Shown: piece by piece, positions 1 through 64,000 of the stretch
How the letters are laid out: the number at the start of each line of letters is the position of its first letter
How positions within the stretch are numbered: the first letter of the stretch is position 1
Assembly (NCBI RefSeq): GCF_002288185.1
Contig: NZ_CP016776.1
Span: 868,001-932,000, forward strand
Reading direction: 5' to 3'
Origin: Candidatus Planktophila vernalis
GTDB lineage: Bacteria > Actinomycetota > Actinomycetes > Nanopelagicales > Nanopelagicaceae
Length of the DNA stretch: 64,000 bases
Made by a program: the position numbers and the translations under genes
Notes under the pieces: model-generated
The model's database searches: none
What the model was told of the DNA's origin: nothing
What the model saw: only the letters and a program-made list of their open reading frames with translations

Positions 1-10
1 AAACTACGGC

Positions 11-1609
11 GTGATTTCAACCCAAGCGCTAGAACTTCGAGCAGGTGCTCGCCTGCTGGTTAAAGGCGTAACTGTGCGTATCAATAGCGGTGACCGCATT
101 GGTTTTGTGGGTAGAAACGGTGCAGGTAAATCCACTCTTGCAAAAGTATTAGCAGGTGAAACTATGCCTGCAGGTGGTGCGGTAAATCGCACAGGAAAAA
201 TCGGTTACCTGCCACAAGATCCACGCACTGGCGATGAACCTGGCACAGTAATCGAGCGCATTCTCTCTGCCCGTGATTTAGATCAGATTTCACATCGCAT
301 GCGCGCTGTGGAAGAAGAGATGGCAACTGCCCAAGGTGAAGCCCTTGAAAAAGCAATGGATCGCTACACCCGCGTTGAACATGAGTTCAGCGCTGCCGGT
401 GGTTATGCAGCAACTGCTGAAGCAGAAGCGATTGCAACATCTTTAGGTGTTACAGAGGCAGTCTTTGCGCACGAGCTCTCCACACTCTCAGGTGGTCAAC
501 GCCGCCGTATTGAATTAGCACGCATTCTCTTTAGTGGCGCTGAGACTTTGCTTCTTGATGAGCCAACTAACCACTTAGATGCTGACTCCATTATGTGGCT
601 GCGCGAGTTTTTAGCTAAATACTCCGGCGGCCTTGTCATCATCTCCCACGATGTGAACTTGATTGAAACCGTTGTTAATAAAGTTTTCTATCTCGATGCC
701 AACCGCAACGTGATCGATGTCTATAACTTGGGTTGGAAGGCATACCTTCTCCAGCGCGAGCAAGATGAGCACCGTCGTAAGAAGGAGCGCGCTAACGCTG
801 AAAAGCGTGCAGAGATTTTGCAGAAGCAGGGCGAGAAGATGCGTGCAAAGGCATCGAAGGCAACTGCTGCCCAAGGCATGTTACGTAGAGCTGAAAAACT
901 TCGCAGCGGTCTAGAAGATGTGCGCGTCAATGACAAAGTTGCACGTCTACGCTTCCCAACTCCTGCCCCATGTGGCAAGACTCCCCTTTCTGGTGAAGAG
1001 CTTTCAAAGTCTTATGGCTCACTTGAAATCTTTACCGATGTTTCCTGTGTGATTGATAAAGGCTCTCGTGTTGTAATCCTTGGACTTAACGGTGCTGGAA
1101 AGACAACACTTCTTAGAATTCTGGCCGGCGAACTTGAATCTGATACCGGAAAAGTTGAACAAGGCCACGGTCTAAAGATTGGTTACTACGCCCAGGAACA
1201 TGAATCCCTGGACTTTGAGCGCACAGTTCTAGAAAACATGATGTCTGCAACGCCAGATCTGCGTGAACCAGAAGCCCGTAACACTTTAGGTTCATTCCTT
1301 TTCATCGGCGATGATGTTCACAAGCCCGTCAAGGTTCTCTCCGGTGGTGAGCGAACACGCCTTGCTCTAGCTGTTCTCGTTGTCTCTGCAGCAAATGTAT
1401 TGCTCCTTGATGAGCCAACAAATAACTTAGATCCAGCATCTCGCGCTGAAATCCTTGGAGCACTTGCTGAGTATCAAGGCTCAGTCATCATGGTTTCTCA
1501 CGATGAGGGCGCTGTGCAATCACTAAAGCCTGAGCGCGTTATCTTGTTGCCAGATGGCGATGAGGATCTATGGAAAGAAGAGTACTTCGACTTAGTTTCT
1601 ATCGACTAA
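11..1609 (+). CDS. ABC-F family ATPase (duplicated ATP-binding cassette, no membrane domain)
   Basis: Two tandem ATP-binding cassettes in 532 residues: first P-loop GRNGAGKST near residues 34-42 with signature LSGGQRRR near 158 and a DEPTNHLD Walker B; second P-loop GLNGAGKTT near 358 with LSGGERTR near 443 and DEPTNNLD. A Lys/Arg/Glu-rich linker separates them. No transmembrane segments, so it belongs to the soluble ABC-F class that acts on ribosomes (translation factor or antibiotic protection) rather than transport; which role applies cannot be told from sequence. GTG start at 11 fits the family's usual MIS.. N-terminus. Its 3' end overlaps the convergent topoisomerase gene by 4 nt. Confidence 0.93.
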   Translation: MISTQALELRAGARLLVKGVTVRINSGDRIGFVGRNGAGKSTLAKVLAGETMPAGGAVNRTGKIGYLPQDPRTGDEPGTVIERILSARDLDQISHRMRAVEEEMATAQGEALEKAMDRYTRVEHEFSAAGGYAATAEAEAIATSLGVTEAVFAHELSTLSGGQRRRIELARILFSGAETLLLDEPTNHLDADSIMWLREFLAKYSGGLVIISHDVNLIETVVNKVFYLDANRNVIDVYNLGWKAYLLQREQDEHRRKKERANAEKRAEILQKQGEKMRAKASKATAAQGMLRRAEKLRSGLEDVRVNDKVARLRFPTPAPCGKTPLSGEELSKSYGSLEIFTDVSCVIDKGSRVVILGLNGAGKTTLLRILAGELESDTGKVEQGHGLKIGYYAQEHESLDFERTVLENMMSATPDLREPEARNTLGSFLFIGDDVHKPVKVLSGGERTRLALAVLVVSAANVLLLDEPTNNLDPASRAEILGALAEYQGSVIMVSHDEGAVQSLKPERVILLPDGDEDLWKEEYFDLVSID

Positions 1610-3714
1610 GCGTCGATATGTTCGCGATCAATCTCAGCATTGGCAATGAATTCCTTACGTGGGGCAACATCACTGCCCATCAATAGTTCAAACATCGCCT
1701 CGGCTGCTGTGGCATCTGAGACTGTGATGCGACGAAGTGTGCGGGCATCTGGATCCATGGTTGTTTCGCGCAGCTGATCTGCATCCATTTCGCCCAGACC
1801 TTTATAGCGCTGAATAGGCTCTTTCCAACGCTTTCCGCTCTTCTTTAAATCTGCAGTAATTTTCTTCATCTCATCATCGCTATAGGTGTAGATGTATTCA
1901 CCCTTCTTTCCTCCCCCGCCCATTACTTCAATGCGGTGCAGAGGTGGAATAGCTGCAAATACACGGCCAGAATCAATCAGAGGTCGCATGTATCGATACA
2001 TCAGCGTTAATAGCAAGCAACGAATGTGTGCACCATCAACGTCAGCATCTGACATCAAGATAACGCGGCCATAGCGGGCTTCATCTAGTTCAAATGACTT
2101 TCCAGAGCCTGCGCCAATTACCTGAATAATTGATCCGCACTCTTTATCTTCTAGCATCTGTGAAAGTGATGCTTTCTGAACGTTAAGAATCTTTCCACGA
2201 ATTGGCAAAATCGCTTGGAACTCAGAGTTACGTGCTGCCTTGGTTGTGCCAAGGGCTGAGTCACCTTCCACAATAAATAGCTCTGTTCGTGTTACATCCT
2301 CAGAGCGACAATCTGAAAGCTTGGTTGGAAGAGATGATGATTCCAAAGCGTTCTTGCGGCGCTGCAAATCTTTATGAGCACGAGCACTAATACGTGTGCG
2401 AGAAGCTGCTGCAATCTTTTCAAGTACTAAGCGCCCATTAGCTTTATCAATGCGCTTTGACGTATTGAAATACTCTTTCATCTTATCTGCCACAACCGCT
2501 GAAACGATTCGTGTGGCAGCAGCCGTTCCTAGAACTTCCTTCGTCTGACCTTCAAACTGTGGCTCAGACATACGAACTGTGACAACAGCAGTCAAACCCT
2601 CAATGACGTCATCTTTAATAACATCAATTTCTTTGTTGGCAAGAGTTTTAGTCGAGCGAAGCGCCTCATTAACTACCTTGACCAGAGCGCGCTCAAAGCC
2701 CAGCACGTGAGTTCCACCCTTAGGCGTTGCAATGATGTTTACGAATGAGCGCTGTGTGGTCTCAAAACCATTACCCCACTTCATGGCGATATCAACTTCC
2801 ATATCGCGCTCAACTTCAGTTGAAACCATGTGGCCTTTATCATCTAGAACAGGGACAGTCTCTTGGTAATGACCTGTGCCATAGATACGGATGACATCAC
2901 CCACGGCTTCATCGGGTTGCAAGAAATTACAGTATTCAGTAATTCCACTCTTATGGAAGAAAACCTCTGTTGTCTTGGTCTTTGTGCGATTGTCATTAAC
3001 AATCAGCGTTAATCCTGGGACCAAGTAAGAAGTCTGGCGAGCACGTGCATAGATATCTTCTAGATCAAGCTCTGCCTCTTTAAGGAAAATCTGGCGATCA
3101 CTCCACCACTTAATACGTGTGCCAGTAACTTTGCTAGAGATTTTGCCAATAACGCGCAATCCTGATTTTGGTTCAAATGGTGCTTTTGGTCCATCGCCAT
3201 CAAAAATTCCTGCAACACCGCGTTGGAATGACATCCAGTAAATCTTGCCATCACGATCAACTTCAGCATCAAGGCGAGATGCAAGTGCGTTCACAACGGA
3301 TGCACCAACACCGTGCAGACCACCGGATGCAGCATATGAACCGCCACCGAACTTTCCGCCTGCGTGCAATTTAGTGAGAACAACTTCAACACCAGTTAAA
3401 CCAGTCTTAGGTTCTTTATCAACTGGAATTCCGCGACCATCATCATGGACTTCAACAGAACCATCTGATTCAAGATTAATTTCAATTTTCTTACAATGTC
3501 CAGCCAGTGACTCATCTACTGAGTTATCAATGATTTCCCACAAACAGTGCATGAGTCCACGTGAGTCTGTGGAGCCGATATACATACCTGGGCGCTTGCG
3601 AACGGCATCGAGGCCCTCTAAAACCGCTAGATCTTTTGCGGTATAGCTATCCTGCACATTTGTCGCAATATCTTTTTCGGCCACGGGGCGAAAGGTTATC
3701 GTCCGTAGGCGCAA
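1606..3714 (-). CDS. parE: Type IIA DNA topoisomerase subunit B, ParE/GyrB2 type
   Basis: GHKL ATPase with EIIDNSVDES, DDGRGIPV and GLHGVGASVVNAL, then a TOPRIM domain with EGDSALG and DADVDGAHI; about 700 residues, the family length. The N-terminal half resembles the second GyrB-like protein of actinobacteria (ParE) more than GyrB, and the neighbourhood (principal sigma factor plus DUF7455 gene) matches the ParE locus known from Streptomyces. Subunit B binds ATP and drives strand passage; the A subunit (ParC) is not in this window. The start is uncertain: ATG at 3714 adds about 20 residues before the conserved YTAKDL; in-frame GTG codons at about 3681 and 3657 are alternatives and none has a clear Shine-Dalgarno. 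Confidence 0.9.
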   Translation of the reverse strand: MRLRTITFRPVAEKDIATNVQDSYTAKDLAVLEGLDAVRKRPGMYIGSTDSRGLMHCLWEIIDNSVDESLAGHCKKIEINLESDGSVEVHDDGRGIPVDKEPKTGLTGVEVVLTKLHAGGKFGGGSYAASGGLHGVGASVVNALASRLDAEVDRDGKIYWMSFQRGVAGIFDGDGPKAPFEPKSGLRVIGKISSKVTGTRIKWWSDRQIFLKEAELDLEDIYARARQTSYLVPGLTLIVNDNRTKTKTTEVFFHKSGITEYCNFLQPDEAVGDVIRIYGTGHYQETVPVLDDKGHMVSTEVERDMEVDIAMKWGNGFETTQRSFVNIIATPKGGTHVLGFERALVKVVNEALRSTKTLANKEIDVIKDDVIEGLTAVVTVRMSEPQFEGQTKEVLGTAAATRIVSAVVADKMKEYFNTSKRIDKANGRLVLEKIAAASRTRISARAHKDLQRRKNALESSSLPTKLSDCRSEDVTRTELFIVEGDSALGTTKAARNSEFQAILPIRGKILNVQKASLSQMLEDKECGSIIQVIGAGSGKSFELDEARYGRVILMSDADVDGAHIRCLLLTLMYRYMRPLIDSGRVFAAIPPLHRIEVMGGGGKKGEYIYTYSDDEMKKITADLKKSGKRWKEPIQRYKGLGEMDADQLRETTMDPDARTLRRITVSDATAAEAMFELLMGSDVAPRKEFIANAEIDREHIDA

Positions 3715-3749
3715 ATGACTTGCAAGCGCGCCGAATACGTCTCAGATGC

Positions 3750-3769
3750 TGGAAATATCGATATTTCCA
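3750..3769. promoter_or_regulatory. 20-bp perfect palindrome between parE and the DUF7455 gene
   Basis: TGGAAATATCGATATTTCCA is a perfect inverted repeat with no spacer, lying in the 170-bp divergent gap 36 bp upstream of the annotated parE start. Such symmetry suits a dimeric regulator site; no regulator can be assigned from this window. Confidence 0.45.
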
Positions 3770-3883
3770 CAGCAAATTAACAGTAATTTAACGAAAATAA
3801 TTTAATTATAACGAGCGGGGAATATCCAGACATGGTTTGATGTTCCATAGGAAGTAAGACACAACGCACGAACGGAGAGAGAT

Positions 3884-4099
3884 ATGTCAGAACAATTGAT
3901 GCTTCAATCAGTACCTCTTAACGCCCTTGACCGTTGCGACCGCTGCGGAGCCCAGGCCTATGTTCGCGCCGTGCTTCTCAACGGTGGAGAACTCATGTTC
4001 TGTGCCCACCATGGCAAGGAATATGCCGAAAAGCTAAAGACAGTTGCTGCAAAGATTGTCGATGAGAGTCAAAAGCTCGTCGAGACTCCAGCTAACTAG
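3884..4099 (+). CDS. DUF7455-type small cysteine-containing protein
   Basis: 71 residues with CDRCGAQAYVRA and a later FCAHH: two CxxC/CxxH half-sites that could bind a metal, as in the actinobacterial DUF7455 family. The gene in this position between the principal sigma factor and parE is conserved in actinobacteria, which supports it being real and housekeeping, but its biochemical role is not known. A GGAGAG Shine-Dalgarno lies 5 nt ahead of the ATG. The 3' end overlaps the convergent CDGSH-hydratase gene by 8 nt. Confidence 0.85.
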   Translation: MSEQLMLQSVPLNALDRCDRCGAQAYVRAVLLNGGELMFCAHHGKEYAEKLKTVAAKIVDESQKLVETPAN

Positions 4100-5006
4100 C
4101 TTTTATCTCCACGTTTCCTAATCCTTTAATCTCAACACGATAGCTGTTGCCTGCAAGCATAGGAACTCCTGTTGTTGCAGATCCACTAAAGATAATTGAT
4201 CCAGCAGCCAACTTCACACCCGTTGCCGCTAATACTTTAGAAAGTTCAACTACTGCCATCCAGGGGTTGCCTTGAATTGCAGTTAACGGTGCTGATTGAG
4301 TCAACGCTCCATTAACAAATACTTCGGCCATTAACGCATCTAAATTCTCTTGATGCGCAGGCACCCACGCGCCATATGCAAAAGCTGCAGCACCAGCGTT
4401 ATCTGCAATGCAATCCTCTGCATATGCCTCAACTTCACCAAAGCGATAATCAAGGATTTCCATGCCTGCGGCAATATGGCTCACGTAATCTAGAACTTCT
4501 GATGGATGAATCTCACCATTTATCTCTTTGCTTAGCTTAAAGACAACTTCAGCTTCTGCACGTGGATAAATCAAAGATGCAGTGTGTAAAGAATCAATGC
4601 ACTGCATTGCATCGGTTAAATACCCAAATATGTTGATGTATGTCGGATCATCTTTCTTTGTTGAATCCAGCGCTCCCCCGAGCTTGACACCCACAAGTAC
4701 TTCTTCATGCTCAAGTCGGTACTTAAGTTCATTCTCGCGAATCTCTCGTGCACGAACAGGTGTGGCACCAAAAAGATTAGAAGGCTTTACTAATTCGCGG
4801 GCATTTCGAAGTTGCTGGGCAACGATTTTCACATACTCCCCATGCGATGAATCACACCACGGCTTATCTTTAGAGAGCCCACAACCACAGAGCTTGGGAT
4901 TAGTAAGGCTTTCGATGACCTTGCCATCGACATCAACTACATCAACTTCACCGCTGATCTTGATAGATCCGCTTTTGGGATTAACAAAAATCGATGGTTT
5001 GTCCAT
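4092..5006 (-). CDS. CDGSH iron-sulfur domain fused to a 2-oxopent-4-enoate hydratase-like (MhpD family) domain
   Basis: Residues 40-55 carry a complete CDGSH motif, C-x-C-x2-S-x3-P-x-C-D-x-S-H (C40, C42, C51, H55), the 3Cys-1His ligand set of a 2Fe-2S cluster. From about residue 80 to the end the protein matches the MhpD/DmpE/DmpH hydratase-decarboxylase fold: PRAEAEVVFKL supplies the ExE metal ligands and GMEILDYRF a third Glu, followed by ADNAGAAAFAYG. That family adds water to, or decarboxylates, 2-oxo-enoic acids in meta-cleavage pathways. No aromatic degradation genes are nearby. The ATG is only 3 nt past the sigma factor stop, so both are co-transcribed. The substrate and the purpose of the cluster are unknown. 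Confidence 0.82.
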   Translation of the reverse strand: MDKPSIFVNPKSGSIKISGEVDVVDVDGKVIESLTNPKLCGCGLSKDKPWCDSSHGEYVKIVAQQLRNARELVKPSNLFGATPVRAREIRENELKYRLEHEEVLVGVKLGGALDSTKKDDPTYINIFGYLTDAMQCIDSLHTASLIYPRAEAEVVFKLSKEINGEIHPSEVLDYVSHIAAGMEILDYRFGEVEAYAEDCIADNAGAAAFAYGAWVPAHQENLDALMAEVFVNGALTQSAPLTAIQGNPWMAVVELSKVLAATGVKLAAGSIIFSGSATTGVPMLAGNSYRVEIKGLGNVEIKAS

Positions 5007-5009
5007 GAT

Positions 5010-6701
5010 TTAGTCGAGGTAGTCCCGCAAAACCTGGCTGCGTGAAGGGTGACGAAGCTTGGACATTGTCTTGGATTCAATCTGGCGAATACGCTCACGT
5101 GTAACGCCATAGACCTTTCCAATTTCATCCAACGTCTTTGGTTGACCATCAGTTAAACCAAAGCGCATCGCAACCACACCAGCTTCACGCTCTGAGAGCG
5201 TATCTAGAACTGAGTGCAACTGCTCTTGCAGCAATGTGAATGACACCGCATCAGCTGGAACAACAGCTTCAGAGTCTTCAATCAAATCACCGAACTCGCT
5301 ATCGCCTTCTTCACCTAGTGGTGTGTGAAGTGAAATTGGTTCACGGCCATACTTTTGAACTTCGACAACCTTTTCAGGTGTCATATCAAGCTCTTTAGCT
5401 AACTCTTCTGGGGTCGGTTCGCGACCAAGATCTTGAAGCATCTGGCGCTGAACACGTGCCAACTTGTTAATAACTTCAACCATGTGAACAGGAATACGGA
5501 TTGTGCGGGCCTGATCAGCCATCGCACGTGTAATAGCCTGGCGAATCCACCATGTGGCATATGTTGAGAACTTATAACCCTTTGTGTAGTCGAACTTCTC
5601 AACGGCTCGAATCAAACCTAAGTTACCTTCTTGAATAAGGTCAAGGAAAAGCATTCCGCGGCCGGTGTAGCGCTTAGCAAGAGAGACAACGAGGCGAAGG
5701 TTTGCCTCTAATAAGTGATTCTTTGCGCGCTTTCCATCTTCAACAAGCCATTCAAGTTCGCGCTTTAGCTTCTTTTCAAGCTTCTTCTCATCTTTAAGCT
5801 TTGCCTCGGCAAAAAGCCCTGCTTCAACGCGTGTAGCTAGCTCTACTTCAAGCTCTGCGTTTAGCAGTGCAACGCGGCCAATCTGCTTCAGGTAATCCTT
5901 TACTGGATCTGCTGTAGCACCAGCGGTCATAACTGTCTGGGCAGGGGCGTCATCTTCTTCAGAGGCCTTTAATGTAAAGGCATTTTCTTCATTTCCAGAA
6001 GTATCTTCAGCTAAGTTAACAACGCGTGGTTGGTTGCTCTTATCTTCTTCTTCACCATCGATAATTTCGACAGCTTCCTTAATCAAAGTCTCAACATCTT
6101 CAAGCTCTACTTCTTCAAGCTCTACTTCTTCCCCATCGATTTTTACAACTGCAGCTTTGCCAGTCTTAGCATCAATCTTTGGCGCAGCAACTGGTGCCAC
6201 CTTTGGCTCGATAAGTGCGTAGTCGCTCTTTTTCAAAATACGAGATGGTGAACCAAGGCCAGCCTTGCGTAGTTTTTCAACGATTACTGGAACATCAGTT
6301 GCAAGGGCGCGGGCTTCATCCACTAAATCTTTATCGGTCTTTTTAGGAATGCGGTTAATCGATGTAACACCACGCTTTTCTAGCTCTGCTAGAACTTCAT
6401 GCTGGCGCAATACTGCATTTTTGGCATCAACAATTGCTTGAACATCTTTTGCCGTTAAATCTTTCTTTAATGCAATCTTTACAGGTGCAACCTTTTTTGC
6501 AGGGGCTGCCTTTTTAACTGGCGTCGCCTTTTTGGCCGCTACTTTCTTTGCAGGTGCACTCTTTTTTGCAGCAGCTTTCTTTACTGGCGCGCTCTTTTTG
6601 GCAGGTGCTCCCTTTTTAGCAGCGGTTTTCTTCACAGGTGCAGCTTTTTTCCTAACAGCTTTCTTTAACACCTTGTTTTTGAGCGCACTAAATACAGCCA
6701 C
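5010..6701 (-). CDS. rpoD: Principal RNA polymerase sigma factor (RpoD/HrdB type)
   Basis: 563 residues. Region 1.2 [16 protein letters not shown], region 2 [20 protein letters not shown] with [15 protein letters not shown], region 3, and region 4 ending in the helix-turn-helix [12 protein letters not shown] identify a group 1 sigma factor that directs housekeeping transcription. The first about 75 residues are almost wholly Lys/Ala/Pro repeats (PAKK, VKKA type), typical of actinobacterial HrdB proteins and probably disordered; an acidic stretch (about residues 190-225) follows. Upstream on the minus strand a TATAAT hexamer lies near 6752. The CDGSH-hydratase gene follows 3 nt downstream. Confidence 0.95.
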
Positions 6702-6801
6702 AATTATCCTTTGGTTTTTATCAGCGAGCGCGCTGATGCGATGGCTATATTATAATTTGTCCACAGGGGTAAATGCACATCCAAAAGCGATAATTCGACC
6801 C

Positions 6802-7890
6802 TTATTTAGCTAAATCCAGGGCCTGCCTAATCACATTTCCCACAGATTCAACCTCCACCAGGAAGCCATCGTGACCAAATGGCGATGAAATCGTCACCAG
6901 AGGCGCTGCATGAGGTGCAAAGTCGGCGATCTCAGCCTGTAGCCGCATAGGAAAGAGGCGATCGGTATCAATAGAGACGGCCACGACTGGAATAGTGATC
7001 GATTCCAGGGCAGCAACTACTCCGCCCCTATCTCGTCCTATGTCATGGCTATTCATGGCCTCAGTCAGGCAGATGTAGGTATTGGCATCAAAGCGCTGGG
7101 CCAACTTATTGGCCTGATGATCTAAATATGACTCCACGGCATAGCGGCCAGTGTCATCTCCTTGGAGTTCTCGTCCAAAGCGCACATCCATCTCTGCCTC
7201 TGTGCGATAAGTCAGGTGAGCAATACGACGAGCAATACCCATTCCATCAATAGGACCACGCTCTTGCTCGTAGTAGTCACCGCTATTGAAATAAGGATCA
7301 TTCTTTATAGCTCTTATTTGAATGGAGGCTGTGCCAATTTGATCTCCGGTAGCAACAGCAGATGAACCAATAGTGCAGATAGCACCAACTCGATCTGGAT
7401 GTTGCACGGCCCATTCCAAAGAGCGCATTCCGCCAATGGATGGCCCCACAGCTAGTTGGTATTTCTTAATCCCTAGAAGATCTGTGAAAGCAATTTCTGC
7501 TGCAACCATGTCACGGATTGTCAGTGACGGAAAGCGCGACCCATATCTCTTGCCATCAGGTGCAATAGATGATGGTCCAGTTGATCCTTGGCAGCCACCA
7601 ATAACATTAGGACAGACAACAAAATACTTATCTGTATCAAAAGGCAATCCCGGCCCCACCATAGAAGGCCACCAACCAGTCACATCTGACCAACCAGTGA
7701 GGGCATGGTTGACTAATATCGCATTATCTTTTTTCTCGTTTAACTCACCCCAGCTTTGAAAAGCAATAGTGACATCTTCCAAAGTTTCTCCGCTTTCAAG
7801 GCCAACGTCGCCAATTTTTAGAAAGCGCCGATCACCGGGTGCATGGTGTTCAAGCCACGCCCCGGTAACCGGTGCCTCTTTGTGTGACAT
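6802..7890 (-). CDS. metX: Homoserine O-acetyltransferase
   Basis: Alpha/beta hydrolase of 362 residues with family landmarks: oxyanion-region NHALTG, GGCQGSTGPSS, nucleophile elbow GPSIGGM (Ser), Asp in SIDTDRLFP and His in GHDGFL. It transfers acetyl from acetyl-CoA to homoserine, the first committed step of methionine synthesis by direct sulfhydrylation. Its ATG directly follows the stop codon of metY with no spacer, so it is translated from the same SAM-riboswitch-controlled message. Acetyl versus succinyl specificity rests on family assignment only. Confidence 0.93.
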   Translation of the reverse strand: MSHKEAPVTGAWLEHHAPGDRRFLKIGDVGLESGETLEDVTIAFQSWGELNEKKDNAILVNHALTGWSDVTGWWPSMVGPGLPFDTDKYFVVCPNVIGGCQGSTGPSSIAPDGKRYGSRFPSLTIRDMVAAEIAFTDLLGIKKYQLAVGPSIGGMRSLEWAVQHPDRVGAICTIGSSAVATGDQIGTASIQIRAIKNDPYFNSGDYYEQERGPIDGMGIARRIAHLTYRTEAEMDVRFGRELQGDDTGRYAVESYLDHQANKLAQRFDANTYICLTEAMNSHDIGRDRGGVVAALESITIPVVAVSIDTDRLFPMRLQAEIADFAPHAAPLVTISSPFGHDGFLVEVESVGNVIRQALDLAK

Positions 7891-9213
7891 TTACTTAGCG
7901 GCAGCAAAACCATCTGCAAGATCAGCCTTGATATCTTCAATATCTTCAAGACCAACAGATAAACGGATTAAGCCAGGATTTACTCCGGCGTTAATGAGTT
8001 CTTCTGGCGAAAGTTGTGAATGCGTAGTTGAAGCGGGGTGGATGACTAGAGATCTCACATCGCCGATATTTGCAACGTGTGAGTGCAAGCTGAGCCCTTC
8101 CACAAACTTCTTTCCAGCCTCTATCCCACCCTTGATTTCAAAGGAGAGCACTGAACCTGAGCCCTTGGGAGCATATTTCGTAGCTAATTTGTTGTATGAA
8201 TTGCTCGGTAGGGATGAGTAGTTAACCTTCTCAACCTGCGGATGCTTCTCAAGCCAAGATGCAACAGCTTTAGCGTTTTCTAAATGTTGCTTCATGCGAA
8301 GTGTCAGAGTCTCAAGGCCCTGAGCCAACAACCATGCGTTAAATGGGCTTACCGCTGCCCCAATATCGCGCAGCAATGTCAAGCGAATCTTGAAGATATA
8401 GGAAAGGTTTGCACCAAATGCACTACCAACTCCTAAAGCTTGGGCATAGACCAGGCCGTGATAGGAAGGATCTGGAGTATTAAAGCTTTTAAACTTTTCA
8501 GGATAGCGCGCATAATCAAAGTTACCTGAATCAACAATTGCACCCACTACTGCATTTCCATGACCAGCAAGAAACTTTGTTGCTGAGTGAACAACTACAT
8601 CTGCCCCAAAATCGATAGGTTTAATCACATATGGAGTTGCCACAGTGTTATCAACAATCAACGGCACATGATTTTCATGGGCAACCTTTGCAACAGCCTC
8701 AATATCCAAAATATCATTATTAGGATTTGAAATAGTCTCACCAAAGAAAGCTTTGGTATTTGGACGAACTGCTTTTTGCCATTCAGCAGGATCATTCGGA
8801 TTATCAACAAAAGTTACTTCCACACCAAATGTTGGCAAGGTGTAGTGGAACAGGTTATATGTTCCTCCATAGAGATACTTTGATGAAACGATGTGATCTC
8901 CTGCAGTTGCAACAGCTAAGACTGCAAAAGTTGTAGCAGCAGAACCTGAAGCAAGAAGAAGAGCAGCAACGCCACCTTCTAATGAGGCGATCCGCTTTTC
9001 AACGACATCTTGAGTCGGGTTCATGATGCGGGTATAGATATTGCCTAACTCTGCCAAACCAAAAAGATCTGCTGCATGTTTTGTATCACGGAATTGATAT
9101 GCAGTGGTTTGATACAGAGGAAGTGCACGTGCTCCTGTAGTTGGATCTGCAACTTGTCCGGCGTGAATTTGACGGGTTTCAAAAGCTGCTTCTTCAAGTG
9201 AAAAGGTTGACAT
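7891..9213 (-). CDS. metY: O-acetylhomoserine sulfhydrylase (aminocarboxypropyltransferase)
   Basis: 440-residue PLP-dependent Cys/Met metabolism enzyme; the PLP lysine sits in HSATKFLAGHG, and RIMNPTQDVVEKRIASLEGG and LSVGLEDIEDI are family signatures. It condenses O-acetylhomoserine with sulfide to homocysteine. The start is fixed by a GGGAGGAAT Shine-Dalgarno at 9221-9229. A SAM-IV riboswitch upstream and metX downstream give a complete feedback-regulated sulfhydrylation unit. Confidence 0.95.
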   Translation of the reverse strand: MSTFSLEEAAFETRQIHAGQVADPTTGARALPLYQTTAYQFRDTKHAADLFGLAELGNIYTRIMNPTQDVVEKRIASLEGGVAALLLASGSAATTFAVLAVATAGDHIVSSKYLYGGTYNLFHYTLPTFGVEVTFVDNPNDPAEWQKAVRPNTKAFFGETISNPNNDILDIEAVAKVAHENHVPLIVDNTVATPYVIKPIDFGADVVVHSATKFLAGHGNAVVGAIVDSGNFDYARYPEKFKSFNTPDPSYHGLVYAQALGVGSAFGANLSYIFKIRLTLLRDIGAAVSPFNAWLLAQGLETLTLRMKQHLENAKAVASWLEKHPQVEKVNYSSLPSNSYNKLATKYAPKGSGSVLSFEIKGGIEAGKKFVEGLSLHSHVANIGDVRSLVIHPASTTHSQLSPEELINAGVNPGLIRLSVGLEDIEDIKADLADGFAAAK

Positions 9214-9220
9214 GTATGTA

Positions 9221-9294
9221 ATTCCTCCCAGTTATGGGAACACCTAAAAATAGATATGCCAACAAGGGCCATAACTAGTGGAATTAGGTGTTCC
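9221..9294 (-). promoter_or_regulatory. metY leader expression platform with two mutually crossing inverted repeats
   Basis: Between the SAM-IV aptamer and the metY start are two perfect inverted repeats: GGAACACCTAA (9294-9284) with TTAGGTGTTCC (9247-9237), and AGTTATGG (9276-9269) with CCATAACT (9237-9230). Their order is A-B-A'-B', so they cross and share one base. B' abuts the Shine-Dalgarno GGGAGGAAT. No U-run follows, favouring control of translation start over termination. Confidence 0.6.
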
Positions 9295-9408
9295 ACGCTT
9301 ATCGACTGCGTTGTGCTAGTCGATCTGGTCTTCACCCGGAGCACCCCACCGTGGTGGAGGGTTGCCGTCTAGTAAGCCGGGGCTATGCACTAGAACTCAT
9401 GACCTGGG
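9290..9408 (-). ncRNA. SAM-IV riboswitch aptamer upstream of metY-metX
   Basis: Read on the minus strand the segment contains GGTCATGAGT, AGCCCCGGCTTACTAGAC, GGCAACCCTCC, GGTGGGGTGC and CCGGGTGAAGACCAG in order. These are the conserved blocks of the SAM-I/SAM-IV clan in the actinobacterial SAM-IV arrangement, including the trailing hairpin (ATCGACTAGC with GCAGTCGAT). SAM-IV riboswitches repress methionine genes when S-adenosylmethionine is abundant, consistent with the metY-metX genes that follow. Ends are approximate. Confidence 0.93.
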
Positions 9409-9430
9409 CGAAATATAGCAGAGCCCCCTG

Positions 9431-9976
9431 CTACTCGAAAATCCCCGCAGTGACCTTGGGATGGAGCTCAATGCGCATGGCAGCAAAAGCATTAGCGGGC
9501 CAGCCTGAGCCAAAGACTCTGCGCAGCAAAATCGTTAAGGAATAGCCAGGTGCATCAGCGCTAGCGCGATCAAGGGATCTATAAGCAAGTGGAGTATCAG
9601 AGCGCTCATAGGCAAGGGTTGCAAACAATGTAGCAACGGGTGCAACAAAGCCTTTGGGAGCAATCTGTAATAAGTAATGCCACATCAACCAATAGGTTTC
9701 AAAGCTCTCAGAGTTATGGGTGCCCAGCGCAAAATCTCGCACTTGAATATCACTTAAGCGCCCAATAACCCGTGCAATCAAATCAGGATTACTGGCCACG
9801 CCATATTTTTCAAACTCGGTTGCTAAATCAATAACTGCCGTTGCACCATCACGTTGCATGAAGGATAGATCTGGGCTATCTGGATCAACGCTAAAGCTTG
9901 TAACGAGTGCAACAAAGTCTTTATCACTTGCAAGTGGCAGGGATGCTATTTCTAGCTCTTCATAATCAGTTGTCAT
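9431..9976 (-). CDS. DUF4192 family protein
   Basis: About 181 residues from the ATG at 9976. The C-terminal part (TLFATLAYERSDTPLAYRSL.. with ..DAPGYSLTILLRRVFGSGWP) matches the actinobacterial DUF4192 pattern of alternating alanine-rich helices ending in a conserved Leu-Leu-Gly-Pro segment. The reading frame is open for 43 codons further upstream, but that stretch overlaps the preceding PKD gene; starting at 9976 leaves a 7-nt gap and a plausible operon. Function of the family is unknown. Confidence 0.7.
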   Translation of the reverse strand: MTTDYEELEIASLPLASDKDFVALVTSFSVDPDSPDLSFMQRDGATAVIDLATEFEKYGVASNPDLIARVIGRLSDIQVRDFALGTHNSESFETYWLMWHYLLQIAPKGFVAPVATLFATLAYERSDTPLAYRSLDRASADAPGYSLTILLRRVFGSGWPANAFAAMRIELHPKVTAGIFE

Positions 9977-9983
9977 TAGCTGC

Positions 9984-10679
9984 TCATTTCGTAAAAGTTG
10001 AGTTAGCAGATACCACGGTGATAACTGCAAAAGATGGGATTTTGATAGTTCCTGTGATGACACGCGTAGCACCGTTGTGTTTGAAATTGCCATTCCATGT
10101 GGCAATCAAGCTCACGTAGTAAGTACCAGGGCGCTTATAGGTATGTGTAACTTTTTGATTGGGATAGGGAGCACCTGGTTCATTGGTTTGAAAGATTTCC
10201 CCATCGCCCCACTGCCAGGCAAAGCCCGGGCGCAGGGCAACATCAATTACTTCACCGATGATGTCGACTCGAGATTGAAAGAGAGTCGGCAGATCACACC
10301 AGAAAATAACTGGCACATGCACCAGCGGTTCAAACTCTGGTTGATAGGCAATCGTGGCCGTTGGAACCATTTTGATTAAGCGATCACTTAAATTCACGCT
10401 GGCAGTTACAACTTTCTTCACACGCACCCGTGGCTTATAGGTGCGCTTAATGGCAGGGACAGCTTTAGGTTTAGGCGGAAACCACAGCGTTGGCTTAGGA
10501 GTTGGCACAACCACTGTGCGCTTTTTAACTACTGCCCCGCCATCTCCCTTTTTAGCCGTAATGATGATCTGGTTATCTTGCGTGAAAACATCAACGCAGG
10601 CGTTGGTTGTGCAGTCAGCTACTGCGCTAGCGGGGGTGAATAAAGTGATGAAAAGGATGAGAATTAATAAGCGCTTCAT
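9984..10679 (-). CDS. Exported PKD-domain protein
   Basis: From the ATG at 10679 the protein opens with a signal peptide (MKRLLILILFITLFTPASA), followed by a basic linker and a C-terminal PKD-like domain: WQWGDGEIF, VTHTYKRPGTYYVSLIATW. PKD domains are extracellular Ig-like folds that mediate protein or polysaccharide contacts. The open frame extends to 10814 but that would overlap the divergent Nudix gene and place the signal sequence internally, so 10679 is preferred. Specific function unknown. Confidence 0.75.
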   Translation of the reverse strand: MKRLLILILFITLFTPASAVADCTTNACVDVFTQDNQIIITAKKGDGGAVVKKRTVVVPTPKPTLWFPPKPKAVPAIKRTYKPRVRVKKVVTASVNLSDRLIKMVPTATIAYQPEFEPLVHVPVIFWCDLPTLFQSRVDIIGEVIDVALRPGFAWQWGDGEIFQTNEPGAPYPNQKVTHTYKRPGTYYVSLIATWNGNFKHNGATRVITGTIKIPSFAVITVVSANSTFTK

Positions 10680-10760
10680 GTGCAGGCACGATAAATGGGG
10701 CAAAGGACTAATCCCGATGCTCACTGCGCTAACTGTGGATAGTTGTGACACTCTTAGTTC

Positions 10761-11216
10761 ATGAGCGCACGCGATGGTGATGGTTGGATCCAATGCGCCT
10801 GCGGCAATAAGCACTGGGGCCTCAATGGCGCTGCTGGAATCCTTTTAGTTCGTGGCACACAAATCCTGCTGCAACATCGCGCCCCGTGGGTTCACAACGG
10901 TGATACCTGGGGAATCCCAGGTGGTGCCCGCGATAGTCATGAATCTGTATTAGAAGCTGCAATTCGGGAGGCAAAAGAGGAAACAGGAATTGATCCTGTG
11001 CACCTGACTCCTATTCAAACTTTTAGCGATGATCACGGCAGCTGGTGCTATGACACTGTCATTGCGCATGCCAGCGATGATTTAGTAGCACACGAGCTCA
11101 ATGATGAATCCCATGAAGTGCGCTGGGTGGAGATAGAAAAGGTAGAAGAGCTAACACTTCACCCTAGTTTTGAAAAGTCCTGGCCAACCCTAAAGGGACT
11201 CGTTCAGGCGCTTTAG
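10761..11216 (+). CDS. Nudix hydrolase
   Basis: 151 residues with a full Nudix box GGARDSH-E-SVLEAAI-REAKEETGI (G-x5-E-x7-REuxEExGu), the Mg-binding motif of enzymes that cleave nucleoside diphosphates linked to another group. A short CxC (CACGNKHWG) precedes the fold. The substrate is not predictable. The last 27 nt overlap the convergent helicase gene, an unusually long overlap for this window. Confidence 0.9.
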   Translation: MSARDGDGWIQCACGNKHWGLNGAAGILLVRGTQILLQHRAPWVHNGDTWGIPGGARDSHESVLEAAIREAKEETGIDPVHLTPIQTFSDDHGSWCYDTVIAHASDDLVAHELNDESHEVRWVEIEKVEELTLHPSFEKSWPTLKGLVQAL

Positions 11217-13181
11217 GGAATCCTGCACCACGGCCTTATCTGATGTGCGCCAAAGCGGTGGCATTGAGTTAAGTAGGACACTTCCATATCGCTTAGTAAC
11301 AATACGTGAATCTAAAATTGCAACTACTCCCCGATCATCAACAGATCGAATCAAACGCCCGGTGCCTTGAGCAAGTAGCAGCGCAGCACGTGGCAGTGAA
11401 ACCTGCATAAAGCCACTTCCGCCAGCGGCATCTGCTTGGGATGCACGTGCTGACATCACCGGCTCATCTGGTCTAGGAAAAGGAATGCGATCGATGGCAA
11501 CAAGGATGCAACTATTTCCTGGCACATCAACGCCTTGCCAGAGCGACATAGTGCCAAGTAATACTGAAGTTTCATCTTTAGCAAAGCGGGCAACAAGTGG
11601 ACCAACTGCATCTCCGCGCTTTTGCGTGATGATCTTGATAGGAAGTTCAGCTAATACTTTGCGCAAATGCGCATCTGCTGCCTCCACACCGCGCCATGAA
11701 GAAAACAGGGCCAACGTGCGCCCACCGGCAGCATCAATGAGCTCACCTAACTCTGTGAGTACTTCAATGCTGGGGCCATCTCGCCCAGGTTCTGGCAAGT
11801 GCTTTGGCATATAGAGAACGCCTTGATTAGCAAAATCAAAAGGAGATCCCACATCTAGCATCTGCACATTGCCTGGATCTAATTCACCTTCAGAGAGTTC
11901 GGCATTTAAATCCTCTCCCACAATAAAACCAATGCTTTTAGCTAATGAGTTAAAAGAGTTGCCAACGGTTAATGTGGCAGAGGTGGCAATAACGGGAGTT
12001 TGTTTAAGCATGTTCTCGCGCAAAACATCTGAGACAGAAAGCGGTGCTAAGTGCAAGGTAGAAAAGGTTGGTTCATACCAAAGCACTAAACCATCACCAA
12101 GTTTTAATAGCGTGGCAGCAGTTGTTGACACTTCATTGACCGCACCTTTAACACGTGCCCGCTCAGCCATGGCATCAGTATCGATAATCTCATCATCGGC
12201 AGTAAGTGATTGCACGATTGCTTGCGCAGCCTCCCTCACCTTTCGAATAGGAGATTCCAAAGATTGCGGGATCTCCTCTAGGCGACCCTGTGAACCCAGT
12301 TCACTGCGCACAGATTCCCCGTAATCAACCATGGACTCATGAAAATCATTGGCAGCTTTATGAAAAGCATCTGCCAGCTTGCCCGGCATGAACTTGCGGG
12401 CCATTGCTGCAGCGCGAAGTACACGACCTGAAGTGAGTTCATCTGTAACAGCCTGTGTTGCTCTATCCATAAACTCATGGGCTTCATCCAAAATGATGCA
12501 ATCTCGCTCAGGCAAAATAGGATGCAGATCCATAATCTCAATTGCAAGAAGGGTGTGGTTTGTAACAACTACATCTGCAGTTTGTGCTTTGCCTTTTGCA
12601 TTTGCCGCAAAGCACTGTGAACCAAAAGCACAGACATCTGCTCCTACGCACTCTCGCCCTGAAACACTATTGGCTGCCCACACTCGCCTATCCACCTCAG
12701 GTGCATCATCTCTATCCCCTGATACCCCTGGCGTCTTGGCCCAAGCAATTAAACGCTTTGCATCCTTTTCAAGGGATGAAACATCCATGACCAATTCACC
12801 ATCAGGATCAACATCCTCACTATTCATCTTTTGCAAACAGACATAGTTACCGACGCCCTTATAGATGGCATAGCTAACTTCACGTCCGAGCAGTTTTTCT
12901 AGAGCTGGAACAACTGCCGGTAGATCTCTATCTACTAACTGGCGCTGCAGCGCCAAGGTGGCAGTTGCTACTAATACTTTTCGCCCGTGCACAATTCCAG
13001 GAATCAAATAAGCAAGTGATTTTCCTGTGCCTGTTCCAGCTTGAACCATTAAGTGATGACGATCAGTTAAGGCGTTAGCAACAGCTTCAGCCATTTCAAT
13101 CTGGCCTTCACGTGCTGATCCACCAATTGCATCAACGGCGACATCGAGTGCTTCACGCACTTTCTTGGACATATCGCTCAT
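11190..13181 (-). CDS. DinG/XPD-like ATP-dependent DNA helicase
   Basis: 663 residues, superfamily 2 helicase: Walker A AGTGTGKS, DEAH box ILDEAHEF, C-terminal QGTGRLIRS (motif VI). Four cysteines between motifs I and II (YVCLQ, SGRECVG, DVCAFG, QCFAAN) fit the 4Fe-4S cluster of the XPD/DinG group, which unwinds 5'-tailed DNA, R-loops or D-loops. A TATATA element lies near 13205 upstream of the ATG. No LexA box is visible, so SOS control is not supported. Confidence 0.9.
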   Translation of the reverse strand: MSDMSKKVREALDVAVDAIGGSAREGQIEMAEAVANALTDRHHLMVQAGTGTGKSLAYLIPGIVHGRKVLVATATLALQRQLVDRDLPAVVPALEKLLGREVSYAIYKGVGNYVCLQKMNSEDVDPDGELVMDVSSLEKDAKRLIAWAKTPGVSGDRDDAPEVDRRVWAANSVSGRECVGADVCAFGSQCFAANAKGKAQTADVVVTNHTLLAIEIMDLHPILPERDCIILDEAHEFMDRATQAVTDELTSGRVLRAAAMARKFMPGKLADAFHKAANDFHESMVDYGESVRSELGSQGRLEEIPQSLESPIRKVREAAQAIVQSLTADDEIIDTDAMAERARVKGAVNEVSTTAATLLKLGDGLVLWYEPTFSTLHLAPLSVSDVLRENMLKQTPVIATSATLTVGNSFNSLAKSIGFIVGEDLNAELSEGELDPGNVQMLDVGSPFDFANQGVLYMPKHLPEPGRDGPSIEVLTELGELIDAAGGRTLALFSSWRGVEAADAHLRKVLAELPIKIITQKRGDAVGPLVARFAKDETSVLLGTMSLWQGVDVPGNSCILVAIDRIPFPRPDEPVMSARASQADAAGGSGFMQVSLPRAALLLAQGTGRLIRSVDDRGVVAILDSRIVTKRYGSVLLNSMPPLWRTSDKAVVQDSLKRLNESL

Positions 13182-13236
13182 GTGCCAACCTTAGTGGCTC
13201 GGATATATAGCCTTTTTAATGAGGTGAACGAAACGC

Positions 13237-13704
13237 CTAACGCTTCTTTTGCAGATGCAAAAGCTCTAACGCAGCAACTGCGCTGTCATAGCCTTTATCT
13301 TCTTTACTTGTGGCACGACCACATCTATCAATAGCTTGATCCAGATCATTACACATCAAAACACCATAACCAATGGGCTTTGAGTGTTTGAGTGAAACAT
13401 CGATAACACCTTGTGTGACACCTTGGCAGACGTACTCAAAATGCGGTGTTTCACCCTTTAAAACAAGGCCCAACGCCACAACAGCATCAAAGCCAGCTTC
13501 AAATGCATATTGGGCAGCAAGTGGAATCTCAAAAGAACCAGGAACGAACTGGACTTCCACAGTGCCAACCTGGGCCTGCGTTAATGCGCGCTTGGCACCT
13601 GCAATTAAGTCATTACAAATATCTAGATGCCATGAAGAAGAGATGATTGCGACCTTGGCCCCTGGAAGTGGCTTAATACCGATAGTTGGTGCATGTCCTG
13701 CCAT
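13237..13704 (-). CDS. ribH: 6,7-dimethyl-8-ribityllumazine synthase
   Basis: 155 residues with the family blocks SSWHLDICNDLIAGA, VPGSFEIPLAAQ, ALGLVLKGETPHFEYVC and GVTQGVIDVS. It condenses 5-amino-6-ribitylaminouracil with dihydroxybutanone phosphate in riboflavin synthesis and usually assembles into pentamers or 60-mers. It is the last gene of the rib operon; its ATG directly follows the ribBA stop. Confidence 0.96.
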   Translation of the reverse strand: MAGHAPTIGIKPLPGAKVAIISSSWHLDICNDLIAGAKRALTQAQVGTVEVQFVPGSFEIPLAAQYAFEAGFDAVVALGLVLKGETPHFEYVCQGVTQGVIDVSLKHSKPIGYGVLMCNDLDQAIDRCGRATSKEDKGYDSAVAALELLHLQKKR

Positions 13705-14901
13705 TTATTTGCCTCCTCGAGTGTGGCCGAGCTTTTCTTGCTTTGTTGCTAAGTACTTCTCATTAAATTCATTGCTAGCAATCACTAAAGGATTTTGAAT
13801 CACTGCAATCCCAGCCTCTTTTAGAGCATCAACCTTTTTAGGGTTGTTAGTGAGTAGTTGCAGATGTGAAAGTCCAAGGGATTCAATGATTGCAATTGCA
13901 TCAGACCAATCACGGGCATCGATTTCATGTCCTAATTGCAGGTTGGCCTCAATGGTGTCCATGCCTTTATCTTGTAGTTGATAGGCCATGATCTTTTCAG
14001 TAAGTCCAATTCCACGGCCCTCATGATCTCGCAGATAAACAATGAAGCCATAGCCATGTTGTTGAATCAATGAGATTGATTGCTCTAGCTGTTCACCGCA
14101 ATCACAGCGCTGGGAATGAACAACATCTCCGGTGAAGCACTCAGAGTGAATACGAACTAAAGGTGTGGTGGTGGCTGTGCCAAAGGAGAGCACAGCGTGT
14201 TCTCTTTGTCGCAAGCCCGGATAGGTTGCAATCTTCCACATTCCACCGCGCAGCGGCAGATCTGCCCATAAGAACTCAAACTCAGATTTCACTTCACTCA
14301 CAACGGGTGCAATAGCAACCAGCTCTTCAATAGAGACCATCGGAATTGAATGCTTAGCTGCAAATTCCACTAAGGATTGCCCACGTGCCATGGAGCCATC
14401 TTCATTCACTATTTCAGAAAGAAGTGCCACCGGTTGTGCTCCAACTAATTGCGCAAGCGCCACTCCTGCCTCTGTGTGGCCACCGCGCGCAGCTAGGCCG
14501 CCCTTATCGGCAATGAGTGGGAAAACATGTCCTGGACGGATGAAATCTGAGTACTGGACGCTGTTATCAGCCAATGCACGGGCAGTGTTTGCTCGCTCTG
14601 TGGCACTGACGCCAGTAGTGAGTCCCACTTTGTAATCAACAGAAACAGTGAAGGCAGTCTTTTTTGAATCTTGGTTTTCTTCAACCATCAGTGGCAGACG
14701 CAGTTTGCGCGCACGCTCTTGTGTGAGTGCAACACATAAAATTCCAGTTGTGTGGCGCACCATAAAGGCCACCTTTTCAGCTGTTGCTTTCTCAGCCAAT
14801 ATCATCAAATCGCCTTCATTTTCACGATCTGCATGATCTGTGACAATAATCAGGTCGCCTCTTTTAAAAGCATCAAGAGCGCTTTGCAAATTACTCATCA
14901 C
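13705..14901 (-). CDS. ribBA: Bifunctional 3,4-dihydroxybutanone-4-phosphate synthase / GTP cyclohydrolase II
   Basis: 398 residues. N-terminal DHBP synthase: TDHADRENEGDLMILAE, RPGHVFPL, RGGHTEAGVALA. C-terminal GTP cyclohydrolase II from about residue 205: zinc site CFTGDVVHSQRCDCG, YLRDHEGRGIGL and LLTNNPKK. Both activities feed lumazine synthase. Two adjacent Met codons open the frame; the first overlaps the ribE stop as ATGA, so translation is coupled. Confidence 0.95.
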   Translation of the reverse strand: MMSNLQSALDAFKRGDLIIVTDHADRENEGDLMILAEKATAEKVAFMVRHTTGILCVALTQERARKLRLPLMVEENQDSKKTAFTVSVDYKVGLTTGVSATERANTARALADNSVQYSDFIRPGHVFPLIADKGGLAARGGHTEAGVALAQLVGAQPVALLSEIVNEDGSMARGQSLVEFAAKHSIPMVSIEELVAIAPVVSEVKSEFEFLWADLPLRGGMWKIATYPGLRQREHAVLSFGTATTTPLVRIHSECFTGDVVHSQRCDCGEQLEQSISLIQQHGYGFIVYLRDHEGRGIGLTEKIMAYQLQDKGMDTIEANLQLGHEIDARDWSDAIAIIESLGLSHLQLLTNNPKKVDALKEAGIAVIQNPLVIASNEFNEKYLATKQEKLGHTRGGK

Positions 14902-15503
14902 TTATCCCCCTTAGCCAATAATCGCTCCACATATTTGGCAAGAACATCAACTTCCACATTCACTAAATCTCCAGCTTTTTTCCCTGAAAGATTGGTGGCA
15001 GCTAATGTCTCTGGAATTAACCACACTGTGACAACATTGTTTGAATCATCAATGCCACCCACGGTCAGTGAAACTCCATCTAGGCAGATAGAGCCCTGGT
15101 TAACAATGTATTTGGCAAGATGCGCCGGCACAGTAATATCAAACTGCGCCCATTTATCTCCAGGTGTTAACCCAACCACCTTTGCCACACCATCCACATG
15201 TCCCTGCACCATATGCCCACCCATGCGCGCGTTTAACAGCGCAGCTAATTCAAGGTTGACCGGGCTTGCAACGTTAAGTTGTGAGAGTGATGTGAGAGAA
15301 AGAGTTTGAATCATGACATCTGCGCTAAAAATGTTGCCAGAGATGGCTGTGGCCGTTAAGCACACGCCATTGACTGCAACAGAATCCCCCACCGAAATCT
15401 GACCAATTAACTTGGGTGCGCTAATGGTGAAAACAGCAGAGCTCTCGCTCTTTTCAATTGCAGTAATTGAACCTAGTTCGCCAATGAGTCCTGTAAACAT
15501 CAC
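14898..15503 (-). CDS. ribE: Riboflavin synthase alpha chain
   Basis: 201 residues made of two lumazine-binding repeats: MFTGLIGELG at the start, GDSVAVNGVCLTA in the first repeat, MGGHMVQGHVDG and GSICLDGVSLTV in the second. It dismutates two ribityllumazines to riboflavin. It overlaps ribD by 4 nt upstream and ribBA by 4 nt downstream. Confidence 0.95.
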   Translation of the reverse strand: MMFTGLIGELGSITAIEKSESSAVFTISAPKLIGQISVGDSVAVNGVCLTATAISGNIFSADVMIQTLSLTSLSQLNVASPVNLELAALLNARMGGHMVQGHVDGVAKVVGLTPGDKWAQFDITVPAHLAKYIVNQGSICLDGVSLTVGGIDDSNNVVTVWLIPETLAATNLSGKKAGDLVNVEVDVLAKYVERLLAKGDK

Positions 15504-16513
15504 TCACCATTCCTAATGCGATAGATGGATTTAACATCGCCATCTAGAACCTGAGTACTGATGTGGTCCATCCGCATTTGATCAGTAATCGTGGTTGGGT
15601 AATCAAAGGCAAAGTAGTGCTTGCCTGTGCCTAAAAACGTTGGGGCCTGATAGATCACAAGCTCATCCATCAAGCAGTGATCCACCATGGCAGATGCCAG
15701 GGTTGGCCCAGCTTCAACAAAGACGTGATTAACGCCTAATTCATTCAGTTTTTCCACCAAGACATCTAAATCCTTTGACTTCACAACAACGGTCTGGGCA
15801 GCAGAATCAAAAACAGCAGCGTCTTTTGGAAGCTCTTGCTCCCCGCAAACAACGCGAATGGGATTGCCTGCATATCCTGCAAACTCTCCCCGTGGGATTA
15901 AGTGTGGGTTATCGACAATAACAGTATTGGTGCCCACAAGGATTGCATCTGCTTGGCGACGCAGCACCTGCACATCAGCCCTAGAGACTTCATTAGTGAT
16001 CCACTTGGACGTTCCATCGGCAGCTGCGACTTTGCCATCGAGAGTTGCGGCAACTTTCCATGTGAAAAACGGGCGGTTCTTCTTAATCTTCATCAGCCAA
16101 GCACGGTTAGAAAATGCAGCTTCGGCTTCAAGTACTCCACTAATAACATTTATTCCAGCAGCCTTTAACGCTCGTGCCCCACCTGCAGCAACTGGATTGG
16201 GGTCTGCAACTGCAAAGACAACAGTTGTAATACCTGCATCAATGATGGCCTGAACACAGGCTCCTGTGTTGCCCGTGTGATTACAAGGCTCTAGTGAAAC
16301 AACAATCGTTGCACCTTTTGCTTTATCTCCTGCTGCTTGAATAGCAACAACTTCAGCATGATCTGGGGAGTTCACGCGATCATGAAAACCTTCGCCCACA
16401 ACCTTTCCTGCAGCACCAATAATTACTGCGCCAACTATTGGATTCGGTGCGGTTTTACCCAAGCCCTTTTCGGCAAGGGCAATGGCACGTTGCATTGCAA
16501 CTGTGTGCTCCAT
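15500..16513 (-). CDS. ribD: Bifunctional diaminohydroxyphosphoribosylaminopyrimidine deaminase / reductase
   Basis: 337 residues: N-terminal deaminase with zinc motifs DHAEVVAI (HAE) and EPCNHTGNTGAC (PCxxxGxxxxC), C-terminal reductase with PFFTWKVAATLDGKVAA and EAGPTLASAM. It carries out the second and third steps of riboflavin synthesis. The first ATG at 16513 lies only 7 nt after the terminator U-tract; an internal Met at codon 7 is another possible start. First gene of the operon and directly downstream of an FMN riboswitch. Confidence 0.95.
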   Translation of the reverse strand: MEHTVAMQRAIALAEKGLGKTAPNPIVGAVIIGAAGKVVGEGFHDRVNSPDHAEVVAIQAAGDKAKGATIVVSLEPCNHTGNTGACVQAIIDAGITTVVFAVADPNPVAAGGARALKAAGINVISGVLEAEAAFSNRAWLMKIKKNRPFFTWKVAATLDGKVAAADGTSKWITNEVSRADVQVLRRQADAILVGTNTVIVDNPHLIPRGEFAGYAGNPIRVVCGEQELPKDAAVFDSAAQTVVVKSKDLDVLVEKLNELGVNHVFVEAGPTLASAMVDHCLMDELVIYQAPTFLGTGKHYFAFDYPTTITDQMRMDHISTQVLDGDVKSIYRIRNGE

Positions 16514-16545
16514 AAAAAAACCCCCGACTCAAGAAACGAGTAACC
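16514..16545 (-). terminator. FMN-riboswitch terminator abutting the ribD start codon
   Basis: On the minus strand CCCCGGTTACTCG..TTGAGTCGGGGG forms an interrupted GC-rich hairpin (CCCCG with CGGGG, ACTC with GAGT) followed by seven U, and the next three bases are the ribD ATG. The GGGGG of the 3' arm is also the only purine-rich stretch at Shine-Dalgarno distance, so the same hairpin could block both elongation and ribosome binding. Confidence 0.75.
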
Positions 16546-16599
16546 GGGGTGGGTGCAAAAAAGAAATGCACAAAGAAGGCAGGCACAAACCTACCCTTT

Positions 16600-16728
16600 G
16601 TTGGTTTCCTCTCATCCGGACTTTAACCGTCGGTCCCAGAATTTCACTGAGTCAACCGATACCTGGCTGGCATCGGGTCGCGGACTATAACCGCCGGTTC
16701 GAAATTACATCGACCCCGGAAACAACGT
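16600..16728 (-). ncRNA. FMN riboswitch (RFN element) upstream of the rib operon
   Basis: Read on the minus strand: CCGGGGTCGATGTAATTTCG, AACCGGCGGTTATAGTCCGC, then a variable arm, GTGAAATTCTGGGACCGACG, GGTTAAAGTCCGGATGAGAG. These blocks occur in the canonical RFN order. Binding of FMN would shut down ribD-ribE-ribBA-ribH through the terminator at 16514-16545. Ends approximate. Confidence 0.96.
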
Positions 16729-16766
16729 GCTTATTCTAGCCCTTAATCAGCTCCTGGCATACACGT

Positions 16767-16805
16767 AAAAAACCCCGCCAATCGCAGTGATTGACGGGGT
16801 TTTTA
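16767..16805 (-). terminator. Terminator downstream of nrdJ
   Basis: CCCCGTCAATCACTGCGATT-GGCGGGG hairpin about 30 nt beyond the nrdJ stop, flanked by a U-run on the minus strand and a T-run on the plus strand, so it can work in both directions. It separates nrdJ from the rib leader, both on the minus strand. Confidence 0.88.
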
Positions 16806-16836
16806 ACGGGGTTGGTTAAAACTTATTAGCTACTGC

Positions 16837-19668
16837 TTATGAGCAACCAGATGTGTTTCCACAACCTTCGCATACAAAGCAAGCACCTGACATACGCATC
16901 TTCACGCCACATGTCATACATAGTGGTGCATCAGATTTGATTCCCATTGATTCAAGCAAATCAGATGAAGATCCGATTGTTGCTGCAAGGGGCGCAGCTT
17001 CAATCTTTACAACAACTGGCTTACTTGCAACCGCAGGAGCCGCCACAGCCGCAACTACTTTTGGGGTATCGGTTTCCTTTGCAATCTCTGCGTACTCGCC
17101 GCCGTTATCTAACGCTGCTGCACGCTCTGCTGCAGTGTAGAGACCCATGGATGAACGTTGTTCAAATGGTAGGTAGTCAAGTGCTAAGCGACGGAAGATG
17201 TAATCCATCATGGACTGTGCCATGCGAATATCAGCATCATCTGTCATACCTGCTGGCTCAAAGCGCAAGTTCGTAAACTTCTCTACGAAAGTCTCTAGAG
17301 GCACTCCGTATTGCAGACCAATTGATACTGCAATTGAGAACGCGTCCATCACACCAGCAAGTGTTGACCCCTGCTTACCTAGCTTTAAGAAGACCTCACC
17401 AAGTGCGCCATCGGCATATGCACCAGCGGTCATGTAACCCTCGGCGCCGCCAACAGCAAATGATGTTGTTGTTGCAGGACGTGCCTTTGGAAGACGCTTT
17501 CGAACTGGAGCGGCTGCTTCCTCAACAACTGCTTCCTTCTTCTTTGCCTTGCCATCAGAGAGAGGCTGGCCAACTTTGCAGTTATCGCGATAAACCGCGA
17601 GCGCCTTAATGCCCATTCTCCATGCTTCGATGTGAACTTCTTCAACCTCTTCAACAGTTGCATCTTCAGGCAGGTTCACTGTCTTTGAGATAGCACCTGA
17701 GAGGAATGGCTGGCATGCAGCCATCATGCGAACGTGGCCCATTGGAGCAATTGATCGCTGACCTAGTGCGCAATCAAATACTTCATAGTGCTCAAGCTTG
17801 AGTCCTGGAGCATCGATAACGTGACCGTTAGCTGCGATGAACTCAACGATTGCCTCTACTGTCTCTTGGGCATATCCCAGCTTTTCAAGTGCAAGTGGCA
17901 CTGTCTGGTTAACGATCTGCATTGAACCGCCACCGACAAGCTTCTTGAACTTAACGAGTGAGAAGTCAGGCTCAATACCTGTTGTGTCGCAATCCATCAT
18001 CAGACCGATTGTTCCTGTTGGAGCTAGAACTGAGATCTGCGCGTTGCGCCATCCATTCTTATCTCCAGTTGAAAGACATGCATCCCAGGCCTTATTAGCC
18101 TCAGTCCACACATCGCGATCAAGAGTTGTCTCTGACTTTGCAGCAGATGATGCTGATGCATGCTTGCGCATAACGCGAGCGTGTGGCTGAGCGTTTTGTG
18201 CAAAGCCTGCATAAGGTCCAACAATTCCAGCAAGTTCTGCTGAGCGCTTGTATGTAATACCTGACATCAATGATGTGATGGCACCAGCTAGTGCGCGACC
18301 ACCCTCTGAGTCATAGGCAAGACCTGAAGCCATTAGAAGTGCGCCAAGGTTTGCATAACCAATACCTAGTTGGCGATATGCCTTCGTTGTGTCACCGATT
18401 GCCTCAGTTGGAAAATCTGCGAAACAGATTGAGATATCCATCGCTGTGATGATCAGCTCTGCAGCCTTACCAAATGACTTTGCATCAAATGATCCATCGG
18501 ACTTGAGGAACTTCATCAAGTTAAGGGAAGCCAAGTTACAAGAAGAGTTATCGAGTGACATGTATTCAGAGCAAGGATTTGATGCGTTGATGCGACCTGT
18601 CTCAGGAGTGGTGTGCCAATCATTGATGGTGTCATCAAATTGAACACCAGGATCAGCACATGCCCATGCAGCTTGTGCAATCTTTGTGAAGAGCTCGCGT
18701 GCATCAACTGTGTCAATTACTTCACCAGTTGAACGAGCAGTCAAACCAAATGACTCTCCCTTTTCAACAGCTTGCATGAACTTGTCCGATAGACGAACAG
18801 AGTTATTTGCATTCTGGTACTGAACAGAGATGATGTCTTTTCCACCTAGGTCCATGTCAAAGCCAGCATCGCGTAGTGCGCGAATCTTGTCTTCTTCATT
18901 GACCTTAGTCTCAATAAACTCTTCGATATCTGGGTGATCCACATCTAAAACAACCATCTTTGCTGCACGGCGTGTAGCACCGCCAGATTTGATTGTTCCT
19001 GCTGAGGCATCTGCGCCGCGCATAAATGAGACTGGACCAGAGGCTGTTCCGCCGGACTTTAGAAGCTCCTTGGATGAGCGAATACGGGAGAGGTTAAGAC
19101 CTGCTCCAGAGCCGCCCTTGAAAATCATTCCTTCTTCGCGATACCAGTTAAGGATGCTGTCCATAGTGTCATCAACAGAGAGGATGAAGCATGCACTTAC
19201 CTGCTGTGGTTGGTTAGTTCCAACGTTGAACCACACTGGTGAGTTGAAAGAGAAGATCTGGTGCATCAGCATGTATGTAAGTTCGTGTTCAAAAACAAGT
19301 GCATCGTTATCAGTTGCAAAGTAACCGTGCTCTTTACCGGCCTTTGTGTATGTCAACACAACGCGGTCGATAACTTGCTTCAAAGACCATTCGCGATTTT
19401 CAGCACCAAGTGCGCCGCGGAAGTACTTTGTTGTAACGATCGTTGATGCATTTACTGACCAGGTGTCTGGATACTCAACACCGCGTTGTTCAAAAACAGT
19501 CTCACCGGTTTTCCAGTTCTGCTGTACTACATCACGACGTTCCCATTTAACTTCATCGTATGGGTGTACGCCTTCGTTGGTGTAGATACGTTCGATCGTC
19601 AGACCCTTACCTTTTACGGTGTTGTGGGCCTTGATTTTCGCTGGTCGGTTGATGACCGTCTCTGACAT
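16837..19668 (-). CDS. nrdJ: Adenosylcobalamin-dependent (class II) ribonucleotide reductase
   Basis: 943 residues. N-terminal half has FSFNSPVWFNVG, SACFILSVDD, GGSGAGLNLSRIRS and INASNPCSEYMSLDNSSCNLASLNL, the catalytic Cys/Asn/Glu region of class II enzymes; the C-terminus carries cysteine pairs (CMTCGVKM, CFVCEGCG) for thioredoxin-type re-reduction. It makes deoxynucleotides without needing or avoiding oxygen but requires vitamin B12. It follows nrdR by 20 bp, so NrdR controls its own gene and this one. No class I reductase is present here. Confidence 0.96.
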   Translation of the reverse strand: MSETVINRPAKIKAHNTVKGKGLTIERIYTNEGVHPYDEVKWERRDVVQQNWKTGETVFEQRGVEYPDTWSVNASTIVTTKYFRGALGAENREWSLKQVIDRVVLTYTKAGKEHGYFATDNDALVFEHELTYMLMHQIFSFNSPVWFNVGTNQPQQVSACFILSVDDTMDSILNWYREEGMIFKGGSGAGLNLSRIRSSKELLKSGGTASGPVSFMRGADASAGTIKSGGATRRAAKMVVLDVDHPDIEEFIETKVNEEDKIRALRDAGFDMDLGGKDIISVQYQNANNSVRLSDKFMQAVEKGESFGLTARSTGEVIDTVDARELFTKIAQAAWACADPGVQFDDTINDWHTTPETGRINASNPCSEYMSLDNSSCNLASLNLMKFLKSDGSFDAKSFGKAAELIITAMDISICFADFPTEAIGDTTKAYRQLGIGYANLGALLMASGLAYDSEGGRALAGAITSLMSGITYKRSAELAGIVGPYAGFAQNAQPHARVMRKHASASSAAKSETTLDRDVWTEANKAWDACLSTGDKNGWRNAQISVLAPTGTIGLMMDCDTTGIEPDFSLVKFKKLVGGGSMQIVNQTVPLALEKLGYAQETVEAIVEFIAANGHVIDAPGLKLEHYEVFDCALGQRSIAPMGHVRMMAACQPFLSGAISKTVNLPEDATVEEVEEVHIEAWRMGIKALAVYRDNCKVGQPLSDGKAKKKEAVVEEAAAPVRKRLPKARPATTTSFAVGGAEGYMTAGAYADGALGEVFLKLGKQGSTLAGVMDAFSIAVSIGLQYGVPLETFVEKFTNLRFEPAGMTDDADIRMAQSMMDYIFRRLALDYLPFEQRSSMGLYTAAERAAALDNGGEYAEIAKETDTPKVVAAVAAPAVASKPVVVKIEAAPLAATIGSSSDLLESMGIKSDAPLCMTCGVKMRMSGACFVCEGCGNTSGCS

Positions 19669-19688
19669 GTGTGGTTCCCCGTATTCTT

Positions 19689-20243
19689 TTAGTTGTTCTG
19701 ATTCATTAATGTTTTATTACTTTGTGTCGCTGTTGTAGTGCTATTTTTCTCAGTAATTGGGGAATTACTTTTATTCGATTGCGCCGGAGAATGGCTTGAA
19801 GGTATAGCTCGCAGCAGTGCGATCTCGCCTTCGAAATCTTCAAGGGAGGCAAAGTTACGGTACACAGAGGCATAACGTAAGTAAGCGACCTCATCGAGTT
19901 CTCGGAGTGGCGCAAGGATGGCCATTCCAACTTCTTGAGCTTCAATCTCTGCTTGACCAGTAGAACGTAGTGTTTCCTCCACGCGCTGAGCAAGCAAAAC
20001 TAGATCATCTTCATTTACTGGACGCCCCTGGCAGGCCTTGCGAACGCCCACAAGGACCTTCTCACGGCTAAATGGCTCAGTGGCACCGCTTCGCTTGATG
20101 ATGTTGAGCAAAGCGACTTCTTGAGTGGAAAATCTCTGGCTGCACTGTGGGCACTCACGACGACGACGGATCTGTGTGCCATCTTCAATCGGACGAGAGT
20201 CAACAACACGAGAATCTTCGTATCGGCAGAACGGGCAAATCAT
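19689..20243 (-). CDS. nrdR: Transcriptional repressor NrdR
   Basis: 184 residues: N-terminal zinc ribbon [31 protein letters not shown] and an ATP-cone ([14 protein letters not shown]..). NrdR senses ATP/dATP and represses ribonucleotide reductase genes. The last about 35 residues are a Ser/Thr/Asn/Gln-rich tail not needed by the family core. Paired NrdR-type boxes lie 79 to 125 bp upstream. Confidence 0.95.
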
Positions 20244-20321
20244 CTCGGCGTGTCTCCTTTCGAAATCCTAGAAATTCCAACTTTTAGCTGTATTGGGCGG
20301 AGGAGGAAAACTACCCTAAAA

Positions 20322-20337
20322 ACACTACTTATGGAAG
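20322..20337. promoter_or_regulatory. NrdR box, promoter-proximal copy
   Basis: ACACTACTTATGGAAG compares with the consensus acaCwAtATaTwGtgt: the left half matches fully (acaCTA), the right half is degenerate. Its core starts 31 bp from that of the second box, i.e. three helical turns, which is the usual spacing of NrdR box pairs. Confidence 0.65.
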
Positions 20338-20352
20338 TTTTACTGCCTTCGA

Positions 20353-20368
20353 CCCCTACATATAGTGG
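20353..20368. promoter_or_regulatory. NrdR box, promoter-distal copy
   Basis: The core CTACATATAG at 20356-20365 fits the NrdR consensus CwAtATaTwG with one mismatch. Together with the box at 20322-20337 it forms a tandem pair upstream of nrdR-nrdJ. Confidence 0.7.
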
Positions 20369-20437
20369 GAACTATAAAGCATTTCTCGAGGGTTTGCCTG
20401 TTGAGTAGGCAAAAGGGATTGCTAGGGCGTGTCGGGG

Positions 20438-20809
20438 CTAGCCCTCAGATGGAATACGCAGCTTTTGCCCTGCTTGAACGTCATAGCCGCGCAAGTTATT
20501 AGCCTCACGGATCGCCTCAACCATCGCCTGCACATCCCCGCGCGAGTATGCAGAGGCGACAGACCAGAGGGTCTCTCCCCCTGGCACCACAACGGTGACA
20601 TAGGAGGTTGGGGCTGCTACTTGATCACCGGCACCTGATTGGGCAGCAAAACCTGCCACCAGGACCACGGTCAAGGAAGCTACGAACAAAGTGCGAGCTA
20701 GTCGACCACGACGAGTGAGTGATGCGCCGGACGGATTGATCGATTGTGTGAAAGGGCTAGAAAAGCCTTGTAAAACACTGGTATTGCTAGCTAGTGACAC
20801 TGTGCTCAT
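20438..20809 (-). CDS. LysM-domain membrane protein divergent from lexA (probable SOS-linked cell-division factor)
   Basis: 123 residues: a basic N-terminus, one transmembrane helix (about residues 38-58, LARTLFVASLTVVLVAGFAA) and a C-terminal LysM peptidoglycan-binding domain (GETLWSVASAYSRGD..AIREANNLRGYDVQAGQKLRIP). The gene next to lexA in actinobacteria (Mycobacterium Rv2719c type) and firmicutes (YneA) is a short membrane/LysM protein that delays division during SOS. The shared gap with lexA carries two LexA boxes, so the same role is inferred. No hydrolase domain is visible. Confidence 0.85.
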   Translation of the reverse strand: MSTVSLASNTSVLQGFSSPFTQSINPSGASLTRRGRLARTLFVASLTVVLVAGFAAQSGAGDQVAAPTSYVTVVVPGGETLWSVASAYSRGDVQAMVEAIREANNLRGYDVQAGQKLRIPSEG

Positions 20810-20845
20810 AGTTTTCTCTCCTGCGAACTACCTTGGGGAAGGTAT

Positions 20846-20861
20846 TCGAACAACTGTTCGA
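20846..20861. promoter_or_regulatory. LexA box 1 (perfect)
   Basis: TCGAACAACTGTTCGA is an exact match to the TCGAAC-N4-GTTCGA actinobacterial SOS box. It lies 37 bp upstream of the LysM gene start. Confidence 0.93.
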
Positions 20862-20906
20862 ATAAGACAATTAAACACCCCACCACTGACAAATAGCAAG
20901 TTAAAT

Positions 20907-20922
20907 TCGAACATATGTTTGA
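20907..20922. promoter_or_regulatory. LexA box 2 (one mismatch)
   Basis: TCGAACATATGTTTGA differs by one base from the SOS box and lies 32 bp upstream of the lexA start, so it is the likely autoregulatory operator. Confidence 0.88.
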
Positions 20923-20953
20923 ATTTTTCGTAAATCTATGTCACCCTGTATCC

Positions 20954-21580
20954 ATGAGCACACAAACCCCCCAGGGCCTGACCACCCGCCAGGCTGAAAT
21001 CCTCAATGTCATCGAAACGGCCATGGCCGAGCATGGCTATGCCCCCACCATGCGAGAAATCGGGGCGGCCGTTGGCCTGACCTCAACGGCATCAGTTAAG
21101 TATCAGCTGGAGATCTTGGAACAAAAGGGCTTTATCCGCCGCGATGAGAGCAAGGGCCGCGCATTAGAGCTAACCCCTGAGGTAAACGGGGCACCTGTCG
21201 ATAAGACAAGGATGATTCCTTTGGTTGGTCGCATTGCAGCAGGTGGACCAATAACTGCTGAGCAAGAAGTAGAAGAAGTATTTCCTTTGCCTGAATCCTT
21301 TGTTGGAAAAGGTGAGTTATTTATGCTCAAAGTAGTGGGCGAATCAATGATTGATGCAGCCATCTGTGATGGTGACTATGTAGTAATCCGTTCACAAAAA
21401 GATTGCAACAAAGGTGAAATCGTTGCAGCGATGATTGATGGCGAAGCCACAGTAAAGACTTTTTCAAAAAAAGATGGTCACATCTGGTTACTGCCAGCAA
21501 ATGATGCATTTGAGCCTATAAATGGCGATAACTGCGAAATCCTGGGAGTTGTAACCGCGGTCCTTCGCTCTATTGCCTAA
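20954..21580 (+). CDS. lexA: SOS repressor LexA
   Basis: 208 residues from the ATG at 20954. N-terminal winged helix (LTTRQAEILNVI, YAPTMREIG, ASVKYQLEILEQKGFI); autoproteolysis site Ala96-Gly97 in RIAAGGPI; catalytic Ser131 (VGESMIDA) and Lys168 (GEATVKTF). It represses DNA-damage genes until RecA filaments trigger self-cleavage. An upstream in-frame ATG at 20915 would add 13 residues but lies inside the second LexA box, so it is rejected. Confidence 0.96.
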   Translation: MSTQTPQGLTTRQAEILNVIETAMAEHGYAPTMREIGAAVGLTSTASVKYQLEILEQKGFIRRDESKGRALELTPEVNGAPVDKTRMIPLVGRIAAGGPITAEQEVEEVFPLPESFVGKGELFMLKVVGESMIDAAICDGDYVVIRSQKDCNKGEIVAAMIDGEATVKTFSKKDGHIWLLPANDAFEPINGDNCEILGVVTAVLRSIA

Positions 21581-22236
21581 CTTATTGCGCGAGTAACAAT
21601 GACTCTGGCTTGATCCCCGTAGTGCACACTGCCCGGCTCATACACATCAATTCGCAGTATCTCAGGCGCCTTTATTGCACCCAGTGCAACAAGTGCATCT
21701 AACTCACCAGCAAAACCTTTGCTCTCAAAGTGTTCATTATTTACTCCCACAACCAACCAGCCGTTATTTGCTAGCAACGGCAATAAGTTGCGCAAGCACT
21801 CTGGCCCTAAGTGACCATGGGTAAATGTTCCTGAACTAATGAGCGCCTCATAAGGTGCATTCTCATTTGGCACAGCCCGAGTTAAATCCCTCTCATACAA
21901 TTTCCTATACACAGCACTGTTATCAGTGCGCGTCTTTAGCTTTGCCTGTCCCAACATCTCAGGTGAGATATCCATGCCATCTAAAACAACATCCGGGCGA
22001 AGCCGTGATAAATACATGCCGGTCAAGCCCGTGCCCGTGCCAATATCTAAAACCCGAGAAAGAGAATCTGTTACTACTTGATCAAATACTTCACTAATAG
22101 CTTTTGGGTAGCGATACTGCTTGGCATCTACAAAAGATGAGTCATAGGTAGCGGCCCACTTTGCATATAAGCGCTTGTTATCTTCAGGCGTCTTTACTGA
22201 ATATGCCTCATCTAGGCCAAGGGCGTCATCGTTCAT
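21577..22236 (-). CDS. Class I SAM-dependent methyltransferase
   Basis: 219 residues with the Rossmann-fold motif VLDIGTGTGLTGMYL near residues 63-77 and the acidic strand DGMDISPEML; N-terminal YAKWAATYDSSF is common to methyltransferase-11 type enzymes such as UbiE/WBSCR27 relatives. Substrate unknown. It overlaps the lexA 3' end by 4 nt on the opposite strand. Confidence 0.85.
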   Translation of the reverse strand: MNDDALGLDEAYSVKTPEDNKRLYAKWAATYDSSFVDAKQYRYPKAISEVFDQVVTDSLSRVLDIGTGTGLTGMYLSRLRPDVVLDGMDISPEMLGQAKLKTRTDNSAVYRKLYERDLTRAVPNENAPYEALISSGTFTHGHLGPECLRNLLPLLANNGWLVVGVNNEHFESKGFAGELDALVALGAIKAPEILRIDVYEPGSVHYGDQARVIVTRAIS

Positions 22237-22282
22237 AGTGCAAGGCTATGCAGATTCTGCAGCCGCGACAATGCCCTAGCCC

Positions 22283-22861
22283 TTAACCAATCCTTTTAAT
22301 CATCGCTGCCATCGCCTTATTTTGCGCACTCTGTGAGGCAACAATGCCTTCACCAAAGCTTTTGATTTCAGCGCTCTTGGCATTTTCAATCATGGCTGTC
22401 ATATCAGTGGCGCCAGTGTGGTGGCCAGTCATGGCCTTTAACCACAAGACATCAAAGCTCTTTCCGCTTGCCTTATCTAGTGCTGCAAGTTCTGTATCGC
22501 TGAGCATTCCATCCATGGAGTGTGAGGCGCCGTGATCCATCTCTAGATCAGCCCCAGCTGCATCTAGCCAGGCTTTCATCTTTACAATCTCAGCGGCCTG
22601 CTCATCACGGATGTTTTTAGCAAGTGCTAGAAGTTCTGAATCAGCACTCTTTGTTAGTGCCAGATCTGAGATATCAATAGCTTGTTGGTGATGAGGAATC
22701 ATCATCTGCAAAAACATAACGTCATCACTACTTAAATCACCTGAGGCCTGAGCTGTATGCCCCTCATGATCCATCCCCTTATTGCTGGCGCTAGCACAGC
22801 CAGAGAGAGACAAAGCCAAGATGGCTACAAATATGGTTGTAATTGCTCTATTGATTGGCAT
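22283..22861 (-). CDS. DUF305 lipoprotein
   Basis: 192 residues from the ATG at 22861, which overlaps the stop of the upstream SDR as TAATG. A lipoprotein signal (LALSLSGCAS) is followed by a His/Met-rich region and two DUF305 repeats: MIPHHQQAIDIS.. and MTGHHTGATDMT... DUF305 folds like ferritin-type four-helix proteins and its His/Met pairs suggest metal (copper or iron) binding at the cell surface, but no member here is characterised. Confidence 0.88.
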   Translation of the reverse strand: MPINRAITTIFVAILALSLSGCASASNKGMDHEGHTAQASGDLSSDDVMFLQMMIPHHQQAIDISDLALTKSADSELLALAKNIRDEQAAEIVKMKAWLDAAGADLEMDHGASHSMDGMLSDTELAALDKASGKSFDVLWLKAMTGHHTGATDMTAMIENAKSAEIKSFGEGIVASQSAQNKAMAAMIKRIG

Positions 22862-23577
22862 TACCAAGGCACCACTTTCATCTCTTCCCACAGCACGCCC
22901 GTCACCTTTTCTTCATCACTCACACCGTTAACATCAAAGGCTCTTGTTGCTAGCCAGATTGCAGTGAGAGCACCTTCTGCAGCAGAGAGCGGTGCATCTG
23001 GGCCACCCATATCTGTGCGGGAATGATTCGGACACACTGCATCTACTAAAAACCCACGTGCACCAAGACCAGTCTCATGTGCCAAGTTTCTAACCAAAGC
23101 ATTCACTCCAGCTTTGCTCACACGATAGGGAGCTAATCCCCCAGCATTTCCAGGCCCTGACATACGACCTAAACATGCAGAGAAGATAACGACTCGACCT
23201 GCGCGTGCCTCTGCCATTGGCGCTGCCAAAATATTAAGTGCGCTAAAAACAGAGTCTAAATTAATCGCCATTACACGTCGCCACTCAGTGTTATCAGTCT
23301 TTAGCGTCTTAGACATCTTTGCACTCATCACACCATGGGCTAGAATCACAATCTCTGGTGTGCCAAAGGATTCTAGAATCTCTTCAAAAGCCGTCTTTGA
23401 TGCATCTAGATCTTCTAAATCAACAGCACGATAGGCAGCACCTAAGTGTTTGGCTGATTCTTCTAAGCGCGCTTTATCTTTTGCAACTAAAACAATCTGA
23501 TGTCCAATGGCTGCAAGCTCTTTTGCACATTCAAAGCCAAGGCCCCGTGATCCCCCAGTAACAATTACTAGGCCCAT
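22861..23577 (-). CDS. Short-chain dehydrogenase/reductase
   Basis: 238 residues with cofactor motif TGGSRGLGFE, AHG in place of NNAG, catalytic Ser in FSACLGRMSG and YRVSK. NAD(P)-dependent oxidoreductase of unknown substrate. It sits between a 56-residue membrane protein (immediately upstream) and the DUF305 lipoprotein, all likely co-transcribed. Confidence 0.88.
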   Translation of the reverse strand: MGLVIVTGGSRGLGFECAKELAAIGHQIVLVAKDKARLEESAKHLGAAYRAVDLEDLDASKTAFEEILESFGTPEIVILAHGVMSAKMSKTLKTDNTEWRRVMAINLDSVFSALNILAAPMAEARAGRVVIFSACLGRMSGPGNAGGLAPYRVSKAGVNALVRNLAHETGLGARGFLVDAVCPNHSRTDMGGPDAPLSAAEGALTAIWLATRAFDVNGVSDEEKVTGVLWEEMKVVPW

Positions 23578-23748
23578 TTATTTGCGCTTTAACTCGCGAA
23601 GAGATGCTTTGAGCGCTTTGCGCTCAGCTTTTGCCACAGGATCTTTCTTAGTTGGAAAGACCCACTTTAAAATCAGAGCAAAGATGGCCATGACAAAAAA
23701 GCCACTTAAGGCCTGTATATAAAGGCCGTTGTTGATTCCACCGAGCAT
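23578..23748 (-). CDS. 56-residue single-pass membrane protein
   Basis: ATG at 23748 to TAA at 23578-23580, the stop touching the SDR start at 23577. The product begins MLGGINNGLYIQ, has one hydrophobic helix (ALSGFFVMAIFALILKWVF) and a Lys/Arg/Ala-rich amphipathic tail (KAERKALKASLRELKRK). The head-to-tail fit with the SDR and the clear helix-plus-basic-tail design support a real small gene. Function unknown. Confidence 0.7.
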   Translation of the reverse strand: MLGGINNGLYIQALSGFFVMAIFALILKWVFPTKKDPVAKAERKALKASLRELKRK

Positions 23749-23800
23749 GGACAAAATCTAATCTAGGGGCGATGGTTTTTCTCGCTGAAATCAAGGTGCA

Positions 23801-23872
23801 GCTCTGGACGAGAATCGAACTCGCACCTAGCGGTTGGTAAAACCTCTTGCGCTGCCATTACGCCACCAGAGC
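23801..23872 (-). tRNA. tRNA-like gene with non-canonical anticodon arm (UAC, Val?, or degenerate)
   Basis: A cloverleaf fits: acceptor GCTCTGG/CCAGAGC, D-arm GCGT-AATGGCA-GCGC, T-arm GCGAG-TTCGATT-CTCGT. The anticodon arm is poor: GAGGT-TTTACCA-ACCGC has an A-G mismatch, an extra base before the stem, and C at position 37 after an apparent UAC anticodon, where a purine is expected. No CCA is encoded. It may be a divergent functional tRNA or a decaying copy. The acceptor complementarity continues 4 bp outside the stem (TGCA). Confidence 0.6.
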
Positions 23873-23936
23873 TGCATTGGAATAATGCGTGTTTGCCCTG
23901 ACGGAGTTTGAAATTAAAGAAAAGACTGTGGATAAG

Positions 23937-23966
23937 AAAGAAGACCCCGGTGAAGGGGTCTTCTTT
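23937..23966. terminator. Bidirectional terminator
   Basis: AAAGAAGACCCC-GGTGAA-GGGGTCTTCTTT is a perfect 12-bp hairpin with U-rich 3' arms in both directions. Confidence 0.8.
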
Positions 23967-24156
23967 GTCCAGAGCTCCAAGATTTTGCAATTTCAAATCA
24001 AGAGTTACCAACTCCATTACAAAATCTGATCAAATTAAAGCAGATAACTCGGTTACTCAGAGTGGTTCTGCCACACCCACAACTCTTCACCCAACTCTCA
24101 CTTGCAATTAACCTGCATCATCCAACCCAGTCACCTTCATAGCCCACTATCCATCC
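23967..24156. other. Gap with folded segment upstream of the terminator
   Basis: On the minus strand 24019-23972 has GATTTTG pairing with CAAAATC, enclosing the hairpin GAGTT-GGT-AACTC, and runs into the terminator at 23937-23966. This could be a small structured RNA read on the minus strand. The remainder to 24156 shows no convincing gene. Confidence 0.35.
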
Positions 24157-24342
24157 ATGGATCTGTCACATTCATTGTTTCTGCTCAACGCCAGCTTTGA
24201 TCGCCATCTCAACAATGACCACTATGGTCAACTAGAGTTAGAGGAACGTGCGAACTTCTCTCGCTCTCGCCGCTCTATAGAGCGCTTTGATGAACAACTC
24301 CAACGCGAGAGCGTTAAAGAGCAAGAAGCCAAATCAGCTTAA
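24157..24342 (+). CDS. Small hypothetical protein, 61 residues
   Basis: Charged, Glu/Arg/Gln-rich, mostly helical product starting MDLSHSLFLLNASFDRHL, without membrane helix or known motif. A terminator hairpin 20 nt after the stop supports an expressed unit. No Shine-Dalgarno is visible, so translation would be from a leaderless or weak start. Confidence 0.5.
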   Translation: MDLSHSLFLLNASFDRHLNNDHYGQLELEERANFSRSRRSIERFDEQLQRESVKEQEAKSA

Positions 24343-24361
24343 GACCCCCTAATGCTCGTAT

Positions 24362-24389
24362 AAGCCCTCTAGGTAACTAGGGGGCTTTT
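24362..24389 (+). terminator. Terminator after the 61-residue gene
   Basis: AAGCCCTCTAG-GTAA-CTAGGGGGCTTTT: an 11-bp stem with one wobble followed by T residues. Confidence 0.8.
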
Positions 24390-24507
24390 ACGTGTTCTTA
24401 CAGAGTTCACCTGGGGTTCAACTTCATAACCCTTTCCCATAACCAGAATCCTTGACGATATAGCTACTTCCCCACACCAATGCCTATCGATAGAAGGGAA
24501 GTTGCAC

Positions 24508-24678
24508 ATGTCTGAATTACTAGATTTTCCAACTTGTTACGTCTGTCGTTCCGTCGAGTTGGAAATTGTTATCAATGAAGATTTTGGTCCCATGACTACC
24601 TGCGGCGAGTGCGGCTATTCATGGATCTCTAAGTATGAAGAGCTAGAAACACCACTACTGATTAATAAAGCATCATGA
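24508..24678 (+). CDS. 56-residue zinc-ribbon-like protein
   Basis: ATG at 24508 with AGAAGGGAAG nearby upstream. The product has CYVC (residues 10-13) and CGECGYSWI, a two-CxxC arrangement expected to bind one zinc. Its stop overlaps the start of a 27-codon membrane peptide (ATGA). Function unknown. Confidence 0.72.
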   Translation: MSELLDFPTCYVCRSVELEIVINEDFGPMTTCGECGYSWISKYEELETPLLINKAS

Positions 24679-24758
24679 GAGAAAAACTCAAATCTTCGGC
24701 AGTCTTTATCATCACCATCATTATCTTCTTAATCTTTGTGGCCTTAGCCCCACGCTAA
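24675..24758 (+). CDS. 27-residue membrane peptide coupled to the zinc-ribbon gene
   Basis: ATGA overlap with the preceding gene, then MREKLKSSAVFIITIIIFL..FVALAPR, i.e. a basic start and one hydrophobic helix. The overlap and amphipathic design favour a real microprotein; length alone makes it uncertain. Confidence 0.5.
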   Translation: MREKLKSSAVFIITIIIFLIFVALAPR

Positions 24759-24924
24759 TTGAGGATGCGCTGTTGGAGCAATTAAATTGACTCCAACAAC
24801 GCTTCATCCCTCGAATGAAACACCCATGAAGAAGATGCAAGAGAAAGATTTATCTATAAAGGTTACGGGCAGTAATTCTTAAGGCAAATAAGAGTAGAAA
24901 TTGAGATGAACTCCTCTACCCAAT

Positions 24925-24951
24925 GAAAAAAGCCCCGCTGACGAGGCGGGG
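24925..24951 (-). terminator. Minus-strand terminator
   Basis: On the minus strand CCCCGCC-TCGTCA-GCGGGGC is followed by six T. No minus-strand gene lies directly upstream, hence the suggestion of a small RNA. Confidence 0.7.
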
Positions 24952-25010
24952 ATACCTGCGTGCTACTCTTTCATCACGTCGTATTGGCGCACCAAAGAGT
25001 TACAGTTGAG

Positions 25011-25038
25011 AAAGACCTGCAGGTAACTGCGGGTCTTT
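25011..25038 (+). terminator. Plus-strand terminator
   Basis: AAAGACCTGC-AGGTAACT-GCGGGTCTTTTTC: 10-bp stem with one wobble and a T-run. Confidence 0.75.
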
Positions 25039-25090
25039 TTCTTTGCCTAGTTTTGACCCGGAAGTTTGTATCTGCCCATACGATTAATCC

Positions 25091-25552
25091 ATGAAAAACC
25101 TGTTAGCCGTAATCGGTATCGCCATTGTCTTTACCTATGTCATTGGCTCTGGTCTCTGGGTAAACACAGGAGATAACTGGTATCGAACATTAAATGCACC
25201 ATCCTGGCAACCACCACCTGCCATCTTTGGCATTATCTGGCCCTATAACTTCATAGTCCTTGGTGTTGCCGCCGTAACTATTGCCCAGCGCGCTGCAACT
25301 ACAACAACGCTGATCTACTTAACTTTCTTCGCACTATCTGTTGCTTGTGCTCTCACATGGGCATTTCAGTTCTATCGCCCTCACAACTTAAGCTTTGCAG
25401 CCCTTGCACTTGTGGGAACAGTGTTATTGACGATTCCTATGACAGTGATTGCCTTTAGGACATCTATCGGTTTAGGAGTTGCACTGCTTCCCTACCAAAT
25501 CTGGGTAGCGATAGCGGCAAATCTGAGTTACACCTACAGCCGTCTGAACTAA
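25091..25552 (+). CDS. tspO: TspO/MBR family membrane protein
   Basis: 153 residues with five transmembrane helices and the family landmarks WYRTLNAPSWQPPPAIFGIIWPYNF and a C-terminal LLPYQIWVAIAANLSYTYSRLN. TspO proteins bind tetrapyrroles such as protoporphyrin and relate to light and oxidative stress; the exact role here is unknown. It stands alone between the hairpin-rich gap and convergent small membrane genes. Confidence 0.92.
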   Translation: MKNLLAVIGIAIVFTYVIGSGLWVNTGDNWYRTLNAPSWQPPPAIFGIIWPYNFIVLGVAAVTIAQRAATTTTLIYLTFFALSVACALTWAFQFYRPHNLSFAALALVGTVLLTIPMTVIAFRTSIGLGVALLPYQIWVAIAANLSYTYSRLN

Positions 25553-25556
25553 CTCT

Positions 25557-25679
25557 TTAGGACTCGAAGTCCCCACCACGTCCGGTCATCTTCTTTTTTG
25601 CCTTGCTTGGCTTTTCATAGGCAACCAAGAAGATAGCCACTGCAACAGCAAATAAACCAACAATGACTATCTTCTCCAT
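25557..25679 (-). CDS. 40-residue membrane protein
   Basis: ATG at 25679, TAA at 25557-25559. MEKIVIVGLFAVAVAIFLVA forms one helix, followed by a basic KPSKAKKKMTGRGG tail. An AGGATAA sits just upstream, and the gene starts 4 nt after the stop of the upstream 124-residue membrane protein, so the two form an operon. It converges on tspO with a 4-nt gap. Function unknown. Confidence 0.68.
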   Translation of the reverse strand: MEKIVIVGLFAVAVAIFLVAYEKPSKAKKKMTGRGGDFES

Positions 25680-25683
25680 GGCT

Positions 25684-26058
25684 TTATCCTAGAACAGCCC
25701 ACACAACAAGTGAGAACACTGCAATACCAAGACCAACGATTGCAATGGCAGATAGTGAGAGCAGACCACGTGATCCGCCAACCTTCTTAGCTAGCTCTGA
25801 TGATTTTTCTAATCTATTAAGGTCGACCATCAAGGCTTCAGCTTCACGAATCGTTGCGTATTGGGTAATCATCGACAAGATTCCAGTTGTTGCTGCCACA
25901 CCAATTGTTAAGTACTTAGCACCATCTGATGCTCCATCAAATTTGCCAAAGGCTGCCAAAACAAAGATGCCAATGAGCATCAAGTTAGGCGCCATTTGAG
26001 CTCTAATAATCTGTGAGCGCTTGGTATTCCATAAATCTAATAAGTTCTTCTCATCCAT
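25684..26058 (-). CDS. Membrane protein of unknown function, 124 residues
   Basis: Soluble charged start (MDEKNLLDLWNTKRSQIIRAQ), then hydrophobic helices at about residues 24-37, 47-65 and 100-122 separated by a charged segment. No recognised domain. It is followed by the 40-residue membrane gene. Confidence 0.7.
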   Translation of the reverse strand: MDEKNLLDLWNTKRSQIIRAQMAPNLMLIGIFVLAAFGKFDGASDGAKYLTIGVAATTGILSMITQYATIREAEALMVDLNRLEKSSELAKKVGGSRGLLSLSAIAIVGLGIAVFSLVVWAVLG

Positions 26059-26167
26059 CTGGTTCTCTCCCTCACCTAGGCTGCTGCGCAGAGCAACGAG
26101 TAAAGCCTAAGGCCAGATTATGAACTTCGCATGGCCAATCAAAAAACACTCACCTACGATTAACCCC

Positions 26168-26311
26168 ATGGGGCGCATAGCAAAGGTTAAAAATGGCTTT
26201 GAGCCAAAAACCTGCCTGCGCTGTCACCTACCCTTTGAATGGCGCAAGAAGTGGGCTAAGAACTGGGATGAGGTTAAGTACTGCAGTGATCGTTGCAGGA
26301 ACAACAAATGA
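26168..26311 (+). CDS. DUF2256 protein (small zinc-finger-like)
   Basis: 47 residues from the ATG at 26168: [29 protein letters not shown] matches DUF2256, with CxxC and CxxxC pairs suited to zinc. The family is regularly found beside FeS photolyase genes, as here, where the stop overlaps the photolyase ATG (ATGA). An upstream in-frame ATG at 26120 would add 16 unconserved residues. Confidence 0.87.
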
Positions 26312-27780
26312 AGCGCATCCTCTATATCCCCTTTGATCACCTGCACCGCAATTACGGCGCACTCAAAGATGCCGACCCCAAAGAGGATGTCATCGCCTTA
26401 GTTGAAAGCGAACGCATGAGCACAGGGCGCTCTTGGCACAAGGAGCGCCTGTTCTTTCTTATCTCCTCCGCCCGCCACTTTGCCAAATCCCTTGAAGATG
26501 AAGGCTTCAGCGTTGAATACACCAAAGCCCCAACAACTATTGATGGGTTGGATGAGATAAATAAGAAGTATAAAAAGCTACCTATCACCTGCGCAGAACC
26601 TTCCTCTTTTAGAGCATTTAATGATCTAAAAACACACGGTGTCACATTTATTGATAATGACTTCTTTTTAACCCCACGTCCCCTGTTTAACCAATGGGCA
26701 TCAGAACAAAAGAGCTATCTGATGGAGAACTTCTATAGAAAGCAGCGCACGCGCCTCAACATCTTGATGGAGGGCAAAGATCCTGTAGGTGGGGCGTGGA
26801 ATTTTGATAAAGAAAATAGATTGCCACCACCTAAAAAATATGAAGGTCCCAAATACTTAGAACACAAGAGGGATGAGATAGATAAGCAAGTAGCCAAAGA
26901 GCTTGAGCACACCCCCACAACCGCCTGGGCCACCACCCGCAAAGGTGCATTGGCGCAGTTAAAAAACTTTATTGATAACCACTTTGCCGACTTTGGCCCG
27001 CTAGAAGATGCCATGACAGTTGATAACTGGGCACTCCACCACTCATTACTCTCTCCGTATTTAAACAATGGACTACTTCACCCAACAGAGGTCATCCACG
27101 CCGCCATGAAGGCCTTTAAAACAGGATCTGTTCCTATTGAATCTGCAGAAGGCTTTATCAGACAAGTTATTGGTTGGCGTGAATACGTCAACGGTATGTA
27201 TTGGTTCCTAGGCCCTGACTATAGAAACAATAATCAACTAGCTGCCACAAGGCCCCTCTTGCCTCTCTTTAGTGATCCCAGCAAAACTCAAATGAACTGT
27301 ATGAAACAAACTGTTACTGACATTAACGATCGCGCCTGGGTCCACCACATCCCGCGCCTCATGTTGCTCTCTAACTTAGCTCTCATTACTGGCACGAATC
27401 CGCAAGCCTTTCTTGATTGGATGCGCGAAGTATTTATAGATGCATCTGAATGGGTCATGGTTCCAAACGTTATCGGTATGGGTGTTCACGCAGATGGCGG
27501 TCAGATGATGACTAAGCCATATGCCGCAGGTGGTGCCTACATCTCACGCATGTCTAACTACTGCAAAGGATGTTCATACAACCCCAAGCTGCGCGTTGGT
27601 GATGATGCTTGCCCTTTTACAACCCTCTATTGGGATTTTCTTGATCGCCACAAAGAGGCCTTTGCTAAAAACCACCGCATGAGTCAACAAGTCTTTGGTT
27701 TAAATCGCCTGAGTGATCTTCCTGAGTTAAAGGAGAGAGCACAAGAAGTCTTAGAAGGTTTGCAAAAAGGAACGATCTAA
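26308..27780 (+). CDS. phrB: 4Fe-4S photolyase/cryptochrome (PhrB / FeS-BCP family)
   Basis: 490 residues. The C-terminal half has C331, C419, C422 and C435; the spacings of 88, 3 and 13 equal those of the four 4Fe-4S ligands of Agrobacterium PhrB (C350, C438, C441, C454). HNYG-like RNYGALK near residue 14, [21 protein letters not shown] and the [17 protein letters not shown] segment are family signatures. PhrB repairs (6-4) photoproducts with light using FAD and a ribolumazine antenna; the latter is a product of the rib operon also present in this window. Translation is coupled to the DUF2256 gene. Confidence 0.93.
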
Positions 27781-28629
27781 TTACTTCTTCAGAGGGCCTA
27801 GCTTATAAGAATCTAATCTCACTGCAGGCTTAGCTTGATTTTGATGCTGTGATTTAAAGGAAGCGGTTGCATCTGTGCCACACAAAGAAACAATGGCACC
27901 AGGTCCGCCAGGGTGAGAGTTAATCCACTTAGTTAAGTCATAGACATAATCATCAACAACAGCCCAGCAGCTCTTTGCGCTGTTGTTAGCTTTAACTTGA
28001 GCCATGGTGTAACCGGCAATTGTTGGTGTGGGGGTAGGAGTAGGAGTTGGTTTTGGTGTGGGCGTTGGCGTAGGAGTTGGCGTAGGTGTTGGAGTTTGGG
28101 TTTGAGTTTGAGTAGGAGTTGGTGCAGGACCGCGTAGTACTTCACCAGGAATCTCTTTATCTCCCACACCTAAAGTAATACTTGCTTTACCACGCGAAGT
28201 AAGAAGAAAACTATAAACACCACTCTTAGCAACTGAGCTATGGCGACCTAAATACAAATACATTGTTTGTGAGTACGTCTCTAAAAACTTTGTGCGCTCA
28301 TTGAGCTTCATTGTTGTTTTAAAGCCACCAGGACCTGTAACAACAAGCGTAGGAAGCTGTGTCATCTTAAGAGCGCTCTCTGGCTTTTTATCCATGATCA
28401 AGTATTGAAAATTAAGTGCATCGCCCTCTTGTAGTTGGGCGCGAAATCCCTTTTTCTCTCCCGCTTTAGTAAAAGATGCTCTGATAGCAAAAGAGATGGT
28501 GCCATCAACTAGAAGAGGTCCCTTGGCAGCAGTTGTATCGCTCTTTAAAAGATCAACGGGTTGATGTGCTGGGGCAGAGCTTGTGCCAAGAAAGGTCAGC
28601 GCAATAACTAGGGCCAGCAGCTTCTTCAT
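27781..28629 (-). CDS. Exported protein with Pro-Thr linker and C-terminal cytochrome b5 domain
   Basis: Signal peptide MKKLLALVIALTFLGTSSAPA from the ATG at 28629; a beta-rich N-terminal domain of about 150 residues without a recognised family; a PT-repeat linker (PTPTPT..) of about 45 residues; then cytochrome b5: YTMAQVKANNSAKSCWAVV, heme ligands in HPGGPGAI and, 20-odd residues on, SQHQ. An exported b5 would carry electrons or heme outside the membrane. It converges on the photolyase gene with no gap. Confidence 0.87.
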   Translation of the reverse strand: MKKLLALVIALTFLGTSSAPAHQPVDLLKSDTTAAKGPLLVDGTISFAIRASFTKAGEKKGFRAQLQEGDALNFQYLIMDKKPESALKMTQLPTLVVTGPGGFKTTMKLNERTKFLETYSQTMYLYLGRHSSVAKSGVYSFLLTSRGKASITLGVGDKEIPGEVLRGPAPTPTQTQTQTPTPTPTPTPTPTPKPTPTPTPTPTIAGYTMAQVKANNSAKSCWAVVDDYVYDLTKWINSHPGGPGAIVSLCGTDATASFKSQHQNQAKPAVRLDSYKLGPLKK

Positions 28630-28700
28630 GGCAAAACCGTACAGGCGCACTTCCCACTTCGCACTTTTACTTTCGGTGAATTCTCTGTTAATTGCCAGAA

Positions 28701-29147
28701 CTATCCGTAAATAGTGTCCTCTTCTAGATCTTCACCCTTAGCAACAACTCTGCTGGCCTTTCGCGCTCTCCACGCCCCCGTTGCCCATAACGCCCAGATA
28801 ACAAGAAGTGGTTGAAAGAACAATCTAATGAAGCGTGCTCTATCGCTATCTAAACCAAAGGCATCAACCTGGTTAACATACTGCGAGATATTGCCGGGAA
28901 AGATTGCCACAAAGAAAGCTGCAACTACCCAACCCACAGCAACCCTGTATCGCCACAAAAAGATGAGAGAGAGCCCTAAAACAATCTCAACAACGCCTGA
29001 GGCAAGAACAACAAAGTCTGCCCATGATTTCAAGATCGTTGGCACCTGTGCCTGAAACTCTGTGCGATTTGTTGTTAAGTGCCCGATGCCTGCATAGGCA
29101 AGGGCAATGCCAAGAATGATTTGTGGGATGCGCTGTGCAATCTTCAT
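28701..29147 (-). CDS. DoxX-like membrane protein
   Basis: 148 residues, four transmembrane helices; IILGIALAYAGIGHL near the start and the GNISQYVNQVDAFGLDSDRARFIRL loop resemble DoxX/DUF4260-like proteins. Start at 29147 or 29168 (seven more residues). DoxX proteins are often beside thiol oxidoreductases, as here with the DCC gene 12 nt away. Confidence 0.75.
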   Translation of the reverse strand: MKIAQRIPQIILGIALAYAGIGHLTTNRTEFQAQVPTILKSWADFVVLASGVVEIVLGLSLIFLWRYRVAVGWVVAAFFVAIFPGNISQYVNQVDAFGLDSDRARFIRLFFQPLLVIWALWATGAWRARKASRVVAKGEDLEEDTIYG

Positions 29148-29179
29148 GTGGCTAGTAAACACCACCATGAAGAAATACC

Positions 29180-29527
29180 TTAGTTTTTTAGTAGACGCGA
29201 GAGCAGCTTCACGGGCGCAGAGTTTCTATTACCCGCCACCCACCTATATCCACTGCGCCCAATAGGTCCTGAAAGAGTAATAAGAGTAGAGAGAACTCTG
29301 TTGCCTCTGAGCTTTAGCAAATATGCCACTGCCCCAGCACCACTTAACGTTTTATCACCTGATGCAACAAAAACCTCACGGGAGCACTGTTCTATGCTCA
29401 ACCCAAACTGTGAAAGATCTGCGCTGTGAAAATCCAGCGCTGTGATTTCAATCTTCTTTTGTAGCCAGTTAATAGAGTTATTGCATAGTTCACATTTACC
29501 ATCATAAATAACGCTTATCTCACTCAT
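29180..29527 (-). CDS. DCC family thiol-disulfide oxidoreductase
   Basis: 115 residues with the name-giving motif YDGKCELCNNSINWL (DxxCxxC) near the N-terminus. DCC (DUF393) proteins are thioredoxin-like. It precedes the DoxX gene in the same direction, forming a likely redox pair. Confidence 0.88.
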   Translation of the reverse strand: MSEISVIYDGKCELCNNSINWLQKKIEITALDFHSADLSQFGLSIEQCSREVFVASGDKTLSGAGAVAYLLKLRGNRVLSTLITLSGPIGRSGYRWVAGNRNSAPVKLLSRLLKN

Positions 29528-29598
29528 TGGCGGCCACCTTCACGGTTTAACTCTAACTCACCTAGACAGCCTGAAAGAGTGATAGTTAAACTCAAGGC

Positions 29599-30033
29599 AT
29601 GAGACGGATAGTTGCAATCTGTGCGATGGTTTTATTACTGAGTAGCTGTTCACAAAAGCCAGCTTTTGAAGAGTTAGCCGATGGCGGGTGCAGCAGTGAG
29701 CAAGCTAAGTTAGTACAAGCTCATATCTCTTCTCAGATAGATGCACTTGCTAAGAAAGATTGGAAGTTGGCCTACTCCTATGCCTCACCTGGCTTTAGAT
29801 CTGGTGTGGGAATTGATCAGTTTACTTTCATCATTGGCACGCAGTACGCAATGCTCGTTGAAAATGAAGGCTATGAGTTCGGTACCTGCACTATTGCTAG
29901 TGAGAAGTTGGTTCAAGAAATAGCAGTTACCAGCAACGCTGAGATAACTAACCTCACCTACATCCTCTCCGTTGAGAAGCAAGTTCTAGGCGCTGACTCT
30001 GCAACTGCCTCTCAGCCAAAGCTTGAGGCTTAA
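29599..30033 (+). CDS. Lipoprotein, DUF4864-like
   Basis: 144 residues; lipobox LLLSSCSQK, then ISSQIDALAKKDWKLAYSYASPGFR resembling the start of DUF4864 (NTF2-like) domains. Three further Cys are spread through the mature part. Function unknown. The stop is 10 nt from the convergent CDGSH-like gene. Confidence 0.7.
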   Translation: MRRIVAICAMVLLLSSCSQKPAFEELADGGCSSEQAKLVQAHISSQIDALAKKDWKLAYSYASPGFRSGVGIDQFTFIIGTQYAMLVENEGYEFGTCTIASEKLVQEIAVTSNAEITNLTYILSVEKQVLGADSATASQPKLEA

Positions 30034-30043
30034 AAAGAACTAG

Positions 30044-30193
30044 TTAGTTGTTCTTCACATACTCAGCTGCATGAGGAAAACCATTTTCTTCAAGCTTTTT
30101 TGCTAGATCAGCCTTCACAGCTGCAACTACTTTATGTGTTCCATTGCAGTTCTTCTCAGGATCTGTTGTATATCCGCATGCACAAGCGCCCAT
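30044..30193 (-). CDS. 49-residue CDGSH-like iron-sulfur protein
   Basis: ATG at 30193, TAA at 30044-30046. Residues 4-20 read C-A-C-G-Y-T-T-D-P-E-K-N-C-N-G-T-H: Cys, Cys, Cys, His in the CDGSH order but with C-x-C-x9-C-N-G-T-H, one residue longer than the canonical spacing and Asn for Asp. A helical tail (KVVAAVKADLAKKLEENGF) follows. The ligand set suggests a 2Fe-2S protein; the altered spacing makes that inference rather than observation. Confidence 0.72.
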   Translation of the reverse strand: MGACACGYTTDPEKNCNGTHKVVAAVKADLAKKLEENGFPHAAEYVKNN

Positions 30194-30246
30194 GGCATAA
30201 CTCTTTTCTTTAATAAGGAGAGCTAAATACTAGAGGGCCAAGGAGA

Positions 30247-31782
30247 TTGTGGCGCTTTGAACCAAGTGCGGGGCCACAGGTGCACAAAAACCTTAAGCTT
30301 CTTGCGCAAGCATCTGGCGGTGTAGTGAGCCCACGGTCTACATTTGCACATGTGACTACCTATGCCAACCGTGCATTTGATACACCCCGTCCTGCGGAGT
30401 ATCCAGGCATTCCAGCGCCTATCTTTCGTCGCAACTGGCGCACACAACCCGAACTACCAGGACCCAATCCACTCTTATCGGATTGGTTGACTCTTACCTT
30501 TATTAGAAACACCCCACAATTTCTCTCTAAAATGCAAAAGCGCTATGGAAACACCTGTGCCTTTTACTTATCTCGCAGATTATTCATAGGAGTCTTTTCA
30601 GCAGAAGCAGTCCATCAGGTAACCGTTGCCCAGCAGCACAACTTTGTTAAAGGCGTTGGCTTTGCGCGCATGCGCAAAGTATTAGGTGAAGGCTTACTCA
30701 CTAATGAAGAGCCAATCCACTTAAATCACCGCCGCTTGATGCAGCCGCCCTTTCACCATGGAAACCTAGATTCCTACGTCGCCATCATGCACAAACTAGT
30801 CAATGAACACATCAACAAATGGGATGGCAAAAGCTCAGTCAACTTAGCTCCCGAGATGATGACAATCACTCTAGAGATAGTCAGCCAATGTTTATTTGGC
30901 CTTGAATCATCCAAATACACAGCACAGATCGCCCACTCCATGGAGATCGCAATCGATCGAATTGAGCGCACGATGCTGCCAGGCTTAGAGCGCTTTGATA
31001 AATCAGCTCTGTCCTACTTTGTTGCCTTTGAAGAAGCTGCCAATCAACTAGCAGATATTGCAGAAGAAATCATTCAAACCCGCATCGCTAGCAACACTAC
31101 TCACAGTGATGATCTACTCGGCATTTTGCTACAAATGCGCGATCACATCTCTATGGAACACATCCGTGACGAAGTTCTAACGCTCATCCTGAGTGGACAT
31201 GAAACCACTGCAAATGTTTTAACCTGGGCATTTTCCTATATGAGCAACAACCCACAGGCAGCTGCAGATCTTGCACAAGAAGCAGATCAAGCGCAGTGGA
31301 TTAAAGAGAAGAGAGTTCCAACATTTGCAGAGCTTGAAGCATCATCGACCTTTGCTACGGCAGTTCTCAATGAAACTCTGCGACTTGCCCCCCCTGTTTG
31401 GGTCTCCCCTCGTATTGCATTAAAGGATTGTGTTATCGATGGAACACAGGTTCCAGCAGGTGCCCATGTGTTAATTAGTCAGTTTGTAACACAGCGCCTA
31501 GACACATACTTCACACAACCCAACACCTGGAACCCTTATCGCTGGATGGATCCACACTTTGAAAGCTCACTTCCCCGCGGTGCTTACTTCCCATTCCTAG
31601 CAGGCAGCCGCAAATGCCTAGGAGAATCCTTTGCACTTGCTGAATCACGTCTTATTTTGTTATTAGTTGCCCATAAGTTCCACACCTCAAACACAATGCC
31701 AAAAGCACAACCCCGCACCACCTATAGGGCAAAGGGTGTTGTTCCAACGGCGATAAAAGCTAGAAGCAAAGCGTATGAGTGA
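30247..31782 (+). CDS. Cytochrome P450
   Basis: About 511 residues with LSGHETTAN in the I-helix, NETLRL (ExxR), and the heme loop FLAGSRKCLGE (FxxGxRxCxG). A heme monooxygenase resembling the CYP102/CYP4-type long P450s, substrate unknown, with no reductase partner nearby. The start is unclear: TTG at 30247 lies only one base from AAGGAG, and GTG at 30280 is an alternative. The 3' end overlaps the DUF2087 gene by 8 nt. Confidence 0.9.
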   Translation: MWRFEPSAGPQVHKNLKLLAQASGGVVSPRSTFAHVTTYANRAFDTPRPAEYPGIPAPIFRRNWRTQPELPGPNPLLSDWLTLTFIRNTPQFLSKMQKRYGNTCAFYLSRRLFIGVFSAEAVHQVTVAQQHNFVKGVGFARMRKVLGEGLLTNEEPIHLNHRRLMQPPFHHGNLDSYVAIMHKLVNEHINKWDGKSSVNLAPEMMTITLEIVSQCLFGLESSKYTAQIAHSMEIAIDRIERTMLPGLERFDKSALSYFVAFEEAANQLADIAEEIIQTRIASNTTHSDDLLGILLQMRDHISMEHIRDEVLTLILSGHETTANVLTWAFSYMSNNPQAAADLAQEADQAQWIKEKRVPTFAELEASSTFATAVLNETLRLAPPVWVSPRIALKDCVIDGTQVPAGAHVLISQFVTQRLDTYFTQPNTWNPYRWMDPHFESSLPRGAYFPFLAGSRKCLGESFALAESRLILLLVAHKFHTSNTMPKAQPRTTYRAKGVVPTAIKARSKAYE

Positions 31783-32038
31783 GCAGATAGATCAGTTCTT
31801 TGCCCCTGATGGCACGCTAATTAGCATTCCAGTAAAGCCTGCCAAGAAGATTGCAGTCCTTAAAGAGATTGCAAAGAAACTATCTCCTGATACTAAATAC
31901 CCTGAAAAAGAGTTAAATGCACTAATAGCCACCTACCACCCAGATACCGCAGCCATTAGACGGTACATGATTGAGTACGGGATCTTGGAGAGGGATGGGG
32001 GAAGTGTTTATTGGGTAGCCAAGGGTCAGATTTCTTAG
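31775..32038 (+). CDS. DUF2087 domain protein
   Basis: 87 residues matching DUF2087: KIAVLKEIAKKL..TKYPEKELNALIATYHPDTAAIRRYMIEYGILERDGGSVYWV. The domain resembles a winged helix and often regulates or accompanies metabolic genes, but no function is proven. Overlap with the P450 indicates co-expression. Confidence 0.85.
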   Translation: MSEQIDQFFAPDGTLISIPVKPAKKIAVLKEIAKKLSPDTKYPEKELNALIATYHPDTAAIRRYMIEYGILERDGGSVYWVAKGQIS

Positions 32039-32059
32039 AAATCTACAAATCTCTCTGCC

Positions 32060-32599
32060 CTACCACCCAAAAATTAGTATTCCTTTGAAGGGCAGCTGTA
32101 GTCGGCCAGATGCAAAAATCGCATCCATCTGATCCAAAGCTTTTTGATAATCATTCTGATTCTTAACTGAAGCGTACGAATAAGACAAGCGAAGTCCAAT
32201 AATCAAATACTCAGCATCTTGAACTAATGAAGTTCGCACCAAATCTCGGTAAAAAGCATTTCCTTGCCACCCGCGCCCAGATTCAATCTCTAAGACAGCC
32301 TTATGTGTCGGATGCCAGCCATCTATTTCATAATTCACTTTAGTTGCCCCACGGTCACCGTAAAGCACTGGCCTTGAAATTTTGTCTGCAGCTTTCTTTC
32401 CGGCTTCAATAAGCCATCCCTGATCAACTAGTGAATCCCTCAATACTTGCAGTACCTGGTCAGAATCAAAGCGCTCATGGAGACTTGACTCGATGAGCGA
32501 CTGTGAACTCTTAACTGATTCATTGAATTGCGTAATCCAACGGGGAGGTGCCATATGCCTTGGAAAAAACGCCCAATCGGGATAAGCAGCCATTTCCAC
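32060..32599 (-). CDS. Putative PD-(D/E)xK-type nuclease beside the m5C methyltransferase
   Basis: 179 residues; the core YEIDGWHPTHKAVLEIESGRGW has an Asp followed 12 residues later by ExE (D-x11-E-I-E), a pattern compatible with the PD-(D/E)xK nuclease fold, but with no recognised family name. It is divergent from the cytosine methyltransferase, which makes a defence or restriction role plausible. An ordinary uncharacterised protein is the alternative. Confidence 0.55.
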   Translation of the reverse strand: MEMAAYPDWAFFPRHMAPPRWITQFNESVKSSQSLIESSLHERFDSDQVLQVLRDSLVDQGWLIEAGKKAADKISRPVLYGDRGATKVNYEIDGWHPTHKAVLEIESGRGWQGNAFYRDLVRTSLVQDAEYLIIGLRLSYSYASVKNQNDYQKALDQMDAIFASGRLQLPFKGILIFGW

Positions 32600-32734
32600 A
32601 GCTTAATTCACACGCTTCTGCATAGCTAGTGAAGTATTGGAATAAGGTCTAATAAAGCTTTTATGGGCTTAATTTGCGAGTCGATCCCACCTTTTGTCAG
32701 TGGGAGTTCCTATGCTTCTGGGCGGAGGTAACAA

Positions 32735-33997
32735 GTGGCTTATAAATCAGAAGGTTACAGAGAACCGGCTAAACCGGTTGGCAACGTTGCAGAATTGTTT
32801 GCAGGCGTTGGTGGCTTTCGGATTGGCCTAGCTCGTGCCGGATGGAAAACAGTTTTTTCAAATCAGTGGGAACCAGCCACAAAAGTTCAACATGCCTCTG
32901 ATGTTTATGTAGCGCGCTTCGGTGAAGATGGACACAGCAACGAAGATATTGGAAGTGTAGATTCTCTCCCAAGAAATATTGACTTACTTGTTGGCGGATT
33001 TCCTTGCCAGGATTACTCAGTCGCAAAGACTCTCAATAGTTCTAAGGGACTCAAAGGTAAAAAGGGTGTCCTCTGGTGGGAAATTCTGCGCCTTGTTCAG
33101 GGACAAAAACCAAAATTCATTTTCTTAGAAAACGTAGATCGCCTGCTCAAATCACCTTCTAATCAACGTGGCCGTGATTTTGCAGTAATGCTTAAGACTC
33201 TTGGCGACGAGGGTTACACAATTGAATGGCGTGTTGTGAACGCCGCTGAGTATGGATTCCCTCAACGTCGTATCCGCGTATTCATTGTTGCAACCAAAAA
33301 GAAGCGAGGGGCTAAGAAGCAGACTCCCGAGAGCATCATCGGAAAGACAGGCATCCTGGCTCGTGCTCTTCCTATTGAAAAGTTAACTTCTGAACTTCAA
33401 GAGATTGACCTCGATGATGAGGCAGATCAGATTAGTACTCGCTTTAATAAGGGTGGTGGCAAGAGTTTGTTCATGAACTCTGGCTACTACGAAGATGGCG
33501 TTGCTTACACTGTGAAATCTGAAGCAAAGCTCTCAAAGACTGCAATGGTTTTGGGTGATGTTCTACAGCCAGATTCTCAAGTACCTGATGAGTATTGGGT
33601 GGAAGAAAAGCGCCTAAAGGAATGGAAATACCTAAAGGGCGCAAAAAGCATTGAACGAACCCATAAGGGTTCCGGTACTACTTATAACTACGCTGAAGGA
33701 AAGATGGCATTCCCAGACTTACTCACTAACCCAAGCCGCACCATTCTTACCGCAGAAGGCGGAAATACTCCTTCTCGCTTTAAGCACATTATTCAAACTA
33801 AGAATGGGTACCGTCGATTAACTCCTATTGAATTAGAGCGTTTAAATGGTTTTCCGGATAACTGGACGCAAAGAGATGATCAGGAAAAAGTCGTGGCTGA
33901 CAGCAAGCGTGCCTTCTTTATGGGAAATGCCTTGGTAATTGGTTTAATTGAAAAAGTTGGTAGAGTCATTGCAGCCGAAATCGAAAAGCTAAATTAG
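32735..33997 (+). CDS. DNA (cytosine-5-)-methyltransferase
   Basis: 420 residues. Motif I ELFAGVGGFRIGL (about 20-32), motif IV GGFPCQDYSVA with catalytic Cys91, motif VI LENVDRLL, motif VIII QRRIRVFIVA, a variable recognition region of about 190 residues and motif X FMGNALVIGLIE. The GTG start at 32735 has a strong GGAGGT. It modifies cytosine C5; the recognition site is not predictable. It is flanked on both sides by nuclease-like genes on the opposite strand. Confidence 0.94.
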   Translation: MAYKSEGYREPAKPVGNVAELFAGVGGFRIGLARAGWKTVFSNQWEPATKVQHASDVYVARFGEDGHSNEDIGSVDSLPRNIDLLVGGFPCQDYSVAKTLNSSKGLKGKKGVLWWEILRLVQGQKPKFIFLENVDRLLKSPSNQRGRDFAVMLKTLGDEGYTIEWRVVNAAEYGFPQRRIRVFIVATKKKRGAKKQTPESIIGKTGILARALPIEKLTSELQEIDLDDEADQISTRFNKGGGKSLFMNSGYYEDGVAYTVKSEAKLSKTAMVLGDVLQPDSQVPDEYWVEEKRLKEWKYLKGAKSIERTHKGSGTTYNYAEGKMAFPDLLTNPSRTILTAEGGNTPSRFKHIIQTKNGYRRLTPIELERLNGFPDNWTQRDDQEKVVADSKRAFFMGNALVIGLIEKVGRVIAAEIEKLN

Positions 33998-34641
33998 ATT
34001 TGAACTATTGATCCTTTATTTTTACCTGTAAGTGAATTCTTCTTCTTTTCCACACGAAATGTCTCAGGTGCTTCGAGTCCAACAATGACCATTGGGACAG
34101 TTAGCTTTCCGAAAAGTGGGCTTAAATATCTCAAAACTTTCTCATACTCACCAACAGCGCCATCAAATGCTCCAGCCTCTTTTAAGTTTTCAGTTGCGCA
34201 AATGTATACACCAACACCAACGCCGATATCTGTGGCAGTATCAATGTGATTTATCTCGGCAGCTAATACGGGCTTGAGTAAGTTCCACGCAATAGCTTCG
34301 CCATGATTAAAGGCCACTTCAATTGCGATTCCAGATTTGCCATCTTTTGATTTCTCTGCAGTTTTTGCGAAATCTAGTCGCCAAGATTTACCTTCATACT
34401 CACTGCCCTGAAAAATTGCACTTTGTGGAGTCCAGCCCAGTCTCTTTAAATCTGTGTCTATCAAGTTGTTTATTGCCGTACTGATGCTCATCGCATTCTC
34501 GGACAGCTTGTACTCTTCTATGATTCGTTCATCGGTCAATCCATTAAGTGTTGTTTCGATATCTTTCCAAAGCGTGGCAAGTCTTTCATCAGAGTGAATT
34601 ATGTCGAGGCCAAATCGATGCTGATGAGTTATGAACTTCAT
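33994..34641 (-). CDS. BglII/BstYI-like type II restriction endonuclease
   Basis: 215 residues. WRLDFAKTA..GIAIEVAFNHGEAIAWNLLKPVLA gives Asp, then E-V-A about 19 residues later, matching the D..E-x-(Q/A) active site layout of BglII-type enzymes, followed by the GVGVYI and MVIVGLEA strands typical of such proteins. It converges on the methyltransferase with a 4-nt overlap, so it is the best candidate for the cognate restriction enzyme. Cleavage site unknown. Confidence 0.75.
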   Translation of the reverse strand: MKFITHQHRFGLDIIHSDERLATLWKDIETTLNGLTDERIIEEYKLSENAMSISTAINNLIDTDLKRLGWTPQSAIFQGSEYEGKSWRLDFAKTAEKSKDGKSGIAIEVAFNHGEAIAWNLLKPVLAAEINHIDTATDIGVGVGVYICATENLKEAGAFDGAVGEYEKVLRYLSPLFGKLTVPMVIVGLEAPETFRVEKKKNSLTGKNKGSIVQI

Positions 34642-34721
34642 TTGACCCTCAGATTCTTATCTAGATAAAACTAGAACTGTTTAAGCAAAGTGTATTGCGA
34701 TTAACCCATTTTCCTGTATTT

Positions 34722-35114
34722 CTACTTAACAACCACCCTCACCACATCCCCCGCCGTTGCACTGGCCCCTAGCTCCACGTTCACATTCGTTGGTATGCCA
34801 TTGATCTGGGCTGCGCAGAGAAGGGCTAGCTGTGCTGCGATATCACTCATCCAGTAGAAGGCAGCTGGGCCTGCTCTATCAATGATCTCTTGGGCTTTTG
34901 ATAATTGAAGATCATTGAACTTTTCTTCATCATTGTTATTGCACTCAATGATCCATAGGAGATAGTTCTTTATATCAAGTGCTATGCCTTTGTTCTCTTG
35001 ATCAGTTGCTATTAACTCTTTGAGTTCACTATCTAGCGAGCGCGGACGGCGCTTCTTCTTTGAGCGGTTAAGGAAGAGGAAGATCAGAGTGGCTATAAAG
35101 AGGGTCTCTAACAT
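34722..35114 (-). CDS. Membrane-anchored protein of unknown function
   Basis: 130 residues: an N-terminal hydrophobic helix (MLETLFIATLIFLFL), a very basic stop-transfer NRSKKKRRPR, then a soluble mostly helical domain ending in a hydrophobic beta-like GDVVRVVVK. No family recognised. Confidence 0.55.
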   Translation of the reverse strand: MLETLFIATLIFLFLNRSKKKRRPRSLDSELKELIATDQENKGIALDIKNYLLWIIECNNNDEEKFNDLQLSKAQEIIDRAGPAAFYWMSDIAAQLALLCAAQINGIPTNVNVELGASATAGDVVRVVVK

Positions 35115-35182
35115 GGCTTCAAACTACTGTGGGTGACTGACAGATTAAAGGCTTCTCAACTTTGGGCAGCCCCCCATGGGCT

Positions 35183-36403
35183 TTAGCCGCCTATCCTCTT
35201 ATTAATTAGCCCATCCAGTTTCCAAGAAATTGGCGGCAAGCCGACCTTAGTTCTAACCTGGTCAAACTTTTCATAGAAAACAGCCTTTGAAATCCCAGTC
35301 ACAGATTCAAAGCTCTTCTCAAAGTTTTTGGTAGTTCCATAGTCGGTGAAGATATCCAGCAGTTTCTGGAAGCCGACAGAGGCAATGATGTATTCACTGG
35401 CCACTAGGCCAATGTTGTATGGGTATGTAGGGGTGTCATTTCCGCAACAGACACGGATTTCATAATCAGAAATTGAGTTCCTATTTGTTGAGGGACCAGG
35501 TGGTGAATAGGACAACATTGCAGCTCGTCCATTCCAATAACTGGCGTTCTGCGAGAGTACTCCAACTGAATAACCAACAAATTCAGCGGTGCCCTCAATA
35601 AACCAGACAGGAAATGCGCTTGTGCTACCTGCATCACCGCTTTTCATCTGCAAACGATTTGAGGATTTAGCTATATTTGTCTGTGCCAAGTGGAAATACT
35701 CGTGTGCTAGCAGTGCAGCGCCATCACTACCTGGTCTTGTTTCATCATATGAAGAGTCTCCAGTGATTACATACCCCTGCCGCATAACTCCATCTAGACA
35801 TAGTGCAACACCTGGCATATACGGATTGTTACAATTTGGTGTATTCCATCCAGTCTTTGCGAGCTGCTCAACAGTCCAATTCTCTGTTGCACCAATGATT
35901 GTCTTAGAGCCCTGTGAGAAGTAGGAGCTAAAGAGCTGAGCACTTAAATCATCAGCTTTTTTTAGGATCGAGATCCGGCTTGAGTAGCGATTCTCTTGAA
36001 TCAGCTGAGTGTGGTTTTTTGTTGCACCTGTCCTGGTTTGCACCCATGCTAAGAAGTTCTTTTGAGCTTCATCGCTGAGCATCTTGGAGTCAATGTTGGT
36101 GCTCCATGGTTCAAATCTTGTTGGGGTGGGTGTTGGTGAAGGGGTTGCTGATGCAGAAGGAGTTGGTGTGGGTGTTGCAGAAGGAGTTGGTGTCGCCACA
36201 GGCACAGGCTGTTTAACAGCAACGCCTTTGTTCCACACCAACTTCTTCCCAGATTTAATGCAGGTGTATTTGATTCCAGATGATGTACTTGTTTTGCCGA
36301 GTACTTTGCAAGCCGTACCGGGCTTAACAGCTGCGAGTGCTACCGGCTGAAGGAAGGCCAAGGTAAGAGCTGTAATCAATAAGGCAAGAAGCTTGTTGCG
36401 CAC
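35183..36403 (-). CDS. Exported gluzincin-type metalloprotease with N-terminal two-Cys module
   Basis: 406 residues. Signal peptide to about residue 25 (ALA), then a module with PGTACK, YTCIKSGKKLVW and NKGV, then a Pro/Thr/Ser-rich linker (about 70-95) and the catalytic domain: HEYFH (HExxH) near residue 240 and FIEGTAEF about 36 residues later as third zinc ligand Glu, the peptidase-MA pattern. It would act outside the membrane. The gene at 37626 is a paralogue. Confidence 0.8.
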   Translation of the reverse strand: MRNKLLALLITALTLAFLQPVALAAVKPGTACKVLGKTSTSSGIKYTCIKSGKKLVWNKGVAVKQPVPVATPTPSATPTPTPSASATPSPTPTPTRFEPWSTNIDSKMLSDEAQKNFLAWVQTRTGATKNHTQLIQENRYSSRISILKKADDLSAQLFSSYFSQGSKTIIGATENWTVEQLAKTGWNTPNCNNPYMPGVALCLDGVMRQGYVITGDSSYDETRPGSDGAALLAHEYFHLAQTNIAKSSNRLQMKSGDAGSTSAFPVWFIEGTAEFVGYSVGVLSQNASYWNGRAAMLSYSPPGPSTNRNSISDYEIRVCCGNDTPTYPYNIGLVASEYIIASVGFQKLLDIFTDYGTTKNFEKSFESVTGISKAVFYEKFDQVRTKVGLPPISWKLDGLINKRIGG

Positions 36404-36461
36404 CTATCAATTATGAAGGGGAAGAGAGCAAAAAACTACCCTCTGATACTCAGTCAGTAGG

Positions 36462-37571
36462 TCACTTCTTAACCTTGAAGCCCGTAGGACACTTTGGCTT
36501 TACCGACGTCACCTTCTTGGTGAGTTTGCCTTTTACACAGGTGATGGTGGTTTTCTTTAAAGCAGCAGCTTTGGCATCTGCTTCTTGCTTAGCTTTGAGT
36601 TCCGCAGCAGCTTTTGCTTCGGCCTCTAATTTAGCCTTGAGCTCTGCCTCAACCCTTACTCTTTCATCAGCATCTTGCTTAGCCTTAAGCTCTGCAGCAA
36701 CTCTCGCCGCCTCCTGTATTGCCTCTAACTTTTTCTCATTTGCAACAAAATCTTCAGCTTCTTTAATTAGAGCCAGGTGCTTATGAGCTGGATTAACTCC
36801 AGACATCCCACCATTTGGAGCGAAACTCCCTAACGGGGCGTTGCAATTTGTGATTCCCGCTTGTTGTCCGCCAACAGCTGCTAAGTAATATCGAACATTG
36901 CTTTTCTGAACAAAGAACCCGGCTCCAGAATCACCATCACAAACCGATCCATTCGTTGCATCATTCGGAATTCCGAAATCAAGCATTGTTTGATTTGGCT
37001 GGTGCCATAATGGGTAAGCAGCGTAGTACTTACGTAAGTCATCACCGCTAACGAGAACACTCGTCATCTTACGAGGGGCTCGGTCTCTCCACGCTTGTGT
37101 CTCGGATCGCTGAGCTACATTTTGAAAGCCATATCCCACCATTACAACAGGTGCTTTCTCTCGAATAAAAGATTCAATGTCAGCAGGTGAAGCTACTTCA
37201 ACTTTATTTTGCATAGGGATACTCTCACGTAAAATTAAGATCCCAAAATCATCTATTCTTGTGTTATCTGAGCCTAAGCGAGCTCTATATGTTGGCGGTT
37301 TAAGAATTTTATAAATGCTGTATTTCTTCTGCTCTGATGTGCTGTTAACGCCAGGAGCATTTACAAATCCAAGGTTTGACCAGTTTTCAGATCCATCAAA
37401 GTTGTGAGCTGCGGTGAAGACAAGTCGATCTGAATAGAGGAAGCCAGAGGCACCTCCATTTATTCGTACCGTATTGGGATCACCCGTTGCATCCTGCCCG
37501 TATTCAACTCCCTCAGCGCTCACAGGGGTTAAAAGAGAGATTGCAAGGATAAGTACAAGAAGCTTCTTCAC
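36462..37571 (-). CDS. Exported trypsin-like serine protease with helical C-terminal extension
   Basis: 369 residues. Signal peptide (LVLILAISLLTPVSA), then chymotrypsin-fold triad: VFTAAHNF (His), RIDDFGILIL (Asp) and CDGDSGAGFF (Ser). From about residue 270 an Ala/Glu/Lys-rich coiled coil with repeats of AELKAKQ(E/D)AD type, then a terminal TITCVKGKLTKKV..KCPTGFKVKK with a Cys pair. It lies between two metalloprotease genes in the same direction, an exported-protease cluster. Confidence 0.87.
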   Translation of the reverse strand: MKKLLVLILAISLLTPVSAEGVEYGQDATGDPNTVRINGGASGFLYSDRLVFTAAHNFDGSENWSNLGFVNAPGVNSTSEQKKYSIYKILKPPTYRARLGSDNTRIDDFGILILRESIPMQNKVEVASPADIESFIREKAPVVMVGYGFQNVAQRSETQAWRDRAPRKMTSVLVSGDDLRKYYAAYPLWHQPNQTMLDFGIPNDATNGSVCDGDSGAGFFVQKSNVRYYLAAVGGQQAGITNCNAPLGSFAPNGGMSGVNPAHKHLALIKEAEDFVANEKKLEAIQEAARVAAELKAKQDADERVRVEAELKAKLEAEAKAAAELKAKQEADAKAAALKKTTITCVKGKLTKKVTSVKPKCPTGFKVKK

Positions 37572-37625
37572 AGTTCAACTCTAAAACAATTAGTTGCTAA
37601 GGGCAATGGAAATAGTTTGATGAAG

Positions 37626-38906
37626 TTACTTCTGCTGGGCCACAATCGCATTCGCAATTATCTTCACACCATCTCGCCATGAGACGCCATAGATACTCTC
37701 AAAGGCTTGTGTGAAGCTCTTGCCACTACCTGTAACTTTGTAGAGATCCATGAATTTATCTGGTCCACCAATAGCAACCATGACCTCTGTAGCAAGAGAA
37801 CCAACGTCATAGACAGCCCATCGGTCGTATTCATTACCGTTCCATTTATCCCAACCTGTGGTGTAGTCAGGGTCAAGGAATTTCTCAATCCAGGCAGCTG
37901 TAGGTTTACTTCTGGACAAAGTATCGCTGTTGTCTCTACTTCTCTCAATTACATACTTATCAAAATCAGTGTGATAAACCGTTGCACGTTGCACCCATGT
38001 GGCGCCACCTTCGATGAGCCATCTAGGCACCCGATCCCATCCGACGTTTGCTAATAAGACCGCTTGAACGGTGTGAAAGTACTCATGGGCCTCTAATGTG
38101 CCCGATGTATGTCCAGGGTCAGTTTTGCCCCACTCACTTGCAGTCATATAAATCATTGGAGTGTTTGTGGTTCGATTTCGCAAGGCTAAACCACCCCAGC
38201 ATGGAGTAACTGGAATATTGCAAGCCTTTTTTGCTTCTCCAGCTACGTCATATCCACACACTCGTCCAGCACAGAACTCATCAATTTGTTTCTGACCCCA
38301 CTCAATATCTTTCTCTCCTGCATAGATGATGACTACCTTTTTGGGCTCTTCATAATTTGCACTCAAACGTGAGACTAAATTAAGTGCCACAAGTGGATTC
38401 GGATTGTTAATAACCACATTGGGTCCATTTGTAATCTCCATTACGCCAAGCTTGGTCGAGGAAGATTCAACCTTCTGAGCAGCCTTTTTCCATGCCCAAT
38501 AAGCAATTCCATCTGCTTGTGCAACTACATCACTAAAGCCTGTTGGCGCAGTTGGTGGTACCCATGGTTTAACAGTTGGCGTCGGAGTTGGGGTTGGAGT
38601 AGGAGTTGGCGTAGGTGTTGGTGTTGGAGAAGGAGTTGGCGTTCCACCAATCGCACCTTCAGGATCACCTATCGCCGTTGGAGTTGGTTGAGGAGTTGGT
38701 TTTTTTACGACCACGCCCTTGTCCCACACCAGCTTCTTTCCAGATTTAATGCAGGTGTAAGTTTTTTTCAGATACGTCGCTTTTTGGTTAACTGTCTTGC
38801 ACGCACTACCCGGAGTAATCTTTTGGGCAGATACAGCTGTAACAGGAATCAGTGCAAGAGAAAGGGCAATGAGTAGCCCTTTAAAGAACGTGCCCTTAAA
38901 TCCCAC
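37626..38906 (-). CDS. Exported metalloprotease, paralogue of the gene at 35183
   Basis: 426 residues. Signal peptide, then the two-Cys module (PGSACK, YTCIKSGKKLVW, DKGV), a PT-repeat linker (about 70-110), and a catalytic domain with HEYFHTVQ and WLIEGGATW as zinc ligands. Same architecture as 35183 with divergent sequence. Four extra Cys in the catalytic domain may form disulfides. Confidence 0.8.
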   Translation of the reverse strand: MGFKGTFFKGLLIALSLALIPVTAVSAQKITPGSACKTVNQKATYLKKTYTCIKSGKKLVWDKGVVVKKPTPQPTPTAIGDPEGAIGGTPTPSPTPTPTPTPTPTPTPTPTVKPWVPPTAPTGFSDVVAQADGIAYWAWKKAAQKVESSSTKLGVMEITNGPNVVINNPNPLVALNLVSRLSANYEEPKKVVIIYAGEKDIEWGQKQIDEFCAGRVCGYDVAGEAKKACNIPVTPCWGGLALRNRTTNTPMIYMTASEWGKTDPGHTSGTLEAHEYFHTVQAVLLANVGWDRVPRWLIEGGATWVQRATVYHTDFDKYVIERSRDNSDTLSRSKPTAAWIEKFLDPDYTTGWDKWNGNEYDRWAVYDVGSLATEVMVAIGGPDKFMDLYKVTGSGKSFTQAFESIYGVSWRDGVKIIANAIVAQQK

Positions 38907-38933
38907 TATAAAAGAGTAACTGAGGCTGTCAAC

Positions 38934-39287
38934 CTATCCGTTAATAGCCATCCACTGCGTGACAGCAGCAGCAATACAGATCACTAGGCAAAAGACTCTA
39001 AAGACTCCCCATGGAGTTTCTCTACCATTTTTAGCATAAGCAGAGTTCTCATCACCTGTGTCTTTGCTCAATGCTGCATAAATCTTAAGTTCTGCATCGA
39101 ATGAGAGCACGCATGAGATATTCAGGATTACTACAGCAACTGATAGAGCCAGCTTTGATCCATCGCTTAAATCTGCCAATGCATCAATAGCAATTGCTCC
39201 AAGGTTTCCAAAGGTAAAGAGCATTCGAGTGGTGTTAAAGCCAAGTTCAACTACCTTCAGTCTTCCTATGCCTATGTTTTGATCCAT
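38934..39287 (-). CDS. Integral membrane protein, 117 residues
   Basis: From the ATG at 39287: MDQNIGIGRLKVVELGFNTT, then three hydrophobic helices (about 20-35, 45-62, 95-112). An AGAGG-like stretch lies upstream. The longer frame to 39395 would overlap the kinase gene. No family recognised. Confidence 0.62.
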   Translation of the reverse strand: MDQNIGIGRLKVVELGFNTTRMLFTFGNLGAIAIDALADLSDGSKLALSVAVVILNISCVLSFDAELKIYAALSKDTGDENSAYAKNGRETPWGVFRVFCLVICIAAAVTQWMAING

Positions 39288-39391
39288 TTTTCTAGCCTCT
39301 TTCGTTGAAGTAGTAAAGGATGTATTAGTTACATGGTCCTCCAAGGACACGGGCATATTTTGGTAACACGCCCAAAGGGCACTCCTACATT

Positions 39392-40243
39392 TCACTCAAG
39401 AAGTGTCTTGGACCCTGAAAGTAGAGAAAAATCAGGCGGGATGGAAACAGGCAAGGTGACCATTAATGCCGCCCATCGTGCACCGACTTCCATTGCATGT
39501 GTGCCATCAGTATGCCCGTGTGCATAAGCAGCTAGGTAACCCGCTAAAAATGAATCCCCTGCCCCAGTTGTGTCAATTGTTTCGGCGGGAAAAGCTGGTT
39601 GAAATTTAATCCCCTCTTGTGTTAATCGCCTAGCTCCGTTCTCACCATCAGTGACAATGATTGTTGGAAAACGATCAAGAAAAGGAACTAAGTCGTTATC
39701 GTTCTTAAATTCAGCACGTGAGCCAATCACAACATCTGCATGAGTAACCATAGGGTCATGTAAAGCTTCAACACCCAATATTGTTGTGCAACCTACTGCT
39801 TGAGCTTTCTTCAAACTTTCCAAGAAGTAGGGCCTCCACAGTACAAAGCAGACAATGTCTTCAGGCTGCAAAAGGACCTTATCTAGATTGACTTGGCTTA
39901 AATAACTCTCATTGAGTCCAAATATTGTCCGATCCCCGGATTGATCAATAGTTACCAATACATGCGATGAAGGTCCATCTACTCGCGTGATTTCTAGATT
40001 CTTGATTTTGCTGGAGTTCAGTAAATCTTCAAGTTTCTTACCAATTTCATCATTGCCGAGATAGCAGACAAATCCGGTTTCAACACCAGTAGTTGCTAGA
40101 CCTAAAGCTACATTTCCAGCTGAACCACCAGGGCGTTCGATCTTCTTATATCCCTGGGCAAAACCTCCGGCGCTAGGGTATTCATGCAGATACAAAACGG
40201 TGTCCCATGCGATTGGTCCGATAATCCAAACCCTTTTACTCAT
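39392..40243 (-). CDS. PfkB family carbohydrate kinase
   Basis: 283 residues; N-terminal IIGPIAWDTV, GGSAGNVALGLA and the C-terminal PfkB signature DTTGAGDSFLAGYL with catalytic Asp. Ribokinase-like sugar or nucleoside kinase. It overlaps the upstream ADP-ribosylglycohydrolase by 8 nt, so the pair is co-translated; a product of the hydrolase is a plausible substrate. Confidence 0.9.
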   Translation of the reverse strand: MSKRVWIIGPIAWDTVLYLHEYPSAGGFAQGYKKIERPGGSAGNVALGLATTGVETGFVCYLGNDEIGKKLEDLLNSSKIKNLEITRVDGPSSHVLVTIDQSGDRTIFGLNESYLSQVNLDKVLLQPEDIVCFVLWRPYFLESLKKAQAVGCTTILGVEALHDPMVTHADVVIGSRAEFKNDNDLVPFLDRFPTIIVTDGENGARRLTQEGIKFQPAFPAETIDTTGAGDSFLAGYLAAYAHGHTDGTHAMEVGARWAALMVTLPVSIPPDFSLLSGSKTLLE

Positions 40244-41192
40244 GAATCTCCCGTGTTTTTATAATGAGTTCAATTGCTTGCTTTACATATGTGATTTCAC
40301 TCCATGCAACTTGAGGTAGCCATTGGATAGAGAATAATCCATGATTTGTTGGGTTCCACGCGCAAAACAGCGAACCTGAAAGTGCAGCGACCGTATCGGT
40401 GTCTCCTCCTAAAGCACATGCCCTTGAAAAAGCATCTGCGCAATCTTTTGCTCCCAGCGTTGACCACAAAACGGCCAAAAGGGTTTCTAGAGGATCAAGT
40501 GATGTTCCTTCAGCAGGAGGCGTCCATTGATCACATCTCTTTATTGCTTGCACAATATTGAGTGGGATTGTGTTATTGGCACTTATCTCCTTATTCATGG
40601 CTTCAAGTATTCCTTCACTACTTAGCGAAGAAGACTCTGTTGCTTCACTAAAAGCTGCAGCCATTAAAACTGCACATGAAATGGCAGTGACATGGGAATG
40701 GGTAATGCGAGCTGATTCGGCAATCCATTGACGACGAAGCCTGGCCGATGATGGTGAAAATGCCAGTCCAGATAAAGCAGTGCGCATCATGGCTCCATTT
40801 GTATTGCCAATAGTTCCTCTCTCGTTTTCTTTCACAGCCATTCCCAAAGCTGTTCGCGTCGTGGGTCCTAACCCACGCAGTTTTGGAGCATCTCTGCGCA
40901 GACTTACAAGGAACCTCTCTGCAGCCTTGGTGGGATTTGTTTCATGTAAGGAATCAATTGTCAGAAGACTCAATAAGGTGTCATCACTCACCCCGCCTAG
41001 CGGCCAACCCTCTTTCTCTTCCAAAACATGAATGATCTGTTGACGACGAGGCGCAAACTCAAACTGGACTCCAAATGCATCCCCTGCTGCATATGCAAGC
41101 ACCGCTGGAGTGATTATTTGTGAAAAGTGGGAAGTGTTATCTGTAAATGAGGGTGGCAGTAAGCCGGAGTGCCACTCACTTTGATATTTCAT
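40236..41192 (-). CDS. ADP-ribosylglycohydrolase (ARH) family protein
   Basis: About 318 residues. ARH landmarks: AAGDAFGVQFEF (GDAxGxxxE) near the start, SDDTLLSL, NGAMMRT, and GGDTDTVAALSG near the C-terminus that hold two Mg ions. ARH enzymes cleave ADP-ribose or related N-glycosidic links. ATG at 41192; a GTG two codons earlier (41198) is possible. Paired with a PfkB kinase, which hints at ribosyl catabolism. Confidence 0.9.
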   Translation of the reverse strand: MKYQSEWHSGLLPPSFTDNTSHFSQIITPAVLAYAAGDAFGVQFEFAPRRQQIIHVLEEKEGWPLGGVSDDTLLSLLTIDSLHETNPTKAAERFLVSLRRDAPKLRGLGPTTRTALGMAVKENERGTIGNTNGAMMRTALSGLAFSPSSARLRRQWIAESARITHSHVTAISCAVLMAAAFSEATESSSLSSEGILEAMNKEISANNTIPLNIVQAIKRCDQWTPPAEGTSLDPLETLLAVLWSTLGAKDCADAFSRACALGGDTDTVAALSGSLFCAWNPTNHGLFSIQWLPQVAWSEITYVKQAIELIIKTREIHE

Positions 41193-41254
41193 TGACACTC
41201 AATCAAAGAAGAAAACTGAGCTGGTGTCGAAATCGCCTCGTGCATGGGTTCAAA

Positions 41255-42286
41255 CTAAGCGCTATCGCGAATGACTAATTTTGGTGTGACTTTCTTTGAC
41301 TTAACCTTTTCGCCTTTCATCTTCGCAAGGAGCCCTGAAACGAGATACTCCCCAATTTTTTCATAATCTTGTCCGACTGTAGTTAAAAGTGGGTAGGTTT
41401 GAATTGCACGGTTTGTATTATCAAAACCGACAACCAGGACATCAGTTCCAACCCCAAAGTTTAACTCCTTCAGCGTTTGAACCACAGCAAATGCAATCTC
41501 ATCATTAGCGGCAAATATTGCATCAACATCGTGGCGCTTGTGCATTAATCGTCGAGTCACATTTGTCGCACTCGAAAAAGTGTTGGAGGAATGCTCGACC
41601 AAACTCGGGTCATATTCAATCCCCGCCTTTGACAAACCCTTTTTGTATCCCTCAAAACGAGAAACGCTCCACGGTTCCTCTAATCCACCAGTGATAATGG
41701 CGATTTTCTTCTTTTTCTTACTTACCAAATAATCAACTGCCATGCGCCCGCCAATTAAGTTATTGGTATCCACCCAGCTCACTGCCTCGCTTGTGAATAA
41801 AGGTTCGCCAAAAGCAACCACTGGAGTCCTGATCTGATTAAATATCGATTCCAAATTCCGAGGAGTCTGACCCACAACGATGAAACCATCAACGTGATAT
41901 TCAGATATTTTCTGACTAATACTGTTTGTGTAATCATCTGATTCAACGCTTGCATTCTCATCTAAATTAGAGTGCGCGATGATTTGCAGCTCATAGCCTT
42001 CGCTCATCAGCTTCTCATAAATTGGGTTGATAACGTGGCCCCAGAAAGAAGTGTAAAAAAGTGTTTTTATGTCATGGAAAAAGATCAACCCGATGGACTT
42101 TGAGCGCACTCCCGTAAGAGCTCTCGCATGGCGATTGGGGATGTAGCGCATTTCAGCGATGGCCTTATTGATTCGCTTAAGTGCATCCGGCGATACTGAA
42201 TCTGGCTTATTCACAGCTCTGGAGACAGTTGCGCGTGAAACTTTAGCTCTTTTAGCTACATCCTCAAGAGTGACATTTTCGCGCAT
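41255..42286 (-). CDS. LacI family transcriptional regulator
   Basis: 343 residues: N-terminal helix-turn-helix VTLEDVAKRAKVSRATVSRAVNKPD..RINKAIAEM, then periplasmic-binding-protein-like sensor domain ending KLVIRDS. LacI proteins bind short palindromes and release on sugar binding. Four nearly identical 14-bp palindromes between 44.2 and 50.4 kb are the expected operators; none is seen upstream of this gene itself. Confidence 0.95.
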   Translation of the reverse strand: MRENVTLEDVAKRAKVSRATVSRAVNKPDSVSPDALKRINKAIAEMRYIPNRHARALTGVRSKSIGLIFFHDIKTLFYTSFWGHVINPIYEKLMSEGYELQIIAHSNLDENASVESDDYTNSISQKISEYHVDGFIVVGQTPRNLESIFNQIRTPVVAFGEPLFTSEAVSWVDTNNLIGGRMAVDYLVSKKKKKIAIITGGLEEPWSVSRFEGYKKGLSKAGIEYDPSLVEHSSNTFSSATNVTRRLMHKRHDVDAIFAANDEIAFAVVQTLKELNFGVGTDVLVVGFDNTNRAIQTYPLLTTVGQDYEKIGEYLVSGLLAKMKGEKVKSKKVTPKLVIRDSA

Positions 42287-42332
42287 GGAGACAGAATAGC
42301 AAGCAAAAAGAGCAAAGAAGAGTCCGGGGGCT

Positions 42333-43709
42333 CTATTTCTTTGAAGCTCTGATCAGATCTCTATACGCCAAAGCGCTATTTTTAGGTGTTCTGCGCATGT
42401 TATTTTCATAATCCACATGGACAATGCCAAATCTCATTGCAAATCCCCATGCCCATTCAAAGTTGTCTAAGAGAGACCATAAGTAGTAACCATGCAAATT
42501 TGCGCCATCTTCATATGCTGAAATACAGGATTTAATATATTGCGTTAAATACTCTTCGCGTTTTGTGTCATGCACTTTGCCATCAGCACCTGGACCATCG
42601 CCGTAGCAGGTTCCATTTTCTGAAACAAAAATAGGAATATTTGGATACTGCTTGGTGACTCGTAGCAAGACTTCCTTGATGCCATCTGGCGTCCACGACC
42701 ATCCCATGTCATTTCGCTCTGTACCAAAACCAGCACCAGATGTACTGGTTGTGCCAGGGAATAATCCAATTCCATTTCCACCGGCTTCAAAAATATCAGC
42801 GTTGTAGTAATTAACTCCGATCCAATCACGACCCTGAGAGACATCGCCAATCTCGCTTTGATCGCAGAAAACCCCAGTTTCTTTCTCGAAGAGTTCAACA
42901 AGATCTGCAGGGTATGTACCTTCATACATTCCCTGCATCCACCAGCGATTCTTATAGCCATCGACAATAACTAGGTCGGCTTGAGCTTCGGGTGTGGAAG
43001 GGCCAACTAACATAGGATTTGAAAGGTTATTAACTGCGCCCACTAAGACATGCGGTGAAATCGCTTTTATCGCCTGTGAACCGCGTGCATGTGCACGCAC
43101 TAGTTGATGAGCAACTTTTACGGCCGTTGGAAAGTCACGAATTGCTGGTGCATGTTCGCCGGTCAGATTTCCCAGCCATGCAACGCACCATGCCTCATTA
43201 AAGGTGGCCCAATATTTGACTCTGTCACCGAATTGCCGAGACATTTCTCCTGCGTACTCAGCATAAAGATCAACAACTTGTGGGTTGGCCCATCCACCGA
43301 TTTTTTGCAGTTCACTTGGAAGATCCCAGTGGTAGAGAGTTAAGTTAGGTTCAATATTTCTCTCTAGTAAGCCATCGATGAGTCGGTTATAGAAATCAAT
43401 TCCTTTTTGGTTAAAAGCTCCAGATCCACCTGGTTGCACGCGCGGCCAGGCAATTGAGAATCGATAAGAATCTAGGCTCAAATCCTTCATAATATTTAAG
43501 TCTTCTTCAAGCATCTCAACGTGTTCAACTCCACGGTGATTTCGTCCAGTGCCATCTTTAATTGCGCCCGGGACATCACAGAGGTCATCCCAAATACATC
43601 GGCCTCTATTGCCAGATGCGTGACCTCCTTCAATCTGATGTGAGGAGGTGCCTGTTCCCCAAATAAATGATTGCGGAAGTGAGGATGTATCTACGTCTCT
43701 CAGGCTCAT
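42333..43709 (-). CDS. GH1 family beta-glycosidase
   Basis: 458 residues, cytoplasmic (no signal peptide). WGTGTSSHQIEGG at the start, acid/base Glu in TFNEAW, nucleophile in FVSENGT, and HGYYLWSLLDNFEWAWGF near the end. It hydrolyses beta-glucosides or beta-galactosides. It overlaps the preceding UPF0303 gene by 4 nt and shares its LacI-type operator. Confidence 0.95.
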   Translation of the reverse strand: MSLRDVDTSSLPQSFIWGTGTSSHQIEGGHASGNRGRCIWDDLCDVPGAIKDGTGRNHRGVEHVEMLEEDLNIMKDLSLDSYRFSIAWPRVQPGGSGAFNQKGIDFYNRLIDGLLERNIEPNLTLYHWDLPSELQKIGGWANPQVVDLYAEYAGEMSRQFGDRVKYWATFNEAWCVAWLGNLTGEHAPAIRDFPTAVKVAHQLVRAHARGSQAIKAISPHVLVGAVNNLSNPMLVGPSTPEAQADLVIVDGYKNRWWMQGMYEGTYPADLVELFEKETGVFCDQSEIGDVSQGRDWIGVNYYNADIFEAGGNGIGLFPGTTSTSGAGFGTERNDMGWSWTPDGIKEVLLRVTKQYPNIPIFVSENGTCYGDGPGADGKVHDTKREEYLTQYIKSCISAYEDGANLHGYYLWSLLDNFEWAWGFAMRFGIVHVDYENNMRRTPKNSALAYRDLIRASKK

Positions 43710-44200
43710 TCTTGTAATCCCTCTCCAGTTTTAAACGCTCTTATCCCCGCAACAGCTAATCTGTGATCGTCAGGTCCGGCTAATCCGCTCACGATTAAGG
43801 TTGCCGTCATACCTTGATTTTTTACATGCAGGGGCACTGCTCCGCCATTGGCGGCATAGGCATCTTCTGGGAGCTTGTTAGCTTCATACCAAGATAGTCC
43901 TAGCTCTTCGCACTTCACAAGTTCTAAGAGTGAAGAATTCTGTGAATGATTCACTACGGCCCACTTCCTGGAAATCCAGGAATCATGACCATCAGATGAG
44001 CCTTCCAAGCTGATGTGATAAACCGTCCACGAACCCAGCCGAACTTCGATTGATACAGGCAGCTTTTTATGGGCAGCTAAATCAGCTGTCGCCTCCCCGA
44101 TGCGCACAGCATCGGTGAGGGAAAGGGAATCTAAAACCAGGCTCTGCGCCTCAGCAATGAGTTCGGCGCTGGAGTATCCGCCGGTTTCAACTAAATCCAC
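43706..44200 (-). CDS. UPF0303 / DUF336-like protein
   Basis: 164 residues with VSIEVRLGSWTVYHISLEGSS, DSWISRKWAVVNHS and YAANGGAVPLHVKNQG followed by SGLAGPDDHRLAV, the UPF0303 pattern of the HbpS/GlcG fold. Role unknown. It is the first gene after the operator at 44221-44234 on the minus strand, coupled to the GH1 gene. Confidence 0.85.
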   Translation of the reverse strand: MDLVETGGYSSAELIAEAQSLVLDSLSLTDAVRIGEATADLAAHKKLPVSIEVRLGSWTVYHISLEGSSDGHDSWISRKWAVVNHSQNSSLLELVKCEELGLSWYEANKLPEDAYAANGGAVPLHVKNQGMTATLIVSGLAGPDDHRLAVAGIRAFKTGEGLQE

Positions 44201-44220
44201 CCTGAGAGGCTAGCATAGTA

Positions 44221-44234
44221 TGAGAGCGCTCTCA
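44221..44234. promoter_or_regulatory. LacI-type operator O1
   Basis: TGAGAGCGCTCTCA, a perfect palindrome with the central CG typical of LacI operators, in the divergent gap between the UPF0303-GH1 operon and the aldo-keto reductase at 44278. Confidence 0.85.
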
Positions 44235-44277
44235 ATCATTTTAGGGATTACTCTTTTATTTGCCAAAGGGGGTACCG

Positions 44278-45246
44278 ATGTCTCATAACACCAAGGTTGT
44301 CCTTAAATCTGGGTTAGAGATCCCACAACTAGCTATCGGGACCTCAGCATTTGGTGGCCTCTTCGCCGCAGTCAGTGATAGTGAAGTAGCGCAAGTTGTT
44401 GAGAGTTCTATTGAGCATGGAATTAATTTCTTCGACACCGCCCCGCATTATGGAAAAGGATCAGCTGAAAAGAGATTAGGAAAAGTAATTAAAGCTTATC
44501 CCCGAGAGAGCCTTGTGATTTCAAGCAAGGTGGGGCGCCTACTTGTTAAAAGCAACGGTGGCGATGATCCAGGGTGGGAAAACTCTGATCCACTAGTGGA
44601 GCGGACCTTTGATTACTCTGCCTATGGAATTGAGAAATCTTTAGAAGATAGCCTTAAGCGTTTAGAGCTTGAGCGCTTAGATATGGTCTTTATTCACGAT
44701 CCAGATGATCATGCAGACCAGGCGATCACAGTTGCATATCCAGTTCTAGAAAAGATGCGCAATCAAGGATTAATCACTGCCATTGGTGTTGGTATTACTA
44801 CAACAGCTATTCCAACACGTTTTGTGCATGAGACAGATATAGATGTGGTTTTAATGGCTCTTCGATACACCTTGCTCGATCAAAGCGCAGCTCTTGACCT
44901 ACTTCCTGCAGCGCTAGAGAAAGGAGTTTCCGTAATAGCAGGTGGAGTCTTTAACTCAGGAATTCTTATAAACCCAGGCAAAGATTCAACTTTTAACTAC
45001 ATGCCAGCCTCACCTGAAATAGTTCATCGCGCTCAAGTAATTCAGAAATTTCTTTCTGAGCACAAAACCTCTCTTGCTCAAGTTGCCATGCAATTTCCAC
45101 TGCGCCACCCAGCAATCTGCGCCGTTTTAGTCGGATGTCGAAGCAGGGATGAGGTATTACAGAACATCGCTGACTTCGACACAGTTATTGCCGAAGATAT
45201 TTGGCTTGAGATTGAGGACTTCCTTTTTTCTTTGCCGAAAATTTAG
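44278..45246 (+). CDS. Aldo/keto reductase (aldose dehydrogenase-like)
   Basis: About 322 residues from the ATG at 44278, preceded by AAAGGGGG. NAD(P)-dependent TIM-barrel with GTSAFGGLF, FFDTAPHYGKGSAEKRLG (catalytic Asp, Tyr), SSKVGRL and HDPDD; closest in pattern to D-threo-aldose/L-fucose 1-dehydrogenases. Operator O1 lies 44 bp upstream. The 3' end overlaps the convergent SDR by 4 nt. Confidence 0.88.
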   Translation: MSHNTKVVLKSGLEIPQLAIGTSAFGGLFAAVSDSEVAQVVESSIEHGINFFDTAPHYGKGSAEKRLGKVIKAYPRESLVISSKVGRLLVKSNGGDDPGWENSDPLVERTFDYSAYGIEKSLEDSLKRLELERLDMVFIHDPDDHADQAITVAYPVLEKMRNQGLITAIGVGITTTAIPTRFVHETDIDVVLMALRYTLLDQSAALDLLPAALEKGVSVIAGGVFNSGILINPGKDSTFNYMPASPEIVHRAQVIQKFLSEHKTSLAQVAMQFPLRHPAICAVLVGCRSRDEVLQNIADFDTVIAEDIWLEIEDFLFSLPKI

Positions 45247-45947
45247 AAATCTATCTCCTGGTTTCCATGCCAAAACTTTCCAGTCTCACTCCAGTCAAGT
45301 GAGCAGATTTCCCACATTCTTTCTCCGCCATCAGATGGCTCTCCTGGTGCACCAGGACCGCCCAAATCAGTCTTTAGCCAACCTGGGTCAAGTGCGTTCA
45401 CAGCAACCTGTCCTTTGAGTAAGCCAGCCCACAGAATTGTCATGCCACCTAGTGCATATTTTGTAAGACGATAGGTGGGCATATCAGGTGACTCTTTGAG
45501 CGCTTGAAGACTTCCTGCACCTGAACTGACATTAACAATGCGTGGTTCACTGCCTGCTTTAAGAAGATCTTGGAGTCTAAAGATCAGCTCATGCTGTGCA
45601 AAGACATTGCAGCGCCACTGATCATTGAGTAGTTGCAATCCTTCTTCCATCCAATCTGACTTATATGTTTGAACGGCAGCGTTATTGAGCAACATATCAA
45701 GTGAATCCCACTGTGCTTTAACCGCTTGAGCAACTGCTGCCGGAGCTTGTGCATCATCAAAGTCAGCAAGCAATGGTGTGAAATCTCCTAGCTGCTGCAA
45801 AATTGTAGTCGTAGCCTTGAGCCGAGTTTCATCTCTGCCCGTACCAATCACATGAGCTCCAGCTTTCAAGAATAGCTTTGAGGCTTCAAAGCCAACGCCG
45901 CGGGATGCGCCTGTGATGAGAATTCGCTTGCCTTTAAAATTTGTCAT
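45243..45947 (-). CDS. Short-chain dehydrogenase/reductase
   Basis: 234 residues with TGASRGVGFE, NNAAVQ, catalytic Ser in NVSSGAGS and YRLTK. Sugar or polyol oxidoreductase is plausible from context. It lies 19 nt downstream of the second aldo-keto reductase gene, so it belongs to the operon controlled by operator O2. Confidence 0.88.
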   Translation of the reverse strand: MTNFKGKRILITGASRGVGFEASKLFLKAGAHVIGTGRDETRLKATTTILQQLGDFTPLLADFDDAQAPAAVAQAVKAQWDSLDMLLNNAAVQTYKSDWMEEGLQLLNDQWRCNVFAQHELIFRLQDLLKAGSEPRIVNVSSGAGSLQALKESPDMPTYRLTKYALGGMTILWAGLLKGQVAVNALDPGWLKTDLGGPGAPGEPSDGGERMWEICSLDWSETGKFWHGNQEIDF

Positions 45948-45966
45948 TGGATTCTTTCATTTCTCG

Positions 45967-46977
45967 TTAGGCGCGTGGATTAGGACTTTGGTTTTTGCGT
46001 GGATCTGTTTCAGCATGCGGACTCAATATCTTATTAATCTGCTTGATAACTTCAGGAGTTAGCGAGATTCCTGAGCCCTTTGCATTCTCTTTTACTTGCG
46101 CAGGAGTTGTTGCACCCATAATTGCACTCGAGACATTTTCATTACTCAGAACCCATGCAAGGGCTAACTGAGCCATCGTGATATTGAGTTCTTTAGCAAT
46201 GGGCTTAAGTTCATGGACTGCTGCGAGAACATCATCTCGAAGCCAACCCGAGATGAAGCCTGCTCCACCTACCAAGCTGTTCTTATCTGTAGCTCGCGAA
46301 TTTGCTGGTGGCTTCTTGCCTGGCAGATACTTGCCTGTAAGCACTCCCTGACACAAAGGAGAGAAGACGATTTGCCCAATACCTTCCCGCATTGAAAGAG
46401 GTACTACTTCTTTTTCAATGACTCTATAAAGGGCTGAGTATTGCGCCTGATTTGTAATAAATCGGTTGTAGTTATTTTTATCCTGAATCGCAAGTCCTTT
46501 TCTGATCTCCTCTGCATTCCACTCAGAGACACCTACGTAATGAACTTTTCCTTGACGGACAAGATCATTAAGCGCACTGACAGTCTCTTCTAGGGGTGTC
46601 TCATGGTCATATCTGTGACAAATGAGAACATCAAGGTGATCAGTTTGAAGTCGCTTGAGTGAATCGTGGAAGGATTCAAAGATGTGTTTTCTTGAGAGCC
46701 CGCGGTCATTTTTGCCTTCACCGGTTGGCCAGTAGATCTTGGTAATAAGCTCATAGGATTCACGCTTTACTCCTTTGAGGGATTTACCCAAGACGGTTTC
46801 TGCACGGCCAAAGGCATAGCTATCTGCCGTATCAAAGGTTGTGATGCCTGAGTCAAGAGCAGCTTTCACGCACTTCTTTGCCGCATCAGAATCAACCTGT
46901 GAGCCATGGGTGATCCAGTTTCCGTAGGTAATTTCAGAGACATACATGCCCGTGCTGCCAAGTCTGCGGTATTGCAT
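45967..46977 (-). CDS. Aldo/keto reductase (KvBeta/YghZ type)
   Basis: 336 residues; MQYRRLGSTGMYVSEITYGNW, TFDTADSYAFGRAETVLG (Asp, Tyr), catalytic His in ICHRYD, C-terminal SSAIMGATTPAQVKEN for NADP. A GGAGTAGG Shine-Dalgarno precedes the ATG. Operator O2 lies 24 bp upstream and is shared with the divergent ThuA gene. Confidence 0.92.
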   Translation of the reverse strand: MQYRRLGSTGMYVSEITYGNWITHGSQVDSDAAKKCVKAALDSGITTFDTADSYAFGRAETVLGKSLKGVKRESYELITKIYWPTGEGKNDRGLSRKHIFESFHDSLKRLQTDHLDVLICHRYDHETPLEETVSALNDLVRQGKVHYVGVSEWNAEEIRKGLAIQDKNNYNRFITNQAQYSALYRVIEKEVVPLSMREGIGQIVFSPLCQGVLTGKYLPGKKPPANSRATDKNSLVGGAGFISGWLRDDVLAAVHELKPIAKELNITMAQLALAWVLSNENVSSAIMGATTPAQVKENAKGSGISLTPEVIKQINKILSPHAETDPRKNQSPNPRA

Positions 46978-47000
46978 TCCTACTCCTTTATCGCGATATT

Positions 47001-47014
47001 TGAGAGCGCTCTCA
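47001..47014. promoter_or_regulatory. LacI-type operator O2
   Basis: TGAGAGCGCTCTCA, identical to O1, between the aldo-keto reductase (minus) and the ThuA gene (plus). Confidence 0.85.
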
Positions 47015-47113
47015 GATTCGGGTGAGTCTATAGCCCATCGACCCCAGATTCAAGAATTTTCAAGTTAATCTATGACCATTGAATTTCGTAGTTAAGAAAC
47101 TAGGTATCGCTCA

Positions 47114-47800
47114 GTGAAAAGAACCTTAATCGTTCGTGGGGGCCGACCCGCTCACCAGCCTGTCGAGACGACTGAGTATTTCCGCGATTTTCTTGAGTCT
47201 GCTGGATTCTCCATACAGGTTTCAGACTCCCCCACCATTTATTCAGATAAATCCGTCATGTCGAAAATTGATCTCATCATTCAATGTATTGAAAGTGATA
47301 TCGATGAGCAATCAACCCAAGGCTTACTAAATGCCGTGGCTGATGGAACTGGGTTCGTAGGCTGGCATGGCGGAGTGCTTGTCGGCTTCCCTCGATCTGA
47401 GGCGTACTACCAAATGATTGGTGGCAAGTTTGTTGCCCATCCTGCTAAAGCGCCGGCCGAGCGCAGTGGAAATGAAGATGACTTTTTTATCCCGCACACC
47501 ATTGAAATCACACCTGAAGGAAAGTTACATCCAATTACCCAGCAGCTTAAAGATTTTGAATTAATCACAGAGCAGTACTGGTTACTCACCGATCCCTATA
47601 TGCACGTACTTGCCACCACAACTCAGCTGGCTCGTGAGGGCGACCCTTGGGATAGTGAAGTTACCTCACCTGCAATGTGGGTCCGAAAGTGGGGCAAGGG
47701 GAAGATTTTTATTTGCAGCCCAGGTCATAATCTAGATGTCGTAAAGAATGATTCAGTTACAACAGCAATACAAAATGGACTTATCTGGGCATCCAGGTAA
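47114..47800 (+). CDS. ThuA domain protein
   Basis: 228 residues of the ThuA-like glutamine-amidotransferase fold: VRGGRPAHQPVETTEYFRDFL, GTGFVGWHGG, YYQMIGGKFVAHP, and C-terminal KIFICSPGHNLDVV. ThuA proteins act in disaccharide utilisation (trehalose, sucrose isomers, 3-keto sugars) without a settled reaction. GTG start at 47114 without clear Shine-Dalgarno. Likely under operator O2. Confidence 0.87.
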   Translation: MKRTLIVRGGRPAHQPVETTEYFRDFLESAGFSIQVSDSPTIYSDKSVMSKIDLIIQCIESDIDEQSTQGLLNAVADGTGFVGWHGGVLVGFPRSEAYYQMIGGKFVAHPAKAPAERSGNEDDFFIPHTIEITPEGKLHPITQQLKDFELITEQYWLLTDPYMHVLATTTQLAREGDPWDSEVTSPAMWVRKWGKGKIFICSPGHNLDVVKNDSVTTAIQNGLIWASR

Positions 47801-47805
47801 TGTGA

Positions 47806-48981
47806 TTATCGCTGCGCAACTAATTTCTTTTGCACTTTTATCAAATTGAGAATAGTAGGCATTTTCTTCTTTTCTAAAGTGACAAGATCTGGCGTGAGTA
47901 AACCACCTGTGTCTGCGGAGCCAGGATTCCAAGCCCAGTAGGTCCAGCTCATACCTTTTTTGCCAAGGTAATCCGTAAAGGCTTTCATCCATCGCCCGCT
48001 GATTGTCTTGGTAGAAAAATCCTTTGCGCCAAATTCACCTATGAGGATTGGAGCAATCTTCTGATCATGGATATATCCAAATCCCTTACTCCAGCGGTCG
48101 AGCAGGTTTTTCTCAAGGTTTTTCGAGATCAGCCATGGCTGTGGTGAGACTTCCGGGCCATATTCATGGGGAGAGTAAACAACCTTATTGGCTACTGGCA
48201 GACGCACTGGATTATTTCTGACTCCCTCGAGATTGCCACCCCACCAATGTCCAGATAATTTCTGTCCACCAGCAACTTGGTTCTCAATGCCTTCAACAAT
48301 AATTAGTGGGTTCGGATTAACTTCTTGAATGGCAGTTCCAGCTCTTTCAGCGGCGCGCCTAAAATCAGTGGCAGATCCATCTCCCCATGTCGCTTTTCCA
48401 TGAGGCTCATTCTTTAAGTCAAAACCCACAACATTAGGTGAATCTTTGTAGCGAATTGCTAGAGACTTCCACATCTCAACCCAATCATCTTCTGTGTAAC
48501 CTGCCTGGCCATACCAAAGATCATTTCTATATCCCTGATCAGCCTGTGAGTGGTTATCCAGAATAATCATCAAGCCTTGCACGTTGGCCTCGAGAATGAG
48601 TGCATCCAGAACTTCAATCGGTGATTTATCTTTAAGTTCTCTATTTGAACCAATGTAATCTGCAACTGAAGAGACTTCTTTTCCTTTAGTCAAAGTCTGC
48701 ATTGAAAATGGAATTCGAATCACATTAAAGCCGGTCTGCTTAATTTGTTTAAGCATAAGTTTATAATCTCTAGCATTGAGTCCTATGACTGTTCCAGGTT
48801 CATTTTCCATTCCATACCAGTTGACGCCTTGCAAAATTACTTGTGCGCCAGAGGAGTCAACAATCTTGTTTCCTGATGTAGAAAGTGGAAATTTTGGTGA
48901 GAAGGCCTGTGCTGCCGGAATTGCATAGAGAAATGTGGAGGACAAAATCGCTGACAGAGCTATAAACATCCGAGTCTTCAT
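47806..48981 (-). CDS. Exported GH5 family glycoside hydrolase
   Basis: 391 residues. Signal peptide (LSAILSSTFLYAIPAAQA), then GH5 barrel: GVNWYGMEN, NVIRIPFS, catalytic acid in DLKNEPHG and nucleophile in ILIGEFGA. A beta-glucanase/cellulase-type enzyme acting outside the membrane on glucans or glycosides. It overlaps the preceding acyltransferase by 4 nt and sits among LacI-operator genes. Confidence 0.93.
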   Translation of the reverse strand: MKTRMFIALSAILSSTFLYAIPAAQAFSPKFPLSTSGNKIVDSSGAQVILQGVNWYGMENEPGTVIGLNARDYKLMLKQIKQTGFNVIRIPFSMQTLTKGKEVSSVADYIGSNRELKDKSPIEVLDALILEANVQGLMIILDNHSQADQGYRNDLWYGQAGYTEDDWVEMWKSLAIRYKDSPNVVGFDLKNEPHGKATWGDGSATDFRRAAERAGTAIQEVNPNPLIIVEGIENQVAGGQKLSGHWWGGNLEGVRNNPVRLPVANKVVYSPHEYGPEVSPQPWLISKNLEKNLLDRWSKGFGYIHDQKIAPILIGEFGAKDFSTKTISGRWMKAFTDYLGKKGMSWTYWAWNPGSADTGGLLTPDLVTLEKKKMPTILNLIKVQKKLVAQR

Positions 48982-50162
48982 GATGAGATCTTTCTACGAG
49001 CTCGTTGAAGAATTGGCTTCTCAAAGAAATACCAACTCAAAGATGCAATAGCCACTGCAATCGCAATAACAATCAAGCTCAATCTTGTCCACTGCCCTAT
49101 ATCTGTGATTCCAAAGTAGACATAAGACTCCTTGAAACTTCTCTGGAGAATGTTTTGAACCACCTGATGCCACAGGTAAACACCAAAGGAAATCTTAGAA
49201 ATCCAGACAAATAATGCATTATCAACGACTTTGTAGGCATAGTGGCTCATGGCAATGCAGACTAAAGCAGCGGCCATGATGATTGCATAGATTGGAGAAA
49301 GATAGGCTTGCTTGGTCAAGCTATCTGGTGAACCAGGAATTAACCGAACTCCGACCACTGCAACTGCTGCCAATAGAAGGCCTGCACCTGCGATATCAAA
49401 GCGGATCGAATCTGGCTTAATGTTTTTTCGTAAGCGAGCAATTACTAATGCAGCAATTGAACCCACTAAAAATTGAGAAAAGAAAGAGTTGACGTTCCAA
49501 TATGGAAGCCAGGCTTTTGCTCCCCCGACTAGACCTTTATCCCATCCTTTTCCATCCTCACTTGTCATGAAGGTTTCAATAACCCAAGGATTTACTACTA
49601 CCTGTAGCAGAATGAGAACAAACACAAGTGTTGCAAAAGCTTTCAGAAAGCTTCCTGTCTTTTTGATAATTGGATACAAAAGGAAGGGAAGAATGACATA
49701 GCAAGAAACTTCTAAGCCGATTGACCAAAGTGGACCGTTGAGTTCGGCAGGAAAAAAGGTTGAATAGTGATAACTATTAATAAAAAGTAATCCCGAAATA
49801 AGCATGTTGAAGTTCACAGGAATGTCATAGAAATACAAAGCAATCAATGTGCAAAGAATGAGATTAAGCCATGTGGCGGGCACAATACGCGCCACGCGTG
49901 CGATGGAGTAGTTCTTGATTGATGGGTGTGAGGTGCCATTGATGAAGGAGATCCAAAATGGATAAGAGAGCAATGCGCCAGAGAGTACGAAAAAGAGACT
50001 AACGCCCACCTCTCCGCGCATGCCAAAGTGGTGAATGCTTGCAAACCAGCTTGGTGCTGAATCTGGATTCATCTTTTGTGTCAGGTGGTGGAAAAGTACG
50101 AGTAAACAAGCCACGGCACGGAAGCCATCGGCCCCCCTTATATGCAGGGATTGACGATTCAT
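48978..50162 (-). CDS. Acyltransferase 3 family membrane protein (OafA/YrhL type)
   Basis: 394 residues, about ten transmembrane helices; GADGFRAVACLLVLFHHL (catalytic His region), RVARIVPATW and LWSIGLEVSCYVILPFLL are family signatures. These transfer acyl groups to exported carbohydrates. First gene of an operon with the GH5 enzyme; operator O3 is 79 bp upstream. Confidence 0.92.
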   Translation of the reverse strand: MNRQSLHIRGADGFRAVACLLVLFHHLTQKMNPDSAPSWFASIHHFGMRGEVGVSLFFVLSGALLSYPFWISFINGTSHPSIKNYSIARVARIVPATWLNLILCTLIALYFYDIPVNFNMLISGLLFINSYHYSTFFPAELNGPLWSIGLEVSCYVILPFLLYPIIKKTGSFLKAFATLVFVLILLQVVVNPWVIETFMTSEDGKGWDKGLVGGAKAWLPYWNVNSFFSQFLVGSIAALVIARLRKNIKPDSIRFDIAGAGLLLAAVAVVGVRLIPGSPDSLTKQAYLSPIYAIIMAAALVCIAMSHYAYKVVDNALFVWISKISFGVYLWHQVVQNILQRSFKESYVYFGITDIGQWTRLSLIVIAIAVAIASLSWYFFEKPILQRARRKISS

Positions 50163-50240
50163 GGCTTGTCCTTTCCACTCCTGTCAGGCGGACTCCTCCG
50201 CAGAAGGCTTTCGCGAACTGTAATGCAAAGTAGGCAATTT

Positions 50241-50254
50241 TGAGAGCGCTCTCT
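50241..50254. promoter_or_regulatory. LacI-type operator O3
   Basis: TGAGAGCGCTCTCT, one mismatch from O1/O2, upstream of the acyltransferase-GH5 operon. Confidence 0.78.
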
Positions 50255-50365
50255 AGAAATAGCTTCAAGCCGTGAGAAATGAGCGTAATTACCAGATAAC
50301 AATCAGATAACAAACTGTAAATTGCCAGGTTGACCCCTTGTTATTCGAGGCCGAGAGATGAATTA

Positions 50366-50379
50366 TAAGAGCGCTCTCA
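50366..50379. promoter_or_regulatory. LacI-type operator O4
   Basis: TAAGAGCGCTCTCA, one mismatch from O1/O2, 61 bp ahead of the ABC importer operon and 125 bp from O3, a distance that would allow repression looping. Confidence 0.78.
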
Positions 50380-50440
50380 TGGCTCATGGAGTTCATGCTT
50401 GGGAACCGTTCTCAGGGAGCACATTTAATCCGGAGGATAC

Positions 50441-51709
50441 ATGTTCAAAAAAATTCGAAAGGTTCGAATTCTTGCTGCATTTGCAGTGATGGGAGCTCTT
50501 ATTGCCCCAGCTGCTCCTGCAGTAGCTGCTCCAGTTGAGATTACTCTCAGCTGCTTTAATGATCTCAACCTCTCTAATCTTCTAAAAGAGTGGGAGACGG
50601 TCAACCCAAACATCAAAGTTAAGGTGAAAACAGCTGATTTCAATGCTCACCATGATGGTTTGCTCACTCAGCTAATCGCTGGTTCAGGACCAGATATTGC
50701 TTGCGTAGAAGTTGGATACTCTTCCCGATTTAAGGCATATCCACAGTTGTTTACCAACCTTGGAAAGACTTTCAAAGCAAACACTCTTGAAAAGACTTTC
50801 ATTAACTGGCGTTGGGAGCAAGGAGTTGCTCGCGATGGAACCATCATTGGTATTCCAACAGATGTCGGCGGACTTGCAATGTGTTACCGCCAAGATTTGC
50901 TCAAGAAGGCTGGCCTTCCAAATGAGCGAGGCGCAGTTTCTGCTGCAACCTCTACACCAGAAAAGCTCACCGCGTTTGCACAAAAGTACGTTACTGCAAC
51001 AGGTAAGCCATTCCTAGATAACGTTGGTTCACTATTTGAAGGTGTTTCTCGTCAAGGTGCTGACGGCGTGCAGTTCTATGACAAGAAGACTGACAAGATC
51101 GTAGAAGTTCCACAGGTTAAGAAGGCTTATGACCTTGCTGCAACTTTTGCAACTAAGAAGCTTTCAGCTGAAATTGAACTATGGAGCAGCGACTGGAACC
51201 AAGGAATGGGCAATGGAGCTTTTGCTGCAATGCTTTGTCCTTCATGGTTGCTTTCTAACATCCAAAACAATGCAAAGGATATTCCTGGTGCATGGGATGT
51301 AGCGCAAATGCCTGGCGGCGGAGCTAACTGGGGTGGATCACAGCTTGTGATTCCTAAGTTCGCTTCTCACCCTAAGGAAGCTTGGGCGTTCATCAGCTGG
51401 GTTCTAGCACCAGCACAACAGCTAAAGCTCTTCCTTGATAAGGGTGTTCTTCCTACAACACCAGCTGTTTACAAGGATCCAAAGTTCTTAGCTGCTAAGG
51501 ATGTTGCTTGGAATAACGCTCCAATTGGCAAGATTTACTCAGATGTAGTTATGGCTATTAAGAAGCCTATCTACGAAGGTAAGTACCAGGTATCTGTTAA
51601 GGATGCCTACAACGCAGCTGTTGGTCGCATGGCTTCTGGTAAGCAAACTCCAGCAGCTTCTTGGGCGCAGCTCATGAAGGAAATTAAGAAGATTAAGGCT
51701 CTTTCTTAA
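50441..51709 (+). CDS. ABC sugar importer, solute-binding protein
   Basis: 422 residues, family 1 extracellular binding protein: signal peptide with AVAA cleavage region (no lipobox Cys at the mature start), ITLSCFNDLNLSNLLKEWE, GSGPDIACVEVGYSSRF, YRQDLLKKAGLP, WVLAPAQQLKLFLDKGVLPTTP. Perfect GGAGG upstream. First gene of a three-gene transporter operon with operator O4. Confidence 0.94.
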   Translation: MFKKIRKVRILAAFAVMGALIAPAAPAVAAPVEITLSCFNDLNLSNLLKEWETVNPNIKVKVKTADFNAHHDGLLTQLIAGSGPDIACVEVGYSSRFKAYPQLFTNLGKTFKANTLEKTFINWRWEQGVARDGTIIGIPTDVGGLAMCYRQDLLKKAGLPNERGAVSAATSTPEKLTAFAQKYVTATGKPFLDNVGSLFEGVSRQGADGVQFYDKKTDKIVEVPQVKKAYDLAATFATKKLSAEIELWSSDWNQGMGNGAFAAMLCPSWLLSNIQNNAKDIPGAWDVAQMPGGGANWGGSQLVIPKFASHPKEAWAFISWVLAPAQQLKLFLDKGVLPTTPAVYKDPKFLAAKDVAWNNAPIGKIYSDVVMAIKKPIYEGKYQVSVKDAYNAAVGRMASGKQTPAASWAQLMKEIKKIKALS

Positions 51710-51740
51710 CCCTTAATCTCCTTATGCAAGGGGCGGGTCT

Positions 51741-51773
51741 GGGGGTGGTAGTGATTCATTCACTACCACCCTC
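51741..51773 (+). other. Stem-loop between binding protein and permease genes
   Basis: GGGTGGTAGTGA-TTCAT-TCACTACCACCC is a perfect 12-bp hairpin (14 with flanking pairs) without a U-run, placed 32 nt after the binding protein stop. Such intercistronic hairpins often leave more binding-protein mRNA than permease mRNA. Confidence 0.75.
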
Positions 51774-51815
51774 GGTATTCCCTAATTCGTAGAATCGCAA
51801 CAATGATGGAGAGAA

Positions 51816-52733
51816 ATGAAACTACCGATAATTAATCGAGCTAAGAAAAAATCTTCAATTCGTGCTGGAGAGGGTCGCCTTGCATTCTTTGCGGTTTCTC
51901 CATTCTATTTTCTCTATTTGATTTTTGGTATTTTCCCAATTCTCTACACAAGTTATATGGCTTTCTTTAGCTGGGATCCACTTGGGGAAAAAATCTTTAT
52001 TGGACTTGCAAACTTCACAAATTTACTTGCCGATGACACTCTCTGGAAAGCGCTAAGAAATACTTTGAGTATCTGGGTCCTTGGAACTGTCCCCCAACTT
52101 GCTCTAGCCCTTTATATGGCAACTCTTCTCAACCGCACTCGCTTGAGATTCTCAGGCTTCTGGCGTTCAGCTATTCTTATTCCTAACGTTACTTCAGTCC
52201 TTGCAATCGCTGTTATTTTCAGTTCTCTCTATGGTCGCGATTTTGGATTAATCAACTATGCGCTCAGTTTTTTTGGAATTGACAAGATCAACTGGATGAA
52301 TGGAACATTTTCGAGCCACGTAGAAATTGCAACCATGATTATTTGGCGCTGGACGGGCTATAACGCCCTTATCTACCTGGCAGCTATGCAGTCCATTCCC
52401 AAGGAGCTCTATGAATCAGCCCAGCTAGATGGAGCCAATGCCTGGGAGCAATTCAGATTTATCACTCTGCCCGGCATACGAAATGTTCTCATCTTCACGG
52501 TGACCATGTCCACAATCGGTGGCCTTCAGACCTTCAATGAACCATACATTCTTGGCGGTATCACAGGTGGAAATGATAAACAGTTCTACACACTAGCGAT
52601 GTTTCTTTATGAAGAAGCTTTTAGAAAATTCCAATTCGGTTATGGAGCAGCAATTGGAATATTTATATTCTTCTGTGTTGTCATTTTTGCGATAATTAAT
52701 GCGACTATAGCTAGCAAGATTGCGAAGGACTAA
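51816..52733 (+). CDS. ABC sugar importer, permease (MalF/UgpA type)
   Basis: 305 residues, six transmembrane helices, with the EAA loop YESAQLDGANAWEQFRFITLPGI that contacts the ATPase. A GGAGAG lies 5 nt upstream of the ATG. Confidence 0.94.
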   Translation: MKLPIINRAKKKSSIRAGEGRLAFFAVSPFYFLYLIFGIFPILYTSYMAFFSWDPLGEKIFIGLANFTNLLADDTLWKALRNTLSIWVLGTVPQLALALYMATLLNRTRLRFSGFWRSAILIPNVTSVLAIAVIFSSLYGRDFGLINYALSFFGIDKINWMNGTFSSHVEIATMIIWRWTGYNALIYLAAMQSIPKELYESAQLDGANAWEQFRFITLPGIRNVLIFTVTMSTIGGLQTFNEPYILGGITGGNDKQFYTLAMFLYEEAFRKFQFGYGAAIGIFIFFCVVIFAIINATIASKIAKD

Positions 52734-52734
52734 C

Positions 52735-53601
52735 ATGACACAACTTGTAGCAGTTACCCCGCGAAAAACTAAGAAGCGAATCCAACTTGGGTCATTTGCG
52801 GCTTATGTAGTTCTCTCAATAAGCACATTTCTAGTTGCATTCCCATTTTGGTGGATGTTGGTTGTAGCATCAAATAAGAAGAATGAGATTGCTAAGAATC
52901 CCCCACGATTCACATTGGGTGATGAATTAGGAAATACATTCGATGTTATTTTTCAATATGCAAATATTAGTCGGGCAATTCTGATCTCATTCACAATTGC
53001 ATTTACTATGGCCATCTCTCATATCTTCTTCTGCACCTTTGCAGGCTACGCTTTCGCAAAGCTTAAATTTAGGGGCCAGAAGCAATTCTTTGCATTTATT
53101 CTCCTGACGATGATGATTCCAGGGCAGCTGGGCATAATTCCTATGTATATTCTCGTAACCAGGCTCGGATGGAATAATGACCTCAAGGCCATTATCGTTC
53201 CTGGTTTAGTTTCGGCATTTGGTGTGTTTTGGATGCGCCAGAGCATTAGTGCCGTCATTACCGATGAAGTGATCCAAGCTGCTCGTATTGATGGTGCATC
53301 TCCGTGGCAGATTTATACCAAGATTGTGTTTCCACTAGTAAGGCCAACAGCCTTGGTAATGGGTCTCTTCTCGTTCTTGAATGCATGGAATGATTTCTTA
53401 TGGCCGATGTTGATTTTGGATGGAGATAAACTTCTCACAATCCAGATGGCAATTGCACAAATGAAAGAGCAGGCTTACTTAGTCAACCATGCGGCTCAAA
53501 TGGGTGCAGCTTTCTTTGCCACTCTCCCACTCATCATTCTTTTCTTCCTTGTATCCAAGCAGCTTGTTAAAGGTGTCATGGAAGGCGCAATTAAGGGCTA
53601 G
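52735..53601 (+). CDS. ABC sugar importer, permease (MalG/UgpE type)
   Basis: About 288 residues from the ATG at 52735, one base after the preceding stop. Six helices and the EAA loop IQAARIDGASPWQIYTKIVFPLV. No ATPase gene follows, so a shared MsmX/UgpC-type ATPase elsewhere must energise it. Confidence 0.94.
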   Translation: MTQLVAVTPRKTKKRIQLGSFAAYVVLSISTFLVAFPFWWMLVVASNKKNEIAKNPPRFTLGDELGNTFDVIFQYANISRAILISFTIAFTMAISHIFFCTFAGYAFAKLKFRGQKQFFAFILLTMMIPGQLGIIPMYILVTRLGWNNDLKAIIVPGLVSAFGVFWMRQSISAVITDEVIQAARIDGASPWQIYTKIVFPLVRPTALVMGLFSFLNAWNDFLWPMLILDGDKLLTIQMAIAQMKEQAYLVNHAAQMGAAFFATLPLIILFFLVSKQLVKGVMEGAIKG

Positions 53602-53637
53602 TGAGCTCATGTGTGACCTTTAGGCGTAGAGGCTTGC

Positions 53638-53669
53638 TAGTGGCTCTTGAGCACCCGGTAAAGCCACTA
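53638..53669 (+). other. Hairpin after the ABC operon
   Basis: TAGTGGCT / AGCCACTA, 8-bp stem with a 16-nt loop, no T-run; weak candidate terminator. Confidence 0.4.
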
Positions 53670-53725
53670 ACTCTTAGGTGCAGGGCTCATGTTCGCAACC
53701 GCACCTATGCCTCTACCCTTACAGC

Positions 53726-54127
53726 ATGCGCCCTAAAACAATCATCCTCATCTGCGCAGGAGCTATTAACGCCCTTCTTATCTACCGCTACTTCTCCACC
53801 TTAGTTACTGAGGGCAACCGCAGCGCTAACGGCTTTGGCGCGCTCTTTCTTATTCTCTTTCTCGCTTTGTTTAATGCAATCCTCTTTGTGATCTTTTTTG
53901 TGAAGAAAATACCTTTAATACGCGCAGGCCTGGTCATAGCCTTTTTGCCTATAGCCCTTGCCTTTCTTACATCCCTCATCAATGGCACATCCATGTTTGA
54001 TGAGGGTTCAGGAAGTGGTGGCTATCTCTGGTTGTTGATGGGCAGTGTGCCAATAGGGTTTTTACTTGTTGTAATTGGCGCAATTGTTGCCCTGTTTAAG
54101 CGCCTCAAGCCAAAGGATGGGTTGTAA
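53726..54127 (+). CDS. Membrane protein of unknown function, 133 residues
   Basis: From the ATG at 53726: MRPKTIILICAGAINALLIY and three further hydrophobic helices, ending in a basic FKRLKPKDGL. The open frame begins at 53678 but the extra 16 residues are Cys/His-rich and unlike a membrane protein start. No family recognised; its neighbour at 54138 is similar in type. Confidence 0.65.
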   Translation: MRPKTIILICAGAINALLIYRYFSTLVTEGNRSANGFGALFLILFLALFNAILFVIFFVKKIPLIRAGLVIAFLPIALAFLTSLINGTSMFDEGSGSGGYLWLLMGSVPIGFLLVVIGAIVALFKRLKPKDGL

Positions 54128-54137
54128 CCTCTTATCT

Positions 54138-54509
54138 ATGAACTACAACGGAATTAGAACTACATTAAAAGCTGGCTCTATGGTCTTTGGCGCATCTGCG
54201 CTCTTTCTTCTTATTGCACCTTCTCTTTTTCTTGATCTTCTAGGTCTAGATAAGAACGAACCCATGATCTGGTCCATGCGCATGATTGCGATAACTCTTG
54301 TGGCCTTAGCTGGGAACATGTGGAACAACTCTAAAAACAGCACGGATAGCGGTGTGGGCAACGTTGCAAAGGTGATGTGTGTGAGCGCAACTGGCCTCGG
54401 GGTGTTAACTCTTATGATTCCAGGTGAAATCACCTGGTTTAGCTACCTTTATGCTGCTGTTGGTTTTGGCTTTGGCTTAAGTTACTTAATCAATATTGTG
54501 CGCAAGTAA
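54138..54509 (+). CDS. Membrane protein of unknown function, 123 residues
   Basis: From the ATG at 54138: MNYNGIRTTLKAGSMVFGAS, four hydrophobic helices. Ten nt after the previous stop, so probably co-transcribed. The longer frame from 54075 overlaps that gene. Confidence 0.68.
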   Translation: MNYNGIRTTLKAGSMVFGASALFLLIAPSLFLDLLGLDKNEPMIWSMRMIAITLVALAGNMWNNSKNSTDSGVGNVAKVMCVSATGLGVLTLMIPGEITWFSYLYAAVGFGFGLSYLINIVRK

Positions 54510-54515
54510 AACTAC

Positions 54516-56249
54516 TTAGGGACACGGTAAGTCGCGCAGCTGAAAGCTTGGCATGACCAATCGTTCACCTTTGCCATTTTTTTCTGTAAAGAACTCAGTC
54601 ATGGTGCGAAACTCCTTTTTACAGACCAGCCCTTTAATATCAATAACTAAAGGATTTCTTGAATCATTGACATAGCCCGTTTCAAAGTAAACCTTCTGGA
54701 AGTCCACTACATCTGTTACATAGAGCCTGTATGACTCATGGCCTGTCACATTCCAGGTTGCTCGGCCTTGCAGTGAACCAGTAGGGACTATGTCCCCTCT
54801 AGTGACTCGTATAGGTGAGGTGGGTTGGCCAGGATTGTTATCTGCTGGCTTTGGTGGAGGTGGAACAAACTTATCAATATCTGTTTTTATAGCTTCAAAG
54901 AGAACTCCATCATCATTGCTATCAATAACGGTGAACTGCCAACCAAGCATTGATTTGGATTGTCCTTTTGTGAGGACAGAGTTTTGCGTAAGGATGGGTC
55001 CTTCTCCGTGGCCTACATAGGTGTTGATGAGATAAAGAAGCAAACCTTTCTCACTTCCAGAGCCTGGGCGCACCTCAGCTGCAAGTGTCACACCAGGTGC
55101 AAGGTTAATCGTGAGCAACTTGGGATCTGTGGTGGTGTCAGCATCTGTGAGGTAGTGAGTGGAAGATTTTTGATCACTCAAACAACGAACTTCATTTTCA
55201 TAGAGCCAACCCATGAGCAATCTGTTCCATTCAAGTAATCCAAGGCCTCTAGAAGAGTTAGCCATCAAATCCCACTTGTTGGGAACATCCATATCTGATT
55301 TACGCAAAGTGCCTGAGGTTTGACTCTGCGCCTCACTAAAAAGATAGAGATCTTCAAAAGAAAATAGTGAGTGCCCTAGTTCGTGAACCCATAGCGTGGT
55401 GTTGGTTATGCCACCTGCTAAGAGAATGGCGTTAATAGTGCCTGTTTTGGAGTTCTTCACTTTGAGGCCAAAGGAGGCTTGAGCCGATCCCAGACCACTC
55501 TGGCCTGGCATTCCGTTTCCTGTGATGAAGGCAAAAGTGTCGTAGTCATCAAATTTAAAGCTGCTCTTATGTTTGTTAATCACATCTGAAATTGTTGAGA
55601 AGTTATCAACTCCCCAGACTCCACTTAATGGATTATCTGCATCGATGGCCCACCACTCAGACTGAGGTAAAACATCGATGACTAGTTCAAAGCGGCCGGC
55701 AGAGAGCTTTTGAAAGGACTCTTTTATATAGGGAATAGTTTCGTTAAGAAGATCTAGATCTGAGGAAAAGACTTGACCTCGTTGTATCTTTTCAAAACGA
55801 AATGGAAGGTCATTAAATCCCATGGGAATGATTAACATTTTCCCAAGTTTTTTCCCATACACAGTTTCAGATGGTCTTGGAAAACCATTTCTATGCTTTA
55901 AAACCCCTCCATAGTGTTGATCTGGGGTCTTATCTTCAGTCTTGCATGTATCCAAGGCTGTTAGCCCAGAAATCAAGGTTATACGTGGGTCCGATGCAAG
56001 CAGGTTCTTAATCTCAACTTTTGTTTCTGGACTTGGCGCAGGTGCAGGTTCGGCTTTCTTGAGCGCAACCCCTTTATTCCACACCAACTTCTTTCCTGAC
56101 TTAACACAGGTGTATTTGATTCCGGCTGATGTGCTTGTTTGGCCAACTTTCTTACAAGCTGTGCCAGGCTTTGGGGCAGCTGCATACACAGGTGAAGAAA
56201 GAGAGAGCAGCACAACAATCGCTAACGCTAGATGCGATTTCCTCTGCAT
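54516..56249 (-). CDS. Exported M6-like metalloprotease with N-terminal two-Cys module
   Basis: 577 residues. Signal peptide (ALAIVVLLSLSSPVYA), two-Cys module (PGTACK, YTCVKSGKKLVW, NKGV), short Pro/Ala linker, then a protease domain with MLIIPMGFNDLPF, SAGRFELVIDVL and zinc motif WVHELGHSLFSFEDLY; HExxH plus a downstream acidic residue resembles the M6 (immune inhibitor A-like) group. The C-terminus (about 450-577) is beta-rich with a Cys pair. Third exported protease with the same N-terminal module in this window. Confidence 0.8.
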   Translation of the reverse strand: MQRKSHLALAIVVLLSLSSPVYAAAPKPGTACKKVGQTSTSAGIKYTCVKSGKKLVWNKGVALKKAEPAPAPSPETKVEIKNLLASDPRITLISGLTALDTCKTEDKTPDQHYGGVLKHRNGFPRPSETVYGKKLGKMLIIPMGFNDLPFRFEKIQRGQVFSSDLDLLNETIPYIKESFQKLSAGRFELVIDVLPQSEWWAIDADNPLSGVWGVDNFSTISDVINKHKSSFKFDDYDTFAFITGNGMPGQSGLGSAQASFGLKVKNSKTGTINAILLAGGITNTTLWVHELGHSLFSFEDLYLFSEAQSQTSGTLRKSDMDVPNKWDLMANSSRGLGLLEWNRLLMGWLYENEVRCLSDQKSSTHYLTDADTTTDPKLLTINLAPGVTLAAEVRPGSGSEKGLLLYLINTYVGHGEGPILTQNSVLTKGQSKSMLGWQFTVIDSNDDGVLFEAIKTDIDKFVPPPPKPADNNPGQPTSPIRVTRGDIVPTGSLQGRATWNVTGHESYRLYVTDVVDFQKVYFETGYVNDSRNPLVIDIKGLVCKKEFRTMTEFFTEKNGKGERLVMPSFQLRDLPCP

Positions 56250-56281
56250 AATCTCAGCCTAAGTCAAAGTGTTGAAAATGA

Positions 56282-57043
56282 CTACGGCATCACCAATCCA
56301 CCATCAACTGGCACGGTAATCCCTGTTACATAACTAGAAGCATCACTGACTAACCAGATTAGCGTTGCTGCTAACTCCTCTGGATCTCCTAGGCGACCTG
56401 CTGGTGTGAACATCTTGACCATCTCGACCATATCTTTTGGTAGTTCATCACTCATCTCTGAAGGAAAGAAACCTGGAGCAAGAGCATTCACTCTGATGTT
56501 TTTGCGCCCCGTCCACTGCGCAGCTAGATCTCGGGTTAAACCAATTAGACCTGCCTTAGAGGAGGCATAGGCTGCTTGTGGCAGACCTTGAGGCTTTAAT
56601 CCCAAGATGCTTGAGATGTTAACAATAGCGCCGCCGCCTTTGTTTGCTCTAGCAAAAGCTTGAGACATCCAATAAGCACCAAAGAGATTGACATCAATAA
56701 CAGATTTAAATTGCTCTGGTGTTTCATGGGTTGCAGGAACTGCTGTGCCAACACCTGCGTTATTAACCAAGATATCAACGCGGCCAAACTTTTCCATGGC
56801 CAGAGCAATGAGTGCATCGCAATCCTCAACCTTTGTCACATCTGTTGTGAGGGCTGCGTATTTGCGCCCAGTAGCTGTTACTAGAGCACCTGTTTCATCC
56901 AGGCGATCTGTGCGACGAGCACCTAGAACAACGTCTGCTCCTGCCTCGGCTAAGGCTTTAGCAAATGCAACGCCAAGACCTGAGGATGCGCCGGTGACCA
57001 CTGCCACTTTTGAATCTAAACGGAAGCGGTCCAGAATGCTCAT
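56282..57043 (-). CDS. Short-chain dehydrogenase/reductase (FabG-like)
   Basis: 253 residues from the ATG at 57043, preceded by GAGGAG. TGASSGLGVAFA, NNAGVG, NISSILG, YASSKAG and C-terminal TGITVPVDGG. Close in pattern to 3-oxoacyl or secondary-alcohol dehydrogenases. It is divergent from the acyl-CoA dehydrogenase operon and probably serves the same pathway. Confidence 0.92.
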   Translation of the reverse strand: MSILDRFRLDSKVAVVTGASSGLGVAFAKALAEAGADVVLGARRTDRLDETGALVTATGRKYAALTTDVTKVEDCDALIALAMEKFGRVDILVNNAGVGTAVPATHETPEQFKSVIDVNLFGAYWMSQAFARANKGGGAIVNISSILGLKPQGLPQAAYASSKAGLIGLTRDLAAQWTGRKNIRVNALAPGFFPSEMSDELPKDMVEMVKMFTPAGRLGDPEELAATLIWLVSDASSYVTGITVPVDGGLVMP

Positions 57044-57086
57044 TCTTCTTCTCCTCAAATTGGGTAACTATGCGTAAGGTTAAGGC

Positions 57087-58307
57087 ATGGACTTCTCCTT
57101 AAGCGCTAAGACAAGCCAATACGCAGCCAAACTGCAAGCTTTCATGGACTCTGATGTTTTTCCATCAGAGGCAATCTATGAAAAACAACGCGAAGAGTTA
57201 GCAGCTGCCGGCAAACCACATGGCCTTCCCCCTGTTGTGGAAGAGCTCAAGAAGAAAGCTCGAGCACTTGGTTTATGGAATCTGTTTTTGCCACATAGTC
57301 ACAACCCAGAACATGGTTTATCTGTGACTGAGTATGCAACGCTGGCAGAGATAACTGGTTGGTCTCCTGAGTTAGCACCAGAGGCAATCAACTGCGCAGC
57401 ACCTGACACAGGCAACATGGAGCTGCTAGATATGTTTGCAACCGAGGAACAAAAGAAGACTTGGTTAGAACCACTCCTTGATGGCCGTATTCGTTCTGCC
57501 TTTGCAATGACAGAGCCTGATGTGGCATCAAGTGATGCTAGAAACATTAGAACCTCTATTACTACTGACGGTAATGATTTCGTCATCAATGGCACAAAGT
57601 GGTGGACAACAGGTGCGATGGATGAGCGTTGTCAGATTCTTATTGTGATGGGCAAAACTAATCCTGAAGCAGATGATCACCATCAGCAATCTATGGTGCT
57701 GGTGCCGATGAATACTCCAGGAGTTAAAGTTGAGCGCAACTTAACTGTCTTTGGTTATGTGGATCAACATGGTCATGCTGAAGTTTCCTTTACGAATGTG
57801 CGAGTACCAAAGACAAACCTTCTTGGGGCCCAAGGTGAAGGCTTTGCACTAGCCCAAGCCCGCCTTGGTCCTGGTCGTATTCATCACTGCATGAGAGCTA
57901 TTGGTATGGCAGAACGTGCTTTGTCTCTGATGATTAAGCGCACGGTCTCACGTGAGGCTTTTGGTAAAGAGCTTGTAAAACAAGGAGTAATCCAAGAGTG
58001 GATTGCCCAAGCACGCATTGATATTGAACAAGCACGTTTGTTAGTACTCAAAGCTGCTTGGATGATTGACACTGTTGGAGCAAAAGGTGCTCGCAAAGAG
58101 ATTGCTGCAATCAAGGTGGCTGTGCCACAAATGGCAGAGCGCATTATTGATCATGCAATACAAAGCTATGGCGGAGCAGGAGTAAGCCAGGACACTCCCC
58201 TTGCATCCCTCTATGCAGGCATGAGAACGCTGCGCATTGTCGATGGCCCAGATGAAGTGCATATTCGAGATATTGCACGTTTAGAAATCAAGCCTTATTT
58301 GTCATGA
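57087..58307 (+). CDS. Acyl-CoA dehydrogenase (ACAD10/11-like)
   Basis: 406 residues: AFAMTEPDVASSDARNI and KWWTTGAMDERCQI (FAD/substrate), GPGRIHHCMRAIGMAERAL, SREAFGKELVKQGVIQEWIAQARIDIEQARLL, and QSYGGAGVSQDTPLA. Gene overlaps the next one, an APH-type kinase, by ATGA. In ACAD10/11 and the Pseudomonas LvaC-LvaA pair the same two activities convert 4-hydroxyacyl-CoA via a phosphorylated intermediate to 3-hydroxyacyl-CoA, so this role is inferred. Confidence 0.9.
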   Translation: MDFSLSAKTSQYAAKLQAFMDSDVFPSEAIYEKQREELAAAGKPHGLPPVVEELKKKARALGLWNLFLPHSHNPEHGLSVTEYATLAEITGWSPELAPEAINCAAPDTGNMELLDMFATEEQKKTWLEPLLDGRIRSAFAMTEPDVASSDARNIRTSITTDGNDFVINGTKWWTTGAMDERCQILIVMGKTNPEADDHHQQSMVLVPMNTPGVKVERNLTVFGYVDQHGHAEVSFTNVRVPKTNLLGAQGEGFALAQARLGPGRIHHCMRAIGMAERALSLMIKRTVSREAFGKELVKQGVIQEWIAQARIDIEQARLLVLKAAWMIDTVGAKGARKEIAAIKVAVPQMAERIIDHAIQSYGGAGVSQDTPLASLYAGMRTLRIVDGPDEVHIRDIARLEIKPYLS

Positions 58308-59329
58308 AGGATTTAACCGCGGTCCGCGAAGAGGATCGCTTTGATGTTGATGCCATGCATGCATGGTTGCAACCTTTTATTACCCATAAAGATGCTCCGC
58401 AGGTTATGCAGTTTAGAAGCGGTGCATCCAATCTGACTTATCTTTTGCAATACCCAGGACAAGAGTTAGTGCTGCGCAGGCCGCCCGTTGGAACTAAGGC
58501 AGTCTCTGCTCACGATATGAAGCGTGAGTTCTTAATTCAATCTCGCTTAAAGCCAAGCTATGACTTAGTGCCCAAGATGTTTGCATTATGCGAAGACCAC
58601 TCCATCATGGGCTGCGATTTCTATGTCATGGAGCGGGTTGTGGGAGATATCTTTAGGAGAGATATCGAAAAAGATATTACTTCCAGTGATGTTGCCATCA
58701 TGGCTGATTCGCTCATTAATGGTCTGGTGCAACTACACGGTGTTGATGCCTCTGTTTTAAGTGAGCTCAACAAAGGTAGTGGCTATGTGGCACGCCAGGT
58801 GGAGGGTTGGTCAAAGCGATATCGCAACGCTTTAACTGATGATGTGCCAAACGGTGAAAAGGTAATGGCGTGGTTAGATGCCAATAAGCCAGAAGATGTT
58901 GATTCCTGTGTCATCCATGGTGATTGGCGCATAGATAACGTTGTATTTGATTTAGAGAAAGCACGAATTGTTGGCGTATTGGATTGGGAGCTTGCAACAG
59001 TTGGTGATCCTTTGATGGATTTAGGTTCCTCCCTTGCCTATTGGGTGGATCGAGATGATGAACCTGCTTTTGCATCCCTTCGTCGCCAACCTAGTCACCT
59101 AGAAGGAATGCCCACACGCAATGAGTTTGTGCAGCGCTATCTAGAGTTAAGCGGTCGCACATGCGCAGACTTTACTTTCTATGAAGTCTTTGGCCTCTTT
59201 AGATTAGCTGTGATCATTCAACAGATTTGGGCCCGCTATAAGGTGGGACAAACAACTAATCCAGCATTTGCTGGCTTTGGCGATGCAGTGAACACATTGA
59301 TTAACCGAGCAGAAGGCAAACTCACATGA
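58304..59329 (+). CDS. APH-type phosphotransferase (LvaA / ACAD11 kinase-like)
   Basis: 341 residues of the aminoglycoside phosphotransferase fold: RSGASNLTYLLQY, VLRRPPVGTKAVSAHDMKRE, Brenner motif VIHGDWRIDNVVFD and metal site GVLDWELATVGDPLMDLG. Its coupling to an acyl-CoA dehydrogenase rather than resistance genes points to phosphorylation of a hydroxyacyl-CoA. Overlaps both neighbours by 4 nt. Confidence 0.9.
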   Translation: MKDLTAVREEDRFDVDAMHAWLQPFITHKDAPQVMQFRSGASNLTYLLQYPGQELVLRRPPVGTKAVSAHDMKREFLIQSRLKPSYDLVPKMFALCEDHSIMGCDFYVMERVVGDIFRRDIEKDITSSDVAIMADSLINGLVQLHGVDASVLSELNKGSGYVARQVEGWSKRYRNALTDDVPNGEKVMAWLDANKPEDVDSCVIHGDWRIDNVVFDLEKARIVGVLDWELATVGDPLMDLGSSLAYWVDRDDEPAFASLRRQPSHLEGMPTRNEFVQRYLELSGRTCADFTFYEVFGLFRLAVIIQQIWARYKVGQTTNPAFAGFGDAVNTLINRAEGKLT

Positions 59330-60306
59330 GAGCAGGAAGAATAAGCGTTTCTACACGCGCCTTTGAGGTTGTCGATGTGCCAACGCCAGATGCAGGGGCT
59401 GGGCAAGTGAGAATTAAAGTAGGTGCTGCTGGTGTGTGTTTATCTGATGTGCACTTTCTAGAAGGCATTTTATCTCCCGGCTACCTAGAGGGTGATCACG
59501 TCACACTCGGTCATGAAGTAGCAGGAACTATTGATCAAGTCGGCGCAGGTGTCACAACATCTACTGTTGGCGATCGAGTTGTAGTTATTGCCGGTGAGCG
59601 CAATGCAAACCAACAGATAACAACGATGGGCTTTGACTATGACGGCGGCTGGGCCGAATACGTTGTTACTAAAGCAGAGCTCGTTGCAAAGATTCCTGAT
59701 TCATTGGCCTTTGAACAAGCAGCAATCATTCCAGATGCTGTTTCAACACCGTGGGCCGCAATTACATCAACGGGACATGTTGTGGCAGGTGAGAAGGTCG
59801 CTGTCTTTGGTGTGGGGGGCCTTGGAATACATGCTGTGCAACTACTTAAAATCATTGGCGCATCTGTTATTGCAATTGATCCTCGTGAAGATGCACGCTC
59901 TAACGCTCTAGCGCGCGGCGCCGACTTTGCCTTTGCCCCTGATGATGCTGAGTTAAAAAAGCACCGTGGCTTAAACGCAGTCTTTGATTTTGCAGGAGTA
60001 TCTCCTGTTAGAAAACAGGCGTTATCTATGTTGGGTGAACAAGGGCGCTTAGTTATTGTTGGTATTGCTAATGAACCTATTGTGATTCCAAACGATATGG
60101 CCTTTACCTACATGCGTACACAGATCATGGGCCACTATGGCTCAGAGGCCCATCACGTAACTGAGCTCATTGAACTTGCAGCCTCTGGGCGTTTGGATCT
60201 CTCTCACTCAGTAAGTGAAGTTTTACCTCTTGAAAGCGCCGGAGATGCGTTGGATAAGTTAGCCAACAAAGTTGGCAACCCAATCCGTATTGTTCTAAAG
60301 CCCTAA
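59326..60306 (+). CDS. Zinc-type alcohol dehydrogenase (MDR family)
   Basis: 326 residues: GVCLSDVHF and GHEVAGTIDQVGAG (zinc site), VFGVGGLGIHAVQLL nucleotide-binding motif. The four structural-zinc Cys of classical enzymes are absent. Part of the acyl-CoA dehydrogenase operon; probably oxidises an alcohol feeding it. Overlaps the convergent mycoredoxin by 12 nt. Confidence 0.92.
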   Translation: MRAGRISVSTRAFEVVDVPTPDAGAGQVRIKVGAAGVCLSDVHFLEGILSPGYLEGDHVTLGHEVAGTIDQVGAGVTTSTVGDRVVVIAGERNANQQITTMGFDYDGGWAEYVVTKAELVAKIPDSLAFEQAAIIPDAVSTPWAAITSTGHVVAGEKVAVFGVGGLGIHAVQLLKIIGASVIAIDPREDARSNALARGADFAFAPDDAELKKHRGLNAVFDFAGVSPVRKQALSMLGEQGRLVIVGIANEPIVIPNDMAFTYMRTQIMGHYGSEAHHVTELIELAASGRLDLSHSVSEVLPLESAGDALDKLANKVGNPIRIVLKP

Positions 60307-60540
60307 AGAGGCCAACTTCTCCACTACTTGCTTGGCAGATGGGTTAGTCATTGCCTCTCCATCACTAAATACAAGTGTGGGCACGGTGCGATTTCCGCCA
60401 TTGACCTTCTCAACAATCTCAGCAGTTCCTGGAACTTCTTCGATGTTGATTTCATCGAATGTGACACCAAGATCTGCAAGTTGTGATTTAAGGCGCTTGC
60501 AGTAGCCACACCAGCTAGTTGAATACATGACAAATGACAT
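60295..60540 (-). CDS. mrx1: Mycoredoxin (glutaredoxin-like, CGYC)
   Basis: 81 residues: YSTSWCGYCKRLKSQL active site, RTVPTLVF with cis-Pro, and a GGNRTVP loop. Actinobacterial Mrx1 proteins reduce mixed disulfides with mycothiol. It is the last of three minus-strand genes headed by heliorhodopsin, with a 32-nt gap to the gene before it. Confidence 0.92.
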   Translation of the reverse strand: MSFVMYSTSWCGYCKRLKSQLADLGVTFDEINIEEVPGTAEIVEKVNGGNRTVPTLVFSDGEAMTNPSAKQVVEKLASLGL

Positions 60541-60572
60541 GAGCTTCTCTTTTCCCTTTAGCGCTCTTAGAT

Positions 60573-60932
60573 TTATGCTTTTTTAGTCTGGCGCCAGTGA
60601 TAGAGATATAAAGGCGCTGCCACGACAATAGTAATAAATGAGGTGAAAATTCTCTTCACCGCTTGAATCTGGTTATTGCGCTCTTGCTGATCAAGTAAAT
60701 CAGCTGATGGTGAGTTTTCAGGCTTTGAGTAGATATCAACATAGGCAGGATCAGGAAAAACTGCATTCATGATTGCATTGATGAGAGAGACTGTAGAAAA
60801 GAGAACAACAAGCAAAGTAATCAAGCAGACGGCATAGAGATAGAGAGAGCGCCAATCCACTCGATCATGGTGGGTTTCAATGACCGTTGTCTTAACAGAT
60901 TTCTTTGCAACGGCCTTTTTAGCTGTGGCCAT
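60573..60932 (-). CDS. Two-helix membrane protein downstream of heliorhodopsin
   Basis: 119 residues: basic start (ATAKKAVAKKSVKT), helix LYLYAVCLITLLVVLFSTVSL, a charged loop, helix FTSFITIVVAAPLYLYHW and a basic end. It resembles the N-terminal part of DUF5671-type proteins only in layout; no family assigned. 45 nt after heliorhodopsin and 32 nt before mycoredoxin. Confidence 0.7.
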   Translation of the reverse strand: MATAKKAVAKKSVKTTVIETHHDRVDWRSLYLYAVCLITLLVVLFSTVSLINAIMNAVFPDPAYVDIYSKPENSPSADLLDQQERNNQIQAVKRIFTSFITIVVAAPLYLYHWRQTKKA

Positions 60933-60977
60933 GTGCGCCTCCTTCTTTTTCGATGATGAAACTAGCCTTGAAAGCTC

Positions 60978-61739
60978 TTAGCCAACAAGGGTTGAAGCAA
61001 AGATCTGCCAAGCAAGTGCTGATTTAGCGATCAGTGAGAGCGTGATGTAGGTCTTCTCTCCCCTGATGTAGTTACTCCACTTGCCCACCTTTTTATATTG
61101 CAAGTACTGCACGATGGCAAAAGTATTAAAGAGAACAAAGATTGAGATAACAACGCCATAGACAAATGCTGGTGCCTTAGCCTCACCAGGCCCACCTATT
61201 GCAAAGACATAGAAAACTAGGCTTAGCCAAGGAACGATGCCTGCGATGCAGCCAAAAATAAATGGAAGCCAGCCGCCATTTCCTGGGCTCTCATACTTTT
61301 CTTGCAAACAACCAAAGAGAATCATTGAGGCGTTCACACCAAAGATTGCAATAAGAGCGCTCACATCGCTCACACCACATATCTGAGCGATTAAGACAAT
61401 CATTACTGATGAAGAAATGCTGTATTCAACCCAACGGAAATAGTTACGCTGCGCAGCTATCCCGGTGCTATAGCGACCAAAGTACTGCGGTGATGCAACC
61501 AGGAAGTGAAAGAAAGCAGATAGACCTAGAAAGATTGCAACTGTCAATCCCACTGGGGTGTTCAGTAAAGTGATGGGATCAGCAAAAGTACTTCCTGGTG
61601 GGCCCGACATATAGCGGGCAACGATGGGAAGTGAGAAGTCATTAGAAAGTGCTAGGACCACAAGCATTTGGGCTAAGTGGAAAACACCAGCGATGAGGTT
61701 GTAGCGACGAAGTGTGGATGAAGTGATCTCTTTGCTCAT
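60978..61739 (-). CDS. heR: Heliorhodopsin
   Basis: 253 residues from the ATG at 61739, seven transmembrane helices. Retinal Schiff-base Lys239 (LSLIAKSALAWQIF) and counter-ion Glu105 (RWVEYSISSSVM); His21 (AGVFHL) and His78 (FFHFL) also match. Each is two less than K241, E107, H23 and H80 of heliorhodopsin 48C12, so the alignment runs without gaps. Heliorhodopsins are inverted, light-activated, slow-cycling proteins thought to be sensors or enzyme partners rather than pumps. The first gene of a probable operon with a small membrane protein and mycoredoxin. A longer frame to 61820 overlaps the divergent gene. Confidence 0.97.
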   Translation of the reverse strand: MSKEITSSTLRRYNLIAGVFHLAQMLVVLALSNDFSLPIVARYMSGPPGSTFADPITLLNTPVGLTVAIFLGLSAFFHFLVASPQYFGRYSTGIAAQRNYFRWVEYSISSSVMIVLIAQICGVSDVSALIAIFGVNASMILFGCLQEKYESPGNGGWLPFIFGCIAGIVPWLSLVFYVFAIGGPGEAKAPAFVYGVVISIFVLFNTFAIVQYLQYKKVGKWSNYIRGEKTYITLSLIAKSALAWQIFASTLVG

Positions 61740-61787
61740 GAGTACATAGTGCCAGTTACCAGTTGCGTTATTGGGTATTCTTGGCAT

Positions 61788-62342
61788 GTGGCTACTAAAG
61801 ATCCCTCCCGTGAGGCGCATTTTCCTTCTATAGAGAAAAAGTATGGACGCACAATGTCCTATTGGTTCTCTGTAATGAAGGATTTAGCTGATGAGAAATA
61901 CCCAGCTCAGATCGCATTCCTTCGTGAAAACCATGGCTTTAGCCAAGCTCATGCAAATGCCCTTGTTATGTATTCCAGGGGCTCACTAACAACCCGCAAA
62001 TTTGAAACTCCCACACAGTTCTATCAATCAATTGGTAAAGATCAAGCTAAAACGATGCGCACAATCTTTAAGGCAATCACAACCAAATACCCAAAGGCAG
62101 AGCTAGTTATTGCGTGGAACCAACCAATGATGAAAATTGATGGCCATTACGTCTTTGGTGCAAGTGCTTCCAGCAAGCACATCTCTATCTCCCCATGGAG
62201 CACAGATGTCATTGATGCCTTTGCCCACAAGATGGAAGATCTGGTGGTGAAGAAAAAGACGATTGGTGTGCCCAACGATTGGGATGTTGATACTAAGTTG
62301 ATTCTGGCGATGGTTAAGGCGAGGTTGGCGGAGTGTAAGTAG
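61788..62342 (+). CDS. DUF4287 plus DUF1801/DUF5655-like protein
   Basis: 184 residues from GTG at 61788. N-terminal DUF4287 (HFPSIEKKYGRTMSYWFSVM..HGFSQAHANALV) and a C-terminal domain of YdhG/DUF5655 type (AELVIAWNQPMMKIDGHYVFGASASSKHISISPW). Function unknown. Divergent from heliorhodopsin with about 48 bp between starts, so promoters may overlap. Confidence 0.8.
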   Translation: MATKDPSREAHFPSIEKKYGRTMSYWFSVMKDLADEKYPAQIAFLRENHGFSQAHANALVMYSRGSLTTRKFETPTQFYQSIGKDQAKTMRTIFKAITTKYPKAELVIAWNQPMMKIDGHYVFGASASSKHISISPWSTDVIDAFAHKMEDLVVKKKTIGVPNDWDVDTKLILAMVKARLAECK

Positions 62343-62384
62343 GGTCGCACCCGATTTGTCACTTGATTAGGGCACTATAGAGCC

Positions 62385-63059
62385 ATGGGATTTTGGGCCA
62401 ACCTAAAAGCGAAGAGGGCACATAAGAGCGCCTTAAGAGAATATGAAATCAGTTACGCTGATTGGGAGCGTGATGTCGAGATCTTCACAAAGATTAAGGA
62501 AGCTTTCGCCTTAGCTGCAAAAGGTGAAGATGCAGCTTCGAATTTAACTGTGCAAAAACCAGGTGAGTTTGTTTTGTGGACTGGGCAAGGTCAATTCCAT
62601 GAAACTGGAAGAACTGCTGGGCGTTATGAAGGAAGCAGTCAGGGCGTAAGCATTCCTATCGTGGCAGGCATCCGCTATCGCGTTGGTGCCAACCGTGGAA
62701 CCTTCGTTTCGGGTACTGAGATCCAGGTTTATAAAGAGGTGGGAGAAGTAGTTTTAACAACTGAGCGCTTGATGTTTAACGGCATGATGAATACCAAAGA
62801 ATGGCTATTTTCTAAATGGAACGGGGCTGCCACTACTAGTGATGAAAGTGATTACATTTTCCATGTGAGTAATCGTCAAAAGACTTCCGGTATTTTGTTT
62901 CAACCAAGTACTGGCCGCGAATTTAACCGCTTCCTTGCACAAGCGTTGATCTCTGCAGAACAGGGAATCAGCGCAGTCAAGCCTGTTCTCTCAGAAGTTT
63001 TAAAGGGTTTGGAAGAAGATAAACCTAAAAAACCGCTGCTAGAACTTTCTTCATCGTAA
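62385..63059 (+). CDS. Protein of unknown function, possible PH-like fold
   Basis: 224 residues; basic amphipathic N-terminus (LKAKRAHKSALREYE), central beta-rich part with GEFVLWTGQGQFHE and VVLTTERLMFNG followed by KEWLFSKW, a pattern seen in bacterial PH-like domains. Charged helical C-terminus. Assignment weak. Confidence 0.6.
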   Translation: MGFWANLKAKRAHKSALREYEISYADWERDVEIFTKIKEAFALAAKGEDAASNLTVQKPGEFVLWTGQGQFHETGRTAGRYEGSSQGVSIPIVAGIRYRVGANRGTFVSGTEIQVYKEVGEVVLTTERLMFNGMMNTKEWLFSKWNGAATTSDESDYIFHVSNRQKTSGILFQPSTGREFNRFLAQALISAEQGISAVKPVLSEVLKGLEEDKPKKPLLELSSS

Positions 63060-63063
63060 ATAA

Positions 63064-63097
63064 AAGTAGCCCCACGCGACGAACTGTGAGGCTACTT
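63064..63097 (+). terminator. Terminator after the gene at 62385
   Basis: AAGTAGCC..GGCTACTT, 8-bp stem with an inner CAC/GTG extension. Confidence 0.65.
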
Positions 63098-63106
63098 AGA
63101 GTGTGT

Positions 63107-63180
63107 ACCACTGGCGGGATTCGAACCCGCGTCCCATGGCCTACGTCAAAGACCTGCTCTATCCGCTGAGCTACAGCGGT
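63107..63180 (-). tRNA. tRNA gene, apparent anticodon GAC (Val), atypical
   Basis: Cloverleaf: acceptor ACCGCTG/CAGTGGT, D-arm GCTC-AGCGGATA-GAGC, anticodon arm GGTCT-TTGACGT-AGGCC, T-arm GCGGG-TTCGAAT-CCCGC. The anticodon would be GAC but position 37 is G and the variable loop is 7 nt (ATGGGAC) instead of 4-5. No CCA is encoded. Acceptor and T-arm are intact, so it may still be a charged tRNA; identity is uncertain. Confidence 0.75.
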
Positions 63181-63262
63181 ACACAAAGAGGAACGTAGAG
63201 ATAAATCAGATGAACAATTCATACAAAAGAATATTTGTGGATAACAGAGTGCTACTGTTTAC

Positions 63263-63300
63263 GTACTACGTCAAAGGCCGCTAAATGCGAGCTATAGTAC
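63263..63300. repeat. Partial tRNA-like fragment next to the tRNA
   Basis: On the minus strand TATAGCTCG..GGCCTTTGACGTAGTAC shares the 11-mer CTTTGACGTAG and the TAGCTC D-arm with the tRNA at 63107-63180, about 115 bp away, but lacks a T-arm. Ends pair as GTACTA/TAGTAC. Possibly a decayed half-copy. Confidence 0.4.
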
Positions 63301-63334
63301 AAAAGCCTCACAGATAAACTTCTGTGGGGCTTTT
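63301..63334. terminator. Bidirectional terminator
   Basis: AAAAGCC-T-CACAG-ATAAACTT-CTGTG-G-GGCTTTT: stem followed by T in both directions; serves the DUF1905 gene on the minus strand. Confidence 0.8.
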
Positions 63335-63350
63335 GTGTTGTTAAAGCAAT

Positions 63351-63638
63351 CTAGAGATCAAAAGAGAGCCTCACATCAACTCTCTGCCCTAGCTCTAACT
63401 TCTGTGGCAAACGAATAGCGTTCTTAATAGGTACTAAATAAGCACCATCTTTAGGTATGAGTGCGGTTTTCCATTGGGTTGTATTGATTGTGACATTGGT
63501 GTGTAGGACTCCCCAGCCATAAGTCTTTGCTGCTGCAATAACCTTTATCTCCTCAGTGATATCTGCTGGGGTTTGAATGAAGTAGAAAGGTGCAGGACCA
63601 CGCCACTCAATGAGCTCGTTTGTGAAGCGTAATTCCAT
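63351..63638 (-). CDS. DUF1905 domain protein
   Basis: 95 residues from the ATG at 63638. MELRFTNELIEWRGPAPFYF, GWGVLHTNVTINTTQWKTALIPKDGAYLVPIKNAIR and VDVRLSF match DUF1905, a small beta-barrel of unknown role. The frame is open to 63701 but the extra 21 residues are not conserved. Confidence 0.88.
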   Translation of the reverse strand: MELRFTNELIEWRGPAPFYFIQTPADITEEIKVIAAAKTYGWGVLHTNVTINTTQWKTALIPKDGAYLVPIKNAIRLPQKLELGQRVDVRLSFDL

Positions 63639-63716
63639 GGCAAAAGTGTAATGGTGAGCGTGTGTGGAGAGGTTATCCACAAAAAATCCCCCATACTTCA
63701 AATGAATATGACAGAG

Positions 63717-64000
63717 ATGGGCGCTAAGTTATCCCTTGTGAAGAAAACTATCGCCATCGTTCTCGCGCTGCTGTTTTTGGCACCTGCCACTGCCGTGGCC
63801 GCTAGCGATAAGTTCTCAGATTCTCAAACCACGCTTTCTTATTCGGTCTATAAGCCAAGTAATACTTTGGGATTAAGAACAACAAAGTTTTCTCTCCTTC
63901 CCTGCCAGCCAGATGAACAAGATTGGCTCTTTGTTCAATACGGTGGAACTGTGCGCTATTTGCAGATCATGCAAACAATGGCTGGCGTTAAATGCTCTGA
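63717..64000 (+). CDS. Exported protein, partial (runs off the window end)
   Basis: Signal peptide KKTIAIVLALLFLAPATAVAA followed by a soluble region with two Cys (LLPCQP, VKCS); still open at position 64000. Possible starts are ATG 63708, ATG 63717 or GTG 63738. No family recognised in the about 90 visible residues. Confidence 0.65.
   Translation, partial: MGAKLSLVKKTIAIVLALLFLAPATAVAASDKFSDSQTTLSYSVYKPSNTLGLRTTKFSLLPCQPDEQDWLFVQYGGTVRYLQIMQTMAGVKCS

Follow-up and report, generated by a model that had tools for sequence, protein, structure and literature searches.

The window, a 64,000-nt stretch of DNA from Candidatus Planktophila vernalis, lies in a genome that forms a single 1.36-Mb contig, and the organism is a member of the freshwater acI-A actinobacteria. 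Its nearest named relative, IMCC19121 (complete genome CP015605), an acI-A7 freshwater actinobacterium (PMC5301498), carries a fusion 96% identical to the one described here. Three adjoining genes make up the locus:

3884..4099, (+) strand: convergent 71-aa gene, the far border of a variable slot; its last 8 nt overlap the 3′ end of the fusion
4092..5006, (-) strand: fused CDGSH-hydratase coding sequence, 304 aa, stop included, with an ATG start and an intact frame
5010..6701, (-) strand: principal sigma factor (RpoD/HrdB type), the upstream neighbour; NF004561 at 776.5 bits against a cut-off of 582

A fusion of a CDGSH domain to an MhpD-type hydratase had been proposed by the sequence-only reading, and we confirm it, as the 304-aa frame is intact and both Pfam domains score above their cut-offs. 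An origin by artefact or frameshift is ruled out by the same in-frame fusion in 14 other genomes and by a dN/dS of about 0.09; the proposal would also have fallen had the fusion been absent from all close relatives, and relatives do carry it. For pairs with unsaturated dS (0.17-0.42), dN/dS is 0.085-0.093 over the whole gene, 0-0.06 over the CDGSH part and 0.09-0.12 over the hydratase part, and purifying selection acts strongly on both domains. Three nucleotides (5007-5009) separate the sigma gene from the start of the fusion, and a consensus scan of the interval gave no convincing promoter or terminator, so that co-transcription of the two genes is likely from their spacing. The earlier description of the fusion as co-transcribed with the sigma gene is nevertheless not borne out as put, since it derives from spacing and an insert of 2.6-6 kb separates the two genes in two fused genomes. 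The fused protein is composed of the following parts, all on the (-) strand:

4836..5006, (-) strand: CDGSH [2Fe-2S]-type domain, residues 1-57, in the layout of a type 4 CISD (Pfam PF09360; ligand spacing as in RsCISD)
4842..4892, (-) strand: 17-residue cluster motif L39-C40-G-C42-GLSKDKPW-C51-D-S-S-H55; S53 and the next residue, G56, are departures common to the main fused clade
4791..4847, (-) strand: continuous helix, residues 54-72, running from the His ligand into hydratase helix 1 (AlphaFold)
4095..4835, (-) strand: MhpD-type hydratase domain, residues 58-304 (Pfam PF01557; structure match to MhpD 1sv6 and to 8ih6)
4683..4685, (-) strand: K108, the conserved active-site lysine position, invariant in fused copies, stand-alone copies at the locus and 23 other MhpD-like proteins
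4668..4676, (-) strand: G111-A112-L113 in place of the (L/F/M)-T-S of all 23 other homologues (alignment)
4548..4556, (-) strand: E151-A-E153, metal-ligand pair (alignment)
4458..4460, (-) strand: E183, third metal ligand (alignment)
4443..4451, (-) strand: D186-Y187-R188 in place of DSR (alignment)

The N-terminal domain has the CDGSH layout of beta strands followed by Cys-x-Cys...Cys-D-S-S-His, and matches zf-CDGSH (PF09360) over residues 13-55 (E 6.9e-11; 42.7 bits against a cut-off of 29.5). The predicted cluster ligands C40, C42, C51 and H55 are present in the pattern C-x-C-x8-C-x3-H, and all four are kept in every fused copy that covers them and in 41/41 unfused copies, suggesting that three cysteines and one histidine of this domain hold a [2Fe-2S] cluster. 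A complete CDGSH motif had been claimed, which is accurate for the four ligands and not for the wording of the motif: because it reads C-D-S-S-H, it is not a textbook CDGSH. Every position of the consensus CxCxx(S/T)xxxP-x-CDG(S/T/A)H is matched except residue 53, at which the clade of the window has exchanged G for S. Five further fused copies retain this glycine, which is described as universally conserved; the paired exchanges of G53 for S and of K/R56 for G, beside the predicted cluster, are confined to the main fused clade. The residue after the His ligand is found where the cluster opens to the outside, and it is K or R in >90% of type 4 CISDs (PMC3174974).

The closest described counterparts are the type 4 CISDs, typical of Actinobacteria and represented by RsCISD of Ralstonia, which have a single motif in ~60 residues with N-terminal strands preceding the cluster module, and whose ligands at 41/43/52/56 correspond to 40/42/51/55 in the window (PMC3174974). 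Unlike them, the window domain forms the N-terminal portion of a protein of 304 aa, its motif glycine is a serine, and the main fused clade has G where K/R follows the His. Precedent for joining CDGSH to another domain, including an enzyme, comes from the type 5 CISDs (CDGSH with the FMN domain of glutamate synthase) and type 7 CISDs (CDGSH with DUF1271) (PMC3174974), whereas the sole other Pfam domain here is FAA_hydrolase, neither the FMN domain nor DUF1271. This partner is unrelated to the ones described and the combination is not among the seven CISD types in the body of that paper, the supplementary 'orphan' list aside (PMC3174974). The literature that we searched yielded no paper describing a CDGSH-hydratase fusion. 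We regard the protein as a new CISD fusion architecture, built on a diverged MhpD-class enzyme.

The hydratase fold is predicted to be complete, including its N-terminal helix, in an AlphaFold monomer model built with 39 sequences (pLDDT 91.3 overall), and FAA_hydrolase (PF01557) matches residues 149-300 (E 1.4e-11; 44.9 bits against a cut-off of 23.9). Structure comparison, which is informative for the hydratase part and barely tests the CDGSH part, aligned residues 54-304 with E. coli MhpD (1sv6_A) at Z 33.8 and rmsd 1.9 Å over 246 residues, and with the 8ih6 decarboxylase at Z 34.1, the two matches covering residues 54/57-304; FAH-fold enzymes outside the MhpD class reached Z 17.7 or less. 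The likeness to MhpD (1sv6, 2wqt), HpcG (2eb4-6) and 4-oxalocrotonate decarboxylase (5d2f-k, 8ih6) extends to the whole fold, the N-terminal helix, the lysine and the E-x-E...E site (Z 32-34, rmsd 1.5-2.3 Å), but identity is 22-31%, and the window protein differs in its GAL, DYR and GNPW stretches, its N-terminal Fe-S-type domain and its lack of a meta-cleavage operon. The metal ligands had been read as intact, and E151-x-E153 and E183 are indeed present; together with K108 they are invariant across all aligned copies from the locus. Assignment to the MhpD type therefore holds for the fold and the metal ligands and has to be narrowed in other respects, because the aligned locus hydratases form a clade of their own (support 0.999) to which none of 23 other MhpD-like proteins belongs, all the locus hydratases have GAL for TS, DYR for DSR and in addition GNPW (TS and SR occur in 23/23 of the others), and the window hydratase lies far below the equivalog cut-offs.

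These departures bear on whether the protein is a canonical meta-cleavage enzyme, either 2-oxopent-4-enoate hydratase or 4-oxalocrotonate decarboxylase, that has acquired an Fe-S domain by accident. The DmpE and DmpH models are its best family matches and a decarboxylase-hydratase complex its best structural match, as such an enzyme would lead one to expect. However, the DmpE, DmpH, HpaH and MhpD equivalog cut-offs are all missed widely (104.8 bits against 408.8 for TIGR03220, 2-oxopent-4-enoate hydratase, DmpE; 88.8 bits against 350.55 for TIGR03218, 4-oxalocrotonate decarboxylase, DmpH/XylI), the signature residues are changed, and the ORFs of the window include no meta-cleavage neighbours. 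That aromatic degradation genes are absent, as first stated, agrees with the search of the complete genome for 4-hydroxy-2-oxovalerate (HOA) aldolase (TIGR03217), in which the best scores were 53.7 and 18.4 bits against a cut-off of 286; this search had no clean positive control and weighs less for it, as no control genome exceeded the cut-off and the aldolase-domain search (PF07836) matched none of the controls either. We consider a canonical meta-cleavage enzyme very improbable, and the narrower case of a plain meta-cleavage MhpD orthologue is ruled out by the changes of TS to GAL and DSR to DYR.

A second possibility is a metabolite-repair enzyme, an oxaloacetate tautomerase of the FAHD/OAT1 kind that would protect succinate dehydrogenase and use the Fe-S cluster as a sensor. 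It draws on the FAH fold and the metal-assisted enol-keto chemistry common to FAH-fold enzymes, and FAHD proteins repair enol-oxaloacetate (PMC10825186). Yet by structure the fused domain is MhpD-class, at Z 34 compared with about 17 for the FAHD/oxaloacetate tautomerase group (FAHD1 itself about 16-17), and a separate FAHD-type gene exists in the window genome, where a 264-aa frame gives a strong FAA_hydrolase match (G000:C1:976986-977573), as well as in 15/15 relatives searched (a partial match only in G048). Among the readings weighed here we give this one the smallest chance, and replacement of FAHD by the window hydratase is ruled out by the genome's own FAHD-like gene. Because the MhpD-class machinery is kept yet its signatures are changed, the equivalog cut-offs are missed and an FAHD-like gene is present separately, the hydratase part is very likely metal-dependent MhpD-class machinery put to another substrate. 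The altered active-site loop (TS to GAL) makes catalysis of any known MhpD reaction doubtful.

Loss of TS and the change of DSR in all locus copies could also mean that the hydratase has given up its original catalysis and now serves chiefly as an oligomeric scaffold, on which dimers of the CDGSH domain are presented and stabilized for the transfer of electrons or clusters. Single CDGSH domains require dimerization (PMC3174974), and MhpD-type enzymes form large symmetric assemblies, to judge from the title of entry 2wqt. Such a scaffold would not be expected to keep the lysine and all three metal-binding glutamates invariant, nor a hydratase dN/dS of about 0.1, which is as low as enzymes are expected to show, and we regard it as unlikely.

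The setting of the fusion becomes clearer from the slot bounded by the principal sigma gene on one side and on the other by the convergent 71-aa gene that precedes parE, which we inspected in 70 genomes, 66 of them from the same genus. A stand-alone CDGSH gene (~60 aa) fills it in 38/70, three of these from other genera, and the fusion in 15/70; CDGSH and hydratase stand there as separate genes in 3/70 (overlapping in G151 and G061, with one gene between them in G071), neither gene is present in 12/70, and two more contigs are cut. The hydratase occurs at the locus in 19/135 genomes of the genus, a twentieth match (G041) lying elsewhere. None of the 26 genomes searched with the CDGSH family had more than a single copy, which means that the fusion takes the place of the stand-alone protein. 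One genome with an empty slot (G063) has a stand-alone CDGSH gene on another contig, while six of the 12 searched with the CDGSH family had no copy, four of these six being at least 96% complete; the empty slots and the missing copies indicate that the CDGSH system is dispensable. Most members of the genus, and members of other genera, have the stand-alone gene in this slot. Its position next to sigma is therefore an ancestral trait of the CDGSH gene itself, and the fusion is ruled out as the cause. The 3-nt gap that the sequence-only reading had singled out is thus real and not special to the fusion, as it recurs with stand-alone CDGSH in close relatives (7 fused and 4 unfused genomes have this spacing). 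What is unusual is the fusion as a form of hydratase, as had been supposed: outside its family none was found in 396 genomes of the phylum and 297 of the class, where the relatives are hydratase-only or CDGSH-only, and viral contigs gave no fusion and one weak CDGSH-only match.

Other genes also occupy the slot. A secreted peptidase-like gene, 87% identical between the two, is found in G071 and G014 (L136:4385-5425 (-), L147:4174-5220 (-)); G014 in addition has a P450-like gene (L147:2748-4163 (+)) that by eye resembles the P450-like protein at 30247-31782 of the window, and G177 has a gene for a secreted protein of 862 aa that matches no Pfam family (L138:5307-7895 (-)). The convergent 71-aa gene (3884-4099 (+)) is conserved throughout the family, and allele exchange stops at its border.

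This exchange is apparent when the window genome is set against G062 or G008: DNA identity is about 95% in the sigma gene, drops to about 60% in the CDGSH gene and is again about 95% in the convergent gene, and both G062 and G008 are missing the hydratase between the CDGSH and convergent genes. In a FastTree phylogeny of five genes from the flanks, genomes with the fusion are interspersed among those without it, with weak local support among close relatives. G192, a metagenome-assembled genome (MAG) of another genus (L142; G192:C32, a 4.7-kb contig), has a fusion 93% identical to that of the window and a parE only 88% identical, with synonymous sites of parE near saturation, which points to transfer between genera or to a misbinned contig. 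Judged from these comparisons, fused and stand-alone CDGSH forms behave as swappable alleles. A single vertical inheritance of the fusion is ruled out by the interleaved flank tree, by G192 and by G047, which shows the opposite pattern. The main fused clade and a clade of G048, G177, G465 and G486 have a common junction, EYVKxxAxxLRNARELVKP, and therefore probably descend from one joining event. In G047, a metagenome assembly that is 71% complete, the sigma and CDGSH DNA matches that of the sister genome G078 at an identity of about 90% or higher; next come about 740 nt of hydratase lacking in G078, and identity resumes in the convergent gene; the G047 CDGSH clusters with local stand-alone copies and its junction differs from that of the main fusions. 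By this sequence evidence the coding parts have been joined at least twice, the second joining, in G047, having come about through a new insertion or through recombination of a circulating hydratase.

G151, G061 and G071 contain a third pairing, in which a different type of CDGSH accompanies the hydratase unfused. In the G151/G061 type (L135:5143-6030 (-), L137:2750-3120 (+)) the CDGSH and hydratase genes overlap in different frames, and the hydratase is without the canonical N-terminal helix; this arrangement may be a pre-fusion intermediate or a fission product. A fused open frame in G061 is ruled out, as a stop follows the CDGSH and the hydratase starts in another frame in what is a MAG with frameshifts.

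The main rival to a functional coupling of the two domains is that the fusion is a passenger, an ordinary small-molecule enzyme expressed from the constitutively active sigma locus after insertion behind the CDGSH stop, with both parts working independently and the CDGSH keeping its old job. It takes this rank because unrelated genes also enter the slot (G071, G014 and G177), and the overlapping separate genes of G151 and G061 would already be enough for co-expression. Co-expression of this sort does not call for in-frame joining with two different junctions, for a frame retained at very low dN/dS across deep divergence or for altered cluster-proximal residues in the main fused clade, and the unrelated slot genes are not found fused; we see independent parts as possible but doubtful.

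We favor instead a two-part enzyme in which a metal-dependent 2-oxo-acid (de)hydratase is coupled to a [2Fe-2S] cluster, and whose parts were joined at least twice and circulate as alleles, at a probability somewhat short of even, about 0.45. The C-terminal part would belong to the MhpD/4-oxalocrotonate-decarboxylase class of FAH-fold enzymes and most likely act on a small 2-oxo acid, which it would hydrate, dehydrate or tautomerize through enol-keto chemistry assisted by the metal, and the N-terminal part would hold the cluster by its Cys3His ligand set. The clusters of CDGSH proteins are redox-active, and in NEET proteins the helix of the cluster domain starts at the His ligand (PMC6006223). 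In the monomer model His55 likewise caps a single helix, which here runs on into the enzyme, so that the redox state or the loss of the cluster could reach the enzyme directly; the repeated joining of the two parts suggests that the cluster controls or assists the enzyme, whose activity would then depend on redox or iron status. The starting point would have been a stand-alone CDGSH gene behind sigma, to which a hydratase was added at least twice, with fused and unfused forms now circulating as alternatives. A more specific version, in which the cluster gates the FAH-fold enzyme, switching a 2-oxo-acid (de)hydratase of new specificity by way of the His ligand and the shared helix, with the module recurring behind sigma and spreading as an allele, is put forward as a tentative proposal. 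If true, it would bring Fe-S regulation to a superfamily that is not known for such clusters, in one of the most abundant freshwater bacterial lineages. The function of most bacterial CDGSH proteins is not known, and a partner enzyme joined repeatedly is a strong lead to what the CDGSH touches. The locus would also be a case of a gene fusion kept up by allele exchange at one chromosomal slot.

Elsewhere in the window, 35183-38906 (-) holds adjoining genes for large secreted proteins. Two of them, one at 35183-36403 and the other at 37626-38906, contain HEYFH-type motifs and PTPTP linkers of low complexity, are alike in their N-terminal stretches, and resemble the 346/348-aa gene that relatives have gained in the sigma slot. 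At 32735-33997 (+) lies a gene that probably encodes a DNA cytosine methyltransferase, with no obvious restriction partner among the listed ORFs.
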